From contig DASXUN010000030.1 in NCBI GenBank assembly GCA_036504815.1, positions 1 to 64,000 of the forward strand: a stretch of 64,000 bases of DNA. Reading direction: 5' to 3'. The notes under the pieces are model-generated. The model ran no database searches and had not been told where the DNA came from. It saw only the letters and a list, made by a program, of their open reading frames with translations. The number at the start of each line of letters is the position of its first letter. The stretch's first letter is position 1. The translations under genes were made by a program, and so were the position numbers. The DNA is from Gemmatimonadaceae bacterium (GTDB taxonomy: Bacteria; Gemmatimonadota; Gemmatimonadetes; Gemmatimonadales; Gemmatimonadaceae). Below are positions 1 to 64,000 of the stretch, piece by piece.

Positions 1-1
1 G

Positions 2-619
2 CACGTGGCGTGGGTGCCGACGCTCGACATCTACGAGGCGAGCCGCGACCTGCAACGCGCGCAGAACCAGCCGTGGTTCAGGGACATGCTGCACCCGTCG
101 CTGGCCAACTACTTCAAGCCGGATCCGGCCAACCACGGCTCCTACTTCATCGGCTGGAGTTCCACCGACGAGGTCTACTGGAAGGAGAACTACCGCATCT
201 GGATGGCGGCGTTGCGCGATTTCGAGCGCAAGGGTGGCGTGGTGGGCTGCGGGGACGACGCGGGCTTCATCTACGAGATGTACGGCTACGGTCTCATCCG
301 CGAGATGGAACTCCACGAGGAGGCAGGCTTCCAGCCGCTGAAGGTCATCCAGCACTGCACCGGCAACAACGCGAAGATCCTCGGCAAGGAGAACGAGATC
401 GGGCGCGTACGCACCGGCTTCGCGGCGGACCTGCTGGTCGTGGACGGCAATCCGCTCGAGGACATCAAGACGCTGTATCCGACCAACCAGGTGCAGTTGA
501 AGGACGGCAAGGAGGTGCGCGCCGGTCTCGAGTGGACGATCGCCGGCGGCGTGCCCTATCACGTGCCGACGCTCGTGGCACGCATCCGGGCGATCGTGGA
601 CTCGGCGAAGAAGCGGTGA
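2..619 (+). CDS. Amidohydrolase, C-terminal part (gene starts before the window)
   Basis: The open frame runs in from the left edge and ends at TGA 617-619, leaving about 205 residues of an imidazolonepropionase-like metal-dependent amidohydrolase. The visible part has a GCGDDAG stretch, where the conserved Asp of the metal site is expected. It also has the C-terminal family block HCTGNNAKILG, then GRVRTGFAADLLVVDGNP, in which the barrel ends and the small beta-sandwich domain closes. The substrate cannot be told, and the N-terminal HxH metal motif lies outside the window. The next gene is convergent, only 7 bp away. Confidence 0.8.
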   Translation, partial: HVAWVPTLDIYEASRDLQRAQNQPWFRDMLHPSLANYFKPDPANHGSYFIGWSSTDEVYWKENYRIWMAALRDFERKGGVVGCGDDAGFIYEMYGYGLIREMELHEEAGFQPLKVIQHCTGNNAKILGKENEIGRVRTGFAADLLVVDGNPLEDIKTLYPTNQVQLKDGKEVRAGLEWTIAGGVPYHVPTLVARIRAIVDSAKKR

Positions 620-626
620 TTCGTCG

Positions 627-2171
627 CTAGCGCACGAGGAAGGGATGGCCGGCCAACTGCGCCGCGATCCAGTCCTGCACGCGCTCGACCTGCTGGTTGC
701 TGGTCGTGTAGTTGTTGTGCTGGAACGAGAAGAGCAGGAGCTTGCCGTCGGCCGTGGTGACGTAGCCGGAGAGTGAGTGCGAGCGGTCGACCGTGCCGGT
801 CTTCGCGTGCACGTTCCCCTGCGCCGGGGTGTTGCGCATCCGGTTGGCGATCGTGCCGTCCACGCCGCCGATGGGGAGCGCGTCGTAGAAGATCTTGAAG
901 TCGTCGCGCTTGCGCATGCCGTCGAGGATCTTCACGATCGACGCGGGCGTCACGTAGTCATGCCGCGACAGGCCGCTGCCGTCGCGCACGACGACCATCG
1001 TGGAATCGGCGCCGAACTCGGCCATCTGCCGCTCGATGACGCGCCGCCCGCTGTCCACGCTGCCGACGCCGGTCTTCTCGAGCGCCAGGGTGCGCAGCAG
1101 GATCTCGCCGATCTGGTTCTGCGACGGCTTGAGGAAGCGCGGCAACACCTCGCTCAGCGGCGCGGAGGCCATGGTGAACAGGGGCGTCAGTCCGTCGAGC
1201 GTGGCATCGGGAGTGCGCACGATAGGCCCGCGCACGGTGATGCCGCGGTCGGCGAGCGCCTCGGCGAACGCCTGCAGCCAGGCGCTGGCCGGCTCGCGAA
1301 TGGCCACGGTGGCGCGCACGCTGTCCTGCGGCGCCACCCAGCCGCGCAGCCGCACGACGGGGACGGCGCCGCGCAGGTCGGTGACGCCGCGCGCCATGCC
1401 GCTGCGCGACGCGGCGAGGCGTCCGCCCGCCGCCGGCGCTCCCGGCCGGGCTGCGGACGCGGGAACGGTGGACGGGTCGGTGGTGACCATCTCGGCTTCG
1501 ACGCGCGGCGCGGTGCGGGCGGGCGCCGTCACGACACGCACCGGATCGCCAGGCCTGTCGCCGCCATAGACCGTGATGCGCGCCACGCCTTCGTTGAACA
1601 TCAACTCATCGATGGCCGCCCCAGAGGTGGTTTCGAGGTTGCCCCAGTCCCAGTCGCCGATGGTGGTGTCCGGGAAGGCATTGCCGCCCTTGACGATGGA
1701 GCCCGCGATTTCGCGGATCCCGCGCGCGTAGAGCGACTCGGCCGCCGCGCGCAGCGGCTTCATCGCATCGCCGCCCTGCAGCGCGTCACTCACGGTCGGG
1801 TCGCCGCGTCCCGCCACCACCAGATCGCCGCGCAGCACGCCGTCCACCACTGGCGCGGACGAGAGAAACCCCGTCGTGAAGCGGTAGTTCGCACCGAGCT
1901 GCACGAGCGCCGTGGAGCCGGACGTCAGCTTCATGTTGGACGCGGGCATGAACAGCTTGCCGGCGTTGTGCGAGTAGAGGGTGTCCCCCGAGACCGGCTC
2001 GACGATGAGCAGGCCGAGGTGCGAGTTGTGAAACATCGGGTCGGCGACCAGCGAGTCGATGCTGTGCTGGAGGACCGCGCGCGTGTAGACGGGCGACGGC
2101 GCGCCCGAAGGCGCCGGGTGACAGGCGGCGCCGAGCACGAGTGCGCCGAGAGGGAGTAGGCGTCGGATCAT
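627..2171 (-). CDS. dacB: D-alanyl-D-alanine carboxypeptidase/endopeptidase (PBP4 family, peptidase S13)
   Basis: This penicillin-binding enzyme trims or cleaves peptidoglycan cross-links in the periplasm. All three active-site motifs are present: SNMK (SxxK) near residue 78, SQN (SxN) in the stretch FLKPSQNQIGE, and KTG in VHAKTGTVDRSHSLSGY near the C-terminus. I chose the internal ATG at 2171 (514 aa) because it places a short hydrophobic segment directly before LGAAC, a good lipobox, so the protein is probably a lipoprotein. An upstream in-frame start at 2228 would bury that signal. The gene diverges from the susC-like gene, with about 190 bp between them. Family assignment is firm; the lipoprotein status is inferred. 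Confidence 0.9.
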   Translation of the reverse strand: MIRRLLPLGALVLGAACHPAPSGAPSPVYTRAVLQHSIDSLVADPMFHNSHLGLLIVEPVSGDTLYSHNAGKLFMPASNMKLTSGSTALVQLGANYRFTTGFLSSAPVVDGVLRGDLVVAGRGDPTVSDALQGGDAMKPLRAAAESLYARGIREIAGSIVKGGNAFPDTTIGDWDWGNLETTSGAAIDELMFNEGVARITVYGGDRPGDPVRVVTAPARTAPRVEAEMVTTDPSTVPASAARPGAPAAGGRLAASRSGMARGVTDLRGAVPVVRLRGWVAPQDSVRATVAIREPASAWLQAFAEALADRGITVRGPIVRTPDATLDGLTPLFTMASAPLSEVLPRFLKPSQNQIGEILLRTLALEKTGVGSVDSGRRVIERQMAEFGADSTMVVVRDGSGLSRHDYVTPASIVKILDGMRKRDDFKIFYDALPIGGVDGTIANRMRNTPAQGNVHAKTGTVDRSHSLSGYVTTADGKLLLFSFQHNNYTTSNQQVERVQDWIAAQLAGHPFLVR

Positions 2172-2363
2172 CCAGCGAACATCCCGTTCCACCAGAGTGC
2201 TGTCAAGCAAAACGCGACGGTATCGCAAACATCTGTCGTCGCGGCGCGCGGCGCGGACTCTAGCGGAGCGCCACCGGGGGACGTCGATTCGATAAGTCGG
2301 AGATACGCCGGACGTCGTGTCGGTTCGCGCCCCCCTTGTCCGCCAGCCGCCGGAGGGAATCTC

Positions 2364-5300
2364 ATGAAGCGGAAGCTGGGTGCAGTCGCACTCCTTCTCT
2401 TGTTCGCGCTTCCTGCTGCACTGCGCGCGCAGGAGAACATCGTATCGGGCACCGTCGTGGTGGAAGGTTCACAGCGACCGCTGGTCGGTGCTCAAGTCGC
2501 CATCGCCGAGCAGGCCGGCAAGGGGGCGGTCGCGGACGCCAACGGTCGCTTCCGCATCGTCGGACTGACCGGTACCACCGTGACGCTGAACGTGCGCGCC
2601 ATTGGTTACCGCCAGGTCACGCAGCAGGTGCGCGTGGGCACGACGAACCTGCGCGTGGCCATGCAGGAACGCGCGCTCGAGCTGAACGCCATGGTCGTCA
2701 CCGGGACGGCCGGCGGCGCGCAGAAACGCGAGCTCGGCACGGCGGTCTCGCCCGTGAAGGTGGCCGACGTCGTGCAGTCGGCGGCCATTCCGACGGTCGA
2801 GGCGCTGCTCAACGGGCGCGCCCCGGGCGTGACGGTCATCCAGACGTCGGGGCAGGTGGGCGCGGGCGCGCAGGTGCGCATCCGCGGCATCGGCACGTTC
2901 TCGCTGTCGAGCACGCCGCTGGTGTATGTGGACGGCGTGCGCGTGGACAACGCGCTGACCAACGGCGTGGCGCGCATGAACGACTTCGACCCCGAGCAGA
3001 TCGAGAGCATTGAGGTGCTGAAGGGGCCGGCCGCGGCAACCCTCTACGGCACCGAGGCGGCGCGCGGCGTCATCAACATCATCACCAAGCGCGGCGCCTC
3101 GGGCGGCACGCGCTACACGTTCACCATCAAGCAGGGCAACGCGTGGTTTGACGACTCGCAGAACCGCATTCCGGTCAACTACTGGTACAATCCGGCGGAC
3201 TCGACCGTCTGGTCGACGCACCTGCCGACCACCGAAGCCGCCCGCGGCACGCCCCTGTTCAAGAACGCGCCGAACTCATCCTACTCGGCGAGCGTCAGCG
3301 GCGGCACGGGGACGTACCGGTACTATGCCGCCGGCGACGTGAGCGCGGCGGAGGGCATCACGACGCAGAACTCGCGCACGTCGAAGAGCGTGCGCACCAA
3401 CCTGAGCGTCGTGCCCAACAACCAGTTCTCGCTCGAGTCGAGCGTGGGCTACGTCACGAGCCACACGAACCTGGCGTGCGAAGGGTCGTGCGGCGGCGTG
3501 CTCTGGGCGTCCGAGTACTCGCGCCCGACGCGCACGCTGAAGTACTGCCAGTACACGAACAACACGACACGGGGCTGCGGCTGGTCGCGCGGCGCCTACA
3601 CGAGCCCGCCCGAGGTGTACAACGCGACGCTCTCGTGGCAGGACCTGCGGCGCTTCACGGGGAGCCTGAACCTCAAGTACGAGCCGTTCAAGTGGCTGTC
3701 CAATCGCCTGCTCATCGGCACGGACTACACGCTCGAGGATATCAACGGCTACACCCCCTACCAGACGGACTCCGTCATCGTCTTCTTCATGGGCTCGGGA
3801 TTCGACGGCTCGCGGTCGATCACGAACCAGCAGACGACGTACAACACGTACGATTTCTCGAGCTCCATCCAGCACCAGATCCGGCCCGCGCTGCGCTCGA
3901 AGACGAGCGTGGGCATGCAGTACTACACGAACCAGGGCGTGAGCGTCTCGGCGTCCGGGACGAAGTTCCCGACCCCGGGACTGTCGACGATCACGGCGAC
4001 GGGCGTGAAGGGATCGCCCACCTCGAACTCGACGGCGAACAACACGCTGGGCTTCTACGGCCAGGAAGACCTGGCCCTGAATGACCGGCTGTTTGTCGGC
4101 GCCGCGCTCCGCGTGGACAACAACAGCGCGTTCGGCAGCGAGGCGAGCTGGGTGCAGTATCCCAAGTTCAGCGTCTCGTGGGTGGCGAGCGAGGAGCCCG
4201 CGGCCCGCGCCTTCATCCCGAAGGTGATCGAAGACCTGCGCTTCCGCCTGGCCTACGGCGGTTCGGGCCAGCAGCCGGGCGTCAACACGGCGCTGCGCAC
4301 CCTGACGCCGGTGGCGGGACCCGGATCGGCCACGGTGCTCACGCCGGGGACGTTCGGCAACGAGAACCTGAAGCCCGAGCGCGTGATGGGCCTGGAACTC
4401 GGCTTCGAGGCCGGCCTGTGGAAGGACCGGATCGGCATCGATTTCACGTATTACAGCGACGTGTCGCACGACGCGATCCTGTCGCGATCGGTGGCCCCGT
4501 CCACCGGATTTGGTGGCAGCTCGCAGTTCACCAATGCCGGCCAGATCAACAAGCACGGCGTCGAGCTGTCGCTGAAGGGACAGGTGTTCAATGAACAGCA
4601 CTATGGCTGGGACGTGCAGTTCAACATCGGCGGGCACAAGAGCGAGATCATCAAGCTCAGCGGCCTGAAGGGCGACACGATGATCGTGATCGGCACCGCC
4701 CCGCCGGTGGCGCACAAGATCGGCTATTCGCCGTTCGATCTCTTCACGTACGAGATCGTCAGCGCCACGTACGATCCGGCGACGCGCAAGGCGACGAACC
4801 CCATGTGCGCGGACGGCAAGGGCGGGGTGATGCCGTGCTTCATCCCGGGGTCGACGAGCGTGCAGGCCCCGCTGCTGTACATGGGGCACTCGATTCCGAC
4901 GACGGAAGGCTCGGTGGCGAACACCTTCCGCTACCGCATGTTCAAGCTGCACGTGCTGACGGATTTCCAGACGGGATTCCGCAAGCTCGACAACAACCTG
5001 CGCATCCGGTGCCAGTTGAACGCCACCTGTCCCGAGGCGGTGTGGCCGGACAAGTTCGCGCCGGAAGTCGTCGCCGTCGTGCAGAACTCGGGCACGCTGC
5101 GCGATTACTTCATCAAGGACGCCAACTTCTGGAAGCTGCGTGAGGTGTCGCTGACGTATGACGCGCCCGATCGACTGGCGCGCAAGTACCTGGGTTCGAG
5201 CGGCCTGAACGCCACGTTCACGCTCCGCAACCTGCATACGTGGACGACGTACAAGGGGCTCGATCCGGAGAACAGCCTGGGTGGCCAGAGCGGCAGCATC

Positions 5301-5366
5301 GCGCTCAGCCAGGCCGAGTATCCCACGCTCGCGTCGGCGCTCCTCACCATTCGGCTTTCGTACTGA
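2364..5366 (+). CDS. susC: SusC/RagA-like TonB-dependent outer-membrane transporter
   Basis: A 1000-aa outer-membrane protein. Residues 1-22 form a signal peptide ending around LRAQ. Residues 25-105 form a carboxypeptidase-regulatory-like beta domain with the GxxV-GA pattern typical of SusC proteins. Residues 115-240 form the TonB plug, with RIRGIGTFSL, PLVYVDGVRVD and IESIEVLKGPAAATLYG. The rest is a beta barrel ending in aromatic LTIRLSY. The start follows a clear GGAGG ribosome site. Proteins of this family import oligosaccharides or peptides together with a SusD lipoprotein, which is encoded 7 bp downstream. The ligand cannot be predicted: no glycosidase lies next to the pair. Confidence 0.93.
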   Translation: MKRKLGAVALLLLFALPAALRAQENIVSGTVVVEGSQRPLVGAQVAIAEQAGKGAVADANGRFRIVGLTGTTVTLNVRAIGYRQVTQQVRVGTTNLRVAMQERALELNAMVVTGTAGGAQKRELGTAVSPVKVADVVQSAAIPTVEALLNGRAPGVTVIQTSGQVGAGAQVRIRGIGTFSLSSTPLVYVDGVRVDNALTNGVARMNDFDPEQIESIEVLKGPAAATLYGTEAARGVINIITKRGASGGTRYTFTIKQGNAWFDDSQNRIPVNYWYNPADSTVWSTHLPTTEAARGTPLFKNAPNSSYSASVSGGTGTYRYYAAGDVSAAEGITTQNSRTSKSVRTNLSVVPNNQFSLESSVGYVTSHTNLACEGSCGGVLWASEYSRPTRTLKYCQYTNNTTRGCGWSRGAYTSPPEVYNATLSWQDLRRFTGSLNLKYEPFKWLSNRLLIGTDYTLEDINGYTPYQTDSVIVFFMGSGFDGSRSITNQQTTYNTYDFSSSIQHQIRPALRSKTSVGMQYYTNQGVSVSASGTKFPTPGLSTITATGVKGSPTSNSTANNTLGFYGQEDLALNDRLFVGAALRVDNNSAFGSEASWVQYPKFSVSWVASEEPAARAFIPKVIEDLRFRLAYGGSGQQPGVNTALRTLTPVAGPGSATVLTPGTFGNENLKPERVMGLELGFEAGLWKDRIGIDFTYYSDVSHDAILSRSVAPSTGFGGSSQFTNAGQINKHGVELSLKGQVFNEQHYGWDVQFNIGGHKSEIIKLSGLKGDTMIVIGTAPPVAHKIGYSPFDLFTYEIVSATYDPATRKATNPMCADGKGGVMPCFIPGSTSVQAPLLYMGHSIPTTEGSVANTFRYRMFKLHVLTDFQTGFRKLDNNLRIRCQLNATCPEAVWPDKFAPEVVAVVQNSGTLRDYFIKDANFWKLREVSLTYDAPDRLARKYLGSSGLNATFTLRNLHTWTTYKGLDPENSLGGQSGSIALSQAEYPTLASALLTIRLSY

Positions 5367-5373
5367 GGCGACC

Positions 5374-6741
5374 ATGACCAATACCAATACCAAGCCTCGG
5401 AATGTGCGGCGCGCGGAACGTCCGGCTGCCGTGCTCTGGCGGAGCATCGCGGTGCTCTCCGCCGCTGCTGTCGTCATCGCCTGTGACACGGGGCGGATGC
5501 TCGACGTGAAAGCGCCGAACAGCGTGCCGGTCACCGTGTTTGAGAACCCCGCCAATGCCGCGCTGATGGTGAACAGCGTCATTGGCGACTTTGAATGCGC
5601 GTGGGGTGGTTACGTGGTCTCGACCGGCATCCAGTCGGACGAGCTGCAGGATGCCACGCTCACGGCCGCCAACTGGCAGCTCGACCGGCGTGACGATGGC
5701 TTCACGTCGGGGAGCTACGGCACCGCCGGCTGCACGGGGACGCAGGCGATCTACACGCCGATGTCCACGGCGCGCTGGGGAGCCGACCAGGCCGTCACCC
5801 GGCTTGCCGGGTGGACCGACGCGCAGGTCACCAACCGCGTGACGCTGCTGGTGCAGGCGAACGTCTACGCCGGCTTCAGCTACGCGGCGCTCGGCATGGC
5901 AATGTGCCAGGCGGCCTTCGACCTTGGCCCGCTCGTGGACCAGAAGGGGATGTTCGCGCTGGCCGAGAAGCGGTTCAGTGATGCCATCACCGCGGCGTCG
6001 GGGGTGGCCTCGCTGACGACCTACCTGAATGCCGCGTATGCGGGACGGGCGCGGGTGCGCCTGTACCAGCACAACCTGGCCGGCGCGGCGGCCGATGCGG
6101 CCCTGGTGCCGAAGGGCTTCGTCTTCAACGCGGCAATGGATGCCAACAATCCACGGCGCTACAGCCACGTGTATCAGGCGATCGTGCAGAACACGAACAC
6201 GTCGGTGGAACCGACGGCGCGGATGCTGAAGACGGAGCAGGGTGAGACGGACCCGCGGTCGGCGACGCAGCAGCTGTCGGGCAAGGCGTCGGATGGCTTC
6301 ACCGACAAGTTCGTGCCGACGAAGTACTACGGCGCGACGCTCACGGCGGGGCAGGGCATACCGCAGTCCATCACCCGGTACGAGGAGGCGCAGCTGATCC
6401 TCGCCGAGGCACAGGGTGGCGCGAACGCCGTGAACATCATCAACACGCTGCGGGCGACGGTGAACCTGAAGCCGTACACCGGCGCGACGGATGCGGCGTC
6501 CATCACCGCGCTGATCGCGAGCGAGCGGCAGCGCGTGCTGTTCGTCGAAGGGCTGCGCATGTTCGACGTCGAGCGGCTGAACCTGCCGCTGGTGCCGGCG
6601 CCGGGCAGCGCCTTCCGGCTGGGCGGCGTGTACGGCAACACCGTCTGCATGCCGTTGCCGGACATCGAGCGCGTCAACAATCCCAACGTGGACGTCTCGA
6701 AGTTGATCACGGGGATCAAGGGAGGCTTCCCGCTGCCGTAG
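5374..6741 (+). CDS. susD: SusD/RagB-like outer-membrane lipoprotein
   Basis: A 455-aa lipoprotein partner of the SusC-like transporter, expected to cap the barrel and bind ligand at the cell surface. The start ATG sits 7 bp after the susC stop. The N-terminus is basic and then hydrophobic, ending in VVIAC at Cys37, a lipobox. The body has the helical repeat pattern of SusD, with the typical late block RYEEAQLILAEAQ followed by a region containing the family-like phrase ERQRVLFVEGLRMFDVERL. Family members differ widely in ligand-contact residues, so no substrate is assigned. A strong hairpin follows the gene and probably ends the two-gene transcript. Confidence 0.9.
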   Translation: MTNTNTKPRNVRRAERPAAVLWRSIAVLSAAAVVIACDTGRMLDVKAPNSVPVTVFENPANAALMVNSVIGDFECAWGGYVVSTGIQSDELQDATLTAANWQLDRRDDGFTSGSYGTAGCTGTQAIYTPMSTARWGADQAVTRLAGWTDAQVTNRVTLLVQANVYAGFSYAALGMAMCQAAFDLGPLVDQKGMFALAEKRFSDAITAASGVASLTTYLNAAYAGRARVRLYQHNLAGAAADAALVPKGFVFNAAMDANNPRRYSHVYQAIVQNTNTSVEPTARMLKTEQGETDPRSATQQLSGKASDGFTDKFVPTKYYGATLTAGQGIPQSITRYEEAQLILAEAQGGANAVNIINTLRATVNLKPYTGATDAASITALIASERQRVLFVEGLRMFDVERLNLPLVPAPGSAFRLGGVYGNTVCMPLPDIERVNNPNVDVSKLITGIKGGFPLP

Positions 6742-6812
6742 GCCATGACGCCGCCGGCGGCGCGCCGGATGGCGCCAATGGCGGCGGACAGGAGGTTGCA
6801 TTAGAACTAGGG

Positions 6813-6844
6813 ACGGCCAGCGCAGCAACGACGGCGCTGGCCGT
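6813..6844 (+). terminator. Hairpin terminator after the susC-susD pair
   Basis: A perfect 10-bp inverted repeat (6813-6822 with 6835-6844) with a 12-nt loop lies 70 bp after the susD stop and is followed by TCTGTC. The T-tract is poor, so this is a probable rather than certain intrinsic terminator. Confidence 0.55.
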
Positions 6845-6873
6845 TCTGTCGGCCTCAACCCGAGGTGCCCCCC

Positions 6874-7242
6874 ATGCTCGGACCGCTCGCGCAAGTTGCC
6901 GTCACCTTCCATGATGTACCGCGGGCCATGGCCTGGTACCGCGACGTTCTGGGCCTGCCGCTGATCTTCGAGACCAACGGCCTGGTCTTCTTCGCGATGG
7001 GCGACGTACGCCTCATGATGACCGCTCCGGAACAGCCGGAGCATGACCATCCGGCGTCGGTGCTCTATTTCAAGGTCGCGAACATCGACGAGTCGTACAC
7101 GGCGCTCGCCGCCCGTGGCGCGACGCTCGAGGACACACCGCATCTCGTGGGCAAGATGGGGACGACGGAACTCTGGATGTTCTTCGTGCGCGATCCGGAA
7201 CGGCATCTGATTGGGATCAGCGAGGAGCGGGCCGGACCGTGA
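6874..7242 (+). CDS. VOC-family protein (glyoxalase/bleomycin-resistance fold)
   Basis: 122 aa, one vicinal-oxygen-chelate domain made of two beta-alpha-beta-beta-beta units. Recognisable features are the opening QVAVTFHDVPRAMAWYRDVLG, the central strand FFAMGDVRLMM, and the closing FFVRDPERHLIGI, where a Glu or neighbouring residue usually binds metal. The ATG at 6874 is preceded by GAGGTG at 6862-6867; an in-frame GTG at 6865 is a weaker choice. Members of this superfamily catalyse very different reactions, so only the fold is assigned. It stands alone between two hairpin-flanked units. Confidence 0.85.
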   Translation: MLGPLAQVAVTFHDVPRAMAWYRDVLGLPLIFETNGLVFFAMGDVRLMMTAPEQPEHDHPASVLYFKVANIDESYTALAARGATLEDTPHLVGKMGTTELWMFFVRDPERHLIGISEERAGP

Positions 7243-7367
7243 GTCCGCCGGTGCTCACCGCCCGCTGTTGTCAGACGCGACCCGAAAGGCATAGCTTCTC
7301 CTGATGCATTCGACTGCCGACACCGGCTGGCGTCGGCGGCGTGGTGTCCCCCTGACCGGAGGTGTTT

Positions 7368-7928
7368 ATGACCGGTTTGACCGCGTTGTGGCTCCCGATC
7401 CTGCTGTCCGCCGTCTTCGTGTTTGTCGTGAGTTCGGTGATCCACATGCTCACTCCCTGGCACAAGGGCGAGTATCCGCAGCTGCCCAATGAAGAGGCGT
7501 TCCGTTCAGCCGTCGGACCGCTGAACATCCCGCCCGGCGAGTACATGGTGCCGCGGGCCGGGAGCATGGCCGAGATGAACACGCCGGAGTTCAAGGCCAA
7601 GATCGACCGTGGGCCGGTGGGCATTCTCACCGTGCGTCCGAACGGGGAGATGGGGATGGGACGCCAGCTCACGCTGTGGTTCCTCTACGCCCTGGTGGTC
7701 AGCGTGTTCGCCGCGTATGTCGCCGGCCGTGCACTGCCGGCGGGGGCGCACTACCTGTCCGTCTTCCGCTTCGCCGGCGCGACCGCCTTCTGCGGCTACG
7801 CGTTGGGGCTCTGGCAGCAGCACATCTGGTACTGGCGTTCGTTCCGCGCGACGTTCACGGCGACCATCGACGGACTGCTCTACGCCTGTGTGACCGCGGG
7901 AACGATGGGCTGGCTCTGGCCGCGCTGA
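7368..7928 (+). CDS. Uncharacterised inner-membrane protein, about four helices
   Basis: 186 aa. The start ATG has a perfect GGAGG at 7358-7362. A first membrane helix at residues 5-27 is followed by a soluble stretch of about 75 residues (TPWHKGEYPQLPNEEAF and onward, with the phrase GPLNIPPGEYMVPRAGS). Three more hydrophobic segments lie in the second half: LWFLYALVVSVFAAYVAG, YLSVFRFAGATAFCGYALG and a C-terminal helix. I recognise it only as a conserved hypothetical type. No catalytic motif is visible. The next gene, a secreted amidohydrolase, starts 27 bp downstream, after a possible hairpin. Confidence 0.75.
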   Translation: MTGLTALWLPILLSAVFVFVVSSVIHMLTPWHKGEYPQLPNEEAFRSAVGPLNIPPGEYMVPRAGSMAEMNTPEFKAKIDRGPVGILTVRPNGEMGMGRQLTLWFLYALVVSVFAAYVAGRALPAGAHYLSVFRFAGATAFCGYALGLWQQHIWYWRSFRATFTATIDGLLYACVTAGTMGWLWPR

Positions 7929-7937
7929 ACGCGCGGC
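7919..7937 (+). terminator. Possible hairpin at the end of the membrane-protein gene
   Basis: GCCGCGC (7919-7925) pairs with GCGCGGC (7931-7937). The loop contains the stop codon, and GTTCCTTC follows. It is short and the DNA is GC-rich, so it may be chance. Confidence 0.25.
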
Positions 7938-7955
7938 GTTCCTTCAATAGCGAGT

Positions 7956-9176
7956 ATGGTGATGATGCGCAGGACGATCGCCCTGCTGGGACTCGTTGTC
8001 TCCGTGGCGGGCGCGCAGGGAGGAGCTGCCGGGGGCGGCCCGCCCGGAGCGCGAGGCGGAACGATCATCAGGGATGGCGAGGCATGTCCGGCGGGCATGA
8101 CCGAAGTGCGTCCGCGCAGTTGCCGAGCGCCGGAGATGGCAGCGCCGAGCATTCTCGACTATCGGCCGCGCTCGACGCTCGTGACGGCCGAGCACGTGGT
8201 GCCGAGGGCGAAGTATCCGGTGATCGACTTTCACGGGCATCCCACGTCGCAGATGCAGGACGCGACCGCGCTCGAGGCGATGGGCGCGGAGATGGATGCG
8301 CTGAACATTGGCTTGATGCTGACGGCGAACAACACCAGCGGCGACGCGCTCAAGCGACAGAGCGCGCTGGTGGCGGCGTCGCCCATGATGAAGGACCGGG
8401 TGCGCATCCTCACGGGCATCGATTTTCGGAACGTGGGACCCGGCTGGGGCGACCGCGCCGTGGCGCAACTGGAGGCCGACATCGCCGCGGGGGCCGTGGG
8501 CGTCGGCGAGATCGGCAAGGGGCTGGGCCTCTCGTACAAGAAGGCCGACGGCTCGCGCCTGCGCATCGACGATCCCGACCTTGATCCGGTATGGGAGGCG
8601 GCCGCCCGCCTGCGGATCCCCGTCTTCATCCACACCGCCGATCCCCAGGAATTCTGGGACGACATCGACTACCGGAACGAACGGTGGCTCGAACTCGCGC
8701 TTTTCCCCGGCCGCCGGTATCCGAAGGATCAGTACCCGTCATTCGAGCAGCTGATGACGGAGCGCGACAACCTCTTCAAGCGGCACCCCAGGACGACTTT
8801 CGTCGCCGCGCATATGGGCTGGCACGCCAACGACCTGGCGCGACTGGGCCGGATGTTCGACGCCATGCCCAACGTCTACGCTGAAGTGGGGGCGGTGCTC
8901 TATGACATCGGGCGGCAGCCGCGCGGCGCGCACGACTTCTTCGTGAAGTACCAGGACCGCCTGCTGTTCGGCAAGGACTCGTACCAGCCCGAGGAGTATC
9001 CGTACTACTGGCGCGTGTTCGAGACCCGGGACGAGTACTTCGACTACTATCGGCACTACCACGCCTTCTGGAAGCTGTACGGCATCGACCTGCCGGACAG
9101 CGTGCTCAAGAAGGTGTACTACCAGAATGCGCTGAAGATCACGCCGGCGCTGCCGCGGGCCGGATGGCCCAGGTGA
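7956..9176 (+). CDS. Secreted amidohydrolase (Amidohydro_2-type TIM barrel)
   Basis: 406 aa with an N-terminal signal peptide (basic MMRR, then a hydrophobic core ending near VAGAQG). The metal-dependent barrel is marked by VIDFHGH (HxH metal ligands) near residue 90, VGEIGKGLG, PVFIHTADP with a ligand His, TFVAAHMGWH, and LLFGKDSY, where the conserved late Asp lies. These fit the Amidohydro_2 (PF04909) group of decarboxylases and hydrolases; the substrate is unknown. Three ATGs are clustered at 7956, 7962 and 7965, and any could be used. It precedes a tight group of small barrel and cupin genes. Confidence 0.85.
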   Translation: MVMMRRTIALLGLVVSVAGAQGGAAGGGPPGARGGTIIRDGEACPAGMTEVRPRSCRAPEMAAPSILDYRPRSTLVTAEHVVPRAKYPVIDFHGHPTSQMQDATALEAMGAEMDALNIGLMLTANNTSGDALKRQSALVAASPMMKDRVRILTGIDFRNVGPGWGDRAVAQLEADIAAGAVGVGEIGKGLGLSYKKADGSRLRIDDPDLDPVWEAAARLRIPVFIHTADPQEFWDDIDYRNERWLELALFPGRRYPKDQYPSFEQLMTERDNLFKRHPRTTFVAAHMGWHANDLARLGRMFDAMPNVYAEVGAVLYDIGRQPRGAHDFFVKYQDRLLFGKDSYQPEEYPYYWRVFETRDEYFDYYRHYHAFWKLYGIDLPDSVLKKVYYQNALKITPALPRAGWPR

Positions 9177-9249
9177 CACCGGCGGTCGTGTGAGTCGCGC
9201 GGGGTCCCGCGACGATTCACGTTGCCCCCCGTTTCCAAGGAGGTGCTCC

Positions 9250-9561
9250 ATGTACGTCGTGCGCGACATCATGTACTGCCGGCCGGGCAAGGTCCGGCCG
9301 CTCGTCGAGAAGTTCAAGGCGATGAACGCCCTCGGCAAGAAGGTGGGATTCCCGCGGATGCGCATCCTGACCGACTTCTGCGCCGAGCGTTACTGGACGC
9401 TGGTGTCGGAGATGGAGGTGGAGAGCCTGCAGGCGTTCGAGCAGATGATGAGCGCGCCCCAGGGATCGCCCGAGGACCTGAAGCAGTTCGAGGAAATCAT
9501 GAAGGGGTATCATGACCTCGTCGAACGCGGGAAGCGGGAGATCTACAAGATCGAGGAGTGA
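9250..9561 (+). CDS. Small protein, probable dimeric alpha/beta-barrel fold
   Basis: 103 aa, starting MYVVRDIMYCRPGKVRPL. The pattern (beta strand with xPGK, then a helix, a Met/Phe-rich strand and a second helix) resembles dimeric ferredoxin-like barrel proteins of the NIPSNAP/ABM type. The ATG has an excellent AAGGAGGT at 9237-9244. The stop overlaps the region of the next start: the cupin ATG lies 2 bp after this TGA, so the two are translationally coupled. No function can be given. Confidence 0.7.
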   Translation: MYVVRDIMYCRPGKVRPLVEKFKAMNALGKKVGFPRMRILTDFCAERYWTLVSEMEVESLQAFEQMMSAPQGSPEDLKQFEEIMKGYHDLVERGKREIYKIEE

Positions 9562-9563
9562 GC

Positions 9564-9893
9564 ATGCAGATGCAGGAGATTCCGTTCCAGGTGACCGACT
9601 GGACCAGCGTCCCCGGGACCGACCATCCGGGGGACGCTGGTGTCGCGACCTGGCGCACGAAGCAGCACGGCAGCATTCGCGTGCGGATGGTCGAGTATTC
9701 ACCGGGGTACGTCGCGGATCACTGGTGCGAGAAGGGGCACATCCTGCTGTGCGTGGCAGGTGAGTTGCACACGCGCCTCAGGGATGGGCGCGTGCTGGTG
9801 CTCTCGCCGGGCATGAGCTACGAGGTGGCGGACGGCGCGGAGGCGCACCGCAGCGAGGCGCCGCAGGGAGCGAGGCTGTTCATCGTGGACTAG
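9564..9893 (+). CDS. DHCW-motif cupin-fold protein
   Basis: 109 aa. A single cupin barrel, with the family-typical run VEYSPGYVADHWCEKGHIL near residues 43-61 and the later VLSPGMSYEVADGAEAHRS. The His, Cys and Glu residues of ADHWCEKGH are the likely metal or active-site residues. The last residues LFIVD are characteristic. The start ATG follows GAGGAG at the end of the preceding gene, 2 bp from its stop. An overlapping GTG at 9558 is possible. The biochemical role of this family is not established as far as I know. Confidence 0.88.
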   Translation: MQMQEIPFQVTDWTSVPGTDHPGDAGVATWRTKQHGSIRVRMVEYSPGYVADHWCEKGHILLCVAGELHTRLRDGRVLVLSPGMSYEVADGAEAHRSEAPQGARLFIVD

Positions 9894-9969
9894 TGGGCGC
9901 TGGGTCCGACGCGATGCCGCGTGCGGCCGTGCGGTTGGCGAAGCGCGACGGAGACGGAGGGCATGGGCC

Positions 9970-10257
9970 ATGGTGATGACGATTCTCCAAGCGCAGGTGT
10001 CGCCGGCGCAGTCGGAGCGGCTCGAGGCCGCCTTTCAGGAAGCGGTCAAGACGCTCGACCCCGGCATCCTTCAGACGTTCTGCGTGCGGAGCACCAAAGT
10101 CCCGACCATGTGGCGCATCATCACGGTCTGGGAGAGCCGCGCGGCGCTGGATGCGATGCGCGCCTCGGGCGAGACGCCGCGTGGCGTGCAGATCTTCCGT
10201 GAGGCACTGGCCGAGCCGACACTCATGGTGTTCGACGTGATCGGCCGCGGGGGCTGA
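9970..10257 (+). CDS. ABM-like small barrel protein
   Basis: 95 aa. It begins TILQAQVSPAQSERLEAAF and continues through a TMWRIITVWESRAALDAM strand-helix block and a PTLMVFDVIG end. This is the layout of antibiotic-biosynthesis-monooxygenase or stress-responsive dimeric barrel proteins. A GGAG-containing stretch (GGAGACGGAGGG) precedes ATG 9970; a second ATG at 9976 is possible. It lies 76 bp after the cupin gene on the same strand and may share its transcript. No specific activity is assigned. Confidence 0.75.
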   Translation: MVMTILQAQVSPAQSERLEAAFQEAVKTLDPGILQTFCVRSTKVPTMWRIITVWESRAALDAMRASGETPRGVQIFREALAEPTLMVFDVIGRGG

Positions 10258-10312
10258 CGCCGGCTGCGGCGCGGGTTGCCCCGCGGCCGCCGCCAGCTCC
10301 CGCCTCGCGTCG

Positions 10313-11752
10313 CTAAGGCGTCACGCGCACGGTCGCGAGCTCCCTGGTGAGCCGGTACAGGAACTCCTGGCCCTCGAAGTAGCTCTTCACCGACATGCGC
10401 TCGTCGCGCCCATGGGCTCGCGCATCGACGGTCGGATCGCTGAAGAGTCCCGACACGCCGAAGGCCGGCACGCCGCGGGCGCGGAAGAACCGCGAATCCG
10501 TGGCGCCGGTTCCCATCACCGGAATCACGGGAATGTCACCGAACATCTCCTTGGTGAGTCGCGTGACTGGCTGGAGCAACTCGGCCGGGATGCCAAGAAT
10601 CGGCGTCGGCGGACGCTGCGACCGGATGATCACGTGCACCGTCGTGTCGGCGATGAGACGCTCGAACGCGACCCGCACCGAGTCCGGCGAATCGGTGGGA
10701 TACAGGCGACAGTTGATGTTCGCCTCGGCCAGCTGCGGCAGGGCGTTGGTCGCGTGCCCGCCCGTGAGCCCCGTGGCCACGCAGGTGGTGCGGAGCATCG
10801 AGTTGTAGCGCGGGTCGGCGGCCACGACCTTGAGGGCTGCGGCATCGGCCGGATTCTTGACCAGCGCCTTCATCGCCTTCCCCATGGCGGGCGCCTCGAG
10901 GTCGGCGGTGCGGGTGAAGAAGGTGCGCGTGACGTCGTTGAACTGGATGGGGAACTTGTAGCGTCCTACCTTGGACAGCGCGTCGGCGAGGGCGGTGATG
11001 GCGTTGTCATCACGCGGCACCGACGAGTGCCCGCCCCGATTGGTGGCGCGCAGCGTGAGGTTGGTGGTCACCTTCTCCGCCGCGCCGATGCCGTTGAACA
11101 GCGGCCGGCCGTCACGAAGCGTGCCGCCACCGCCCTCGTTGATCACCAGCCCCGCATCCACCAGCTCGGGATGGTTCTTCACCAGCCAGTCGACACCATT
11201 GGCCGGACCACTTTCTTCATCCGCGGTGAGCGCGATGATGACGTCGCGGTCGGGAATCCAGCCCTCCTGCTTCATCCGGAAGACGTTGGCCACGAAGATC
11301 GACGCCATCGCCTTGTCGTCGGCCGTGCCGCGCCCGTAGTAGTAGCCGTCACGCTCGGTGAAGACAAAGGGGTCGAGGTCGGGCGACCAGTCGGCCTTGA
11401 GCGCCTCGACCACGTCGATATGCGCAAGCAGGAGCAGCGGCTTGCCAGCCTCGGCGCCGCGCCGCCCGCGAATGCGGGCCACCACGTTGTGCTTCTCGGG
11501 ACGCGGGCCGCCCACGAAGATGTCGGCATCGGGGATGCCCACCTCGCGAAATCGCCGGGCCATGGCCTGCGCGGCGGTGGTGATGTTGCCGGTCGTGACG
11601 CCAGTGTTGATCTCCACCAGTTCCTTGTAGATGCCGCGCGTGAACTCCTGCTGGGGGGTGAGTGCGCCGGGAGTATAGACCGGCTTTGCATCCTGAGCGG
11701 CGGCGGGAATGGCGACGGCGAACAGCAGGGCACCAAGGCGACGGCTCTTCAT
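10313..11752 (-). CDS. Secreted M20-family zinc peptidase
   Basis: 479 aa. The start at 11752 (MKSRRLGALLF) gives a signal peptide ending near AAAQ, with GGAG upstream; an in-frame ATG 27 bp earlier is less likely. Metal ligands are visible as LLAHIDVVE (H and D), GRGTADDKA, TADEESGP (catalytic Glu plus ligand Glu), INEGGGG, and HGRDERMS near the end. A dimerisation domain starts around TNLTLRATNRGGHSSVP. The architecture and length fit M20 carboxypeptidase/aminoacylase-type enzymes that act in the periplasm. The exact peptide or N-acyl substrate is unknown. Confidence 0.9.
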   Translation of the reverse strand: MKSRRLGALLFAVAIPAAAQDAKPVYTPGALTPQQEFTRGIYKELVEINTGVTTGNITTAAQAMARRFREVGIPDADIFVGGPRPEKHNVVARIRGRRGAEAGKPLLLLAHIDVVEALKADWSPDLDPFVFTERDGYYYGRGTADDKAMASIFVANVFRMKQEGWIPDRDVIIALTADEESGPANGVDWLVKNHPELVDAGLVINEGGGGTLRDGRPLFNGIGAAEKVTTNLTLRATNRGGHSSVPRDDNAITALADALSKVGRYKFPIQFNDVTRTFFTRTADLEAPAMGKAMKALVKNPADAAALKVVAADPRYNSMLRTTCVATGLTGGHATNALPQLAEANINCRLYPTDSPDSVRVAFERLIADTTVHVIIRSQRPPTPILGIPAELLQPVTRLTKEMFGDIPVIPVMGTGATDSRFFRARGVPAFGVSGLFSDPTVDARAHGRDERMSVKSYFEGQEFLYRLTRELATVRVTP

Positions 11753-11828
11753 CGAGAGAACTCCGGGCAGTATGGGCAAGCGGGGAATCTGCCATCGGCG
11801 GCAACGGCTGCCAACCCGCGAGCGCGCG

Positions 11829-13361
11829 TCAACGGCGCTCGCGGATCACCAGGTGCCGACCGTAGTAATCCGTTGGGTTCACATTCCTGATGGTCTGCGT
11901 CTTGCGGCCGCGCGAACTCATGAACGTCACCTCCACGGTCACGCGCTCGAGCGTGGCCAGTCCGAAGTGCACGGGAGCGGCGCGCTGCGTGTTGTAACCG
12001 CCGCCGGTCACGACCTGGCGCGAGGCGAGCAGCCGTCCGCCGCGATCGAACAACCGTACCTCCGCGCCGAATCGCGTCTGGTGTCCCTGCGCATCGAGCA
12101 CGAGGACGCTCAGGCTGTGCCGTTTCGCGGCATCCGGCAGGATGTTGCGGAAGATGAAATGGCCGCCCACCGGGCCGTAGCCGTCGGTCACCGTGAGGTC
12201 GAGCCCGCCGTCGTTGTCGTAGTCGACGAACTGCACGCCATGATCCGCCTTGTTCAACGGGCTGTCCTTCGAAAGCAGGTTCACGAAGCCCGCCGCGCCA
12301 TCATTACGGAGCAACGCGTTCGCCGGCGTCTGCGCGCCGGGCGGTCCCTCGTAGGAGATGACCGACAAGTCGAGGTCGCCATCGTTGTCGAAATCCCCCC
12401 AGTCGGCGCCGACCGCGTGGCTCTCCACGCCAACGCGCAGCGCCTGACCGACTTCGGTGAACGTGCCGTCGCCGTTGTTGCGATACAGCTGACTGCGCCC
12501 GTAGTTGGGCACGAAGAGGTCGAAGTCGCCGTCGTTGTCGTAATCGCCGACGGCGCAGCCGACGCCGCCTTCCGCCGTGGTGCGCGGAGGGCCGGTCATG
12601 CCAAGCGCGGGCGCCACATCGGTGAACTTGCCGCCATCGTTGCGCCACAACGCATCCGTGGCGCCGGACTGATTGGCGAGGAACAGATCAAGATCCCCGT
12701 CGCGATCGATGTCGAACCAGCAGGCGCCCACGGTGGGGCGGCTGTCCGTGGGTCCGACGCCGACGAAGACCGGTGAAAACCGGCCGCCATCATTACGGAA
12801 CAGGCGGTTGTCGCCCGCGCGATCCGTGGCGTAGACGTCGAGGTCGCCGTCGTTGTCGTAGTCAATCCAATTCGTCTGGCGGGCCGAGCGATTGGGGATG
12901 GTGAGCCCGATGCTGGCGGCGACGTCGCGGAATCGGGTGCCTCCTTCATTGTGCAAAACGACAGTCAGCTTCTCCTTCGACGTTGCGCCGCCGAGCAGGT
13001 CGATGAAGCCGTCGCCATCGAAGTCTCCCCAGCTGAGGCCGCGCAGCTCGTGGCTGCCGGGCTGCGGCATGCCCATCTGCGCGCCGACGCTGACCAGCAC
13101 GCCCTGGTCGTTCCGGTACAGCCGCACTTCGCCGCTGCCGAGCGACACCGCGAGATCGAGATCGGCGTCGTTGTCGAAGTCGCCCCAGGCATTGGCGAAC
13201 GAATTGGGAACGCTGAACAGGTCGGCCTGCACCGCGACAAAGGGCAGCTGCGGGGACTGCCGTGACATCGGCAACCGGACCGCCGCGGTCACGGCAACGC
13301 CGGTCGCCAGCACGGCAAGGCGCCAGACACGCCAGCCCGAACGACGCACGACCTTGGACAT
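11829..13361 (-). CDS. Secreted VCBS/FG-GAP repeat protein with ASPIC/UnbV C-terminus
   Basis: 510 aa from ATG 13361 (MSKVVRRSGWRVWRL, signal-anchor-like). It carries at least six FG-GAP/VCBS units, each with a DFDNDGDLDL-type calcium-binding loop, for example AWGDFDNDADLDLA, WGDFDGDGFIDLLG and VGDYDNDGDFDLFVP, predicting a seven-bladed propeller. The C-terminal 70 residues (RFGAEVRLFDRGGRLLASRQ, then THFxLA-like AAPVHFGLATLERV) match the ASPIC/UnbV module of CRTAC1-like proteins. It is probably exported and adhesive or structural. It is divergent from the methyltransferase gene, with about 210 bp between the starts. Confidence 0.88.
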   Translation of the reverse strand: MSKVVRRSGWRVWRLAVLATGVAVTAAVRLPMSRQSPQLPFVAVQADLFSVPNSFANAWGDFDNDADLDLAVSLGSGEVRLYRNDQGVLVSVGAQMGMPQPGSHELRGLSWGDFDGDGFIDLLGGATSKEKLTVVLHNEGGTRFRDVAASIGLTIPNRSARQTNWIDYDNDGDLDVYATDRAGDNRLFRNDGGRFSPVFVGVGPTDSRPTVGACWFDIDRDGDLDLFLANQSGATDALWRNDGGKFTDVAPALGMTGPPRTTAEGGVGCAVGDYDNDGDFDLFVPNYGRSQLYRNNGDGTFTEVGQALRVGVESHAVGADWGDFDNDGDLDLSVISYEGPPGAQTPANALLRNDGAAGFVNLLSKDSPLNKADHGVQFVDYDNDGGLDLTVTDGYGPVGGHFIFRNILPDAAKRHSLSVLVLDAQGHQTRFGAEVRLFDRGGRLLASRQVVTGGGYNTQRAAPVHFGLATLERVTVEVTFMSSRGRKTQTIRNVNPTDYYGRHLVIRERR

Positions 13362-13575
13362 GTGGTCAACCTGTGAGGAGAATGCTGCGCGCGACGGCTC
13401 AAGCATGGCGCGCCGCAGGCGGATTCGCCACGATCGGTCACGGCAGGCCGGCGCAGGTCGCACGAAGCGTGTTGCCGATTTCGCGGGGAGACTCTATGGT
13501 GGAAAGGCAAGACGCCGTGACAGAGCCGACGCCGGTGCATGCACCATCGGCGACACCGAGTTCGCGGAGCCCCCC

Positions 13576-14364
13576 ATGCCAGACGACGCGCAGGCGCAAG
13601 CACCGCTTGAGACGGTGCTGAAGGACGAGATCATCCGCATGTATCAGGAAGTGGCCGATCGCCCGGAGGGCGAGTACCACTTCTATCACGGACGTGAGGC
13701 GGCCGAACTGTTCGGCTACGAACCCAGATGGCTCGACCGCGCCCCACCGGGCGCCGTCGCGTCATTTGCCGGCGTCGGCAACCCGCATCTGCGCAGCGCG
13801 ATCCGCGCGGGCGAGACGGTCCTCGACCTCGGCAGCGGGGCCGGATTGGACGCGATCATCGCGTCGTGGAGCAGCGGTCCGACGGGCAAGGTCATTGGCG
13901 TCGACCTCAACCCGACGATGTGTCTGAAGGCGCAGGCGCATGCCGCAGCCTCCGGATCAACGTTGCAGTGCCATCAGGGGCAGATGGAGAACATCCCGCT
14001 GCCCGACGGGTCCGTGGACGTCGTGATCTCGAACGGGGTGGTCAACCTCTCGTTCCGCAAGCGAAAGGTGATCGAGGAGCTCTTCCGGGTGCTGCGACCA
14101 GGGGGACGGTTGTCGATCACCGACATCGTCAGCGCCAAGCAGCTGTCACAGTCAATCGTCAATGACCCGAAGTTGTGGGCGAGTTGAATTGGAGGCGCTC
14201 TCCTGGAAGGAGAGATGTTTCGTCTCATCGAGGAATCCGGCTTCAGCCGGGTCCGCTCCATCGTGGTGCCGAACTTCCGGTTCAGGAAGTCGACCACGCA
14301 GAACTCGGCGGAAGCCTTCGGCGTCAAGGCGGTGCTCTTCACCGCGGCAAAGCCGATGGGCTGA
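13576..14364 (+). CDS. ArsM-like SAM methyltransferase, probable selenoprotein (in-frame TGA as Sec)
   Basis: A class I SAM-dependent methyltransferase of the arsenite-methyltransferase-like group: GETVLDLGSGAGLDAI (SAM loop), VIGVDLNPTMC, DVVISNGVVNLS, FRVLRPGGRLSITDI. The frame meets TGA at 14185-14187 (codon 204) and then continues in the same frame for 58 codons to TGA 14362-14364, giving 262 aa. Around the TGA the protein reads KLWAS-stop-IGGALLEGEMF. Homologues have Cys at this place (WxxCIxGAL), equivalent to an arsenic-binding Cys of ArsM enzymes. Seventeen bases after the TGA begins the loop of a SECIS-like hairpin. I therefore read the TGA as selenocysteine. The alternative is a nonsense mutation that leaves a 203-aa truncated protein. 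Upstream in-frame starts are not supported. Confidence 0.75.
14198..14214 (+). promoter_or_regulatory. SECIS-like hairpin downstream of in-frame TGA
   Basis: CTCTCCT (14198-14204) pairs perfectly with AGGAGAG (14208-14214), leaving GGA as the apical loop (or UGGAA if the last pair is open). The loop Gs are 18 and 19 nt after the TGA, close to their position in the E. coli fdhF SECIS. A G within the first two loop bases and a loop about 16-37 nt after UGA is the known bacterial pattern. The hairpin lies inside the coding frame, as bacterial SECIS elements do. Confidence 0.65.
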
Positions 14365-14450
14365 CCGAAGATGCGTTGGGGAATAATTCGTGACGAGTCG
14401 GTCTCGTATGTTAGACTCTGCGGCATAGCAAACGAGCCAAGAAAGCGAAA

Positions 14451-14479
14451 GGGGCACCCGGCAACAGGCCGGGCGCCCC
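14451..14479 (-). terminator. Strong hairpin terminator between methyltransferase and malic enzyme genes
   Basis: A 12-bp stem with one mismatch (14451-14462 with 14468-14479) and a 5-nt loop sits between the convergent gene ends. On the minus strand it is followed by a T-rich tract (TTTCGCTTTCTT), so it is best read as the malic enzyme terminator. It may also stop plus-strand transcription. Confidence 0.75.
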
Positions 14480-14503
14480 TTCCAGTTCCGCGCCATGCGG
14501 TGC

Positions 14504-16225
14504 CTACACGTACGTCTCGTACGTCGGCTCGTACATGTGTCCCCGCACGTAGTCTTCCATGTTCTTTGGGTGCGGCATGCTGGTCAGCTTCCGCGTGAAG
14601 GCCACCTCGGCCACGGCGGCCGCGATCTTCACCGACACCTCGCGGATGCGCTGCAGATCCGGATAGACGCTGCCCGAGGCGAGGTCTTTCTCCGTCACCA
14701 GTGATGCCAATGCCTTGGCGGCGACGAAGAACATCTCATCCGTGACGCGCGTGGACTGGCTTGCAATTACGCCAAGGCCGACGCCCGGGAAGATATAGGA
14801 ATTGTTGCCTTGGCCGGAGACGTGCGTCTTGCCGTTCAGCGTGAAGGGCGGGAACGGGCTGCCGCTCGCGAAGATCGCGCGGCCGTCGGTCCACGTGTAC
14901 GCCTGCTCGGCCGTGCACTCGGCCTTCGACGTCGGGTTGGAAAGCGCGAAGATGACCGGTCGCTTGTTGATGCGACCCATCGCCTTCACCACCTCTTCCG
15001 TGAACGCCTGGGGCTGGCCCGAGACACCGATGAGCGCCGTCGGCTTGAGTGCCTCGACCGCGGCCAGCAGGTTCGGCACCGGCGCGTGATCGTGTGCGTA
15101 CGGCAGCTTGTGCTCGGCGAGGTCAGTCCGGCTCCTGGTCACCAGGCCGTGCGAATCCACCAGCCAGCACTTCTCGCGCGCCGCGGCCTCGCTGAGCCCC
15201 TCGGCAACGAGCGCCTGCACGATGAGGTCGCAGATGCCCACGCCGGCCTCGCCGGCGCCGAGGAACAGGAACTTCTTGTCGGCGAGCTTGCCACCGGTGA
15301 TGCGCAGCGAGGAGTACAGCCCCGACAGCGTCACGCCGGCCGTGCCCTGAATGTCGTCGTTGAACGTGCAGACGCGGTTGCGATACTTGTGCAGCATCCG
15401 GAAGGCGTTGGTGTTGCCGAAATCCTCGAACTGGATGCACGCCTTGGGGAAGACATCGTGCGCCGCGGTCACGAACTCCTCGACCAGTTCGTCGTAGGCC
15501 GGGCCGCGCAGGCGCTCCTGCGCCAGGCCGATGTACAGCGGGTCGTCGCGCAGCGCCTGATTGTTGGTGCCGACGTCGAGCATGATGGGCAGGCACTGTT
15601 CCGGCGGGAGGCCGGCGCAGGCGGTGTAGAGCGAGAGCTTGCCCACGGGGATGCCCATGCCGCACGATCCGAGATCGCCGAGGCCGAGGATGCGCTCGCC
15701 GTCGGTGACGACGATCATGCGCACGTCCTGATGCGGCCAGTTCCTCATGAGATCCCTCATCCGGCCGCGGTCCTGGCTGGTGATGAAGAGCCCCTGCGGC
15801 CGGCGGAAGATCAGCGCGTACTTCTGGCAGGCGAGACCGACCGTCGGCGTGTAGATGATCGGCATCAACTCCGAGAGATTGTCGATCACCACGCGATAGA
15901 ACAGCGTGGTGTTGCGCTCCTGGAGCGAGACGAGGTAGGTGTACCGGTCGAGGTCCGTCGCCTTGCGGCGAATGTTGCTGAGAATCTTGTCGACCTGCTG
16001 GTCGAGTGTCGTGACCTTCGCCGGCAGCAAGCCGCGCAGTCCCAGCGCGTCCCGCTCGGCCTCACTGAAGCTGGTTCCCTTGTTCAGCAGGGGATCATGC
16101 AGAATGTCGGCTCCACGCTTGCCTTCCACGACCGTCTGGACGTTGACGTGTGCGCCTTTGTGGTTGTGCGGTTCGGGCAGGGTGGCAACTCCGCCATTCT
16201 CCTGCGCGTCGGTATGGATAGTCAC
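14504..16225 (-). CDS. maeA: NAD-type malic enzyme (malate dehydrogenase, decarboxylating)
   Basis: 573 aa. It converts malate to pyruvate and CO2 with reduction of NAD(P). It is the long eukaryote/E. coli MaeA-like form: ELMPIIYTPTVGLACQ and RRPQGLFIT in the first domain, then the metal site IQFEDFGNTNAFRML, the dinucleotide site FLFLGAGEAGVGICD, and the late VIFALSNPTSKAECT and FPGVGLGV blocks. I chose GTG 16225 because AGGAG lies 8 bp before it; an in-frame ATG at 16258 has no such site. A 14-bp palindrome sits upstream. It is on the same strand as mqnB-mqnD but is separated by 230 bp. Confidence 0.93.
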   Translation of the reverse strand: MTIHTDAQENGGVATLPEPHNHKGAHVNVQTVVEGKRGADILHDPLLNKGTSFSEAERDALGLRGLLPAKVTTLDQQVDKILSNIRRKATDLDRYTYLVSLQERNTTLFYRVVIDNLSELMPIIYTPTVGLACQKYALIFRRPQGLFITSQDRGRMRDLMRNWPHQDVRMIVVTDGERILGLGDLGSCGMGIPVGKLSLYTACAGLPPEQCLPIMLDVGTNNQALRDDPLYIGLAQERLRGPAYDELVEEFVTAAHDVFPKACIQFEDFGNTNAFRMLHKYRNRVCTFNDDIQGTAGVTLSGLYSSLRITGGKLADKKFLFLGAGEAGVGICDLIVQALVAEGLSEAAAREKCWLVDSHGLVTRSRTDLAEHKLPYAHDHAPVPNLLAAVEALKPTALIGVSGQPQAFTEEVVKAMGRINKRPVIFALSNPTSKAECTAEQAYTWTDGRAIFASGSPFPPFTLNGKTHVSGQGNNSYIFPGVGLGVIASQSTRVTDEMFFVAAKALASLVTEKDLASGSVYPDLQRIREVSVKIAAAVAEVAFTRKLTSMPHPKNMEDYVRGHMYEPTYETYV

Positions 16226-16251
16226 GGCGATATCTCCTAGGCGACGAAAGA

Positions 16252-16265
16252 CCAGCATTTGCTGG
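16252..16265. promoter_or_regulatory. Palindrome upstream of the malic enzyme gene
   Basis: CCAGCA-TT-TGCTGG is an inverted repeat centred about 34 bp before the GTG start. It could be an operator or a small leader hairpin. Only the symmetry is seen; no regulator is known. Confidence 0.3.
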
Positions 16266-16456
16266 CCCTTTCCAACCTACGCCAACGCGGCCGGACAAAT
16301 GTCGGGGAATTTCTTCAAACTGCTTCCATTACCTCCGACAATCCGCGTACAGGGCACGGCGCGCCGGCGCGCGATGGCTGCATGCGCCGTTGCGCAAGTC
16401 GATAAGCGGTATCCGTGTTACCAGTGAACGGATGTGTGCGGCGCGCCTCAGCCGGC

Positions 16457-17239
16457 CTATGGCTCGGCGACCAGCCGGGCAATGGCCCGCAGCCCGTCAT
16501 CGCCGACGTCGAGACTCAACTCATTGACGTAGAGCTTGATGTGCGCATCGCACACCATGTCGGACATTTCCTGCGAGTGCGCGCGCACGTAGGCGCGCGA
16601 CGCCTCAGGATGGTCGAACGCGTACTGGACCGAGGCACGCAACGCACGCTCGGCCTGCGACGCCGTTTCTGCGTCGAGGTCGGCGCGGGCGCAGATGCCG
16701 GCGAGCGGGACCGGAAGCCCGGTCTCGCGCTCCCACCATTCGCCGAGATCGGCCACCTTCACCAGGCCGTGGTCGGCGTAGGTGAAGCGTGATTCGTGGA
16801 TGATGAGCCCGGCATCGACTTCGCCGGTCTCGACGGCGCGCAGGATCCGGTCGTATCGGAGTTCGACCACATCGCCAAGGCCGGGTGCGGCGAGTCGAAG
16901 CAGCCGGAATGCCGTGGTTTCACGCCCCGGAATCGCGAGCCGTCCGCGAATCGCATCGGCGAGCGTTCGCGGCGTTCGGGCGACAACCAGCGGCCCAACG
17001 CCGTGACCCAATGCCGCCCCGCTGCGCAGCAGGCGATAGCGATTGCCAACCGCGGCGAATGCGCCAACACTGAGCTTCGTGAGGTCAAGCGCGCCGTGAT
17101 GCGCACGCCGGTTGAGCTCCTCGATATCGAGCAGGACCGGCTCGATGCGGAACGGCGCGTCCACCAGTCCATGCGTGATGGCATGGAAGGCGAACGTGTC
17201 GTTCGGGCAGGGTGAGTAGCCGAAGGTCAGGGTACGCAT
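16457..17239 (-). CDS. mqnD: 1,4-dihydroxy-6-naphthoate synthase (futalosine pathway)
   Basis: 260 aa. It converts cyclic dehypoxanthine futalosine to 1,4-dihydroxy-6-naphthoate, a late step of the alternative menaquinone route. The start FGYSPCPNDTFAFHA is diagnostic, followed by LDIEELNRRAHHGALDLTKLSVGA and GLIIHESRFTYADHGL, which line the two-lobed periplasmic-binding-protein fold. The ATG overlaps the end of mqnB by 13 bp, so the two are co-translated. mqnA, mqnC and mqnE are not in the window. The organism therefore probably makes menaquinone through futalosine rather than the Men route. Confidence 0.92.
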   Translation of the reverse strand: MRTLTFGYSPCPNDTFAFHAITHGLVDAPFRIEPVLLDIEELNRRAHHGALDLTKLSVGAFAAVGNRYRLLRSGAALGHGVGPLVVARTPRTLADAIRGRLAIPGRETTAFRLLRLAAPGLGDVVELRYDRILRAVETGEVDAGLIIHESRFTYADHGLVKVADLGEWWERETGLPVPLAGICARADLDAETASQAERALRASVQYAFDHPEASRAYVRAHSQEMSDMVCDAHIKLYVNELSLDVGDDGLRAIARLVAEP

Positions 17240-17799
17240 CGGGCGAACTCGGCCACGAGGCGTGGCGTGACGGCGATAATGGCGGCGAAGGCCTCATCGA
17301 AGCGCCAGTTGGCTCGATCGCGCTCCTCGATGGCGTTCGCGATGGCACGCACCTCGAGGGCGGGAACCCCCGCCAACTCGGCCGCGCGCAATACACTGAA
17401 CCCTTCCATGGTCTCGACATCACAGTCGGTCGAGCCGCCAACGCGCGCACTGGTGCCGATGGTGCGAACGACGGCTTCGGGCACCGCATGACGCGCGGCG
17501 TCCAGGAGCATCGGCGCCGGATGGACACGCTTCGGTGCGAGACGTTCGGGAACCTCGAGGTCGCAATACAGCGCGTCGTCACCAATGACCAGCGCGGGCG
17601 GCACGAGCAATGCGTGGCGACGGGCGCCGGCGATCCCGACGTGGAGAATGGCCGCCGGCCGATGCCGCGCGATGGCGGCCGCCACGGCCGCGGCCGCGTC
17701 AACGGGGCCCACGCCGCAGAGGGCAGTGGACCAGCCATGAGACTCGGCGAGTTCGCGAGGCGTGGCCGCCACGACGAGGATGCGATCCGGCGCGCACAT
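17227..17799 (-). CDS. mqnB: Futalosine hydrolase
   Basis: 190 aa from ATG 17799 (MCAPDRILVVAATPREL). It is a nucleoside-phosphorylase-fold enzyme that removes hypoxanthine or adenine from futalosine. Visible blocks are ALCGVGPVDAAAAVAAAI, ILHVGIAGAR, the purine-site region DCDVETMEGFSVLRAA with the conserved Met-Glu, and VRAIANAIEERDR. The long N-terminal extension of the open frame is arginine-rich and non-conserved, so it was discarded. At 190 aa it is slightly short for the family. The overlap with mqnD confirms the pathway. Confidence 0.88.
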   Translation of the reverse strand: MCAPDRILVVAATPRELAESHGWSTALCGVGPVDAAAAVAAAIARHRPAAILHVGIAGARRHALLVPPALVIGDDALYCDLEVPERLAPKRVHPAPMLLDAARHAVPEAVVRTIGTSARVGGSTDCDVETMEGFSVLRAAELAGVPALEVRAIANAIEERDRANWRFDEAFAAIIAVTPRLVAEFARCVP

Positions 17800-17851
17800 A
17801 GTGCCAGAGAAATCTAGCGGGCGCCGACCGCATCGGCGTCGCGGCGCGCCG

Positions 17852-18427
17852 TCAGGCCGTCTCAACCTCCGCCGTGCCCGCCAAGGCGCTGTGCCCGAAT
17901 CCGCGGCTAAGCGCGCGGTACGCCCCGGCCGCGGCGCCGACTGCCAGGACCGCAAGCGACGCGATGAGTCCGGTCTTGAGGGTCATCACCAGGACCACGG
18001 CCAGCGCGATCCCCGTGTTCGCCTCCGAGAGCAGCGCGGCGACGCGGTCGGGCGGCGCATCGTTGGGCAGGTCATGCCCGGCGCGCGCCAGGCGCTGAAG
18101 ACTGGCGCGCGCCGCGGCGGCGCTTCGCACACCGATCACGGCACCGCTCGCGAGCAGCGTCAGCGCGCCCGCCATTCCCGCCGCAACCCAGCCCGCCTGC
18201 CACTGCCAGCGGCCCGCAACCATGTAGAGGCCGGTGGCGACGAGGGTGATGACGGCAACGGGAAAGGTGCGGGAGGCGGCGCTCATCACCTTGCCCCATT
18301 CGAGCGCTTCGCGCAGCGAGGGCGTGACCGTGCGGCGCCCGGCGGCGAAATGCACGATGGCGGATGCGGCGGTCGCCGCCAGCAGCGCGAGGAGGTGGAC
18401 AGACAGGGCGATTTGATACGTCGTCAT
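17852..18427 (-). CDS. Uncharacterised integral membrane protein (DUF2269-like appearance)
   Basis: 191 aa with four or five hydrophobic helices: IALSVHLLALLAATAASAIVHF at the N-terminus, TFPVAVITLVATGLYMV, WVAAGMAGALTLLASGAVIG, and a C-terminal pair around GIALAVVLVMTLKTGLIASL. The W-rich loop AGRWQWQAGW after helix two recalls the DUF2269 membrane proteins, but I cannot confirm the match. It lies 52 bp upstream of mqnB on the same strand and may be co-transcribed. No function is proposed. Confidence 0.7.
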   Translation of the reverse strand: MTTYQIALSVHLLALLAATAASAIVHFAAGRRTVTPSLREALEWGKVMSAASRTFPVAVITLVATGLYMVAGRWQWQAGWVAAGMAGALTLLASGAVIGVRSAAAARASLQRLARAGHDLPNDAPPDRVAALLSEANTGIALAVVLVMTLKTGLIASLAVLAVGAAAGAYRALSRGFGHSALAGTAEVETA

Positions 18428-18662
18428 CGGTCGGGGGGCTGGGGGCCATGGGACAGATTGTCATCAGCAATCCGGCGCTGCTGGACTCCGTCTGGCAACA
18501 GATGACGGGGGCTCTGGGCGCCTGGTGTCTGACAGCGCCCGCGAACAGATGGTTTGACCCGTTCCAGGGACGCGCCTCGTTCGTCATAGTTGTTAGGAGG
18601 AAGCGGCGCGCGCGGCGCACCGCCGCGGAAAGTTGCAACATCTTGTCTCGAACGTGATCCTT

Positions 18663-19187
18663 ATGGCGATGCGGTGCCCAAAGTGCGGGAAGGAAAGCAA
18701 CAACATCCGGGTATGCGCGTTCTGCCAGACGCCGTATCCGACCGACGGCAGTGCACACTCCAGCGCACCGCGGCGGACGCCTGCGGTGGCGGTCCTGCTG
18801 CGCTCGCGCGCGGTGCGCTGGGGGGTGATCGGTGTCCTGGCGCTGTTCACCGTGGGCTACTACCTCGCGGTTCGTGAGCGGACGATTCCGACCGGCGTTG
18901 CCGTGCCGAACCTCATCGAAGCGCCAATGTCGCTCAACGAAGCGACCGCCTTCCTGAAGACTGCCGACGCGAATGCGACGGTCGAGTTGCGCAACGGCGA
19001 ACTGTCGGTGCGCGTGTCCGCCGCGACGTTCCCGCAGCAGCGCGCCGGCCAGCTCGCCTTTGCGCAGCAGTATGCGCGCGCGGATGCCATGGTCCAGGGG
19101 CGCAGGCGGGTCATCCTGTTCCTCGATCCGGACGGCGCGCCCTTCGCCAAGGCTGATCCCGCCCAGGGCGTGATCCTGACGCGCTAG
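18663..19187 (+). CDS. Zinc-ribbon protein with one membrane helix
   Basis: About 174 aa from ATG 18663 (an ATG at 18669 is equally possible, and no clear ribosome site was seen). Residues 3-22 hold two CxxC pairs (CPKCG and CAFC), a short zinc ribbon. A helix WGVIGVLALFTVGYYLAV at about 62-79 follows. The rest is a soluble domain beginning AVPNLIEAPMSLNEATAFL and ending RVILFLDPDGAPFAKADP. The topology suggests a cytoplasmic ribbon and an exported C-domain. I do not recognise the family. Confidence 0.65.
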   Translation: MAMRCPKCGKESNNIRVCAFCQTPYPTDGSAHSSAPRRTPAVAVLLRSRAVRWGVIGVLALFTVGYYLAVRERTIPTGVAVPNLIEAPMSLNEATAFLKTADANATVELRNGELSVRVSAATFPQQRAGQLAFAQQYARADAMVQGRRRVILFLDPDGAPFAKADPAQGVILTR

Positions 19188-19244
19188 CACGGCGACGGGC
19201 GCCGGAGCGGCGCTGCGGATGGAACCGACCAACGGAGAAATGCC

Positions 19245-19436
19245 ATGCGTCGTTACGTGCAGGTTTCGGGGACCTTCCTTGGCTTCATCGCCATTGCCCA
19301 GCTGGTGCGCGCCGTAATGCAATTGCCAGTGCAAGTGGCGGACGTCGCAGTTCCTGTCTGGGCGTCGTGGTGCGCGTTCCTGCTCGCGTCGGCCCTGGCC
19401 ATCTGGGCGTGGCGCACGGCCACGCGCGGCACCTGA
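19245..19436 (+). CDS. Small two-helix membrane protein
   Basis: 63 aa with two hydrophobic segments (FLGFIAIAQLVRAVMQL and VWASWCAFLLASALAIWAW). A GGAG ribosome site lies 8 bp before ATG 19245. Its stop overlaps the next start in TGATG, which supports it being real and translated. Function unknown. Confidence 0.65.
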   Translation: MRRYVQVSGTFLGFIAIAQLVRAVMQLPVQVADVAVPVWASWCAFLLASALAIWAWRTATRGT

Positions 19437-21208
19437 TGGCGCGCATGGGTGCCCGCTGGGCGCCCGTTGGCGTTGCCATTGTACTGGCCGCGTGCACGGC
19501 GCATCGCGTCGAAACGACGCGGCCCGGATTTCCAGCGCTGTCCGGCGCGCCGGAGCGCATTCACGCGCTTGAGCTCTACCCGGGCGTCACGGCCACGTTG
19601 GTCGCGCCCGCGCACGTCGATGCGCAGCAGCCCGTCGAACTGATTCTCTATGGATTGCCGAACGGCAACTCGACGATCGAGACGATGGGCCGGACGATGT
19701 CGGACGGCGCAGGGTGGCGGTTTGACATCCAGCACATCGCCGCGCAAACGCGCGCCCTGCGCGCGCGCGGCGTGCGGCAGGCGGTTGTCGCATACCTGGA
19801 AGCCGACGGCAAGAGCTGGCCGGCTTGGCGGGCCAAGCTCGGCTACGACCGCGCGAACCGGCGCATCGTCGAGATCGTGGACCAGCTTCGTGCCGCTGTC
19901 GGTGACCCATCGCAGGTTTCCGTGACGCTCACGGGACACAGCGGCGGCGGATCCTTCATCTTCGGGTTCATCGAGGGCCAGGATTCGCTGCCGAGCTGGC
20001 TGACGCGAGTGGCGTTTCTCGACGCGAACTACAATTTCACGCCCGCCCATGGCGACAAGCTGAAGGCGTGGTTGGGGCGCCGTCCGGGCAACCGGCTGGT
20101 GGTGCTGGCCTACGATGACCGGGAGATCGTGCTGGACGGCAAGAAGGTGGTCACCGACTCCGGCGGCACCTGGCGCGCCACCCAGCGAATGATCGACTAC
20201 TGGTCGAGATCGGTCAGTCTTGGGCACGACACCCTCGGGCCGTTCCTCCGCGACCGGGCGCCGCAACTGGAGTTCCTGCGCCATCCGAATCCAGGAAACG
20301 CGATCCTGCACACGGCGATGATCGGCGACATGAATGGCTACCTGCACGCGATGCTGACCGGTCGAACGGGCTACGATCGCGCGCCGACCGTGCTCCGGGC
20401 AGAGCGCGTCTACACGCCATTCATCGAGGGGGCGGTATCGATTCCCCCGGCAACTCCGCCGGAGATTCCGGCGCGGGGCCGCAGCGCCCTGTCGGGCAGC
20501 GCCTTCATCGCCTCCATTGCGCACGCACCGCAGGACGACCGGGAAGCGGCGGTGCGCCGCGAGCTCTTCGCCGGCAACATCCCCTCGTTCCTGCGGGCGC
20601 TGCGAACCGTGGAAGCGAGCGCGGTCGGCCCCGACAGCGTGAAGCACACGGTGACCTACACCGTGATGCCCGACTACCTGGCGATCGGGTCGGACAGTGA
20701 CTTCGTGCGCATGCCGATGACGCCCTACACGGCACAGGCCTTCTGCGATGCGTTTGGTTTCGTGCTGCCGACGCGCAAGATGGTGAATGACATCTGGGCC
20801 GCCGCAACCGTGCACGTCGACCCGCGTCCGCTCACGCAGGACCGCGACTCGGCGCTCACCTTCCTGCAGCACCACCGCATCATCCAGGAACAACTGGCCG
20901 GTCAGCCGCGCGGTGCGTTCGTGGCCGGCATCAAGAAAGACGTGGTCGTCTCGAACCGGTTGCTCGATCGATCAAATCGCGTCGCGATCTACGGCTGGCA
21001 CTACCTGAATGGCGAGCCGATCCAGCCGGTGTACGCCGGGCATGTGGACTGGTACGTGGACTACAGTCACGGCATTCGGCCGGTGCGCCGTTGGATGCAG
21101 GTGGACGGCACGCGGATGAGCTTCGAGGCAATCCTGGCGGACTCAACGCGGCGCGCGTTGCTCAGCGATGAAGGCGCGCTGATGGTCATGCGCTACGACA
21201 AGCCGTAG
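19436..21208 (+). CDS. Lipoprotein with an alpha/beta-hydrolase-like domain
   Basis: 590 aa. The ATG overlaps the previous stop by one base (TGATG). The N-terminus ends in VLAAC, a lipobox at Cys19. A hydrolase-type nucleophile elbow is seen in VSVTLTGHSGGGSFIFGF (GHSGG) near residue 170, preceded by VELILYGLPNGNST, the usual first strand and oxyanion region. The last 200 residues (for example FCDAFGFVLPTRKMVNDIW and GWHYLNGEPIQPVYAGHVDWYVDYSHG) form a second domain that I do not recognise; the conserved-looking His and Asp there may be functional. It is probably an outer-membrane or periplasmic esterase or peptidase-like protein. Confidence 0.75.
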   Translation: MARMGARWAPVGVAIVLAACTAHRVETTRPGFPALSGAPERIHALELYPGVTATLVAPAHVDAQQPVELILYGLPNGNSTIETMGRTMSDGAGWRFDIQHIAAQTRALRARGVRQAVVAYLEADGKSWPAWRAKLGYDRANRRIVEIVDQLRAAVGDPSQVSVTLTGHSGGGSFIFGFIEGQDSLPSWLTRVAFLDANYNFTPAHGDKLKAWLGRRPGNRLVVLAYDDREIVLDGKKVVTDSGGTWRATQRMIDYWSRSVSLGHDTLGPFLRDRAPQLEFLRHPNPGNAILHTAMIGDMNGYLHAMLTGRTGYDRAPTVLRAERVYTPFIEGAVSIPPATPPEIPARGRSALSGSAFIASIAHAPQDDREAAVRRELFAGNIPSFLRALRTVEASAVGPDSVKHTVTYTVMPDYLAIGSDSDFVRMPMTPYTAQAFCDAFGFVLPTRKMVNDIWAAATVHVDPRPLTQDRDSALTFLQHHRIIQEQLAGQPRGAFVAGIKKDVVVSNRLLDRSNRVAIYGWHYLNGEPIQPVYAGHVDWYVDYSHGIRPVRRWMQVDGTRMSFEAILADSTRRALLSDEGALMVMRYDKP

Positions 21209-21287
21209 CGCCCTGCCGCTCCACTGCGGCTCAGGGGAGCCGGCTCTGCATTGCGCGACGCCGGACCGAGGAAGCACACTTCACGCC

Positions 21288-21818
21288 ATGCCACGAAACG
21301 TCGAGATCAAGGCCCGCATTGCGAGTGTGGACGCGCTGACGGCACGTGCCGCAGCGATCGCGGACACCGGACCTGTCGAGATCCGGCAGGATGACACGTT
21401 CTTTCCCTGCGACACGGGGCGCCTGAAGCTGCGGCAGTTCGCGGATGGAACGGGTGAACTGATCTTCTACCAGCGCGCGGATCAGGGCGGACCCAAGGAG
21501 TCGTTCTACCTGATCTCGCGCACGGACAACGCCGAGGCATTGCGCGAGGTGCTGCTGTGCGCGTACGGAGCGCGCGGCCGCGTCGTGAAACACCGCACGC
21601 TCTACCTGGCCGGAAAGACGCGGATCCACCTGGATCGCGTGGCGACGCTTGGGGATTTCCTGGAACTCGAGGTGGTGCTCGACGACGACGAGTCGCTGGA
21701 AGCCGGCGTGCGCACGGCCCACGAGATCATGGCGCAGCTCGGCGTCACGTCGGCGCAATTGATCGAGGGGGCGTACCTGGACCTGCTTGCGCGAGGGCCG
21801 GAAACGCACCCACGTTAG
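21288..21818 (+). CDS. CYTH-domain protein (class IV adenylate cyclase-like)
   Basis: 176 aa. The opening NVEIKARI is the ExExK-like signature of CYTH domains, here as VEIKARI. It is followed by the alternating charged strands of the triphosphate tunnel (KLRQFADGTGELIFYQRAD, TLYLAGKTRIHLDRV, FLELEVVL). The order and length fit bacterial class IV adenylate cyclases and thiamine-triphosphatase-like enzymes. The real substrate could be ATP or another triphosphate. It is followed 79 bp later by a reductase gene on the same strand. Confidence 0.85.
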   Translation: MPRNVEIKARIASVDALTARAAAIADTGPVEIRQDDTFFPCDTGRLKLRQFADGTGELIFYQRADQGGPKESFYLISRTDNAEALREVLLCAYGARGRVVKHRTLYLAGKTRIHLDRVATLGDFLELEVVLDDDESLEAGVRTAHEIMAQLGVTSAQLIEGAYLDLLARGPETHPR

Positions 21819-21897
21819 GACAGGTCGTCACCTCGCCCGTCGGTTCGGCGACTTTCCGACGGCACACCCCATTCATCTCAGCCCCCCGAGATCACGC

Positions 21898-22545
21898 ATG
21901 CCCAAACTGCGCGTGGAGTGCTTCAGCATTTCGATCGACGGCTTCGGTGCCGGCCCTCATCAAAGCCTCGAGAACCCGCAAGGTGTCGGCTTCATGCCCA
22001 CCCACGACTGGGTCTTCGCCACCCGGACCTTCCAGCGGGTGGTACTCGGCGCCGAGGGCGGTGAAACCGGGACCGACGACCGTTACGTAGCGCACGGATT
22101 TGAAGGGATTGGCGCGTGGGTGCTGGGACGCAACATGTTCGGCCCCGTGCGCGGTCCCTGGCCGGACGACTCGTGGAAGGGGTGGTGGGGCGACGAGCCG
22201 CCGTACCACACGCCGGTCTTCGTGCTCACGCACCACGCGCGGGCGCCACTCGAAATGAAAGGCGGCACGGTCTTCCACTTCGTCACGGAGGGACTGGACG
22301 CCGCGCTCGCGCGCGCGCGCGAGGCGGCCGGCAGCCGCGACGTGCGCATCGGCGGCGGCACCTCGACCATCCGTCAGTGCCTGCAGGCCGGTCTGGTGGA
22401 CAGCATGCATCTGGCAATTTCACCGCTGCTGATCGGCGCCGGCGAAGCGTTGTTCGCGGGCCTCGACCTACCGCGCCTCGGATACCGGGTGACCCAGAGC
22501 GTCGCCGGCGAACGCGCGACGCACGTGCTGGTGTCGCGCGGGTGA
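21898..22545 (+). CDS. Dihydrofolate-reductase-fold protein (RibD C-terminal type)
   Basis: 215 aa from ATG 21898 (MPKLRVECFSISIDGFGAG). The SxDGF block, GIGAWVLGRNMFGPVRGPW, PVFVLTHHARAPL, IGGGTSTIRQCLQAGLVDSM and LAISPLLIGAGEALF are the NADPH-binding landmarks of the RibD-C/DHFR-like family seen in many single-domain proteins of unknown substrate. It is a cytosolic reductase, probably NADPH-dependent. It is convergent with the deaminase gene, 35 bp apart. Confidence 0.88.
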   Translation: MPKLRVECFSISIDGFGAGPHQSLENPQGVGFMPTHDWVFATRTFQRVVLGAEGGETGTDDRYVAHGFEGIGAWVLGRNMFGPVRGPWPDDSWKGWWGDEPPYHTPVFVLTHHARAPLEMKGGTVFHFVTEGLDAALARAREAAGSRDVRIGGGTSTIRQCLQAGLVDSMHLAISPLLIGAGEALFAGLDLPRLGYRVTQSVAGERATHVLVSRG

Positions 22546-22580
22546 CGCCGCCGGCAAGATCGGCTGCGGCCAGCGCCACC

Positions 22581-23168
22581 CTACGGATTGTAGATGGGTC
22601 CCGAGCGACGGTGATAGAGCGCCAGCACGCCCCGGGCATCCTCGCGCCCAACCTCGCGCACGATTTCCACCCCGGCGTGGGCGAGATAGTCGTACGAGGC
22701 GGGAAAGACAGGCCCTTCGTCGAATCCCAGCTGCATCGCGTCGTCTCGCGTCGCGCCGCAGACCAGTCGCTTCACGCCGCTCCACAGTGTGGCGCCAAGG
22801 CACATCGCACACGGCTCGCAGGAGGTCACGAGTTCGTGGCGTGGGAGCCCGGGCGCCGAGAGCGTGAACGAGTGGCGCTCCTGCTCCGCGAGCATGAGCG
22901 CGACGACCTCGGCATGCAACGCCGAACTATTGAGCCGCACGACACTGTTGACGCCGACGGCGACAAGGCGGCCCGTGCCAAGTTCGAAAACCGCCGCGCC
23001 AAACGGGCCGCCGGTGTCGCGTTCGACATTGACGCGCGACAGGACCACGGCGAGGCGCATCTTCTCCTCATCCGACGTGTACTTTCGCTTCCAGTCGACC
23101 GTCGACCCGACCCAGGCCGGCAGGGCGATGGTCACCGACGAGGCGTGGGGCGGCGTGGGCGCGCGCAT
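22581..23168 (-). CDS. Nucleoside/nucleotide deaminase (CDA superfamily)
   Basis: 195 aa from ATG 23168; an in-frame GTG at 23186 is possible. The zinc site is complete: LHAEVVAL (HxE with catalytic Glu) and SCEPCAMCLGA (PCxxC). The pattern GPFGAAVF before it, and the length, fit the guanine deaminase/tRNA-adenosine-deaminase-like group. The substrate is uncertain; a free base or nucleoside deaminase is most likely, because the protein is longer than TadA at both ends. Confidence 0.85.
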   Translation of the reverse strand: MRAPTPPHASSVTIALPAWVGSTVDWKRKYTSDEEKMRLAVVLSRVNVERDTGGPFGAAVFELGTGRLVAVGVNSVVRLNSSALHAEVVALMLAEQERHSFTLSAPGLPRHELVTSCEPCAMCLGATLWSGVKRLVCGATRDDAMQLGFDEGPVFPASYDYLAHAGVEIVREVGREDARGVLALYHRRSGPIYNP

Positions 23169-23244
23169 GCATCTAGTATGGAGCACGAACGCCGGGATGC
23201 CAGCCGCTCACGCTGACCGCCCGGCGTTCCGTCCGCGCACCTCC

Positions 23245-25200
23245 TCAGCGCACCGTGATCTTCTGCTGCAGCGGCGGCCTCGCATTCGTCATCGTGACAG
23301 ACAGCACGTACTCCCCGGGCGTGGGCGTCCACTCGAAGTCGTAGGTCTCGCCCGCCTGCAGTCGCACGAGTGCTGGCCGTGCCGTTGCCTGCGCTGCCGG
23401 CAAATCGGCGCCGTCCTTTGCCATCGCCCGCCACTGCACCGTATCCGCGCCCTGCGTCAGCACATACTTGCCGCCACGCACCAGGCCGATGCCGACAAAA
23501 CGCAGGCGATGGGCCCGTCCGGCCGCGAAGGTCAGGGGCGATGGTTCCGTCTCCCCATTCAGGATGGTGCGCTCCGGATTGTCGAGTCCGTCCCATCCTG
23601 CGACGAAAATATGATCCACGGTGGGATCGAACTTCTTGCCCGACTCCAGTACGATGAGCGCCCCGTACAATCCGGACGAGAGCTGTTCGACGTCCACGAG
23701 ATGGGTGTGATAGATGAAGGTCCCGGCCCGCGGGAGCGTCAGGTGCGCGACGAATGAGTCTTTTGGCGCGATCATGCGGGCGAGGCGGTCCATGGAACCG
23801 CTCCACCCTGGCACGCCGTCGGAGTAGCTGTCGAGTTCGAGCCCGTGCCAGTGCACGGCGGTCGGGTCGCTGAGCTGGTTGTGCACGACGACATCGGTGG
23901 CCTCGCCGCGCGTGAGGATGAGCGGTGAGCTGACCGGCTCGAGTGAATCCGGCGCGGGACGGTGCGCGTCGCGCTGCAGGACGAAACGCATCGCGCGCGG
24001 CGAGTAGTTGCGCCTGGCGCCTTCATTCACCCAGAGCGCCAGCGTGCGTGCAGCGGGCGAAGTGATGGTCTTCGTCCCGGGTCGCGGCCGAATGGAAAGC
24101 CCGACGATGAGGCCCGCCATGTGCTGTCCGGCGTCCTCGGACATCGTCGCGTGCGTCGCGTGCGTCGTGTCCTGATTCAACTGGGCAGAGCCCGGCACCA
24201 CGTGAAAGCCCAGATGGCAGTGATAGAGCCAGTTGCCCGGACGGTCGGGGACGATGGTGAGGTCGCGGGTCTGGAACGCCTGAAACTGCTCGGTGACGCC
24301 AAGACGCCGGGCGTCCGGATGATAGAGCGTGTCACGGCCGACAGTGCCCGACGCGGTGACGTTGAAATAGAAGCCGTGCAGGTGCATGGGGTGCCCGCGC
24401 TGCGACGCGTTGATGACGCGCCACCGAATCGTGTCACCGACGGTGCCGGTGAGCCGTTCGGTGTACGGCCAGGAGTGTCCGTTGATCGCCAAGGCGTTGG
24501 GATAGGTGACCGAATCCTTGGGATATCCCCAGATGTTGATGACCAGCACGCGGTCCGGCGGACGCGGTCCGCGCGGGTCGACGATGAATGCGCCGGAGAC
24601 GGTCTCTCGTTCGGCGGTGGCCCGCGCGCTGAACATCCCGGGGGAGATGACGTAGAAGTACGTCCCAGGAGCACCGGCGGCGAAGGTGCGCCGCAGCGTG
24701 GCTCCGGGCGCCACGAGCAGCGTGTCGGTGCCGCTGCTGGGGCGCGACTCGAGGCCGGCGACGTGCAGCGTCGAGTCGTCGAGCGCGTTCCGCAGCGTGA
24801 CGTCGATGATCGTGCCTTCGGGAACGCGAATCATCGGTCCCGGGATCTGCGGTACCTTGCCCTCCTCGGCCAGGGCGACTACGTCCACGAAGGGACCCGA
24901 GTCGGCTTCGGGAAACCAGCGTGCGCGCACGACGGCGAGCTTCACGCGCAACGTGTCATGCGCGAGCGTTCCGGCCGGCGACCGGTTGTCGTTGGCGGCC
25001 ACGCGCGACAGCGATGTCCGGTCCAGGCCTCCGGGGCGGTTCGATGCCCCCAGGATCAGGGTGCCGGCGAGGAGAAGAGTGACAACGGCGATCGCACGGC
25101 GCGCCGGCGTCGGCGCGCGGTGGGGGGCGGACGATTTCAAGGGGGCAGGCCTCGCGACAGTGGGGGGGCGAACTGTGGGGCGGATTGTCGGCACGAACAT
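23245..25200 (-). CDS. Multicopper oxidase with four cupredoxin domains in unusual order
   Basis: 651 aa from ATG 25200, with an N-terminal membrane/signal segment at about 35-52. The copper motifs are HPMHLHG (270-276) and HCHLGFH (327-333) in the second cupredoxin domain, then HWHG (450-453) and HTH (498-500) in the third. In ordinary three-domain laccases the HWHG and HTH motifs come first. Domains one and four look like cupredoxins with lost ligands (LHVAGLESRP near 145, and a late GGKYVLTQG region). It is probably a periplasmic oxidase of phenols or metal ions; the substrate is unknown. It is divergent from the deacetylase gene, 118 bp away. Confidence 0.85.
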   Translation of the reverse strand: MFVPTIRPTVRPPTVARPAPLKSSAPHRAPTPARRAIAVVTLLLAGTLILGASNRPGGLDRTSLSRVAANDNRSPAGTLAHDTLRVKLAVVRARWFPEADSGPFVDVVALAEEGKVPQIPGPMIRVPEGTIIDVTLRNALDDSTLHVAGLESRPSSGTDTLLVAPGATLRRTFAAGAPGTYFYVISPGMFSARATAERETVSGAFIVDPRGPRPPDRVLVINIWGYPKDSVTYPNALAINGHSWPYTERLTGTVGDTIRWRVINASQRGHPMHLHGFYFNVTASGTVGRDTLYHPDARRLGVTEQFQAFQTRDLTIVPDRPGNWLYHCHLGFHVVPGSAQLNQDTTHATHATMSEDAGQHMAGLIVGLSIRPRPGTKTITSPAARTLALWVNEGARRNYSPRAMRFVLQRDAHRPAPDSLEPVSSPLILTRGEATDVVVHNQLSDPTAVHWHGLELDSYSDGVPGWSGSMDRLARMIAPKDSFVAHLTLPRAGTFIYHTHLVDVEQLSSGLYGALIVLESGKKFDPTVDHIFVAGWDGLDNPERTILNGETEPSPLTFAAGRAHRLRFVGIGLVRGGKYVLTQGADTVQWRAMAKDGADLPAAQATARPALVRLQAGETYDFEWTPTPGEYVLSVTMTNARPPLQQKITVR

Positions 25201-25318
25201 GCGCGTTCCCGCAAGGGCGGGCGAACCGTTCGGTGCGGGGATGGGGAACGGCGGGCGCGCCATCGCGGGCGATGGCCGGCACGCGTAGAATCCACCGCAT
25301 CCCGACCCGGAGTTCGTC

Positions 25319-26293
25319 ATGCGCCGTCTCCTGCTCGCCCTCGCGCCGGTCACCCTGCTCGCTCAGGCGCAGCCGGTTCCCCAGACCACCGCCAAGCCTG
25401 GGTGGCAGTGGAGCTACGACAGCGTGGTGACGGTGGTCAACGCGGTGCGCGCCGGGCGCTCGCTGCAGCCCGCGGCCTGGCCGAACGGCGCGCGCGTGGC
25501 GGTGCTGCTCTCGTTTGACGTGGACAACGAGACGATCGGCGTGCGCTACGGCGAGCCGACGGTCGGTGCACTCTCGATGCAGCAGTACGGGCATCGGGTG
25601 GGCCTGCCGCGCATCGTCGCCCTGCTCGATCAGCACAAGATACCCGCGACCTTCTTCGCCCCTTCAGTGAGCCTGTCGCTCACGCCCTCGATGATTCCGC
25701 TGATCAAGCGGAGCGGGCGTCACGAGTTTGGCATCCATGGCTGGATCCACGAGCTGAACATGACGCTCCCCGACTCGGCGGAACGCGCGTTGCTGCTGAA
25801 GGCGATGGCTGAGGTGACCCAGTTGACCGGGACGAAGCCGACGGGGTATCGCGCGCCGAGCTGGAATTTCAGCCCCAATACACTCACCATCCTGCGGGAC
25901 ATGGGATTTCGCTACGAGAGTTCGCTGATGGCCGATGATCGACCGTACGAGCTCGTGCAGGCGGGAAAGCCGACGGGGATGGTCGAGATTCCCGTGGAGT
26001 GGATCCTCGATGACGCGCCGCTCTTCGATCCGCGCGGCCAGAGCTACATGAACCCGCGCGATGTGGCCCGCGTCTGGATGGACGAGTTCGACAAGGCGTA
26101 CGAGGAAGGGACCATGCTGGTGCTCACCATGCATCCGCACATCACGGGACATCGTTCGCGCATCGTCGCGCTGGAGCAGCTCATTGCCCACATCGAAGCG
26201 AAGGGGCCGGGCAAGGTCTGGTGGGCGACGCACGGGGCACTGGCCGAATACGTGCGCCAGGCGGCGAACCTGGGAGAACCGATCGCGCGGTGA
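25319..26293 (+). CDS. Secreted polysaccharide deacetylase (NodB-fold)
   Basis: 324 aa with a signal peptide (MRRLLLALAPVTLLAQAQ). The NodB-fold landmarks are LLSFDVDNET (metal Asp motif), EFGIHGWIHE (metal-binding HxxxH region), YRAPSWNFS (oxyanion/Arg-Pro-Ser motif) and VLTMHPHITGH (late catalytic His). The HGWxHE and MHPHxTGHR forms are closer to the PuuE/allantoinase-like and imidase-like deacetylases than to chitin deacetylases, so the substrate may be an amide rather than a sugar. Confidence 0.87.
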   Translation: MRRLLLALAPVTLLAQAQPVPQTTAKPGWQWSYDSVVTVVNAVRAGRSLQPAAWPNGARVAVLLSFDVDNETIGVRYGEPTVGALSMQQYGHRVGLPRIVALLDQHKIPATFFAPSVSLSLTPSMIPLIKRSGRHEFGIHGWIHELNMTLPDSAERALLLKAMAEVTQLTGTKPTGYRAPSWNFSPNTLTILRDMGFRYESSLMADDRPYELVQAGKPTGMVEIPVEWILDDAPLFDPRGQSYMNPRDVARVWMDEFDKAYEEGTMLVLTMHPHITGHRSRIVALEQLIAHIEAKGPGKVWWATHGALAEYVRQAANLGEPIAR

Positions 26294-26339
26294 CCGGCTT
26301 TCCCGGTACACGGCGGGGCCGCGAGCCCCTAAATTGACG

Positions 26340-26372
26340 GAAGCGCCGACGGCACTGTCGCCGCGGCGCTTC
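26340..26372 (+). terminator. Hairpin between the deacetylase and phosphofructokinase genes
   Basis: GAAGCGCCG (26340-26348) pairs with CGGCGCTTC (26364-26372), a perfect 9-bp stem with a 15-nt loop, followed by GACTTTGTTGGG. It may end the deacetylase transcript or act as a leader hairpin 24 nt before the next start. Confidence 0.4.
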
Positions 26373-26395
26373 GACTTTGTTGGGAGCACGTATCC

Positions 26396-27601
26396 ATGGC
26401 CAGCATCAACAGTGGCAAGAAGCGCATAGCCATCCTCACCGGCGGCGGCGACGTCCCGGGCCTGAATCCCGCGATCCGCGCGGTCACCATTCGCGCGCTG
26501 CGGGAGGGGTGGGACGTCATCGGCCTGCGGCGTGGCTGGGCCGGCGTGGTGGAGATCGTCCGCGATCACCTGCACGACAACTCGAACAACTTCCAGTTCC
26601 TGTCGGAAGAGATCGTCAACCGCGCGGGGCGCACGGGCGGCACCTTCCTGCACACGTCGCGCACGCGGCCGAGCAGCATGAAGGCCGACGCGGTGCCGCA
26701 GCACCTGAAGAGCCTCTACAATCAGCCGGTGAACGACCTCACCCCCGAGGTGCTGAAGAACCTCGACTGGCTGGGCGTCGACTACCTCATTCCCATCGGC
26801 GGCGACGACACGCTCAGCTACGCGATGCGGATGCACCAGGAAGGAGTGAAGGTCATTGCCATCCCCAAGACGATGGACAATGACGTGCCCGGCACGGACT
26901 ACTGCATCGGGTTCAGCACCTGCGTGACGCGCACCATCGAGATGGCGCACCGGCTGCGCACCTCGGCGGGCTCGCACGAGCGCCTGCTGGTGATGGAGGT
27001 GTTCGGCCGCTACGCCGGGTTCACGGCGATGCTGCCGACGATGGCCGGGGCCGCGACGCGCTGCGTCATCCCCGAGCATCCGTTCAGCTTCGACGTGCTG
27101 ACCGAGATGCTGATGTACGACCGCAACCGCAATCCGTCCAGGTACGCGGTGGCGCTCGTGTCGGAGGGAGCGGTGCCGCAGGGCGGCCAGATGGTCTGGC
27201 AGAGCGACGTGCAGGATGCCTTTGGGCATGCCAAGCTCGGCGGCATCGGCGACATCGTGTCGAACGAGGTGCAGAAGCGCACGGCGCAGTACAACAGCGG
27301 CAAGGAAGTCCACATCATCAACCAGAAGCTCGGCTACCTGGTGCGCGGCGGCGATCCCGACGCCATGGACTCGATCGTGCCGATGGCGTACGGCAACCTG
27401 GCGCTCGACCTGCTGCTGCACGGCGTCCACGGGCGGCTCGTGGTCGTGAAGAACGGCTGCTACGGCAACATCCCGCTCGACGTGGTCACGAGCACCAAGA
27501 AGGTGGTGAACGTGGAGCGCTTCTACAACGTCGAGCGCTACCGGCCGTACTTCCACAGCTTCGAGATGGCCCCGCTCTTCATCATGACGAGCGAGGGGTA
27601 A
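26396..27601 (+). CDS. 6-phosphofructokinase, PPi-type signatures
   Basis: 401 aa. It phosphorylates fructose 6-phosphate. The phosphate-donor region reads GGGDVPGLN at the start and LIPIGGDDTLSYA in the middle. The catalytic loop reads IPKTMDNDVPGTD. The second Asp of GGDD and the Lys of PKTxDND are the residues that distinguish pyrophosphate-dependent enzymes from ATP-dependent ones (GGDGS and GTxDND). FSTCVTRTIE, MEVFGRYAGFTA and VSEGA are substrate-site blocks. The donor preference is therefore inferred to be PPi, not proven. A TGGGAG ribosome site precedes ATG. Confidence 0.9.
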   Translation: MASINSGKKRIAILTGGGDVPGLNPAIRAVTIRALREGWDVIGLRRGWAGVVEIVRDHLHDNSNNFQFLSEEIVNRAGRTGGTFLHTSRTRPSSMKADAVPQHLKSLYNQPVNDLTPEVLKNLDWLGVDYLIPIGGDDTLSYAMRMHQEGVKVIAIPKTMDNDVPGTDYCIGFSTCVTRTIEMAHRLRTSAGSHERLLVMEVFGRYAGFTAMLPTMAGAATRCVIPEHPFSFDVLTEMLMYDRNRNPSRYAVALVSEGAVPQGGQMVWQSDVQDAFGHAKLGGIGDIVSNEVQKRTAQYNSGKEVHIINQKLGYLVRGGDPDAMDSIVPMAYGNLALDLLLHGVHGRLVVVKNGCYGNIPLDVVTSTKKVVNVERFYNVERYRPYFHSFEMAPLFIMTSEG

Positions 27602-27610
27602 CGCCCGGGT

Positions 27611-27636
27611 CGGTTGCGCGCTTTAGCGCGCGACCG
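27611..27636. terminator. Bidirectional hairpin between convergent genes
   Basis: An 11-bp stem (27611-27621 with 27626-27636, one G-U pair) has the 4-nt loop TTTA. The loop forms the TAA stop of the GH97 gene on the minus strand, and the hairpin follows the phosphofructokinase stop by 10 bp. There is no T-run. Confidence 0.55.
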
Positions 27637-29677
27637 GCCGGATGCGTATCGCCTGTCCCCCTCCCGGGGCGAGCTTGAGCGTCAGCGCCGATGTCGACGT
27701 CACGTCGGCCTTCAGGATCTGCACGGCCGTGGGCTTCGTCAGGTAATGCGCGCCCGGTCCGTCTGCGTAGATCTCGGCGACGTATCTCTTGCCCGCCGTC
27801 AGGAACGGCAGGCGCACCGTGAACGTGCGCGCCGACTCATCGGTGATGGCCCCGATGAACCACTCGTCCCTGGCCTTCGCCTTGCGCGCCACGACGACGT
27901 AGTCCCCGATCTTTCCCTCCAGCACGCGCGTGGTGTCCCAGTCCACGGCGACGTCGCGGACGAACTGGAACGCCGGCTGTCCCTCGTAGTTCTCCGGCAG
28001 GTCGGCGGCCATCTGGATGGGCGAGTAGAGCACCACATACAGCGCCAGCTGCTTGGCGAGCGTCGTGCGCGGGCGTGACGCCTCGTGGGGACGCGGCTTG
28101 CCGGTGGGGCGCGTGATCTCGATGTCGAAGATACCCGGCGTATAGTCCATCGGGCCGGCCAGCATGCGCGTGAAGAAGAGAATCGTCTCGTGCTCGGGCG
28201 GGTTGCCGCCGTCGCCGCCCCACGCATTGTACTCCTGCCCGCGCGCCCCTTCACGGCTGATCATGTTGGGCCAGGTGCGGCGTTCGCCCGTGTCGTGGAT
28301 TGGCTCATGCGCGTTGATCGCGATGCCGTACTTCGCCGCGGTCTCGATCACCCGGCGATAGTGGCGTACCATCAGCTGCGAGTGATGCGCGTCGCCTTCC
28401 TTCGTCTTGTCGCCCACGTATCCGGTCTTGACGGCGGTGATGCCGAGCGACTTGTAGAGGGCAAAGGCGCTGTCGAGTTGCCGCTCGTAGTTGGCAATGC
28501 CCATTCCCGTCTCGTGGTGGCCGATGAGGCGCACCCCCTTGCTCCGGGCATACGCCGCGACGGCCGGCAAGTCGAAGTCGGGATAGGGCTGGGTGAACGA
28601 GAACTTGTCGCCGTTCTCGACCCAGTTCCCATCCCACCCGACGTTCCATCCCTCCACGAGCATCCCGCCCAGCCGGTTGGCTGCGGCAAAATCGATGTAC
28701 CGCCTGGCGTTCGCCGTCGTCGCGCCGTGGATCGGCCCCGACTGCCACGTCATCGTGTTGATGTGCATTCCCCACCAGATGCCGTCGTACGTCATCGGCG
28801 TCACGAAGCTCGGATCGGCGATCTTGCTGGGCGGATTCAGGTTGAGCCCGATCACGGACGGCACCAGATCCGCCGCGCGGTCGGCCAGCTGGATGGTGCG
28901 CCACGGCGTGACGAACGGGGTGACGCCGCGGACCTTCACCCCGTCGCGCATGGGGGCGAGCATCACGCGCAGCGTGCGATTCTGCTCCTTGCCGCCGCGG
29001 ATGTTGAGCCCGGCGTAATCGAACAGGTCGGCCTCGTGAAGCACGACGTGCAGCCCGCTCGGCATCTCCATCGTGAGCGGCGTATGCACGGTGTCGAGCG
29101 TGGAGAGCGGCGACGCGCGGAAGAGATACTCGTACCGGTTGGGCTGGAAGGACGGAATCCACCAGGCGCGGCCATCGCTCGCCATGCTGAACTCGGTCAG
29201 TTCCTCCATGATCTCGAATGCCTGCAGCGCCGGCTGCGCCGGGAGTTCGTAGCGGAACCCGAGCCCGTCGTTGAAGACGCGGAAGACGGCAACAAACCGG
29301 CGGCCCGGCGCCTGGGCTTCCTCGACCGTGACGCGCAGTTCGCGATGGTGATCGCGCACCTTCCGGACTTCACCCCAGGGCTGCGTCCAGGTCTCGTCGT
29401 GCTCCGCGCGCACCACGTCCACGACGCGCAGGCCGTCGCGCAGGCGCGGGGCGCCGCGGAACTCGAACCCCAGGACACTGGGCATGATGACGTTGGCCCC
29501 GTGCCGTGTCACCGCGTAGCGCAGGACGCCGTGGTCGAGGGCCACGGTGACGATGTTCTGGCCGTCCGGTGAGGCAACGGTGGCGGGAAGTTGGGCACGC
29601 GCAGCGATCGGCGCGGCGAGGAACGTCGCGGCCAGAAGGGCGGCGGCGCGCTGGATGCTCGGGATGGCTCGCGACAT
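27623..29677 (-). CDS. Glycoside hydrolase family 97 (SusB-like alpha-glucosidase type)
   Basis: 684 aa with a signal peptide (ending AARAQ). The N-terminal beta-sandwich is followed by the TIM barrel with LIGHHETGMGIANYERQ, GITAVKTGYVGDK, AINAHEPIHDTGERRTWPN, REGARGQEYNAW and GNPPEHETILFFTRMLAGPMDYTPG, all family-97 landmarks including the Glu-rich calcium/catalytic site. The KTGYVG stretch, lacking an Asp there, resembles the inverting subgroup rather than the retaining galactosidases. The likely activity is exo-alpha-glucosidase in the periplasm. The SusC/SusD pair is 21 kb away, so a shared regulon is not shown. Confidence 0.9.
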   Translation of the reverse strand: MSRAIPSIQRAAALLAATFLAAPIAARAQLPATVASPDGQNIVTVALDHGVLRYAVTRHGANVIMPSVLGFEFRGAPRLRDGLRVVDVVRAEHDETWTQPWGEVRKVRDHHRELRVTVEEAQAPGRRFVAVFRVFNDGLGFRYELPAQPALQAFEIMEELTEFSMASDGRAWWIPSFQPNRYEYLFRASPLSTLDTVHTPLTMEMPSGLHVVLHEADLFDYAGLNIRGGKEQNRTLRVMLAPMRDGVKVRGVTPFVTPWRTIQLADRAADLVPSVIGLNLNPPSKIADPSFVTPMTYDGIWWGMHINTMTWQSGPIHGATTANARRYIDFAAANRLGGMLVEGWNVGWDGNWVENGDKFSFTQPYPDFDLPAVAAYARSKGVRLIGHHETGMGIANYERQLDSAFALYKSLGITAVKTGYVGDKTKEGDAHHSQLMVRHYRRVIETAAKYGIAINAHEPIHDTGERRTWPNMISREGARGQEYNAWGGDGGNPPEHETILFFTRMLAGPMDYTPGIFDIEITRPTGKPRPHEASRPRTTLAKQLALYVVLYSPIQMAADLPENYEGQPAFQFVRDVAVDWDTTRVLEGKIGDYVVVARKAKARDEWFIGAITDESARTFTVRLPFLTAGKRYVAEIYADGPGAHYLTKPTAVQILKADVTSTSALTLKLAPGGGQAIRIRPVAR

Positions 29678-29683
29678 GTTTGT

Positions 29684-29689
29684 AAAATA
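29684..29689 (-). promoter_or_regulatory. -10-like TATTTT abutting the GH97 start (possible leaderless mRNA)
   Basis: On the minus strand TATTTT is followed by six bases and then the ATG. No ribosome site is present. If this is the -10 box, transcription would start at or next to the A of ATG. No convincing -35 box was found. Confidence 0.3.
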
Positions 29690-29811
29690 CCGCAGAAAGT
29701 CGGTGTTGGCCGGACCACTTCGGCATCGACCATCTCGTGCGCTGGCGCATCATCCCGGCCGCGCCCATATCCGTCGGTGTGCCCGTCATACGTCCAGGGA
29801 GCGCGTCCGCG

Positions 29812-30270
29812 ATGCCCACTGACCACCAGGATTCTCGCGGATCAGGCGATCCGTTCAACCTCGGGCGCTTTGTCGCGGCGCAGGCCGCGCTGTATGCCGA
29901 TGTGGTCGACGAGTTGTCGGCCGGTCGGAAACGCACGCACTGGATCTGGTTCATCTTCCCGCAGTGCGCCGGCCTGGGGTCGAGCCAGATGTCTCGTCGC
30001 TTTGCGATCGGTTCACTCGATGAGGCACGCGCGTATCTAGCCCACCCCGTGCTGGGTCCCCGCCTGGTGGCGTGCACAACGCTGGTGGTGCAGCACGCCG
30101 AACGTTCGGCGGAGGAGATCTTCGGTGCGCTGGACGCGCGCAAGTTCGGCTCCAGCATGACGCTCTTCGCGGCAGTCGCCGGCACAGACTCTGCCTTCGC
30201 ACATGCCATCACGACGCACTGCGCCGGCGAGCGTGATGCGGAAACACTGCGGTTGCTGGGCATCCTGTAG
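29812..30270 (+). CDS. DUF1810 family protein
   Basis: 152 aa from ATG 29812. The run RKRTHWIWFIFPQCAGLG is the hallmark of this family, with SRRFAIGSLDEARAYLAHPVLGPRL next and FGSSMTLFAAV later. The fold is a small all-alpha domain whose role is not established; some relatives are found with ADP-ribose-related systems. It lies 66 bp upstream of the TfoX-like gene on the same strand. Longer starts upstream are less likely because they lack family similarity. Confidence 0.85.
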   Translation: MPTDHQDSRGSGDPFNLGRFVAAQAALYADVVDELSAGRKRTHWIWFIFPQCAGLGSSQMSRRFAIGSLDEARAYLAHPVLGPRLVACTTLVVQHAERSAEEIFGALDARKFGSSMTLFAAVAGTDSAFAHAITTHCAGERDAETLRLLGIL

Positions 30271-30335
30271 TGCGTGGCGCCGGCGGAGTTCCCGTGGCAC
30301 GTTCTCCTGACCCCCTTTGAAAGGAACTCAGGCCT

Positions 30336-30776
30336 ATGGCAACAGATGCCGGCTATGCAGAGTATGTCTGCGACCAGCTGCATGCCGCGGGCGGCATCAG
30401 CGCGCGCAAGATGTTCGGCGAATACGGGCTGTATCGTCACGACAAGATCGTGGGGCTGATCTGCGACAATCAGCTCTTCGTGAAACCGACGCCGGCCGGC
30501 GAGGCGGTGCTCGGCACGCCGACCTACGGCCCGCCCTACCCGGGGGCGAAACCGTTCTTCAACGTCTCAGATCTGCTGGACGACCCCGAGTGGCTGGTCC
30601 GGCTGATCGAGGCGACGGATGCCGCCCTCCCCGCGCCAAAGAAGAAGGCCCCGAAGAGGGATGCGTCCAGGTCGAAGCCGCCGAAGCCGGCCAACGACAG
30701 GAAACGCCCGCCCGCCAAGTCCGCCAGGAGACCTAAGCCCACGAAAGCCACGAAGCAGCCGGCGCCGAAGAAGTAG
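30336..30776 (+). CDS. TfoX N-terminal-domain protein with basic tail
   Basis: 146 aa. Residues 1-95 form a TfoX/Sxy N-terminal domain: ISARKMFGEYGLYRHDKIVGLICDN, then LFVKPTPAGEAV, YPGAKPFFNVSDLLDD and a helix. Residues 100-146 are a Lys/Pro/Ala/Arg-rich tail without hydrophobic residues, resembling histone-H1-type tails and likely to bind nucleic acid. TfoX proteins regulate competence in gammaproteobacteria, but stand-alone N-domains are widespread and their function is unclear. AAAGGA lies 10 bp before ATG. Confidence 0.85.
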   Translation: MATDAGYAEYVCDQLHAAGGISARKMFGEYGLYRHDKIVGLICDNQLFVKPTPAGEAVLGTPTYGPPYPGAKPFFNVSDLLDDPEWLVRLIEATDAALPAPKKKAPKRDASRSKPPKPANDRKRPPAKSARRPKPTKATKQPAPKK

Positions 30777-30806
30777 CGGCGCCGGCGCTTGCCTCTGCCT
30801 ATCCCG

Positions 30807-32843
30807 CTACGGCAACGGGATGTAGCAGACGTTGCTCGTCAGCATCATCATCACGAAGACGAGACAGGTGACCATCGGACCGAGATAAACGCGTCCCGTC
30901 AGCTGGAAGAACCAGCGGTTGTAGAGCGGGAGCAGGAACATCATCGGGATGATGCCGAACAGCAGGTTCGCGAACAGCCACTCGGCCGTCCAGTACACCG
31001 TGCCCGTGCTCACGAAACTGGCGTATTGAATGGCGAGAATGAGCACGAGCCCGACCGAATTGCCGAGTCCGTTGATCAGCAGGCTGCGCCATTCGGGCTG
31101 GTGCGCAAAACGTCCGGCGGCATTCACGCGCACCGAATTGGCGAAATAGAAGATGAAGAACAGCGGCAGGTACATCAGCGCCACGAGCAGCATCCGGCGC
31201 GGGAACGACGCGGGCGCCGACACAAAGAGAAAGCGGAAGTCGGTGTGGAAGATGCCGTAGCAGGCGAAGAGCAGGACGAAGAAACCCCCCGCTACCGCAA
31301 GCGAGAGCAGGAACGTGCGGCCCAGTTCACCCCATGTGGTCTGGAGGCCGAACATCTCGGGCGAGGCGCCGTTCCGCCTGCCGTGCAGCCGGTAGGTCAG
31401 CCAGAAGATCAGCAGTCCAATGAGCCCGTTGGCGACGGCCCACAACAGCACCGCGTTGTTGATGCGCTGCGGGAACCACCACGTGGGCTGCGCCGCGCTC
31501 GCTGTCGGAAAGACCTTGAAGGTCAGCAGGACCATCGGAATGAACAGGAAGCAAGCGAGGAGCGCGCCGACCGTGAAATTCGTCCAGTAGATGACGGTGC
31601 CCGTGCGGCCGGGCTTCGGCAGGGCCGGAGGGACCGCCTTGGCGAGCGCGCTGAACGCCGGCACCGTGAGCAGGAGCGCGCCGCAGGGAACGAGAAAGAG
31701 CAGGCCACCCACCAGCGCCATCAGCGTGAAGAGCTCCTTCAGCCACCACAGCTGCTGCGTGCCGGACATCGTCGGCGTCATCCCGAACACGGTCGTGAAG
31801 TAGTCGACCATATGTCCGACGGAGCGTGGGTCGTACGGCAGGAGCGGGTGGATGTTGTTGGTGTTGTACACGAGGCGCATCGTGCGCCTGGCCGGGTCGC
31901 CGTACGCCTTGCCGATCTCGACGACGGTCACGGCGCTGTCCTTGGGCAGGCCCGAGTTCACGAGCCGCAGCGCTTCCGGCGCATGGCGCATGTCGGCGTT
32001 CTTGAGCGCGTTGCGGAAGGCACCCTCGTCGTGCAGCGCGTAGTCCATGCCGACATTGGACCGCACGGGACCAAGCACACTGTCGGTCAGCGTCAGCACG
32101 TAACCGCCGACAAAGACCGCGGCGAGCTTGCTCGGCGGCTTCGGCGCGGGCGTCACGGCCGAGTCCCGCGTTGCGCCGGCCTTTTCGCCCTTCTTGCTGG
32201 CGGCCGATTTCTTCTTCGGTGTAGGGGCGGGCGCCGCGGCAGTCGCATCTCTCGCAGCCTTCGCGTTTGCCGAATCCGGCGCCGTGGCCGCGCGGCGCGC
32301 CGGGCGCAAGCGTCCACCGAAGTGCGCCGCCGCCTGGATCACGGCATTGCCGCCCGCCGAGTATCCCGCCGCGCCGATGCGCGTCTTGTCGACGTAGTTC
32401 AGGTTGGGCGTGCTGGCGACGTACTCGACCATCGGGATGACGCCGTAGCCTTCGAGCGTCGCCGACCGTCGCTGACGAGAACTGCTCGACGCACCCTGCG
32501 CGTACGGATCGATGGTGATCACGGCCATTCCGCGCCGCGCAAGCTCGATGGCATAGCTGTCGAGTGATTCCTTGCTGCGCTCAAACCCCGGGCACACCAC
32601 GACGAGAGGCACGGGGTTCTTGGCGGTCGCAGCGAGGGGCCGGAAGATGTCGGCCGCGACCCACTGCCCGTCCTGGGTGGGAAGCGTGAGGCCGATAACA
32701 TCCACGCGGCCAAAATCAGTCTTCACCAGATACGCACCGAGGCTGCCCATGAAAACCAGCGCGAGTGAGACGAGCAGCATTCGCCGGTGACCGCACGACG
32801 GCGCGTGCTCCGGGCGGGCGGCGGGTGGCACTGAGGCGGACAT
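30807..32843 (-). CDS. Membrane-anchored alpha/beta hydrolase fused to a multi-helix membrane domain
   Basis: 678 aa from ATG 32843, with GGGAG upstream. After a helix at residues 22-41 comes a dienelactone-hydrolase-like domain (VPLVVVCPGFERSKESLDSYAIELARRG), with the nucleophile elbow GAAGYSAGGNAV near residue 155. The domain is split by a stretch of about 60 residues rich in Ala, Pro and Lys (ATAAAPAPTPKKKSAASKKG), then resumes with FVGGYVLTLTDSV. The last 330 residues hold about eight hydrophobic helices. It is probably an inner-membrane esterase or transporter-coupled hydrolase; I know no function. Confidence 0.75.
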   Translation of the reverse strand: MSASVPPAARPEHAPSCGHRRMLLVSLALVFMGSLGAYLVKTDFGRVDVIGLTLPTQDGQWVAADIFRPLAATAKNPVPLVVVCPGFERSKESLDSYAIELARRGMAVITIDPYAQGASSSSRQRRSATLEGYGVIPMVEYVASTPNLNYVDKTRIGAAGYSAGGNAVIQAAAHFGGRLRPARRAATAPDSANAKAARDATAAAPAPTPKKKSAASKKGEKAGATRDSAVTPAPKPPSKLAAVFVGGYVLTLTDSVLGPVRSNVGMDYALHDEGAFRNALKNADMRHAPEALRLVNSGLPKDSAVTVVEIGKAYGDPARRTMRLVYNTNNIHPLLPYDPRSVGHMVDYFTTVFGMTPTMSGTQQLWWLKELFTLMALVGGLLFLVPCGALLLTVPAFSALAKAVPPALPKPGRTGTVIYWTNFTVGALLACFLFIPMVLLTFKVFPTASAAQPTWWFPQRINNAVLLWAVANGLIGLLIFWLTYRLHGRRNGASPEMFGLQTTWGELGRTFLLSLAVAGGFFVLLFACYGIFHTDFRFLFVSAPASFPRRMLLVALMYLPLFFIFYFANSVRVNAAGRFAHQPEWRSLLINGLGNSVGLVLILAIQYASFVSTGTVYWTAEWLFANLLFGIIPMMFLLPLYNRWFFQLTGRVYLGPMVTCLVFVMMMLTSNVCYIPLP

Positions 32844-33166
32844 CGAGCTCCCAAGCGTGAAATTGCGAGGCTTGGGGGGCGTCGTCGCGGTCTGAAGCTC
32901 CGTAAGTATCGGCGCACGGTCAAAGGCGCCGCAAGCTGGCCCGCAGTCCACGCCGCTGACGACGGAGTAGGCCGCGGTCCGATAGCGAGAGGTGGGTTGT
33001 TGACGCCACTGTTCCGAGCGGAGAGTCCTCCGCAGGACCCATCAAGACCCGATGACGGCGCGCAAGAACGGGGCGCACCAGGTGGCTTCCCGCCCATGGG
33101 CCCGAGGCCGCTATCTTGCATCGGTCACCTGACGCAGACTCTCCTTCCCGAACCTCAGGAGTGCGC
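32844..33166. other. Divergent intergenic region, 323 bp
   Basis: It separates the divergent hydrolase and SRPBCC genes and must hold both promoters. A TATCTT at 33112-33117 is a possible -10 for the SRPBCC gene, but no good -35 box was found. Open frames in the region are arginine/proline-rich shadows. No repeat or RNA gene was seen. Confidence 0.4.
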
Positions 33167-33730
33167 ATGGTCCGTCCCGTTCCACTCGTGTTTGATCCGG
33201 AGCTCGACCTCATCCTCGAGCGCGTCGTGGATGTCTCGCCGTCCGACATCTGGGACGCATGGACAAAGCCGGCACAGCTCGTCAAGTGGTTCACACCGGC
33301 GCCGTGGACGACCACCAACTGTGAGGTCGACCTGCGGGCCGGCGGCCGTTTCTTCGCCGTGATGCGCTCGCCCGAGGGCGAGGAGTTTTCGAATGTAGGT
33401 TGCTATCTCGAGGTGATTCCCGAGCAGCGCCTGGTGTGGACCAACGCCATGGCCCCCGGCTTCCGTCCGCTCGAGCCGGCGCCGCCGGCCCACGAAGGCG
33501 ACTTCCCATTCACCGCAGTGCTGACCCTCGAGAAACGCGGCGCGGGGACCAGATACACGGCGCACGTCCGGCATGCAAACACTGACGGACGGCGGAAGCA
33601 TGAAGCCATGCAGTTCCACGCCGGTTGGAGCGCCGCCCTCGACCAGCTGGTTGCGATGGTGAAGAAGCGGCGTGCCAGGAAGAAACCCGCGAAACCGACG
33701 ACCAAACGTCGCGCACGACCCACGAAGTAG
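33167..33730 (+). CDS. SRPBCC/AHSA1-type protein with basic tail
   Basis: 187 aa from ATG 33167, preceded by AGGAG at 33157-33161. The START-like barrel is shown by LERVVDVSPSDIWDAWTKPAQLVKWF, CEVDLRAGGRFFAVM, VGCYLEVIPEQRLVWTNA and HAGWSAALDQLVAMV, the standard order of activator-of-Hsp90-homologue (AHSA1) proteins, which bind hydrophobic ligands. The C-terminal 30 residues are Lys/Arg/Pro-rich (RRARKKPAKPTTKRRARPTK), an addition to the family. The function is unknown. Confidence 0.87.
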   Translation: MVRPVPLVFDPELDLILERVVDVSPSDIWDAWTKPAQLVKWFTPAPWTTTNCEVDLRAGGRFFAVMRSPEGEEFSNVGCYLEVIPEQRLVWTNAMAPGFRPLEPAPPAHEGDFPFTAVLTLEKRGAGTRYTAHVRHANTDGRRKHEAMQFHAGWSAALDQLVAMVKKRRARKKPAKPTTKRRARPTK

Positions 33731-33747
33731 CCGCGCTCCATAACGAG

Positions 33748-33786
33748 GCGGGCACCAAGGCGGCGTTGCTGCCGCTTGGTGCCCGC
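33748..33786. terminator. Long hairpin between convergent genes
   Basis: A 12-bp perfect outer stem (33748-33759 with 33775-33786) is extended by four inner pairs past a bulge, with a 6-nt loop. It lies 17 bp after the SRPBCC stop and 41 bp from the thiolase stop. No T-run follows on either strand, but its length and position suggest a shared terminator. Confidence 0.65.
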
Positions 33787-33827
33787 ACGCTGATGAGCGA
33801 CGCGACGGTTACACCCTCACGCGGTGC

Positions 33828-35006
33828 TCAGGTCGCGGGATACACCTCGAAGATCCCCGCGGCTCCCATCCCGCCGCCGATGCACATCGTCACCATCCCG
33901 AGTCCACCGCCCGCCTTGCCCAGTGCGTGCACGAGCTGCGTGGTGAGCTTCGCTCCCGTGGCGCCCAGCGGGTGACCGAGTGCGATGGCCCCGCCGTTCA
34001 CGTTGGTGCGCGCCGCGTCCATGCCGAGGTCCTTCATCACGGCGAGCCCCTGCACGGCGAAGGCCTCGTTCAGTTCGATCATCCTAATCGCCTCGAGCGA
34101 CAGTCCGGCCTTGGCGAGCGCTTTCGGCACCGCCTTGATGGGACCAATCCCCATCACGTCGGGTGCAACGCCGGCGGTGGCGAACGTCACGAATCGCGCC
34201 AGCGACCTGAGCCCGAGTGCCTGCGCCTTGTCGGCGCTCATCAACAGCACGGCGGCGGAGCCATCGGAAAGCGGTGATGAATTGCCGGCCGTCGACACTC
34301 CCTTCGCGGAGAACGCGGGCTTGAGCTTGGCCAATCCCTCAATCGTGGTGTCAGCGCGCGGCATCTCGTCCACCGCGAAGGGCACGACCTCCACCGTCTT
34401 CTTCGTCCCCTTCCACGCGACCTTCTGAACGGGAATCGGCACGATCTCGTCCACGAAGGCGCCGCGCTGGATGGCCGCCGAGGCCTTCTGCTGCGATGCG
34501 AGCGCGAACTGATCGGCCTGCTCCCGCGTGATCCCCCACAGCTTCGCCACGCGCTCGGCGGTGTGCCCCATGCCGATGTTGGATTCCGTCATCTCCGGGT
34601 GCAGCCGCGTGTGGAATCCGGACATCGGGACCGCGCTCATCATCTCGATGCCGCCGGCAATCACGACGTCGCACAGTCCCGTCATGATGCTCTGCGCCGC
34701 AAACGCGATGCTCTGCAGGCCGGACGAGCAGAACCGGTTGACGGTGGCGCCCGACACTTCCACCGGGAAGCCGGCGCGCAGCGCAGCCAGCCGCGCGACG
34801 TTGAGCCCCTGCGTCCCCTCGGGGAAGGCGCATCCCCAGATGACGTCGTCCACCAGTGCGGGGTCCACCTTGGCGCGCTGGACGACGCCCTTCAGCAGCT
34901 CGGCGCTCAGGTCCACCGCATGCACGGTCGCGAGGCTGCCGTCCTTCTTGCCGCGAGCGACGGCCGAACGGACCGCGCTCACGATCACTGCGTCCTTCAG
35001 TTGCAT
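33828..35006 (-). CDS. fadA: Acetyl-CoA C-acyltransferase (thiolase)
   Basis: 392 aa. It cleaves 3-ketoacyl-CoA in the last step of beta-oxidation. The nucleophile Cys is in VNRFCSSGLQSIAFAAQSI. The other catalytic blocks are IELNEAFAVQGLAV (NEAF), GGAIALGHPLGATGAKL (His) and the closing VTMCIGGGMGAAGIFEV (second Cys). The length is normal. It lies 52 bp downstream of the FadN-like gene on the same strand, so the pair forms a beta-oxidation operon in which the product of the first enzyme is the substrate of this one. Confidence 0.94.
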   Translation of the reverse strand: MQLKDAVIVSAVRSAVARGKKDGSLATVHAVDLSAELLKGVVQRAKVDPALVDDVIWGCAFPEGTQGLNVARLAALRAGFPVEVSGATVNRFCSSGLQSIAFAAQSIMTGLCDVVIAGGIEMMSAVPMSGFHTRLHPEMTESNIGMGHTAERVAKLWGITREQADQFALASQQKASAAIQRGAFVDEIVPIPVQKVAWKGTKKTVEVVPFAVDEMPRADTTIEGLAKLKPAFSAKGVSTAGNSSPLSDGSAAVLLMSADKAQALGLRSLARFVTFATAGVAPDVMGIGPIKAVPKALAKAGLSLEAIRMIELNEAFAVQGLAVMKDLGMDAARTNVNGGAIALGHPLGATGAKLTTQLVHALGKAGGGLGMVTMCIGGGMGAAGIFEVYPAT

Positions 35007-35058
35007 GGTATCATCTCCCGGCGCGCACAGGTCGCGCCCGCAGTCGTCGTGGATTCGG

Positions 35059-37374
35059 TCAGTTCCGCAGGGGCTTGCCGGTCTCGAGCATGTACTGCAG
35101 CCGGGCCTGCGTCTCCTTGGTGCCGAGGAGGCGGAGGCAGGCCTCGCGCTCGAGGTCGATAAGATCCTGCTCGGTCACCTCGCGCGGCGGTCCGTCGCCG
35201 CCGGAGAGCACGTACGCGATCTCATGCCCGATCCGGACGTCATGCGCGGTCGCCTGCCCGCCTTCCTGGAACGAGAAGAGCGCGTAGTCGAGGTTGGCGA
35301 GCGCTTCCTTGCCCAGTGCGCGCATCGTCATCGGCGGCGGCGCAACGTAGCCGGGCGCGAGATCCAGCACGCGCGCCTTGGCGTCGCCCAGCAGCACGTC
35401 GCGGTTCATCGAGATGCGGTCGCTCGTGCGCAGGTACCCCAGCTTGATGGCTTCGTGCGCGCTGGTGCTCACCTGCGCGAGCGCGATCAGCTTGAAGGCG
35501 CGCTTGATGCCCTCGAACGGATCGGCCTCCTCGTACGCCGCGAGTTCGCGCGTGAACCGGAAGGCGAGCTCCTTGGTGCCGCCGCCCGCCGGCAGGATCC
35601 CCACGCCGACTTCCACGAGACCCAGGTAGAGTTCGGCATGCGGCTGCACCGCGTCGCAGTGGATGGAGAACTCCACGCCGCCGCCGAGCGTAAGCCCGAA
35701 CGGCGCGGCGACAATCGGGAAGGGCGCGCGACGCAGCGACATCGACGCGTCCTGGAACCGCGCGATGCCCGCCTCGATGGCCTTCCAGTCACCGCTCATC
35801 AGCGCCGGTCCCTGCTGCGCGAGGTTGGCGCCCGCGGTGAACGTGCGCGGATCGTCGTTGCCGATCACGAGTCCCACGTACTTGCCCTTCGACACGCGGT
35901 TGATGGTTCTTGCGATCATCTCCACCACGCCGGTGCCCAGCGTGTTCATCTTGCCGCAGAACTCCAGGCAGAGCACGCCGTCACCGAGGTCAATGACGCG
36001 CGCCTCCTTGTTCTCGTCCACCACGTGTCCGTCGGCGCGTCGCGCGGCGAGGTCGATCTTCCCGGGAATGGCGGGGACGGGGGCATAGCCCGATGTCGTC
36101 GCCAACTGCTCGGCGCGGCCCGCGCCCGTGTAGAATCCCTTCGTGGCCTGCGCGAAGAGTGCCGGCTCGCTGAAGCCGTGTTCCTTGAATTGCGCGCGCA
36201 GCCAGTCGAGTCCCAACGCATCCATCACCCGGAACGGCCCGATCTCCCAGCCGTACCCCCACTCGAGCGCGCGGTCCACGCCGGCGATGTCGCGCGCGAG
36301 GTCCGGCGCGAGTCGCGCCGTGTGGTACGCCACGATGGTCAGCATCTTGCGCAGGAAGTCGCCGTACTTGCCCGGGAGGTCGCGCACCCTGGCGATGCGC
36401 TCCGCCACCGGGAGCTTGAGCAGCGCGTCGATCTCGGGCGTGGACAGTCGCACCTGCGGCACGTACTCGAGCGTGTGCCAGTCGAGCGTCCTGATGTCCT
36501 TGCCTTCCTTCTTGTAGAAGCCGCCGCCCGTCTTGTCACCCAGCCAGCCGCGCTTGACGATCTCGTGCACCCACGCTGGCAGCGTGAAGTCCTCGCCGGT
36601 CGCCTGCGACAGGCCGGCGCTGACGTGCGCGAGCACATCGAGGCCTGACAAGTCGCCCGTGCGGAAGGTCGCGGTCTTCGCGCGTCCGATGAGCTGTCCG
36701 GTGAGGCCGTCCACCTCGTCGATGGTGAGGTTGAACTCCTCCATCAGCTTGAACGTCGCGAACATGCCGAAAACGCCCAGCCGATTGGCGACAAAGCCCG
36801 GCACGTCCTTGCAGAGCACCACACCCTTGCCCATCGCGCGTTCGGAGAACTCGCGAATGCTCGCGAGCGTCTCCGGCGCCGTGTACGGCGTGGGAATGAG
36901 CTCGAGCAGGTGCATGTAGCGCGGCGGATTGAAATAGTGCGTGCCGAGGAAGTTCCGCTTGAACGCCTCGCTGCGTCCCTTCAGCAGGATCTCCATCGGA
37001 ATGCCCGACGTGTTCGACGTGACGAGTGCATTGGGGGCGATCGTCTCGAGCTTCGCGAACAGCTCCTGCTTCGGGCCCGGTTGTTCGATGATGACCTCGA
37101 CAATCCAGTCGCAGTCGGCAAGCAGGCCGAGGTCATCCGCCGTGTTGCCGGTGGTGATCAGCCCCGCGCGGTCGGGGTCCATGAACGCGGCGGGCTTGGA
37201 CTTCTTCGCCTTCTCCAGCCCTTTGCGGGCGGGACCCGACCGCTCGGGCGAGGCGGCATCGTCGCTGCCGGGAATGTCGAGCAGGACCACGGGAAGGCCG
37301 GCGGAGGCGGCGAGCGCGGCGATGCCGCTGCCCATGACGCCCGCGCCGACGACGCCCACTTTCGTGATGCGCAT
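35059..37374 (-). CDS. fadN: 3-hydroxyacyl-CoA dehydrogenase/enoyl-CoA hydratase (FadN-like)
   Basis: 771 aa, a bifunctional beta-oxidation enzyme. The NAD-binding dehydrogenase comes first (VGVVGAGVMGSGIAALAA, then GTHYFNPPRYMHLLELIP and DVPGFVANRLG). The hydratase/isomerase-type domain is C-terminal (VIGNDDPRTFTAGANL, APFGLTLGGGVEFSIHCDAV, GVGILPAGGGTKELAF). This order (dehydrogenase then hydratase) is that of Bacillus FadN and differs from E. coli FadB. The fadA partner follows. A divergent DNA glycosylase gene lies 140 bp away. Confidence 0.92.
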   Translation of the reverse strand: MRITKVGVVGAGVMGSGIAALAASAGLPVVLLDIPGSDDAASPERSGPARKGLEKAKKSKPAAFMDPDRAGLITTGNTADDLGLLADCDWIVEVIIEQPGPKQELFAKLETIAPNALVTSNTSGIPMEILLKGRSEAFKRNFLGTHYFNPPRYMHLLELIPTPYTAPETLASIREFSERAMGKGVVLCKDVPGFVANRLGVFGMFATFKLMEEFNLTIDEVDGLTGQLIGRAKTATFRTGDLSGLDVLAHVSAGLSQATGEDFTLPAWVHEIVKRGWLGDKTGGGFYKKEGKDIRTLDWHTLEYVPQVRLSTPEIDALLKLPVAERIARVRDLPGKYGDFLRKMLTIVAYHTARLAPDLARDIAGVDRALEWGYGWEIGPFRVMDALGLDWLRAQFKEHGFSEPALFAQATKGFYTGAGRAEQLATTSGYAPVPAIPGKIDLAARRADGHVVDENKEARVIDLGDGVLCLEFCGKMNTLGTGVVEMIARTINRVSKGKYVGLVIGNDDPRTFTAGANLAQQGPALMSGDWKAIEAGIARFQDASMSLRRAPFPIVAAPFGLTLGGGVEFSIHCDAVQPHAELYLGLVEVGVGILPAGGGTKELAFRFTRELAAYEEADPFEGIKRAFKLIALAQVSTSAHEAIKLGYLRTSDRISMNRDVLLGDAKARVLDLAPGYVAPPPMTMRALGKEALANLDYALFSFQEGGQATAHDVRIGHEIAYVLSGGDGPPREVTEQDLIDLEREACLRLLGTKETQARLQYMLETGKPLRN

Positions 37375-37514
37375 CAGGGCTCCTCTTGGGGGGCCTTCAG
37401 GATGAACGCGCGGGTTGCCGGGCGCGCCGCGCTCGAACGAATCTACAGCACGCCTCGCCGATCGGCGGGGCGGTCGTGTCCGCCGGCGTGCGCAACCGCT
37501 AACTTGAGCCCACG

Positions 37515-38135
37515 ATGAAGATCCCCGCCGTCAAAGCCGTCGCGCATCTTCGCGCCGTCGACCCGGTGCTCGCCGATGTCATCGCCCGTGTCGGGCCGTG
37601 CCAGGCGAGGGCCCGGATGGAAGGCACGCACTTCGGCGCGGTGATGCGCTCGATCGTGTATCAACAACTCAGCGGATCGGCGGCGGCGACCATCCATGGC
37701 CGGGTGCTCGCCCTCTTCGGCAATCGCGAGCCCACGCCACGCGCGGTCCTGCGCATGGACGAGACGCGGCTGCGCGCCGCCGGGCTCAGCGGCCAGAAGA
37801 CGCGCTACATCAAGGACCTGGCGCTGCACGCGGCCGAGCGTCGCTTCCCGATGGAACGCCTGCATGAACTTGACGACGCCGCCGTGCTGGAGACGCTCAC
37901 GCAAGTGAAAGGGGTAGGACGCTGGACGGCGCAAATGTTCCTGATGTTCCGGCTCGGGCGCCCAGACGTGCTCCCCGACCTCGACCTTGGCATCCAGAAG
38001 GGGATCCAGCAGGCGTACGGATTGCGGCGGCTGCCCACCCCGCAGCAGGTGCTGAAGCGCGGCATTCCGTGGGCACCGTATCGCACCATCGCGAGTTGGT
38101 ACCTGTGGCGGCTGCTGGACCTGCCAGCGGACTGA
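37515..38135 (+). CDS. DNA-3-methyladenine glycosylase (AlkA-like, HhH-GPD)
   Basis: 206 aa. A base-excision-repair enzyme that removes alkylated bases. It has the helix-hairpin-helix LTQVKGVGRWTAQMFLMF near residues 130-147 and the catalytic-type Asp in DVLPDLDLGIQKG near 160. It also has IVYQQLSGSAAATI in the first helical part and LSGQKTRYIKDLA, the family substrate-site block. Length matches bacterial single-domain enzymes. The next gene follows 21 bp later on the same strand. Confidence 0.92.
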   Translation: MKIPAVKAVAHLRAVDPVLADVIARVGPCQARARMEGTHFGAVMRSIVYQQLSGSAAATIHGRVLALFGNREPTPRAVLRMDETRLRAAGLSGQKTRYIKDLALHAAERRFPMERLHELDDAAVLETLTQVKGVGRWTAQMFLMFRLGRPDVLPDLDLGIQKGIQQAYGLRRLPTPQQVLKRGIPWAPYRTIASWYLWRLLDLPAD

Positions 38136-38156
38136 CCGGGCGACAGGGGACGGGCC

Positions 38157-39041
38157 ATGCGCATTGGCGTGACGGGGTCGAGTGGGTTGATCGGTGGCGC
38201 GCTGGTTTCGGCGCTGCGTGCCGCGGGACATGAGACGATCGGCATCGGGCGCGGCCGCGACAGCGACGTGCGGTGGAACCCGGAAACCGGGACGATCGAC
38301 GCGGCAGCGTGCGCCGGCATATCGGCGTTCATCCACCTCGCGGGCGCCAGCATCGGCGAACGATGGACGGCGGCGCGCAAGCGGGCCATTCGCGACAGCC
38401 GCGTCCTGGGCACGCGGCTCATCGCCCGCACTGCGGCCGCGCTCGCTCCACGCCCGCGCGTGCTGATCTGCGCCTCCGCCGTGGGCATCTACGGCGACGC
38501 GGGGGACGCGATCTGCGATGAAGCGACGCCGGCCGGCCGGGACTTCCTCGCGGAAGTCGGCACGGCGTGGGAGGCGGCCGCCGATCCGGCGCGCGACGCC
38601 GGCATCCGCACCGTGCACCTGCGGTTCGGCGTGGTGCTGTCACGCAAGGGCGGGGCGCTGCCGCGCATGCTCCCAGTCTTCAGGCTGGGGGGTGGTGGCA
38701 CGCTCGGGCGCGGCACGCAGTGGATGAGCTGGATCGCACTCGAGGATGTGGTGCGCATTGCGCAGTTCGCGCTCGAGCGCGACGACCTCGCCGGTGCCGT
38801 GAACGCGGTGGCTCCCACGCCGGTGACGAATGCGGAGTTCACGCGCGCGCTGGCCCGCGCCGTTCGTCGCCCCGCGCTCTTCCCGGTCCCCGCCATCGTT
38901 CTCAAGTTGATGTTCGGCGAGATGGCCGAGGGCACGCTGCTGGCGTCGCAGCGGGTGGTGCCGCGACGCCTGCTCGCCGCCGGTTTCGAGTTCCGCCATC
39001 CCTCCCTTGATACAGCGCTTCGCGCCGCGGTGAACGCATGA
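38157..39041 (+). CDS. TIGR01777-family SDR epimerase-like protein
   Basis: 294 aa. The extended-SDR Rossmann fold begins RIGVTGSSGLIGGALVSAL (GxxGxxG). SAFIHLAGASIGERWTA, LICASAVGIYGDAG and TVHLRFGVVLSRKGGALPRM are the diagnostic blocks of the TIGR01777/YfcH group. The C-terminal DUF1731-type part starts around VTNAEFTRALARAVRRP and ends LLAAGFEFRHPSL. The substrate is unknown, although relatives occur in cell-division or plastid contexts. Its stop overlaps the next start by 4 bp (ATGA). Confidence 0.9.
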   Translation: MRIGVTGSSGLIGGALVSALRAAGHETIGIGRGRDSDVRWNPETGTIDAAACAGISAFIHLAGASIGERWTAARKRAIRDSRVLGTRLIARTAAALAPRPRVLICASAVGIYGDAGDAICDEATPAGRDFLAEVGTAWEAAADPARDAGIRTVHLRFGVVLSRKGGALPRMLPVFRLGGGGTLGRGTQWMSWIALEDVVRIAQFALERDDLAGAVNAVAPTPVTNAEFTRALARAVRRPALFPVPAIVLKLMFGEMAEGTLLASQRVVPRRLLAAGFEFRHPSLDTALRAAVNA

Positions 39042-39850
39042 CGGCAGGCTCCGCCACCGACTTCCATAGTCACCTGATTCCGGGAGTCGATGACGGCGCG
39101 GCGAATCTCGCCGAATCGCGCGCTGCCGTGGCCGCATTCGCGCGGGATGGCGTGCGGACGGCGATCCTCACGCCGCATTTCGACGGCTCCCTGACGCGCA
39201 CGCCGTCGATGGCGAGCGCGCGGCTCGCGCAGATCGACACCGCCTTCGCGGCGCTGATCGCCGACGCCGACGTGCTGGTGACGGGCGTGCAGCTGCTGCG
39301 CGGCGTCGAGCTGATGCTAGACCTGCCCGATCCGGACGTCAGCGATCCGCGCCTGCGGCTCAACGGCGGGCGCTTCGTGCTGGTGGAGTACCCCGGGCTT
39401 CAGCTGCCGCTGTCGCACGCCGACTATGCCATCCGTGCGCTGCGGGAAAAGGGGTGGCAGCCGATCCTCGCGCATCCCGAGCGCTACCGGAATGTCGACG
39501 ACGGACTCTCGCAGCTCGTCGCGCTGCGCTACGCCGGGGCCTACTTCCAAGTCAACGCCGGGTCGCTGCTCGGCTATCACGGCGAGGCGCCGCGCCGGCG
39601 GGCCATCGAGTTGCTGGCTCGGGGCTGGGCGGAGTACGGGTCCAGCGACTACCACGCGCGGGGCGCGCCGGCCGTGGCGGCGGCGCGCGCGGCACTCACG
39701 GCGGCCGGCGCGGCGGCCCAGGCGGAACTCTTGTTTGTCGAGAATCCGGCGCGGCTGGTGCAGGACGCGGCGCCGCAGGCCGTGCCGGCGATGGCGATCG
39801 CCGCAAGAAAGCCGCGCCCGTGGTGGGCGCGGCTCCTTGGGCGACGCTGA
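39038..39850 (+). CDS. CpsB/CapC-type tyrosine-protein phosphatase (PHP domain)
   Basis: 270 aa. A manganese-dependent PHP phosphatase that removes phosphate from Wzc/CpsD-type tyrosine autokinases. FHSHLIPGVDDGA near the start is diagnostic. TAILTPHFD, PILAHPERY and the late SSDYHARGAP supply the other metal ligands. It overlaps the TIGR01777 gene by 4 bp and stands 3.7 kb upstream of the tyrosine autokinase at 43557, its probable substrate. Its C-terminal tail is basic (KPRPWWARLLGRR). Confidence 0.9.
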   Translation: MTAGSATDFHSHLIPGVDDGAANLAESRAAVAAFARDGVRTAILTPHFDGSLTRTPSMASARLAQIDTAFAALIADADVLVTGVQLLRGVELMLDLPDPDVSDPRLRLNGGRFVLVEYPGLQLPLSHADYAIRALREKGWQPILAHPERYRNVDDGLSQLVALRYAGAYFQVNAGSLLGYHGEAPRRRAIELLARGWAEYGSSDYHARGAPAVAAARAALTAAGAAAQAELLFVENPARLVQDAAPQAVPAMAIAARKPRPWWARLLGRR

Positions 39851-39863
39851 CCGCGCCGTCCAC

Positions 39864-41030
39864 CTACCGGCGCAGGCCGCGAAGCTGGAGTTCGAAGTCC
39901 AGCGAGTTCGACGCGAGAATGACCGCCACGTCGAACGAGACGCGCCCGGCGATGACCAGGTCGGCCAGGTGCTGATCGAAGGTCTGCGTGCCGTATTGCG
40001 CACGCCCCTCGGCAAGCACGGAGCGCAGTTCCTGCAAGCGGCCCGGGTCGCCGATGATCTCGCGCACGCCCGGGTTCATGCACAGCAGTTCCGCGGCCAG
40101 CACGCGTCCGTTGCCATCGGCCCGCGGCAGCAGCCGCTGGGCAAGGGCGCAGCGCAGCGTCTCTGAGAGCTGGAGGCGCACCTGGTCCTGCGCGTCGACC
40201 GGGAAGTTCCCCAGCAGCGACTTCAGCGCGCTGGTGACGTCGGCCGACTGCACGCGGGCGATGACCATGCGGCCCTGTTCCACGGCACGGAAGGCCATCT
40301 CGATCATCTCGGCGCCCGCCAGTTCGCCGAGCACCACCACGTCCGCGTCCTGGTCGAGGGCGGCGCGCATGCCGGCGATGTACGAGTCGGTGTCGATGCC
40401 CACCTCGCGCTGCGTCACCGAGCACTTGTGGCTCTTGTGCAGGAACTCGATGGACGGCTCCACCGACACGACATGGCGGCGTGCCGGCGCGTGGTGGTTG
40501 AGGTGGTTGATGATCGCCGCGAGCGTGCTGGTCCGTCCGGACCCCGCCACACCGCTGATCAGGACCAGGCCGAAGTCCGCGAGCACGGCGCGGCCAAGCG
40601 CCGACGGCAGGCCAAGCGTCTCGAAAGTCGGCAGCACGTCGGGAATGACGCGCATCACCACCATGTAGCTGGAGCGCTGCTTCAGGATGCTGATGCGGAA
40701 ACGCGCGATGCCTGGCGCGCTCCACGGGCCCGTGTAGTCGTGGACCTCGTCGAGGGTCGGCGCATTTGGCGCCGTCGCCAGCATGTGCATGGCGAGTTCG
40801 CGCGTGTCGAGCGCGCCGAGCACTGGCGTGTCGAGCGGCACCAGCTGCCCGTGAATGCGGGCGTATACCACATCGCCGGCCCGGATGTGCACGTCGCTGG
40901 CCCCACGCTGGATTGCCTCGGTCAGGAACTGCCGAAGGCGCTCCACCTGCGCCGCGCTGCCGCCGGGACGGAATCGGCGCTCTTCAGCAGGAGGCAGGTC
41001 GTCAGCTTTCACAGTAGCGGTCGTATGCAC
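39864..41030 (-). CDS. PilT/VirB11-type ATPase with degenerate motifs
   Basis: 388 aa from a GTG start. It aligns throughout with PilT retraction ATPases: GASDVHIRAGDVVYARIHGQL in the N-domain, SVEPSIEFLHKSHKCSVTQREVG, DADVVVLGELAGAEMIEMA, and CALAQRLLPRADGNGRVLA. The core motifs are altered. The P-loop is GVAGSGRTS at 160-168, with Arg166 for Lys. The Asp box is SVEPS for VEDP. The His box (GTLHTN in PilT) is ARVQSAD at 258-264. ATP hydrolysis is doubtful, and a regulatory or structural role is possible. It is divergent from the exopolysaccharide promoter and only 14 bp from the convergent phosphatase gene. Confidence 0.85.
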   Translation of the reverse strand: MHTTATVKADDLPPAEERRFRPGGSAAQVERLRQFLTEAIQRGASDVHIRAGDVVYARIHGQLVPLDTPVLGALDTRELAMHMLATAPNAPTLDEVHDYTGPWSAPGIARFRISILKQRSSYMVVMRVIPDVLPTFETLGLPSALGRAVLADFGLVLISGVAGSGRTSTLAAIINHLNHHAPARRHVVSVEPSIEFLHKSHKCSVTQREVGIDTDSYIAGMRAALDQDADVVVLGELAGAEMIEMAFRAVEQGRMVIARVQSADVTSALKSLLGNFPVDAQDQVRLQLSETLRCALAQRLLPRADGNGRVLAAELLCMNPGVREIIGDPGRLQELRSVLAEGRAQYGTQTFDQHLADLVIAGRVSFDVAVILASNSLDFELQLRGLRR

Positions 41031-41125
41031 GAGTGGGTTCCGAACGATCAGGGACGGAGGCGACCAAACAACGCCGTCAGATCAGCACGACCAATGCGCC
41101 CCGGCGGCAAGCTGTGGCACTCTCA

Positions 41126-41153
41126 TTGACGAACTGTACGATTGTTGTATACT
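41126..41153 (+). promoter_or_regulatory. Sigma70-type promoter of the exopolysaccharide locus
   Basis: TTGACG (41126-41131), a 16-bp spacer and TATACT (41148-41153) lie in an unusually AT-rich stretch of the intergenic region. Transcription would start near 41160, giving a leader of about 117 nt (to ATG 41277) or 186 nt (to ATG 41346). No leader hairpin stood out. Confidence 0.6.
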
Positions 41154-41276
41154 GGACGAAAGATAGACAATTAGGTAACTTCTTGTCAAGCGAGACGGGT
41201 AAGGCTTCACATCGGCTGATGGATGTATTGAACCTGTTGGTGCTGAATAGCTTGGGTAGCGACGCTATACCATAGA

Positions 41277-42821
41277 ATGTCGGTGCCCGGACTTCCGGCG
41301 CGCCCGCAGCCGCCTTCTGACTTTTCGCCGGATCCTCCAAGTCTCATGTCGACGCAAGCCCACCTGACGCGGCTCGAGTTGCGCCACCGCGCGCTCGACC
41401 TGCAGCGCCGTCGCTTCTGGCGAGAGGTCAGCTACGGGGCAATCATCGTCGCGTCGGATGTGCTGGCACTGGCCCTGGTCTTCACGGCGTTCACGATGCT
41501 GCCGCTGGACCGGCTGCATCCCATGCTCGGTCCGGACGGCAAGTCATTCCTCTCCGGCCTGATTCCGCTGTCGCCGACGGCGCTGGCCCGCCGTCTGACG
41601 TCGCTGGTGTTCTGCCTGATGGCGACGAGTTCCTATACCTCGACCGAGCGGCAGGCCACTCCGTGGCGCATGTTCATTGCCCTGCTTCTGGGCCTCGCGT
41701 TGCCGCGCTGGAACGAAGTGTGGGGGCCCGGCGTGATCGGGCGATGGATCGCCGTCGGTGCGGTGCTCGGCGCGACGTGGGGCATCCTGCTGATCCAGCG
41801 GCGCGCCCTCGCGCGCGCGCTGTCGCCGATCGACCCGCGTCGCCTCGATGCCGCGCGGACCCTGGTCCTGGGACCGGCCGCTGAAATTGAGCGGCTGCGG
41901 CGCGACCGCTCGTCCGGCCTTGAGAGCCGCATCATGCCCGCCACCTATGAGCTGAGCCCCGATTGGGGCGAGCCGGGCGCCGAAGGGATGCCGCACCTGT
42001 ACGATCGCATCTCCGAATCGAATGCGGACGCCATCGTGCTGGTCGGGCCCGTCTCGGACGTGGCGCTCCAGAGCGTGATGATCGCCGCCTCGAGCGCCGG
42101 CGCGCGCGTCTATGCCACGCGCCGCGAGGCGTTCCGCAAGCTCGACGAACCGTCGTTCGTGCTGCGACGCTCCGAGCCGCTGATGCTGCTTTCGCGCCCG
42201 GCGCTGGTGGGCTCGCAGCTGGTGCTGAAGCGCGTCATGGACGTCATCGGGTCCGCCGTCGGACTGTTGATCCTGTCGCCCGTGCTCGGCCTGGTCGGCC
42301 TGATCGTGAAGCTCACGTCACCGGGACCGATCCTGTTCCGTCAGGTGCGCGTGGGACTGGGCGGCGATCCCTTCGTTTGCCTGAAATTCAGGACCATGGT
42401 GGCCGACGCCGAGGCGCAGCTCGCGCATGTCGCCCCGAAGAACATCCACGACGGCGATCAGCGGATCTTCAAGCTGCCGAACGATCCGCGCCTGACGTCG
42501 GTGGGCAAGTTCCTGCGCCGGTCCAGCCTGGATGAACTGCCGCAGCTGTGGAACGTGCTGAACGGCGAGATGTCGCTGGTGGGACCGCGCCCGGCCCTGC
42601 CGTCGGAAGTGCTGCGCTACGCGCCGCATCACTTCGTCCGGTTCGAGGTGCTGCCCGGGATCACCGGACCCTGGCAGGTGGGCGGCCGCAACGCGATTCG
42701 GGACTTCGAGGATGTGGTGCAGCTCGAAGCCGACTATGTTCGCGGCTGGACGCTGTGGCGCGATCTGGTGATCCTGCTGCGCACCCTGCCTGCCGTCCTC
42801 TCCATGAAGGGAGCCTTCTAG
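41277..42821 (+). CDS. Priming polyprenyl-phosphate sugar-1-phosphate transferase (WbaP/GumD type)
   Basis: 514 aa from ATG 41277; ATG 41346 (491 aa) is equally possible, and neither has a clear ribosome site. Four or five N-terminal helices (for example [20 protein letters not shown]) precede a CoA-binding-like domain. The C-terminal catalytic domain begins [20 protein letters not shown], with [54 protein letters not shown] and [15 protein letters not shown]. These are the hallmarks of enzymes that load the first sugar onto undecaprenyl phosphate. It opens the exopolysaccharide gene run. Confidence 0.92.
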
Positions 42822-42887
42822 GTGGTGACATCACGCCGGCGCCACTCGTTCTTGTCTCGGATTTCCCTCCTTTTGCCCGCTTCTGCG

Positions 42888-43553
42888 ATGACTGTTCGAT
42901 TCTCAATGGTTTCCCTGCTGCGTCGCGCTCTTCCGGCCGCGGTCGTCGTGGCGGCCGCCTGCACGCAGCGAGTCCCGACGATGCTGGCGCCGCTCCCTGA
43001 CCGGCCGTGGACGGTGCTGCCTGGCGACGAGGTAAAGGTTCGGGTGTATCGAGAGCCCGACCTCAGCGGACAGTATGTCGTCACGGGCAAGGGCGACGTG
43101 TTCATTCCGGGCCTCGGCCGCATTGTCGCCGCGGGCATGACCGCGGACTCGCTCTCGACCACCATCACGAACGGCTATGCCAGGCGAATCGTCGATGCGA
43201 TCGTCGACGTGGGCCTCGTCCGTTCACTCCCCGTGCTTGGACAGGTGCAGTCGCCGGGCGTCTATCAGGCGGAACCCACGATGTCCGTGCAGCAAGTGGT
43301 GGCGAAGGCCGGCGGCGTGCGAGGCACCAGCCTGAGGACGCCGACGTACCTGCTGCAGAAGGGACGCGACGGGACGCGCTTTGCGCTCGCGGCGGACTTG
43401 CGTCTCGATCGTGTTGCACTCGATGAAGGGGACGCCATCATCGTCGTCGATCCCTCATTCGTGGAGAAATGGGCGCCCTGGGTCATGACGTTCAACCAGT
43501 TCGCCTCGGGCCTGTCGGTGGCCATCAGTCTCATCCTGCTCTCGAAGAAATAG
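42888..43553 (+). CDS. Polysaccharide export lipoprotein (Wza/OtnA-like)
   Basis: About 221 aa from ATG 42888; an ATG at 42906 or a GTG at 42822 are alternatives. The signal ends VVVAAAC, a lipobox, so it is probably an outer-membrane lipoprotein. The Poly_export domain is clear: VLPGDEVKVRVYREPDLSG, GDVFIPGLGRIVAAGMTADSL. One SLBB-like unit follows: LPVLGQVQSPGVYQAEPTMSV. A C-terminal hydrophobic segment (FASGLSVAISLILL) is present. It should form the export channel used by the polymer. It stops 3 bp before the kinase gene. Confidence 0.9.
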   Translation: MTVRFSMVSLLRRALPAAVVVAAACTQRVPTMLAPLPDRPWTVLPGDEVKVRVYREPDLSGQYVVTGKGDVFIPGLGRIVAAGMTADSLSTTITNGYARRIVDAIVDVGLVRSLPVLGQVQSPGVYQAEPTMSVQQVVAKAGGVRGTSLRTPTYLLQKGRDGTRFALAADLRLDRVALDEGDAIIVVDPSFVEKWAPWVMTFNQFASGLSVAISLILLSKK

Positions 43554-43556
43554 ACC

Positions 43557-45926
43557 GTGGAACAACTACCCATTCTTGCCGATCCGGGCGACGCGAACCA
43601 GGAAATCGACCTGCGCCGCGCCTGGCAGACCGTCGCGCGCAGCGCGTGGATCATCGTGATCTGCATCGGCCTGGCGACGGCGGCGGCAATGCTCGCCGTG
43701 CGCCGCATCGACCCGGTGTACACGGCCTCCACCACGGTGCGCATCGAGGAGAAGCAGTCGGCGAACCCGATGAGCATGTTCGCCACGGACTACACGAACG
43801 TGCTGGCGACGGCCACGCAGATCCTCACCAGCCGGCAGCTGGCGTATGACGTCGTGGACTCCCTCGGCATGCGGTTGAGCGTCTACCAGCCCGTGCGGCG
43901 CCAGAAGAGCGAGGTGGTGCGCGCCGCGCACATCAACGCGGACGCGCCGTCGCAGGCGTATCGCCTCGACCGCTCCGACCGCGGCCTGCGCGAGGTGCGG
44001 CTCCTGCCGAGCGAGAAGCTCCTGGGCAGTTTCCCCGACTCGATGCCGATCCCGATCGATGGCGGCTGGATCCAGCTGGCGGGCGGGGCCTCACGGTACG
44101 ATCGCCTCGTGTTCACCGTCCACCCGCGCAATGATGTCGCGTCGGCGCTGCGCGACGCGGTGCGCGTCACGCAGCCGGGGCGCGACGCGAACGTGCTGCG
44201 GATCTCGTACACGGGCAAGGATCCAGTGGAGGCCATGGAGGTGCCCAACGTGCTGGCCCGCGCCTACGTGCGACGCCGCATCGACCTTGCCGCCAGCGGC
44301 GCCCGGTCGACGGTCAGCTATCTGCAGCGGCAGGCGGCGTTGGTTGGCGAGCAGCTGGGGCGTCAGGAACTGCAGATCCGCGACTACCTCCTCGCGCGCG
44401 GTGTCTCCAGCATCGACGGCAAGATCCAGGACCTCGTTTCCGAGCTGGAGCTGCTGCGCAGCAACATGACGTCAATCACGCTGGAGCGTGACGCGATCGC
44501 CCGGGCCATCGCGCCGCTCAAGGAGCAAGGGGCGGACGGCGCGGACGAATTCCTGCGACGGGCAATGGCGACGCCGGAGTTTCTGGGCATCGCCACCGCC
44601 GAAGTGAGCTCGCTGCAGCAGCTGCGCACCGAGCGTGATGCGCTCATCCAGCGCCGGACCCCGGACGATCCGGACGTGAAGGCGCTGAACGCGCGCATGG
44701 ACGACGTGAAGGAGCGCATCCAGGACCGGGCGGCGGCTTTTCTCGCGCAGCGCACCGCGCTGGTGGAGGATCGCGAACGCCGGGTGGAGTCGCTGCAGCG
44801 GCAGTTGGCGCAGATGCCGGCGGAGGCGATGGGTTACCAGAGCCTCGAGCGCGACCGTCAGGTGCTCCAGGAAACGATGACGCTCGTGCAGGGGCGCCTG
44901 AAGGAAGCGGAGATCTCGGCGTCGGTGCCGGATTCCTCCGCCTCGGTGCTCGACGACGCGGTCGCCGCGGACATGCAGGCCAACTCCTCGCAGACCCTGA
45001 TCTTTGCCGTGGCCATCTTCTCGGGCCTCCTGGTGGGCGTCGGCGTGGCCTTCCTGCGCGACTGGCTGGACACGACGATCCATGACGAGGGCGACCTGCG
45101 GTCGATCGTCGGCGTACCGGTCGTTGGCATCATCCCGAACCTGCAGCAGCAGGCACGGGCCGGTGCGTACCGATTGCCGCCGCCCGAACCGGCGGCGCGC
45201 AACGGGGCTGCGGCGGAGCGCGCGGCGTCTGGCGGGAAGGCGCCGAGCAGTTCTCGCGAGTACCACACCCCAGCGGCCGAGGCGTACCGGGCGCTGCGCA
45301 CGAACCTCAACTATCTGACGCCGCCGCGCGCGCCGCGCGTGATCGTCCTGACCAGCGCGCTGCCCGGCGACGGCAAGACGACCACTGCGGTGAACCTCGC
45401 AATCACCCTGGCCCAGCAGGGGCAGCGCGTGATTCTCATTGATGCCGAGACGCGGCGCGGCACCGTCCACGAGGCGTTTGGCATTCCGCCGGCGCCCGGT
45501 TTCTTTGACCTGATGTACGGGCAGGCCTCGCCGGGCGAGTGCATTCGCCGCGTCTCGATGGAAGCGGGTGGATCCGTGGATGTGCTGCCGCTCGGCAGTT
45601 CACCGAGCGTGAATCCGGCCGACCTGCTCGTGGCCACGCGCCTGCAGCCGCTCTTCGACCGTCTGCGGCAGCAGTACGACTACGTCCTGCTCGACACGCC
45701 GCCGCTCAACCTCTTCACGGACGCGGCGCTCATTGCCGCCAGCGCCGACGCGCTGCTGCTGGTGGCGCGTTCGGACAAGACGGACCGTGACGAGCTCAAG
45801 TTTGCGGTGGCCCAGTTGCGCAACGTGAAGGTCGTCCTTGCCGGCGCCGTGCTGAACGACGTCGAACTGCGGCGCGGCTCGCGGTACCGTCAAGGCTACG
45901 GCTACTATTACGAATACGGCAGATAG
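43557..45926 (+). CDS. Wzc-like tyrosine autokinase and chain-length regulator
   Basis: 789 aa from GTG 43557. An N-terminal Wzz-type domain has helices at about 27-47 and 475-495, with a long coiled region between. The cytoplasmic kinase domain begins YRALRTNLNYL, with P-loop ALPGDGKTTTAVNLA near 600-613, Walker A' VILIDAETRRG (the usual form is DxDxR; here E replaces the second D), and Walker B YVLLDTPPLN. The C-terminus ends in a tyrosine cluster (YRQGYGYYYEYGR), the site of autophosphorylation. It works with the export protein upstream; the CpsB-type phosphatase at 39 kb is the probable reversal enzyme. Confidence 0.92.
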   Translation: MEQLPILADPGDANQEIDLRRAWQTVARSAWIIVICIGLATAAAMLAVRRIDPVYTASTTVRIEEKQSANPMSMFATDYTNVLATATQILTSRQLAYDVVDSLGMRLSVYQPVRRQKSEVVRAAHINADAPSQAYRLDRSDRGLREVRLLPSEKLLGSFPDSMPIPIDGGWIQLAGGASRYDRLVFTVHPRNDVASALRDAVRVTQPGRDANVLRISYTGKDPVEAMEVPNVLARAYVRRRIDLAASGARSTVSYLQRQAALVGEQLGRQELQIRDYLLARGVSSIDGKIQDLVSELELLRSNMTSITLERDAIARAIAPLKEQGADGADEFLRRAMATPEFLGIATAEVSSLQQLRTERDALIQRRTPDDPDVKALNARMDDVKERIQDRAAAFLAQRTALVEDRERRVESLQRQLAQMPAEAMGYQSLERDRQVLQETMTLVQGRLKEAEISASVPDSSASVLDDAVAADMQANSSQTLIFAVAIFSGLLVGVGVAFLRDWLDTTIHDEGDLRSIVGVPVVGIIPNLQQQARAGAYRLPPPEPAARNGAAAERAASGGKAPSSSREYHTPAAEAYRALRTNLNYLTPPRAPRVIVLTSALPGDGKTTTAVNLAITLAQQGQRVILIDAETRRGTVHEAFGIPPAPGFFDLMYGQASPGECIRRVSMEAGGSVDVLPLGSSPSVNPADLLVATRLQPLFDRLRQQYDYVLLDTPPLNLFTDAALIAASADALLLVARSDKTDRDELKFAVAQLRNVKVVLAGAVLNDVELRRGSRYRQGYGYYYEYGR

Positions 45927-45943
45927 ATCCTCACCAGGTGCCC

Positions 45944-46588
45944 ATGGCGAAATACTCGGATAGTGAACCGCGGCACGCGGAGCTTGTGCCTGACATCTTC
46001 GACACGGGAACGGAGAAGCTGCCGAGCTCGGGACAGTTCAGCGCCGCGATGCTCTCTGGGGTGCTGATGGCCGGGGCGGAGGCGCTCATCGCGCCGCTGA
46101 TTCTCGCGTGCACGGTGGCGGGTTCGGTGTTTGCGTGGTGGCTGCTCGACGCGCCATGGGCGGGCCGCCGCCGCCGCACGTCGCGGTCGCAGCGGAAGTG
46201 GTATCTGCCGGCCCCGCGGGTGATCTACCTGAGCACGCTCATGCTGATCGGTCTGTGGCTCTCGACGATGTTCGTCTTCCGCGCCAGCGCGCCCGAACTG
46301 AGCCCGGGATTCGGCGCCACGCTGCCGAACATGATGGGCATCGACGTGTCGATGTTGACGCGGATGAACGGCATGGGAAGCGCCATCGACACCGGACCGA
46401 CGACGGTGCCGCAGGCCGCCGAATCGGGGTTTGCGCCCTTCTCTCTCTTTTCGCACGGCACGGCGTCGACCATCGCGGTGGCGCTGCTCGCGTATGCGTT
46501 CCAGTCCGCGCGCCGGCGCATCCGGCGGGCGCGGCGTTCACGCGGGCACGATGAGGCGTCGACGCGGCCGTCGAGTGCCGCGCGCTAG
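45944..46588 (+). CDS. Uncharacterised membrane protein of the exopolysaccharide locus
   Basis: 214 aa from ATG 45944, with AGGTG 4 bp upstream. Three hydrophobic segments are seen: GAEALIAPLILACTVAGSVFAWWLL, VIYLSTLMLIGLWLSTMFVF and ASTIAVALLAYAF. The loop between the last two (about 60 residues) is rich in Met, Pro and Gly. Both ends are polar, and the C-terminus is Arg-rich. No family is recognised. Its place between the kinase and the polymerase, all on one strand with gaps under 20 bp, suggests a part in polymer assembly or export. Confidence 0.7.
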   Translation: MAKYSDSEPRHAELVPDIFDTGTEKLPSSGQFSAAMLSGVLMAGAEALIAPLILACTVAGSVFAWWLLDAPWAGRRRRTSRSQRKWYLPAPRVIYLSTLMLIGLWLSTMFVFRASAPELSPGFGATLPNMMGIDVSMLTRMNGMGSAIDTGPTTVPQAAESGFAPFSLFSHGTASTIAVALLAYAFQSARRRIRRARRSRGHDEASTRPSSAAR

Positions 46589-46600
46589 CGCAGCGCGACC

Positions 46601-48088
46601 GTGACGGAAGCAGCAGCGGCCCAATCGGCCGCGCGGGTCGCGGATCGGCGTGACCGCGCGAAGGCGCACGTGACTACGGTCGTGTTTGCGCTGTTCATCG
46701 CGGTCACGATCGGAGGAATCGCCGGACTGGGCGGCCGAGCCTTCGCCTACGCCTTCGTGGGCGCGGCCGCCCTGACCGGCGTGGTCGCGTACTACCGCGC
46801 CCCGGCCCGCTACGTGGTGTTCGTCTACTTCCTCTGGTTCTTCACGCCGTGGGTGCGGCGGATGGTGGACCTGCGCTACGGCTTTCAGCCCGCGAGTTTC
46901 GTGCTGATGGCGCCCGTGGTGGTGACGCTGATCGCCGGCCTGACGCTGCTCTACCGCGCGCGCGAACTCCGCGGCGCCCTGATGTATCCGTTCGTCTTCA
47001 CCCTGGTCGGGATCGCGTACGGCTATGGCATCGGCGTGCTGAAGAACGGGATGCTTCCGGCGACGTACGCCCTCATGACGTGGCTGGGACCGGTGAGCTT
47101 TGCCATGCACCTGATCCTGAACTGGCGGATCTTTCCCTCGCTTCGGAAGTCGTTCCTCGACTTCCTGCAGTGGGCCGTGCCGGTGCTCGGCGCGTACGGC
47201 ATCTATCAGGTGGCGATGCTGCCGCCGTGGGACAGCTACTGGATGCAGGCGGCGAACGTGCAGTCCATCGGGATTCCGGTGCGATTCGGCTTTCGCGCCT
47301 TCGGGACGATGAACTCCCCCGGGCCGTACGCGGTGGCGCTCATGGCCGGGATCGTCTACCTGCTGGGCACGGCGCGCCGCGGCATGGTGTTTTCGCTGCC
47401 GCTGGCGCTCGTGAGCCTGCTGCTGACGCGCACCCGGTCGGGGTGGGTGGCGCTGGCCATCGGCGTCTTCATCGTGCAGTTCATGGGTCCGCTGCGACGG
47501 GTGACGCGCAACTGGTTCTTCCTCGTGCTGATGCTTGCCGTCGCCGTCCCCGTCCTCTCCCTGGATGTCTTTCGGGATTCGATTACGCGGCGCATCTCGT
47601 CGTTTGCCTCGCTCGACGATGACAACTCGCTGCGCACGCGGATGATGATGTCGAACCTGGCCATTCAGGCGATCGGCCGGCGCGCGGAGGGGGAAGGGCT
47701 GGGCGCCACTGGCGGCGGCACCAAACTCGTCACGGGCGTCGAACGCCAAACGTCCATCGACAACGGTTTCCTGGAACTCTTCTACGTCATGGGATGGCTC
47801 GGCGGCAGCCTGATCCTGATCGGACTCATCGGCCAGCTGCTGACCCTGGCGCGCTTCCGGGATTCACGGGAAGACTCGTTCGCCAACTCGGCGCGCGCGG
47901 TCTTCTGGGGATTTCTCGCGCTGCTCCTCATTGGCGACATCTTCAGCGGGAGTTCCGGCGCGATCTACTGGGGGACGTACGGATTTGCCTGCTGTGCCCA
48001 CGCGTACAACTACGCGACGGGCAAGGGACTCAGATCCCGGCAGCTTGCGCGCGAGTTTGGCACGGCGTCCGCCGTCGTGAACGGTTAG
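46601..48088 (+). CDS. O-antigen ligase/Wzy-like polymerase membrane protein
   Basis: 495 aa from GTG 46601. At least ten hydrophobic helices are visible. The large periplasmic loop lies after GTMNSPGPYAVALMAGIVYLL, with the helix block LLLTRTRSGWVALAIGVF (TRSGW resembles the conserved RxxW/TxSR part of the ligase domain). A soluble loop DDDNSLRTRMMMSNLAI follows, then DNGFLELFYVMGWLGG, also typical of Wzy/WaaL proteins. Polymerase or ligase cannot be told apart from sequence alone. The context favours a polymerase. Confidence 0.83.
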   Translation: MTEAAAAQSAARVADRRDRAKAHVTTVVFALFIAVTIGGIAGLGGRAFAYAFVGAAALTGVVAYYRAPARYVVFVYFLWFFTPWVRRMVDLRYGFQPASFVLMAPVVVTLIAGLTLLYRARELRGALMYPFVFTLVGIAYGYGIGVLKNGMLPATYALMTWLGPVSFAMHLILNWRIFPSLRKSFLDFLQWAVPVLGAYGIYQVAMLPPWDSYWMQAANVQSIGIPVRFGFRAFGTMNSPGPYAVALMAGIVYLLGTARRGMVFSLPLALVSLLLTRTRSGWVALAIGVFIVQFMGPLRRVTRNWFFLVLMLAVAVPVLSLDVFRDSITRRISSFASLDDDNSLRTRMMMSNLAIQAIGRRAEGEGLGATGGGTKLVTGVERQTSIDNGFLELFYVMGWLGGSLILIGLIGQLLTLARFRDSREDSFANSARAVFWGFLALLLIGDIFSGSSGAIYWGTYGFACCAHAYNYATGKGLRSRQLAREFGTASAVVNG

Positions 48089-48186
48089 CGCATGCTTCCC
48101 CCGGGGAGGGCCGCGCCGGCATCAAGGTTCCCCACGCGCCACGAGTGCGTGCCGACGGCACCCGCCCGCGACGCGGAGCGCCCCGG

Positions 48187-49341
48187 ATGAGAGCCGGCGC
48201 TGACGTGCTTCGCGTCGCGCTCCCGTGCACCGGCCTCGGGCGGCAGCACCGCGGCTTCGAGACGATCACGCGCGAGACACACGCGGCGCTCCGGGCCACG
48301 CCCGGGCTGAGCCTGCGCGTCTTCGGGGGCGGCGGCGCGCTGCGTGAGGACGAACAGGCGGTCTGGAACCTCTCCCGTGATTCGCGGCTGGCTCAATGGG
48401 TGGCCGCCCACACGCGGTACGGCGCGTATTTCGTGGAGCAGGCGACGTTCTTCGCCGGATTTCTTCCCTCGCTATTGGCCTGGCGCCCGCATGTGGTCTA
48501 CTACGCTGACCTCAACTTCGGGAATGCCTGCTGGCACTGGCGGCGAGTCAGTGGTCAGCGGTTCCGGCTCCTGTACTACAACAGCGGGCCAACGACACAG
48601 CCGTACACCCGCTGTGACTTCGTTCAGCAGGTGACGCCGGCGCAGCATGACGCCGCGCTCGCACGCGGCGAGTCGGCTGATCGGATGTGCCTGCTGCCGC
48701 ATGGCCTCGCGCTGCCGTCTGCCCCGCCGGCGCGCTCCCCGGAACTGCGGGCGGCGACGCGGCGCGCATTCCGCGCGCCGGACAACAAGCCGCTGTTGCT
48801 CTCCGTCGGCATGCTCGGATCGACGCTCAAGCGGATGGATGTTCTGGTCAATGCGGTGGCCGCCTTGGGCGCCGAGCGACCACACCTGGTCATCCTCGGT
48901 CAGGAGACGCCAGAGACCGCGGCGCTGCGTGAGCAGGCAGCCGCCCAGCTGGGGGACGGCGCCTGGATTGGCACCTGGCCGCGCGATCGCATCAGCGACG
49001 CCTATGCAGCGGCTGACGCCTTTGCCCTCCTCTCGCTGAGCGAGGGCTTTGGACTGGCCTACATCGAGGCGCTCGCCGCTGGACTGCCGTGCGTGGTTTA
49101 CGACAGTGCGAACACGGCGTTCATCCTCGGCGAGCATGCATATCGCGGCGACACCTCGTCGCCGGCCGGTACTGCGGCGCTGCTTCGGCGGGCGCTCAGC
49201 GAGACGACCACGGAAACGATACGACGCGCGCGCTGGACCTGGGTGCGTGATCGCTTTAGCTGGGACGTGCTCGCCCCGCGCTACGTCGAGATGCTTCGGG
49301 CGTGCGCCGTGGGACAGTTGCCCGCGTGGAGCCGGGCATGA
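48187..49341 (+). CDS. Family 4 glycosyltransferase
   Basis: 384 aa from ATG 48187. A GT-B enzyme with the donor-site block AFALLSLSEGFGLAYIEALAAGLPCVVYDSA (the ExxxxxxE pattern) near residues 279-310 and the hinge region LLLSVGMLGSTLKRMDVLV. The N-domain reads PCTGLGRQHRGFETITRE. Its stop overlaps the following start by 4 bp (ATGA). It adds one sugar of the exopolysaccharide repeat; donor and acceptor are unknown. Confidence 0.88.
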   Translation: MRAGADVLRVALPCTGLGRQHRGFETITRETHAALRATPGLSLRVFGGGGALREDEQAVWNLSRDSRLAQWVAAHTRYGAYFVEQATFFAGFLPSLLAWRPHVVYYADLNFGNACWHWRRVSGQRFRLLYYNSGPTTQPYTRCDFVQQVTPAQHDAALARGESADRMCLLPHGLALPSAPPARSPELRAATRRAFRAPDNKPLLLSVGMLGSTLKRMDVLVNAVAALGAERPHLVILGQETPETAALREQAAAQLGDGAWIGTWPRDRISDAYAAADAFALLSLSEGFGLAYIEALAAGLPCVVYDSANTAFILGEHAYRGDTSSPAGTAALLRRALSETTTETIRRARWTWVRDRFSWDVLAPRYVEMLRACAVGQLPAWSRA

Positions 49342-50198
49342 CGGCCACCGTGGAGTACTCCGTGATCGTGCCCACACGCGACCGGAGGCGAGAACTCACC
49401 GCCTGCCTGGAGCGCCTGGCCTCGGGTGCGCAGTCGCTGGAGGCCGCGCGGTATGAGGTCATTGTCCCCGACGACGGCGAGTTCGATGCAACCGATGCGT
49501 GGCTGCGCGCCGAGTTTCCGTGGGTGCGCCATGTGCGGGGCCCGCGCCGCGGCCCGGCCGCCAACCGCAACACCGGCGCACGCGCGGCGCGCGGTGCGTG
49601 GCTGGTCTTTGCCGACGATGACATCGTGCCATCGCGGGACTGGCTGTCGGCCCTTGCCGGCGCCGTGAGCCGCGGTGATGTCCTCGAAGGCCAGACCACG
49701 TGCGCAGCGGGCGTGCCGTCGCCGCGCTATCATGCGCCGGAAAACCGGACGGGTGGCGTGCTCTGGTCCTGCAACTTCGCCGTGCGCCGTGCGACGTTCG
49801 TGGCGGTGGCGGGCTTCGACGAGGGGTTTGCCGTTCCGCACATGGAGGATGCCGACCTGCGGGAGCGACTTCGCGCCGCCGGACATGCGATCCTCTGGGT
49901 GCCGGAGGCCGTGGTGGACCATCCGCCCCGTCGCCTGCCGTCGGGGACGCGCCTCGGCGAGTTTCGGGAAGCCGAGGTGCGCTACTTGTACAAGTACGGC
50001 GCGCCGCGACCCGTGCGCTGGCGGATGCTGAAGAACGTGATCCTCAGCCGGCTCGTGAATATCCGCCATCACCGCAAGGGGCCGGACTCCCTGCTCGCGC
50101 TCTTCGCGCTCGGCGCCGAAGTGTGGTACGTGCTGCTGCATGGCGCCGCCTGGGAACGCCGGTACGCGCGGGAGTTTCCGCCGGGACGGACGCCGTGA
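49338..50198 (+). CDS. Family 2 glycosyltransferase
   Basis: 286 aa from ATG 49338, overlapping the preceding stop. A GT-A fold begins VEYSVIVPTRDRRRELTACL. The metal motif is in WLVFADDDIVPSRDWL (DDD), with the acceptor region RRATFVAVAGFDEGFAVPHMEDADLRERLRAAGHAI near 160-195. A short hydrophobic stretch lies near the C-terminus. It is one of the sugar-adding steps of the locus. Its stop overlaps the next GTG start (GTGA). Confidence 0.9.
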   Translation: MTATVEYSVIVPTRDRRRELTACLERLASGAQSLEAARYEVIVPDDGEFDATDAWLRAEFPWVRHVRGPRRGPAANRNTGARAARGAWLVFADDDIVPSRDWLSALAGAVSRGDVLEGQTTCAAGVPSPRYHAPENRTGGVLWSCNFAVRRATFVAVAGFDEGFAVPHMEDADLRERLRAAGHAILWVPEAVVDHPPRRLPSGTRLGEFREAEVRYLYKYGAPRPVRWRMLKNVILSRLVNIRHHRKGPDSLLALFALGAEVWYVLLHGAAWERRYAREFPPGRTP

Positions 50199-51154
50199 CG
50201 CCACGAGTCACCGTGCTGGTGCCGAGCTACCGGCGGCCGGCGTCGCTCGCGCGCTGCCTGGCGTCGCTGGCGGCGCAGACGCGCCTGCCCGACGAAGTCG
50301 TCGTTGGCGTGCGCGCCGGCGATGTGGAGACCATGCGTGTTGCCGAGACCGCGGGCGCGACGGGGCTTCCCGTGCGCATTGCCGCGACGAGCGAGGCGGG
50401 CGTCGTCGCGTCAATGCAGTGTGCGCTGGACCTCGCGAGCGGCGACATCATTGCGCTGACCGACGATGACACGCGACCGTTCGCGACCTGGATCGACGGA
50501 CTGCTCGCGCACTTCCACACGGCGCCCGACGTGGGCGGCGTCGGCGGGCGGGACTGGCAGCCGCACGAACGGTGGGACGAAGCGCGCGTTGGCATCGTGC
50601 AATGGTTTGGGCGCGTGATCGGCAATCACCACCTCGGCGTCGGACCGGCGCGGGGGGTGGATGTCCTGAAGGGAGCCAACTGCGCGTTTCGCACCCCGCT
50701 GCTTCGTGCCGTCGGGTTCGACCGCCGACTGCTCGGCGACGGCGCGCAGATGTACTGGGAACTGGGCGTTTGCCTGCCGCTGCGCCGCGCGGGATGGCGG
50801 TTGATCTACGACCCGGCGGTGGCGGTGGACCACGACGTGGCCCCGCGGAGCGGGGACGATCACCTGCATCGCGGGCAGTTCGCCGAGGCGCCGCTGCGGG
50901 ACGCGGTGCACAACGAGACGGTGGAGATGCTCGAGGGGCGACGCTCCGCATCGCGCGCGGTCTACCTGATGTGGGCGCTGCTCGTCGGGACGCGCGAAGG
51001 ACCGGGGCTGGTGCAATTGGTGCGGCGCCTGCTGACGGGCGAGTCCACGGCGTGGGCGCGTTGGCGCGCGGCCGCGGCCGGCCGGTTGGCGGGAGCGGAG
51101 ACCGCCCGCCGGATGCCGCGCGCACTCAACGTGCCTCGGCCGCCGCTGCCATGA
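50195..51154 (+). CDS. Family 2 glycosyltransferase
   Basis: 319 aa from GTG 50195, which overlaps the previous stop. TVLVPSYRRPASLARCLASLAAQ opens the GT-A domain. The nucleotide-sugar site is in GDIIALTDDDTRPFATWID (DDD). A cluster GANCAFRTPLLRAVGFDRRLLGDGAQMYWELGVCL follows in the acceptor half. Three family-2-type donor motifs are intact. Without tests the sugar cannot be named. A gap of 43 bp precedes the next gene. Confidence 0.9.
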   Translation: MTPRVTVLVPSYRRPASLARCLASLAAQTRLPDEVVVGVRAGDVETMRVAETAGATGLPVRIAATSEAGVVASMQCALDLASGDIIALTDDDTRPFATWIDGLLAHFHTAPDVGGVGGRDWQPHERWDEARVGIVQWFGRVIGNHHLGVGPARGVDVLKGANCAFRTPLLRAVGFDRRLLGDGAQMYWELGVCLPLRRAGWRLIYDPAVAVDHDVAPRSGDDHLHRGQFAEAPLRDAVHNETVEMLEGRRSASRAVYLMWALLVGTREGPGLVQLVRRLLTGESTAWARWRAAAAGRLAGAETARRMPRALNVPRPPLP

Positions 51155-51197
51155 GCGCCGTCCATTCCGCCCGGCGTGGACGCGACGCAACTTCCGG

Positions 51198-52325
51198 ATG
51201 CCCATGACCTTCTCCCTCGCGTTCATCGCGCATCAGGTGCATCGACGCGGCGGGCAGGAGCGCGCCGCGGCGGAGGTGCTCACGCGCATCGCGCGTCGCG
51301 TGCGTGTCACGATCATCGCGTCGGAGTGCGAGCTGCCCGCGGCACGCGTCACGTGGCGGCGAATCGCGCCGGCGCCGCGGCCGCTGGCGGTGGGGTCGTT
51401 CCTGTTTGCGCGCGCCGCGCGCGTCGAGGAACGGCGCGCCGGCTGCACGATCACGAACTGCATCGGCGCCTCGGCCTTCGATGCCGACGTCATCACCGCG
51501 CAGTACTGCCACGCGGCGTTCACGGCACGGTTCGGCGGGCTGCGCGGCGGGAGCACGCTCGGACGCGCCTGGCAGCGTGCCGCGCAGCAGGTCTTCGTGC
51601 AGCAGGAGCGGCGGAGTTATGGTGCGCGACGCCTGCGGCGCGTGATCGCGGTCTCGCACGGCACCGCCCGCGAACTGCAGGAGTTCTACGGCGTGCCGGC
51701 GGCGAAGATTGCCGTGGTCCCCAACGGCGTGGACCACGCCGTCTTCCGCCCCGCGGCGGACGCCGCGGCCAAACGCGCCCTGCGCGCGTCGCTGGGCATC
51801 AGTCCCGATGCGTTCGTGGCGCTGTTCTGCGGCGGCGATTGGGAGCGCAAGGGACTGCGCGACGCGATCGACGCCGTGGCCGGCGTGCCCGACGCGCTCC
51901 TCTGCATCGTCGGGCGCGGTGACGAGACGGCGATGCGCGCGCATGCGGCGCGGTGCGGCGCCGCCGACCGGGTGCATTTCGCCGGCCTGTCGACGACGCC
52001 GGAGCGCTGGTATGCCGCGGCCGACGTGATGTTGCATCCCTCGCGCTACGAGGCATTCTCCCTCGTGACGCTCGAGGGCGCCGCCGCGGGCCTGCCGATA
52101 ATCACGCACGCCATCAATGGCACCGAAGAGCTGATTGCCTCGGGGGTCAACGGCTTCCTGGTGCCGTTCGGGGGCGAGGCGCTGCGCGAGCCGCTCCTGG
52201 CGTTGCGCGATGACGCCGCGCGCCGCGCGACGATGTCCGCGGCGGCCGTCGAGCGCTCGCGGCGCTACGCGTGGGACCGCGTGGCCGCCGAGTACTTCGA
52301 CGTGCTGGCGGAGGCCGCGTCGTGA
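51198..52325 (+). CDS. Family 4 glycosyltransferase
   Basis: 375 aa from ATG 51198. The N-domain starts LAFIAHQVHRRGGQERAAAEV. The linker and C-domain show RVIAVSHGTARELQEFYGVPAAKIAVVPNGVDHAVF, LFCGGDWERKGL, and the donor site VMLHPSRYEAFSLVTLEGAAAGLPIITHAINGTEELI, with the EX7E motif. This is a GT-B enzyme similar in layout to WaaG/PimB-type enzymes. It is 20 bp upstream of the fused gene. Confidence 0.9.
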   Translation: MPMTFSLAFIAHQVHRRGGQERAAAEVLTRIARRVRVTIIASECELPAARVTWRRIAPAPRPLAVGSFLFARAARVEERRAGCTITNCIGASAFDADVITAQYCHAAFTARFGGLRGGSTLGRAWQRAAQQVFVQQERRSYGARRLRRVIAVSHGTARELQEFYGVPAAKIAVVPNGVDHAVFRPAADAAAKRALRASLGISPDAFVALFCGGDWERKGLRDAIDAVAGVPDALLCIVGRGDETAMRAHAARCGAADRVHFAGLSTTPERWYAAADVMLHPSRYEAFSLVTLEGAAAGLPIITHAINGTEELIASGVNGFLVPFGGEALREPLLALRDDAARRATMSAAAVERSRRYAWDRVAAEYFDVLAEAAS

Positions 52326-52345
52326 CGACGCGCGCGGGCTGACCG

Positions 52346-55300
52346 ATGTGCGCCATCTGCGGCCTGGTGCGACCGGGCGCGGCGCAGGAGCGCCCGCGCG
52401 TCGAGGCGGCGAACGCGCAGATGGTGCACCGCGGTCCCGATGACGGCGGGGTGTGGACAGGCGCCGGGATCTGCCTGGGCGCACGCCGGCTGGCGATCCA
52501 GGATCTCTCCGCCGCCGGCCATCAGCCGATGGCGAGCGACGACGCCCGGTTCGTCATCGTCTTCAATGGCGAGATCTACAACTTCGCGCGCCTGCGCGCG
52601 GCGCTGGATCCCGGCACGGTCTATCGCGGCCACTCCGACACCGAAGTGCTGCTGCACGCGGTGCGGCGGTGGGGATTCGACGAAACGGTGCGGCGCGCGC
52701 ACGGGCAATTCGCCATCGCGGTGTGGGACAGCGAACGCCAGATCCTCCGCGCGGCGCGCGACCGCGCCGGCAAGAAGCCGTTCTTCTACGCGCACGACGG
52801 CGCGACGTTCGCCTTTGCGTCCACGCTGAACGCGTTGCGGGAGCTGGTGCCGCGCCATCCGGTGGTGGATCCGCGCGCCATCGACGCCTACCTCACCTAC
52901 CAGGCGGTGCCGGCGCCGATGTCGGTGTGGCAGGGCATGCAGGCGCTGCCGCCGGCGCACACGCTCACCTTCGATGCCGCGAGCGGGACGTGCCGGCTGG
53001 ACCGCTACTGGGACGTGTCGTACGCGACGAAAGTGCGGATGGACGAAGGCGAGGTGCTTGAAGAAGTGGAGCGCATCGCGCGTCGCGCGGTGGCCGACCG
53101 CCTGGTGGCGGACCGCACCGTGGGCGTCTTCCTGTCGGGGGGCGTGGATTCGTCGCTGATCACGGCCCTGGCCGCACAATCCGGGACGACCCCCATCGAA
53201 GCGGTTTCCGTGGGCTTCGATGACCCGGTCTTCGACGAGCGGCCGTTCGCCCGGCGCGTCGCGCAGCACCTCGGCGTGCGCCTGCACGAACGACTGCTTC
53301 GCCCCGACGTGGTCAACGACCTGCCCGGCATTCTCTGGCACTACGGGCAGCCGCTCGCCGACGTGTCCATCGTGCCCAGTCATGACCTGTCGCGCGTGGC
53401 GCGCGACATCATGGTGGTGGCACTCAACGGCGATGGCGGTGACGAGTTGTTCGGCGGGTACACACGTCCCATCGTGGCGCGTGCCGCCAGCTTGTATCGG
53501 CGTCTCGTGCCGCCGTCCATGCGACGGCTCCTTCCCGCGGCATTCCCGCGGCGCGAGTCGGGACTGCGGAAACACGCCTGGCAGCTGGCACAGGCGGGGC
53601 GCGCGGGGCCGGCGGAGTCGTTTACCTACGACCGCGGATTCCGCGACTACCGCGCGGCGGCATACGCCCCGGCGCTGCTCGACGCCGTGCACGGGTTCGA
53701 CCCGGACGCGATGTACCGGGCCGTCTGGGATCGTGCCGACGGCACCGATGACGTGGACCGCGCGCTCTACGGCGACTTCTGCACCTACTTCCCTGACCAG
53801 CTCCTCGCCAAGGCGGACGTCGCCTCGATGGCGCACTCCCTCGAGGCACGGTCGCCGCTGCTCGACACGGAGATGATCGAGTTCGCGGCCACGATTCCCT
53901 CGGCGATGCGCCTCCGCGGGTGGGAGACCAAGCATCTGCTCAAGCGGCTCGCCGCGCGCTTCGTGCCGCCGGACGTGCTGTATCGGCGCAAGCGGGGCTT
54001 CGTGATGCCCGCGGCCCGCTGGATGCGCGGCCCGCTGGCACCGTACGTGCGCGCCACGCTCGACAGCCCGTCGTTCCACGATCGCGGCTGGGTGCGCCCC
54101 GAGTTCACGCGACGGCTCCTCGTGGAGCACCTGCGCGGCGAGCACGACTGGGGCGAGCAGCTCTTTACGCTGCTGGTCCTTGAACTTTGGGCGCGGCTGG
54201 CGCTAGATGGCTCGTTGCAGCGCGGCGATTCGCTCGATGCGCTGCGTTCGGGCGGTGGCGCGCGCGGCCTGCCGCCGGCGCGGCTGCGCACGGTGCAGGT
54301 TGGCATGGAGTGGTTTGACGAAAAGCCGGGCGGATTGAACCGGGTCTTCGGTGAACTGATGCGCCACCTGCCGGATGTCGGCGTGGACGTGCGCGGCCTC
54401 GTCACGGGGTCGGCGGGCGTCAGCGTGCAGACAGCGGGGCGTGTGCTGGGTGTCGCATCGCCCACTGCCGCGCTTCCCACGCGACTGCGCCGGTTGCGGC
54501 GAGCGGCGCTCGAGATGCTGCAGGACGAGCCGGACACGATCGTGGTGTCGCACTTCGCTCTCTATGCGTGGCCGCTGCTGGGCCTGCTGCGGGATTCCCG
54601 CCGTCGCTTCGTCGTTCACTTCCACGGGCCCTGGGCCCAGGAGGCAACGGCCGAGGAGATCCGCGGCATCGCGCCGCGCCTGAAGGCGAGCGTCGAGCGC
54701 GCGGTTTACCGCCGCGCCGACGCCTGCATCGTGCTCTCCAGCGCCTTCGGACGCATCCTCCACAATTCGTTCGGCGTCCCGTGGGAGAAGATTCACGTTA
54801 TTCCGGGCGGTGTGGACTGCGACCGGTTCGCCATCGCCATGTCGCCCACCGAGTGCCGTGCCGCGCTCGGCTGGCCGGCGGATCGCCGCATCGTGCTCGC
54901 CGTGCGCCGCCTCACGCGCCGCATGGGGCTCGGGCAGCTGGTGGCGGCCGCCGGGCGGCTGCGCGAACGCGTGCCCGACGTGCTGGTGCTGATCGCGGGG
55001 CGCGGACCGCTCGAGGAGGAGTTGCAGACCCAGATTCAGCGCGCCGGGCTCGAGGAGCATTGCCGGCTGGCCGGCTTCGTCAGCGAAGACGACCTGCCGC
55101 GCGCGTATCGTGCGGCGGACGTGACCATCGTGCCGTCGGTGGCGCTCGAGGGGTACGGCCTCATCGTCCCCGAGTCGCTGGCGGCGGGAACGCCCGCGCT
55201 CGTCACGCCAGTCGGTGGACTTCCCGAGGCCGTGGAAGGGCTGTCGCCGGGTCTCGTCCTGGCCGATGCCTCGGCGGCGGCGATGGCGCAGGGACTTGCC

Positions 55301-55429
55301 GATGCTCTGACTGGTGTCACGTCGTTGCCAAGCGCCGAGGCGTGCCGCGCGTATGCGCGACGGCGCAACGACTGGCCCGTGGTGGCGGCGCAGGTACGGC
55401 GGGTGTACGAGGAGCTGCGGGCACCATGA
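52346..55429 (+). CDS. Asparagine synthase-like protein fused to a family 4 glycosyltransferase
   Basis: 1027 aa in a single open frame. Residues 1-620 are a complete glutamine-dependent asparagine synthetase: N-terminal Cys2 (MCAICGL), HRGPDDGGVW, FNGEIYNF, SGGVDSS in the synthetase half (about residue 265), NGDGGDELFGGYTRP, and the late LLELWARL-like end. Residues about 650-1027 are a GT-B glycosyltransferase starting MEWFDEKPGGLNRVFGELM, with RIVLAVRRLTRRMGLG and the donor block ALEGYGLIVPESLAAGTPALVTPVGGLPEAV. Asparagine synthase-like genes occur in polysaccharide loci, where they are thought to make amidated sugars or amino-acid decorations. The fusion to a transferase is unusual. Confidence 0.88.
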   Translation: MCAICGLVRPGAAQERPRVEAANAQMVHRGPDDGGVWTGAGICLGARRLAIQDLSAAGHQPMASDDARFVIVFNGEIYNFARLRAALDPGTVYRGHSDTEVLLHAVRRWGFDETVRRAHGQFAIAVWDSERQILRAARDRAGKKPFFYAHDGATFAFASTLNALRELVPRHPVVDPRAIDAYLTYQAVPAPMSVWQGMQALPPAHTLTFDAASGTCRLDRYWDVSYATKVRMDEGEVLEEVERIARRAVADRLVADRTVGVFLSGGVDSSLITALAAQSGTTPIEAVSVGFDDPVFDERPFARRVAQHLGVRLHERLLRPDVVNDLPGILWHYGQPLADVSIVPSHDLSRVARDIMVVALNGDGGDELFGGYTRPIVARAASLYRRLVPPSMRRLLPAAFPRRESGLRKHAWQLAQAGRAGPAESFTYDRGFRDYRAAAYAPALLDAVHGFDPDAMYRAVWDRADGTDDVDRALYGDFCTYFPDQLLAKADVASMAHSLEARSPLLDTEMIEFAATIPSAMRLRGWETKHLLKRLAARFVPPDVLYRRKRGFVMPAARWMRGPLAPYVRATLDSPSFHDRGWVRPEFTRRLLVEHLRGEHDWGEQLFTLLVLELWARLALDGSLQRGDSLDALRSGGGARGLPPARLRTVQVGMEWFDEKPGGLNRVFGELMRHLPDVGVDVRGLVTGSAGVSVQTAGRVLGVASPTAALPTRLRRLRRAALEMLQDEPDTIVVSHFALYAWPLLGLLRDSRRRFVVHFHGPWAQEATAEEIRGIAPRLKASVERAVYRRADACIVLSSAFGRILHNSFGVPWEKIHVIPGGVDCDRFAIAMSPTECRAALGWPADRRIVLAVRRLTRRMGLGQLVAAAGRLRERVPDVLVLIAGRGPLEEELQTQIQRAGLEEHCRLAGFVSEDDLPRAYRAADVTIVPSVALEGYGLIVPESLAAGTPALVTPVGGLPEAVEGLSPGLVLADASAAAMAQGLADALTGVTSLPSAEACRAYARRRNDWPVVAAQVRRVYEELRAP

Positions 55430-56577
55430 GCGCGCGCGTGCTGGCGCTCGACCATGTTGGCGTCCTTGGCGGTGCCGAGCTGTCCATGCTCGACATCGTG
55501 GCGGGCCTTGGGCCGGACGTCCGTGTGCGATTGTTTGCCGATGGACCGTTTCGTGCGGCCCTCGAGCGCGGAGGCGCCGACGTGCGCGTGCTGCCGATGG
55601 GGAAACTCGCCGCCGTGCGCAAGGAAAGTCGCGCGCCATCGATCGGCGCAATCGTGTCGGCGTGGCAACTCGCCGGGGTCGTGGCACGCGAAGCGGCGGG
55701 CGCACGCGTGCTGTACGCCAACTCCCAGAAGGCCTTTGTCGTGGCGGCGCTCGCGGGCCGGCGCACCGGGCTCCCGGTCGTCTGGCACCTGCGCGACCTG
55801 CTGGGACCTCCGCACTTCAGCTCCTTGAACACCCGCGGGGCGGTGCTGCTGGCCAACGCCTGCGCGTCGCGCGTGATCGCCAACTCGCAGGCGACCGCCG
55901 CGGCCTTCGTGCGATCGGGTGGGCGAGCGCCGTTGGTGCGCGTGGTGCACAACGGCCTCGACGCCGCGCCGTTTGACACGGTGACCGATGCGGCGGCGCA
56001 GGGTGTGCGCGCTCAGCTGGCGCCCGGCGCCGGCTGGGTGATGGCCATGTTCGGCCGCCTGCACGCATGGAAGGGACAGCAGGTCGCCATCGACGCGCTC
56101 GCGCAGCTTCCGGCGGACTGTGCGCTGTGGATCGTCGGCGCGCCGCTCTTCGGGGAATTGGCGTTCGAGGCCGAGTTGCGCGCCCAGGCAGCGCGCCTCG
56201 GGGTGGCGTCGCGCGTGCGGTTTCTCGGCTTCCGCGAGGACGTTCCGACGCTGATGCGCGCGGCGGACGTGATCGTGCACGCCTCCACGTGGCCCGAGCC
56301 CTTCGGGCGCGTGATCGTCGAGGGCATGCTCGCGCGCCGCCCCGTGGTGGCCGCTGCCGCCGGCGGCGTCGGCGAGATCATCGCCGATGGGCGCACGGGC
56401 GTGCTCGTGCCGCCGGGCGACGCAACGGCGCTGGCGCACGCCGTGGCCGGCTTGCGCGACCACCCGGCCCGCGCGGCGATGATCGCCCAGGCGGGGGCGG
56501 CCCATGCGCGCGAGTTCTTTGACGTGGCGGCGATGGTGCGCGGCGTCCGCGCCGTGCTCGACGAGGTGGCGGGCTGA
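55426..56577 (+). CDS. Family 4 glycosyltransferase
   Basis: 383 aa from ATG 55426, overlapping the fused gene by 4 bp. ARVLALDHVGVLGGAELSMLDIV marks the N-domain. VIANSQATAAAFVRSGG, MFGRLHAWKGQQVAIDAL and VIVHASTWPEPFGRVIVEGMLARRPVVAAAAGGVGEII (EX7E motif EPFGRVIVE) mark the donor domain. It is one of the chain-building enzymes; the sugar is unknown. Its last base is the first base of the next gene. Confidence 0.9.
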   Translation: MSARVLALDHVGVLGGAELSMLDIVAGLGPDVRVRLFADGPFRAALERGGADVRVLPMGKLAAVRKESRAPSIGAIVSAWQLAGVVAREAAGARVLYANSQKAFVVAALAGRRTGLPVVWHLRDLLGPPHFSSLNTRGAVLLANACASRVIANSQATAAAFVRSGGRAPLVRVVHNGLDAAPFDTVTDAAAQGVRAQLAPGAGWVMAMFGRLHAWKGQQVAIDALAQLPADCALWIVGAPLFGELAFEAELRAQAARLGVASRVRFLGFREDVPTLMRAADVIVHASTWPEPFGRVIVEGMLARRPVVAAAAGGVGEIIADGRTGVLVPPGDATALAHAVAGLRDHPARAAMIAQAGAAHAREFFDVAAMVRGVRAVLDEVAG

Positions 56578-57662
56578 TGCGCATCGCGATCGTGCACGAC
56601 TACCTGAACCAGATGGGCGGGGCGGAACGCGTCGTCGAGAGCTTCCATCGCCTCTGGCCCGAGGCGCCGATCTTCACGACCATCGCGGACTGGGAGGCGA
56701 TGCCGCACTCGCTGCGGAATGCGGACATTCGCGTCTCGTTCATGCAGCGGCTCCCGAGCTGGCGGCGCCATTTCCGCGCACTGCTGCCGCTCTATCCGTT
56801 CGCGATCGAGCGCTTCGACCTGAGCGGCTACGACGTGATCATCTCCAGCAGCAGCGCGTGGGCGAAGGCGGTGCGGGCGCCGGCTGGCGCCGTGCACATC
56901 TGCTACTGCCACACGCCGATGCGCTGGGTCTGGGACTACGAATCGTACGTCGCACGCGAAGGATTCGGGCCGCTCACGCGGCTGGCCCTGCCGGCGCTCA
57001 TCGCGGCGCTGCGGCGGTGGGATGTGCGCACCGCCGTGCGCCCCACGCTCCTCGTGGTGAACTCGCGCGTCGTGCAGCAGCGGGTGGAGCGCTGCTGGGG
57101 GCGCCGCAGCGAACTGCTGCACCCACCGGTGGAGACGGAACGCTTCACGGTCGCGACCGGTGCCGGCCGCGCGCACCTGGTCGTGTCGCGCCTCGCCCAC
57201 TACAAGCGCATCGACCTCGCCGTCGCCGCGTTCACGCAGCTGGGGCTGCCGCTGGAAATCATCGGCGACGGGCCGGCGCGCCGTTCGCTGGAAGCGATGG
57301 CCGGTCCGTCCATCACGTTCCGCGGACGGGTGGATGACGCCGGCGTGGCCGAGGCGATGCGCAGTTGTCGCGCGCTGATCTTCCCGGGCGAGGAAGACTT
57401 TGGCATCACGCCACTCGAGGCGAATGCGAGCGGCCGGCCGGTGATCGCCTTCCGCGCGGGCGGTGCCACTGAAACGGTCATGGACGGTGTGACGGGCGTC
57501 CTCTTCGCGGCGCAGACACCGGCATCGCTCGCCGACGCCGTGCGTCGGGCCGAGGCCATTGCATGGGACGCGCCGGCGCTTCGTCGGCACGCGGAACAAT
57601 ACTCGGTGGCGCAATTCGAGCGGCGATTCCGGGCCATCGTCGAACGCGCGGTGGCGCGCTAG
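56577..57662 (+). CDS. Family 4 glycosyltransferase (mannosyltransferase-like)
   Basis: 361 aa from ATG 56577 (TGATG overlap). RIAIVHDYLNQMGGAERVVESF, AVHICYCHTPMRWVWDYE, LVVSRLAHYKRIDLAV, and RALIFPGEEDFGITPLEANASGRPVIAFRAGGATETV are typical of the WbaZ/mannosyltransferase-like GT4 branch, in which a GEEDFG motif binds GDP-mannose in characterised members. GDP-mannose is thus the best guess for the donor but is not proven. It ends the plus-strand gene run and is convergent with the following family 2 enzyme, 12 bp away. Confidence 0.9.
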   Translation: MRIAIVHDYLNQMGGAERVVESFHRLWPEAPIFTTIADWEAMPHSLRNADIRVSFMQRLPSWRRHFRALLPLYPFAIERFDLSGYDVIISSSSAWAKAVRAPAGAVHICYCHTPMRWVWDYESYVAREGFGPLTRLALPALIAALRRWDVRTAVRPTLLVVNSRVVQQRVERCWGRRSELLHPPVETERFTVATGAGRAHLVVSRLAHYKRIDLAVAAFTQLGLPLEIIGDGPARRSLEAMAGPSITFRGRVDDAGVAEAMRSCRALIFPGEEDFGITPLEANASGRPVIAFRAGGATETVMDGVTGVLFAAQTPASLADAVRRAEAIAWDAPALRRHAEQYSVAQFERRFRAIVERAVAR

Positions 57663-57674
57663 ACGTCGAACGAC

Positions 57675-58700
57675 TCAGGGCGCGCGACGCAGCCCGCGCA
57701 ACGCAGCCAGCACGCGCTTCGCCCATCGCCGCAGGACGGTGTCCCCTCGGGAGAGGGCGGCAAAGACGGGCGCCAGGCCAATTCGGAGCAAGCGCACCCG
57801 CAGGTGCACGCGCCATCCGTTGTCGAGTTCGTAGAGCATCGGGACCAGCTCCGCGCGTTCCGTCGGCGTGATCCACGGCATGAAGACCGACGTCGCGAAC
57901 CGCACCGCCACACGCCGCCGCGCCCGCCGCACCTCGGCCTGGTTCCATCCGCGGCGGGCGTAGGCCTCCGCAAACGGGCCATGGAAGAGCCGGATCAGGC
58001 CGCGCAGGTGCATCACCTTGCGATGGTGCCGCGTCCCCTGCGCGTCGCCCCACACGCGGTAGTGCGCGAGCACTTCGTGCACGTACACGTTGCCGTATCC
58101 GAGGTCCGCCAGCCGCACCGAGAGATCGTAGTCTTCGGTGTAGCTGGGGCGGCCGTGATAGTAGTTCGCGCGGCGCAACGCCTCGGCCCGGAACATCAGG
58201 ATGTTCGCGACGGTCTTGTATCCCTTCAGGGCCTCGCGCAGGGCCGCATCGGCGCTGACGAACTCCTGGGGCCGGTGCAGATGGCTGACGCTTTGCACGA
58301 CGTCGTTGGCGTCGATGACCGCGACGGACGAGTGCGCGTACGCGGCGTCCGGATGCTCCAATAGCTTGGCGTGGAGCACGCGCACGAAGTCGGGAAGCAG
58401 CAAGTCGTCGGAGTCGAGGCGGACGACGAACGCCGCCGACGGCTGCTTGAGCACCCACGACGAATTCTCGGCGATGCCGAGGTTCGTGTCGTGCCGATGG
58501 TAGTGCACGCGCGGATCGCGCGCGCTGAGCGCCGTCATGACGCCGGGGGTCTCGTCGGTGCTCGCGTCGTCCGAGACCCAGACTTCGACGTGCGGAAAGT
58601 CCGTCTGCCGCAGCGCACTCTCGACGGCCCGGCCCACGAACTGGGCCTGATTGTAGGTCGGGATGCAAACCGCGACCGTCGGGAGCGTCTCGCGATTCAT
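57675..58700 (-). CDS. Family 2 glycosyltransferase
   Basis: 341 aa from ATG 58700; an in-frame ATG at 58739 would add 13 residues. TVAVCIPTYNQAQFVGRAVESAL opens the GT-A domain. VSDDASTDET and RLDSDDLLLPDFVR supply the nucleotide and metal motifs. EDYDLSVRLADLGYGNVYVHEVLAHYRVWG is the acceptor half. The C-terminal 110 residues are Arg-rich without recognised domain. It is convergent with the plus-strand transferases, so it may be separately expressed. Confidence 0.88.
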   Translation of the reverse strand: MNRETLPTVAVCIPTYNQAQFVGRAVESALRQTDFPHVEVWVSDDASTDETPGVMTALSARDPRVHYHRHDTNLGIAENSSWVLKQPSAAFVVRLDSDDLLLPDFVRVLHAKLLEHPDAAYAHSSVAVIDANDVVQSVSHLHRPQEFVSADAALREALKGYKTVANILMFRAEALRRANYYHGRPSYTEDYDLSVRLADLGYGNVYVHEVLAHYRVWGDAQGTRHHRKVMHLRGLIRLFHGPFAEAYARRGWNQAEVRRARRRVAVRFATSVFMPWITPTERAELVPMLYELDNGWRVHLRVRLLRIGLAPVFAALSRGDTVLRRWAKRVLAALRGLRRAP

Positions 58701-58746
58701 CGCATCGGAGGTCGGTCGATCGCCATGGCGTGAGGCCACGCGGCGC

Positions 58747-59517
58747 CTAGCGGCGCCAGCCGATGCCGGCCGTCAGGCGGAACCACCCGCCATCCGGACC
58801 CACGTCCGGTCCGCCCACCACCTTGCGGCCGTCGAAGTGCCATGCGGCGCGATTTGGCGCGATCTTCTTGCCCGCCCGCGCGCCAATCGTCAGGCCGAAG
58901 CGATCGCCAACCGAGCGGAGCACGAGCCAGTCGGCGCCAATTGCCGGTTCGAAGAGCAGGTACGTCGCGTCGAGCTTCGACGAATAGTTCGGGTGCAGGG
59001 CGACTTCCGTGAAGCTGGGATCCACGCCGGCTGGCGGCGCGCCGCCGCCGTTGCGATCCGAGAGCGTCAGCACCATCGTGCCCGCGCCGACACCGAGCAT
59101 GGGGTAGAGATTCAGGTGCCGTCCTGCATACCACGTGTACCCGAACTGACCGAGATAGAATCGGCTGCGCAGCGCTGAGGTGCGGCCGCTGCGGGGGTCG
59201 CCCTCCTCGCCGAAATCGGTCATCGCGTACTCGCCGCCGAGCACCATACGGCCGAAGCCGATGCGAGCACCGCCGCCGTACGAGATGGCATCATTGGACA
59301 CGGCGAAGTACTTGGCCGTGTCGAGGCGCTGGTTCAGGTCGGCCGTGAAGGCGATGCTGCCGCCCGTGCCCAGGAAGACGCTGGCATATGGAAAGGTGCC
59401 GCCAGGGCCCACGCCTTCGCCGCGAGCGCCCTGTGCCGCCAGCGGTGAGGCGGCGAGCGAGAGGAGCAGCGTACAGGTCGCGGCCCGCGTCAGTGCGGGG
59501 GTCAGTCGGTTCGTCAT
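58747..59517 (-). CDS. Outer-membrane beta-barrel protein
   Basis: 256 aa from ATG 59517, with signal peptide (LLLSLAASPLAAQ). The mature part alternates Gly/Tyr/aromatic strands (GGGARIGFGRMVLGGEYAM, RFYLGQFGYTWYAGRHLNLYPMLGVGAGTM) and ends GGWFRLTAGIGWRR, an OmpA/OprF-like eight-strand pattern. It is probably a small barrel in the outer membrane. The role is unknown. The upstream half-kilobase is non-coding and carries a tandem repeat array. Confidence 0.78.
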   Translation of the reverse strand: MTNRLTPALTRAATCTLLLSLAASPLAAQGARGEGVGPGGTFPYASVFLGTGGSIAFTADLNQRLDTAKYFAVSNDAISYGGGARIGFGRMVLGGEYAMTDFGEEGDPRSGRTSALRSRFYLGQFGYTWYAGRHLNLYPMLGVGAGTMVLTLSDRNGGGAPPAGVDPSFTEVALHPNYSSKLDATYLLFEPAIGADWLVLRSVGDRFGLTIGARAGKKIAPNRAAWHFDGRKVVGGPDVGPDGGWFRLTAGIGWRR

Positions 59518-59563
59518 ACGCGTCGGTTTCGAGGTGACGCCCGGTCTCTCGCAGGGCGAGAGT

Positions 59564-59569
59564 AAAATA
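59564..59569 (-). promoter_or_regulatory. -10-like box of the outer-membrane barrel gene
   Basis: TATTTT followed by AC on the minus strand, about 47 bp before the start. The same eight-base TATTTTAC is seen just before the GH97 start. No -35 box was found. Confidence 0.3.
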
Positions 59570-59717
59570 GCGCTCCACTCACGCGGGCGCGCCCCCGAGA
59601 TGCAGGCAGGATCGCACCGGACGTGGCCGCCCACGACGCACGCCGATCGCGCACGTCGTTGCCGCCACACGTGCGATTGACCGACGTCGCGGGAGCCGCA
59701 CGGCTTCGATGGGCACG

Positions 59718-59819
59718 TGCTCGCGACGAGCACGCGGTCGCGAAAGACTCGTGGTCGCGCAACTGTTGCGGTCGCGTCTAGGCGACGGTCGCGAGAGACT
59801 CGCGGTCGTGAAAGACACG
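59718..59819. repeat. Six tandem 17-bp repeats
   Basis: Units start at 59718, 59735, 59752, 59769, 59786 and 59803, each exactly 17 bp. The core is CGGTCGCG followed by AAAGACTCG in the best copies (59735 and 59786 differ at one base). The first unit is the most diverged. The regular period and the conserved half suggest either slippage or repeated binding sites. They lie 200-300 bp upstream of the outer-membrane barrel gene. Confidence 0.8.
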
Positions 59820-60028
59820 CCGTGCAGAGTGGCTGCGATGTGACGCTGTGGAGACGCCGAGCTCGACGCGAAGGTCGGTGGCGGACGGCTGGTCCGACTG
59901 GGGCTCTACTGTCAGAGGAACGTGAAACCGAAATTATCGCTATAGATACGCGATGATGGCGTGTTAGTGGCGCTAAAAATGGTGACAGATCGTAGATCGA
60001 ACCTGGAATACTGTTACGCGCCAGCGCT

Positions 60029-62092
60029 TCAGTCGGCCGAGCGCGGAGCCGTGAGCAACGCAATCGCCGCCGCGACCGCCTCTCGCGTTCCAGCGAGCGC
60101 CAGCACGTCGCCCGCGTGTATCACCTCGGCGCCGCGCGGAATCAGGATGCGCTCCTCGCCGCGCGCGATGGCCAGCACACCAGCCCCAGTGCGCGCGCGC
60201 ACGTTGAGTTCGCGCAGCGATCGGCCCGCGGCCGCGTGTGATGCCTCGATGGCGACACCCACCGGCGTCCCCATGCCCGGGAGCAGTTCTTCGGCGTGCG
60301 CAATCGGCTGCGGCACCGGATACGAGCCAGTCTCCGCCATCTGGTGCCGGAGTGCCGATACCAGCAGCTGCGCGCCCGCTTCCGCGTGACCCTGCAGCGT
60401 CGCGGCACCGCGCCAGACCAGCACGCCGATGACCATCACCAGCAGCAGCAGGGCCGCCGCGCCGCGCAGGGGTGGCAGGAACGGCTGGGCGACGGCGACC
60501 ACCGGCACACAGGCGAGCAGCAGGATGCCGCCCTGCAGCGAGACGGCCAGCGCCCGTCGCGGCGCAAACCCGAAGTCCACGCCACGCGGCGGCACGGGCA
60601 GGGCGCGCTCCGAGAGCAGGCCGCCGAGGCGGCTGGCCGACCGGAACAGGCCGAGGGCCAGCGGCGCTGCCGCCAGGGCGGCGACCGCCAGCACCAACAA
60701 CTGCGCAACCTGCGGACCCGCGCCCGTCCAGCGCTGGAGCAGGGACATGCCGCGCGGCATCTCGACCGCAGCCGCCACGACGATGGCGATCAGGGTGCCG
60801 ACATCGACGAGGAGAAACCCGACCAGTTGACGCGCGTGCGACCGGTGCTGCGGTTCACCGCCGCGGCGCATCGCCTCGAACCAGGAGCCGTACAGGGCCA
60901 CGAAGGTCTGCAGCGGCGCGGGGAGCGCGCGGTCGATGCGCGCCGCGACGCCGGCGGAGGCGGCGATCAACGCCGGCGTGGTGAGGGTGGTGATGGCCGA
61001 CGCCGCCACCGCGACGGGCAGCAGCTGATCGCCGACCGTGCCCGACGCCACGCCGACGCCGACGATGATGAACGAGAACTCGCCGATCTGGGCGAGGCTC
61101 ATCGCCGCCCGCACGCTGGTGCGCACGTCACGACCGGAGAAGAAGACCGCGCCGGTGACGGCGAGCGCCTTGCCGCCCAGCACCACGACCGTGATGACCG
61201 CCACGGCGCCCCAGTGACGCGCGACCAGCGCCGGGTCGATGGACATGCCGACCGCGACGAAAAACACGGCGGCAAAGAAATCGCGCAGGGGCGCGAGCAG
61301 CCTCGCGATGGCATGCGCCGCACCCGATTCGGCCACGAGGGCACCCATCAGGAAGGCGCCGAGCGCGGCCGAGTAGCCGAACGCCACGGCGAGCAGCGCG
61401 GCGGCGAAGGCCAGGCCCACCGTGGTGACGAGCGTCGTCTCGTCGCGCCGCAGCCGCGCCACGGAGCGGATGAAGCGCGGCACCACGAGGAGGCCGAGGC
61501 CGATGAGCGCGGCGAGGAAGGTGACCAGCTGCAGCACCGTGCCGCCGAGGCTGCGCGCGGTCATCGCGTTTCCGCTGCCGAGCGTCGAGAGCGCCGCGAG
61601 GAGGAGGATGGCGATGAGGTCCTCGAACACGAGGATGCCGAAGACCGTCTCCTTCACGGCCGGCTCGACGGGCCGGTCGTTGAAGGCCCGCGCGATGATG
61701 GTCGTCGAGGAGATGGCGACGATGGCCCCGGTGAAGATGGCTTCCCGGGCGGACCATCCCAGCAGTTCCGCCGCCGCGACGCCGAGCCCGAACATCGCGG
61801 TCGTCTCGAGCAGCGCCACCAGCCCCGACACGGGGGCCAGCCGCAGCATCCGGCGCAGCGAGAACTCGAGGCCGATGGAGAACATCAACAGCACGACGCC
61901 GACTTCGGCGAGCGACGACACGGTCGCGGCGTCGGCGATCAGGGGCACGGGAACGTGGGGCCCGACGATCATGCCGGCCAGCAGGTAGCCAAACACGACC
62001 GGGAGGCGAATGCGCTGGCAGAGCACGGTGGTGAGGGCGGCGACGCCGCACACCACCGCGAGCGTATACAGGAAGGAGTCGGCGCTGTGCAT
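60029..62092 (-). CDS. CPA2-family cation:proton antiporter with RCK_C domain
   Basis: 687 aa from ATG 62092. Twelve or so helices form the Na_H_Exchanger domain (LPVVFGYLLAGMIVGPHVPV, IVAISSTTIIARAFND, LVFEDLIAILLLA, the last with the paired acidic site ED). Four extra helices follow (for example GFLLVDVGTLIAIVVAAAVE). The C-terminal 85 residues are an RCK_C/TrkA-C domain (RSLRELNVRARTGAGVLAI, IHAGDVLALAGTREAV). KefB/KefC carry an RCK_N Rossmann domain before that. Here none is seen, so NAD(H) or glutathione-linked gating of the Kef kind is unlikely. Confidence 0.87.
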   Translation of the reverse strand: MHSADSFLYTLAVVCGVAALTTVLCQRIRLPVVFGYLLAGMIVGPHVPVPLIADAATVSSLAEVGVVLLMFSIGLEFSLRRMLRLAPVSGLVALLETTAMFGLGVAAAELLGWSAREAIFTGAIVAISSTTIIARAFNDRPVEPAVKETVFGILVFEDLIAILLLAALSTLGSGNAMTARSLGGTVLQLVTFLAALIGLGLLVVPRFIRSVARLRRDETTLVTTVGLAFAAALLAVAFGYSAALGAFLMGALVAESGAAHAIARLLAPLRDFFAAVFFVAVGMSIDPALVARHWGAVAVITVVVLGGKALAVTGAVFFSGRDVRTSVRAAMSLAQIGEFSFIIVGVGVASGTVGDQLLPVAVAASAITTLTTPALIAASAGVAARIDRALPAPLQTFVALYGSWFEAMRRGGEPQHRSHARQLVGFLLVDVGTLIAIVVAAAVEMPRGMSLLQRWTGAGPQVAQLLVLAVAALAAAPLALGLFRSASRLGGLLSERALPVPPRGVDFGFAPRRALAVSLQGGILLLACVPVVAVAQPFLPPLRGAAALLLLVMVIGVLVWRGAATLQGHAEAGAQLLVSALRHQMAETGSYPVPQPIAHAEELLPGMGTPVGVAIEASHAAAGRSLRELNVRARTGAGVLAIARGEERILIPRGAEVIHAGDVLALAGTREAVAAAIALLTAPRSAD

Positions 62093-62152
62093 CGCAGGGA
62101 GAGTGGTGTGCGGTGCGACGAGATGCAACGGGGGTGTGCGGCGTGCGCGCTG

Positions 62153-63298
62153 ATGGTGCATCCCGCCGCGCCGTGCGAAATTGTGCGCGTGTCGGAGCCG
62201 ACTTCACCGCCGCGTCCTGATCGCGCGCGCATCCCGTCCCTCGACGGGTTTCGCGCGCTTTCCATCGCGCTCGTCATTGTCTATCACCTGGCCAGCCAGG
62301 ATTCCGCGCCGGCCGGGCTGCGACAGGTCGGTTACGCGACGCACACCGGCGGGCTCGGGGTGCGGATCTTCTTCGCGATCTCCGGCTTCCTGATCACCAC
62401 GCTCCTGCTCGCGGAGTACGAAGCGCGCGGCGACATCTCGTTGCGCCGTTTCTACTATCGCCGCACGCTCCGCATTCTTCCGCCGTACTACGCCTACCTC
62501 GCCGTGACGGTGACGCTGGCGGCGTTCGGTGTGTTCTCCCTGCATCCGGGCGACGCGCTGCATGCGTGGACGTTCACGATGAACTTCCGGGCGCTCACCG
62601 CGGCCTGGCCGGTGGTGCATGCGTGGTCGCTGTCCATCGAGGAGCAGTTCTACCTCCTCTGGCCGGGCGTCCTGCTGCTGCTCGGGCCGCGCCGGGCGCG
62701 TCCGCTCCTGGTGGGGGTGATCGTGGGGGCGGCGCTCTGGCGTGTCGGGGCGTACGCGTACCTGTTCCGCATCGGCGAGGCCGCGCAGTACGCCTTCCGG
62801 GGCGTCGCGGACTGGCTGGCGGCGGGGTCGCTGCTCGCCCTCGTGCGGACCCGCCTGCACGCCACTCCCTGGTATGCACGTGGGCTGGCCCACCCCGCCT
62901 TTCCGCTGCTTGGGATCCTGGTCGTCGCGGCGTCGTGGACCGGACTTGGCTATTGGCGGCGCGCCGACCTCATGATGCCGGGCGCGGTATTGGGGACCGT
63001 GCTCCTGCTCGACTGGGCGATGACGCATCCGACGCACCTGCTGGCCCGCCCGCTCAACTGGGAACCCGTGGCCTGGGTGGGCCGCCTCTCGTATTCGCTG
63101 TACCTCTGGCAGCAGCCGTTCCATGCCCCGGGGTCGAGCCGCTGGTGGGAGCAGCCACCCCAGAACGTCGCCGTGGCGCTGCTCTTCGCCATGGCCTCAT
63201 ACTATCTCGTCGAACGACCAGCACTGAACTGGCGGGCCCGGCTCGAACCGCGGCTGCAGTGGCTGCGCCCCGTTCGTTCAGCGAAGCGAGCGCAGTAG
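62153..63298 (+). CDS. Acyltransferase 3 family membrane protein (OafA-like)
   Basis: 381 aa from ATG 62153; GTG at 62183 or 62189 are possible starts nearer the domain. The family opening RIPSLDGFRALSIALVIVYHL (catalytic-type His), GLGVRIFFAISGFLITTLLL, RRFYYRRTLRILPPYYAYL and HAWSLSIEEQFYLLWPG are all present, with about ten helices. These enzymes O-acetylate polysaccharides or other acceptors across the inner membrane. It is 3.5 kb from the exopolysaccharide run and may decorate that polymer, but this is inference. It is divergent from the antiporter gene (61 bp). Confidence 0.9.
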   Translation: MVHPAAPCEIVRVSEPTSPPRPDRARIPSLDGFRALSIALVIVYHLASQDSAPAGLRQVGYATHTGGLGVRIFFAISGFLITTLLLAEYEARGDISLRRFYYRRTLRILPPYYAYLAVTVTLAAFGVFSLHPGDALHAWTFTMNFRALTAAWPVVHAWSLSIEEQFYLLWPGVLLLLGPRRARPLLVGVIVGAALWRVGAYAYLFRIGEAAQYAFRGVADWLAAGSLLALVRTRLHATPWYARGLAHPAFPLLGILVVAASWTGLGYWRRADLMMPGAVLGTVLLLDWAMTHPTHLLARPLNWEPVAWVGRLSYSLYLWQQPFHAPGSSRWWEQPPQNVAVALLFAMASYYLVERPALNWRARLEPRLQWLRPVRSAKRAQ

Positions 63299-63335
63299 AT
63301 TGCCGGGACCTGCCCCCTGCTCACCCGGATGACGC

Positions 63336-63833
63336 ATGCCGATCCTCGAATTCTCGGAGCTTCCCGCCGACGCGCGCGTTTGGCTGTTTGGCGCCGCCGC
63401 CCCTGTTGATGACGTCGATGCGCGGCGCGTGCTGACGGCGGTCGATTCCTTCCTGCTGACGTGGAAGGCGCACGGGCAGCCGCTGTACGCCGCGCGCGAC
63501 TGGCGCGACGAGCGGTTCCTGGCGGTCGGCGTCGACACCTCGCGCGAAGGCGCCTCGGGGTGCTCCATCGACGGGCTGTATCGCGCGCTGAAGCAGCTCG
63601 AAGCCGGCATCGGCACGACGCTCCTCGACAGTTCGCTCGTGTACTACCGCGACGCCGCCGGCTTTGTGCATGCGCTGACGCGTGACGACTTCTCGCTGCT
63701 GGCGCGCGCGGGACACGTGGGCGCGGACACCGCCGTGATGGACCTGTCCATCACGGACGCGGGCTCGTATCGCGCGCATTTCGAGCGGCGCGCCGCCGAC
63801 AGCTGGCACGCCGCCCTGCTGCCGTCCCGCTAG
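63336..63833 (+). CDS. Conserved hypothetical protein
   Basis: 165 aa from ATG 63336. It shows the alternating hydrophobic pattern of a small soluble alpha/beta protein: VDSFLLTWKAHGQPLYAARDWRDERFLAVGVDTS, then GASGCSIDGLYRALKQLEAG, with a conserved-looking CSIDGL. Homologues in Bacteroidota carry this GCSID segment and are often labelled, without evidence, as ABC transporter ATPases. No nucleotide-binding motif is seen here. The function is unknown. Confidence 0.75.
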   Translation: MPILEFSELPADARVWLFGAAAPVDDVDARRVLTAVDSFLLTWKAHGQPLYAARDWRDERFLAVGVDTSREGASGCSIDGLYRALKQLEAGIGTTLLDSSLVYYRDAAGFVHALTRDDFSLLARAGHVGADTAVMDLSITDAGSYRAHFERRAADSWHAALLPSR

Positions 63834-63840
63834 CCCGCGC

Positions 63841-64000
63841 TCAGGCGCGCTGCCAGTCGGCCTGCCAATCCTTGATGGCGGCCTTGATGTCCTTCTGCTC
63901 GACGAGTTCGCCCCTCACCACGCGCTGCACCAGCCCCGGAAGTTCGGCGTCGCTCGCGAAGCGGAGCCCGACGAACTGCCGCACGGTGATGCGGCGGATG
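63841..64000 (-). CDS. DUF6526-like protein, C-terminal part (cut by window end)
   Basis: A reverse-strand open frame runs from the right edge to TGA (TCA at 63841-63843), giving 52 residues ending QKDIKAAIKDWQADWQRA. The pattern RQFVGLRFASDAELPGLVQR, then an xxIKxAIKxWxxD tail, resembles the C-terminal end of DUF6526 membrane proteins. Only the end is visible, so the assignment is tentative. It is convergent with the preceding gene, 7 bp apart. Confidence 0.55.
   Translation of the reverse strand, partial: IRRITVRQFVGLRFASDAELPGLVQRVVRGELVEQKDIKAAIKDWQADWQRA

Follow-up and report, generated by a model that had tools for sequence, protein, structure and literature searches.

Fused Sec families were reportedly described in an mSystems paper of 2025. 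Eight Sec-containing ArsM-like sequences were detected in an ocean survey published in 2008 (PMC2398784), and a 2026 review lists one Sec ArsM family as "experimentally verified" together with three fusion families (PMC13188914, Table 1). An earlier sequence-only reading of the locus analyzed here stated that it knew of no described Sec form of this exact subgroup; Sec-containing ArsM in general is, in fact, on record, both in these two papers and in the models NF041536, NF041537 and NF047649. What is new is a stand-alone, single-Sec branch with Gly154 in Gemmatimonadota, which scores below all curated cut-offs, has haloarchaeal and proteobacterial Cys relatives and carries a covarying SECIS element. 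It is represented in the window (the whole 64,000-nucleotide stretch of Gemmatimonadaceae DNA that was analyzed) by one gene. With a probability of about 0.88, its product is predicted to be a single-Sec protein of the ArsM methyltransferase fold, whose selenolate would hold or accept a soft substrate. The relevant features are as follows.

13576..14364, + strand: ArsM-like SAM methyltransferase gene, 262 residues, with predicted TGA readthrough at codon 204 and its own stop, TGA, at 14362-14364
13774..13776, + strand: Val67 codon, aligned with CmArsM ligand Cys72; V in 39/39 close relatives
13825..13851, + strand: SAM-binding motif DLGSGAGLD, residues 84-92; near invariant across relatives
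14035..14037, + strand: Gly154 codon, aligned with CmArsM ligand Cys174; G in 41/41 close relatives
14185..14187, + strand: predicted selenocysteine codon TGA (U204), aligned with CmArsM C224; TGA in the window and in 42/43 related loci (genome_contigs)
14198..14214, + strand: SECIS-like hairpin immediately 3' of the Sec codon, with a 7-bp stem and a GGA loop; covarying, and absent in TGC relatives

The Sec form of arsenite methyltransferase (NF008823/PRK11873; PMC13188914, PMC2398784) shares with the window protein the fold, the single Sec, the UxxG motif (UIGG in the window) and the stand-alone organization. However, the window protein falls below the curated cut-off of this family and has Val and Gly at the two other ligand positions, in a comparison that was made with the Sec representative by description only. 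In the ArsM/AhpD (NF041537), ArsM/DUF2284 (NF041536) and methyltransferase/UXPK-star (NF047649) families, Sec is located in UxxG of the methyltransferase domain, as in the window protein, but these families also continue into a C-terminal extension that holds further Sec, whereas the window protein ends after the methyltransferase domain. In an indirect probe by substitution, G154C and V67C introduced in silico gained 6-7 bits with the canonical model and lost about 2-3 bits with the three Sec fusion models. Because all three scores decreased, the fusion families probably lack the two cysteines as well.

CmArsM, CrArsM and human AS3MT (4fr0, 6cx6, 5evj, 8xt7) have the overall fold in common with the window protein, and its Sec is found at the place of CmArsM C224. 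However, Val, Gly and Sec replace C72, C174 and C224, and the protein, at about 260 residues, is shorter than these enzymes (about 380). TtArsM of Thermus thermophilus (PMC8649762) likewise has a reduced set of active-site chalcogen ligands, but, unlike the window protein, it has a single Cys at position 77 together with two histidines and contains no Sec.

Gene, fold and ligand positions

The reading frame runs from ATG at 13576 to the stop at 14362-14364, and its single internal TGA (...NDPKLWAS-U-IGGALLEGEMF...) is followed by 58 sense codons. The start is backed by relatives, with M at position 1 in 20/20 covering rows of the alignment. The protein matched Pfam Methyltransf_31 (1.3e-26), and both the ArsM fold and the SAM motif are present. 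It scored 196.9 bits against the NF008823 arsenite methyltransferase model, below the curated cut-off of 263, and 196, 174 and 167 bits against NF041537, NF041536 and NF047649 (cut-offs 510, 575 and 460). The C-terminal extension and further Sec of the fusion selenoproteins are missing, as the frame closes at 14364. The terminal TGA at 14362, which is followed by Pro-Lys as in UXPK-star, was considered as a second Sec codon and rejected: relatives stop there with TAG, TAA or TGA. No sequence conservation was found past the stop among the relatives aligned, and no relatives of the methyltransferase were found on viral contigs.

For the AlphaFold model of the protein (pLDDT 91), ArsM structures were the best PDB matches, with 6cx6_B at the top (Z 25.8, rmsd 2.4 A over 225 residues, 32% identity); the first methyltransferase other than ArsM had Z 22.1. 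When the protein was aligned to CmArsM, C224, C174 and C72 corresponded to U204, Gly154 and Val67, so that none of the three ligand positions holds Cys. Gly154 is kept in every examined member of the wider clade, in the Sec or the Cys form, and residue 67 varies there among V, T and M. Canonical ArsM proteins have Cys at the place of Gly154, including a separate canonical copy in the source genome (C23:5067-5903, 343 bits), which has all three cysteines.

Candidate substrates and gene neighborhoods

Sequence comparison shows that UGA 204 is decoded as Sec by SelA, SelB, SelC and SelD, with the SECIS hairpin lying inside the coding sequence. Sec204 sits where CmArsM has its metalloid-binding Cys224, and in the proposed mechanism its selenolate may hold, or be the acceptor for, a soft substrate beside the methyl group of SAM. 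With both remaining arsenic ligands missing, a substrate with a single chalcogen contact would be likelier than free arsenite bound on three cysteines. Candidates include a methylated arsenical, a selenium, tellurium or sulfane-sulfur species, another soft metal or metalloid, and a thiol. The window protein is most likely a SAM methyltransferase that depends on Sec and acts on a soft element bound through a single selenolate. The sequence-only reading had proposed methylation of arsenic, selenium or a related soft metal or metalloid; the wider wording can be retained as a proposal, but arsenic has become doubtful in view of Val67, Gly154 and the canonical ArsM copy.

The window gene stands alone; it is flanked by a divergent gene for an FG-GAP/UnbV protein and a convergent one for malic enzyme. 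No conserved operon that might serve as a substrate clue was found across the loci of relatives, where contexts vary. Because the neighborhoods are not conserved and those in the window are uninformative, the substrate has to be inferred. ArsR-rhodanese, rhodanese-MBL and MFS genes recur at five loci (L021, L036, L038, L062 and L063), and MBL or MFS adjoins L110 and L111. The rhodanese-MBL neighbors show weak similarity to sulfur transferase/dioxygenase. Other neighbors were DUF4395 (L026, L058 and, by eye, L142), a YgaP-like TM protein (L032), cation efflux (L024), CopC/CopD with an RND pump (L026), and a second methyltransferase (L049; similar by eye at L057 and L029). These neighbors point to soft-element or sulfane-sulfur chemistry, short of proof.

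A rival reading, that the protein is a selenolate-assisted methyltransferase for a chalcogen (sulfide or persulfide, selenide, or a tellurium compound) or for a low-molecular-weight thiol, is a tentative one, with somewhat less than an even chance. It would be consistent with the recurring rhodanese-MBL, ArsR-rhodanese regulator, YgaP-like TM and MFS exporter genes, with an SQR-like flavoprotein next to two relatives in a KSB1 genome, and with OsmC beside the haloarchaeal Cys forms. However, such genes occur at a minority of loci and do not adjoin the gene in the window, and heavy-metal efflux genes are also among the neighbors of relatives.

It is unlikely that the protein is a conventional arsenite methyltransferase with Sec simply substituted for one arsenic-binding Cys. 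The nearest structures are ArsM enzymes and Sec is located at the C224 place; moreover, ArsM with its UxxG motif is among the experimentally verified Sec families of the review (PMC13188914). However, the Val and Gly at the C72 and C174 places are invariant in close relatives, the NF008823 score (197) is under the cut-off (263), and a canonical ArsM is already present in the genome. In CmArsM, neither C174A nor C224A methylates arsenite or methylarsenite (PMC3877260). On the other hand, a single-cysteine arsenite methyltransferase exists in Thermus, where one Cys suffices (PMC8649762), so the loss of two cysteines does not by itself disqualify arsenic. Weighing the Val67/Gly154 ligand positions and the inactive CmArsM mutants against this enzyme, we regard arsenic as a possible substrate of the Sec-dependent methyltransferase, not as the default one.

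Decoding of the internal TGA

Cys was never found at the Sec column in the close clade. The 43 related loci are mostly from Gemmatimonadota; 42 have TGA there, and the one remaining locus lacks the column. When 395 Gemmatimonadota genomes were scanned, the close clade again had TGA, and an outer ring at 40-46% identity contained some TGA forms and some forms without a stop; a second TGA counted in two relatives was their terminal stop. Compared with eight relatives, dN/dS was 0.07-0.12 before the TGA and 0.14-0.19 after it, so synonymous changes prevail and the frame is under purifying selection both before and beyond the TGA. Cys occupies the column in five Gemmatimonadota forms, Chelatococcus, haloarchaea and canonical ArsM; among the Cys forms, the codon is TGC in Gemmatimonadota and Chelatococcus and TGT in haloarchaea.

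The arms of the hairpin directly downstream are CTCTCCT (14198-14204) and AGGAGAG (14208-14214), with the loop G's 18-19 nt past the TGA. Taken alone, its stability exceeded chance only modestly (MFE -16.8 kcal/mol, z -1.95, 9/200 shuffles as good). The doubt left by this single-sequence signal is removed by the conserved TGA, the dN/dS after it and the covariation of the hairpin, which was 0.262 versus 0.131 in shuffled data (16 cells changed on both sides; 0/500 shuffles). The loop-adjacent pair is U-A, C-G or U-G, and the C-G form accompanies a Leu-to-Pro change in the protein; another pair is flipped between two clades, C-G in the first versus G-C in the second. The hairpin is different and weaker in one two-sequence branch (L110, L111). 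Folding of the TGC rows gave no such hairpin, with a mean MFE of -7.8 kcal/mol against -15.5 and -17.8 kcal/mol in the two TGA groups. No Rfam family reached gathering score within the window, and matches at the hairpin were at chance level.

The source genome (3.5 Mb, 31 contigs, 99.4% complete) carries selA, selB, selD and tRNA-Sec with a TCA anticodon. Its selD gene (G000:C12:109459-110382; L016 about 1520-1540) has an in-frame TGA in the N-terminal motif RCAG-U-ASK and, therefore, SelD itself would be a selenoprotein; the tRNA-Sec gene lies ~100 bp downstream of selD. By hand count over the 395 Gemmatimonadota genomes, tRNA-Sec was present in 45/50 genomes with the TGA form and in 234/345 others (Fisher p 0.0008); the five TGA-form genomes without a tRNA-Sec match all have selA. 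By contrast, selA was found in one of the five Gemmatimonadota Cys-form genomes and was missing in four. The 47-48-bit tRNA-Sec matches in Cys-form genomes are probably not tRNA-Sec, since they are barely above the cut-off and these genomes lack selA.

Taken together, the TGA at 14185-14187 is, on the comparative evidence, a well supported, genuine selenocysteine codon. The sequence-only reading had described a lone TGA in an otherwise intact frame with 58 codons to a normal stop, at the conserved Cys of an ArsM motif and ahead of a perfect 7-bp hairpin, and had concluded that the enzyme uses Sec. The frame, the low dN/dS after the TGA and the hairpin geometry agree with this description, and the column is that of the Cys of GECLGGAL in CmArsM. 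The searches for selA, selB, selC (tRNA-Sec) and selD and the homolog alignment that it had proposed yielded the complete machinery and a column of U or C only, with exchange between them. Decoding of UGA as some other residue is very improbable: no support for it was found, and against it speak this column, the Sec machinery in genomes with the TGA form, the use of TGA as the terminal stop of the same gene and the missing hairpin in TGC forms. Nonsense mutation, sequencing error or gene decay, always conceivable for a TGA within a frame, is yet more remote and is ruled out by conservation, as dozens of independent genomes share the TGA, dN/dS past it is ~0.17, the hairpin is kept and the Sec machinery is present.

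Relatives and Sec/Cys exchange

In the phylogenetic tree, the clade with V, G and U or C at the three ligand positions splits from canonical C/C/C ArsM with support 100/98, and within it two Sec lineages each pair with a Cys lineage (95/83 and 92/65). These pairings suggest that Sec and Cys were exchanged at least twice within the clade; it should be noted that the tree is midpoint rooted, that the 92/65 fork is weak and that the direction of exchange is not resolved. The Cys relatives belong to Gemmatimonadota, haloarchaea and one proteobacterium (Chelatococcus). The full reading, namely a stand-alone class with at least two Sec/Cys exchanges whose lone selenolate acts on a non-arsenic sulfane-sulfur, selenium or tellurium substrate, may be correct, although we hold it with less than even confidence.

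Standard gene callers would end the window protein at codon 203. Because of this, and because the protein falls below the cut-offs of curated models, members of the family would be overlooked or annotated as truncated; TGA forms occur in about 50/395 sampled Gemmatimonadota genomes, mostly in the close clade. Here, Sec use appears separated from the classic three-cysteine arsenic site, and the gene offers a clean example of a SECIS element within the coding sequence with covariation. The natural Sec/Cys pairs (Gemmatimonadota, haloarchaea, Chelatococcus) are suited to testing the contribution of selenium to methyl transfer.

Several other observations were made among the relatives. Close-clade members at 77-80% identity (L027, L041, L044 and L058) are on contigs labelled Eisenbacteria, Bipolaricaulota or KSB1, which reflects either gene transfer or mis-binned contigs. 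In KSB1 genome G395, contig 153 (L142 6958-10612; L132/L138) contains two related Sec methyltransferases ~3 kb apart. Near them are a DUF4395-like protein and a flavoprotein with similarity to sulfide quinone reductase of the selenoprotein type (210 bits, below the cut-off of 525); a search for Sec-type SQR in the source genome gave just a 51-bit partial match. The haloarchaeal Cys orthologs (L119, L121 and L122) are located on plasmids directly after an OsmC gene, with DUF1059 in 2/3. The Chelatococcus Cys form, also on a plasmid (L120 5148-6762), directly follows genes for a sigma-70 family factor and a zf-HC2 protein, which suggests stress-regulated expression.
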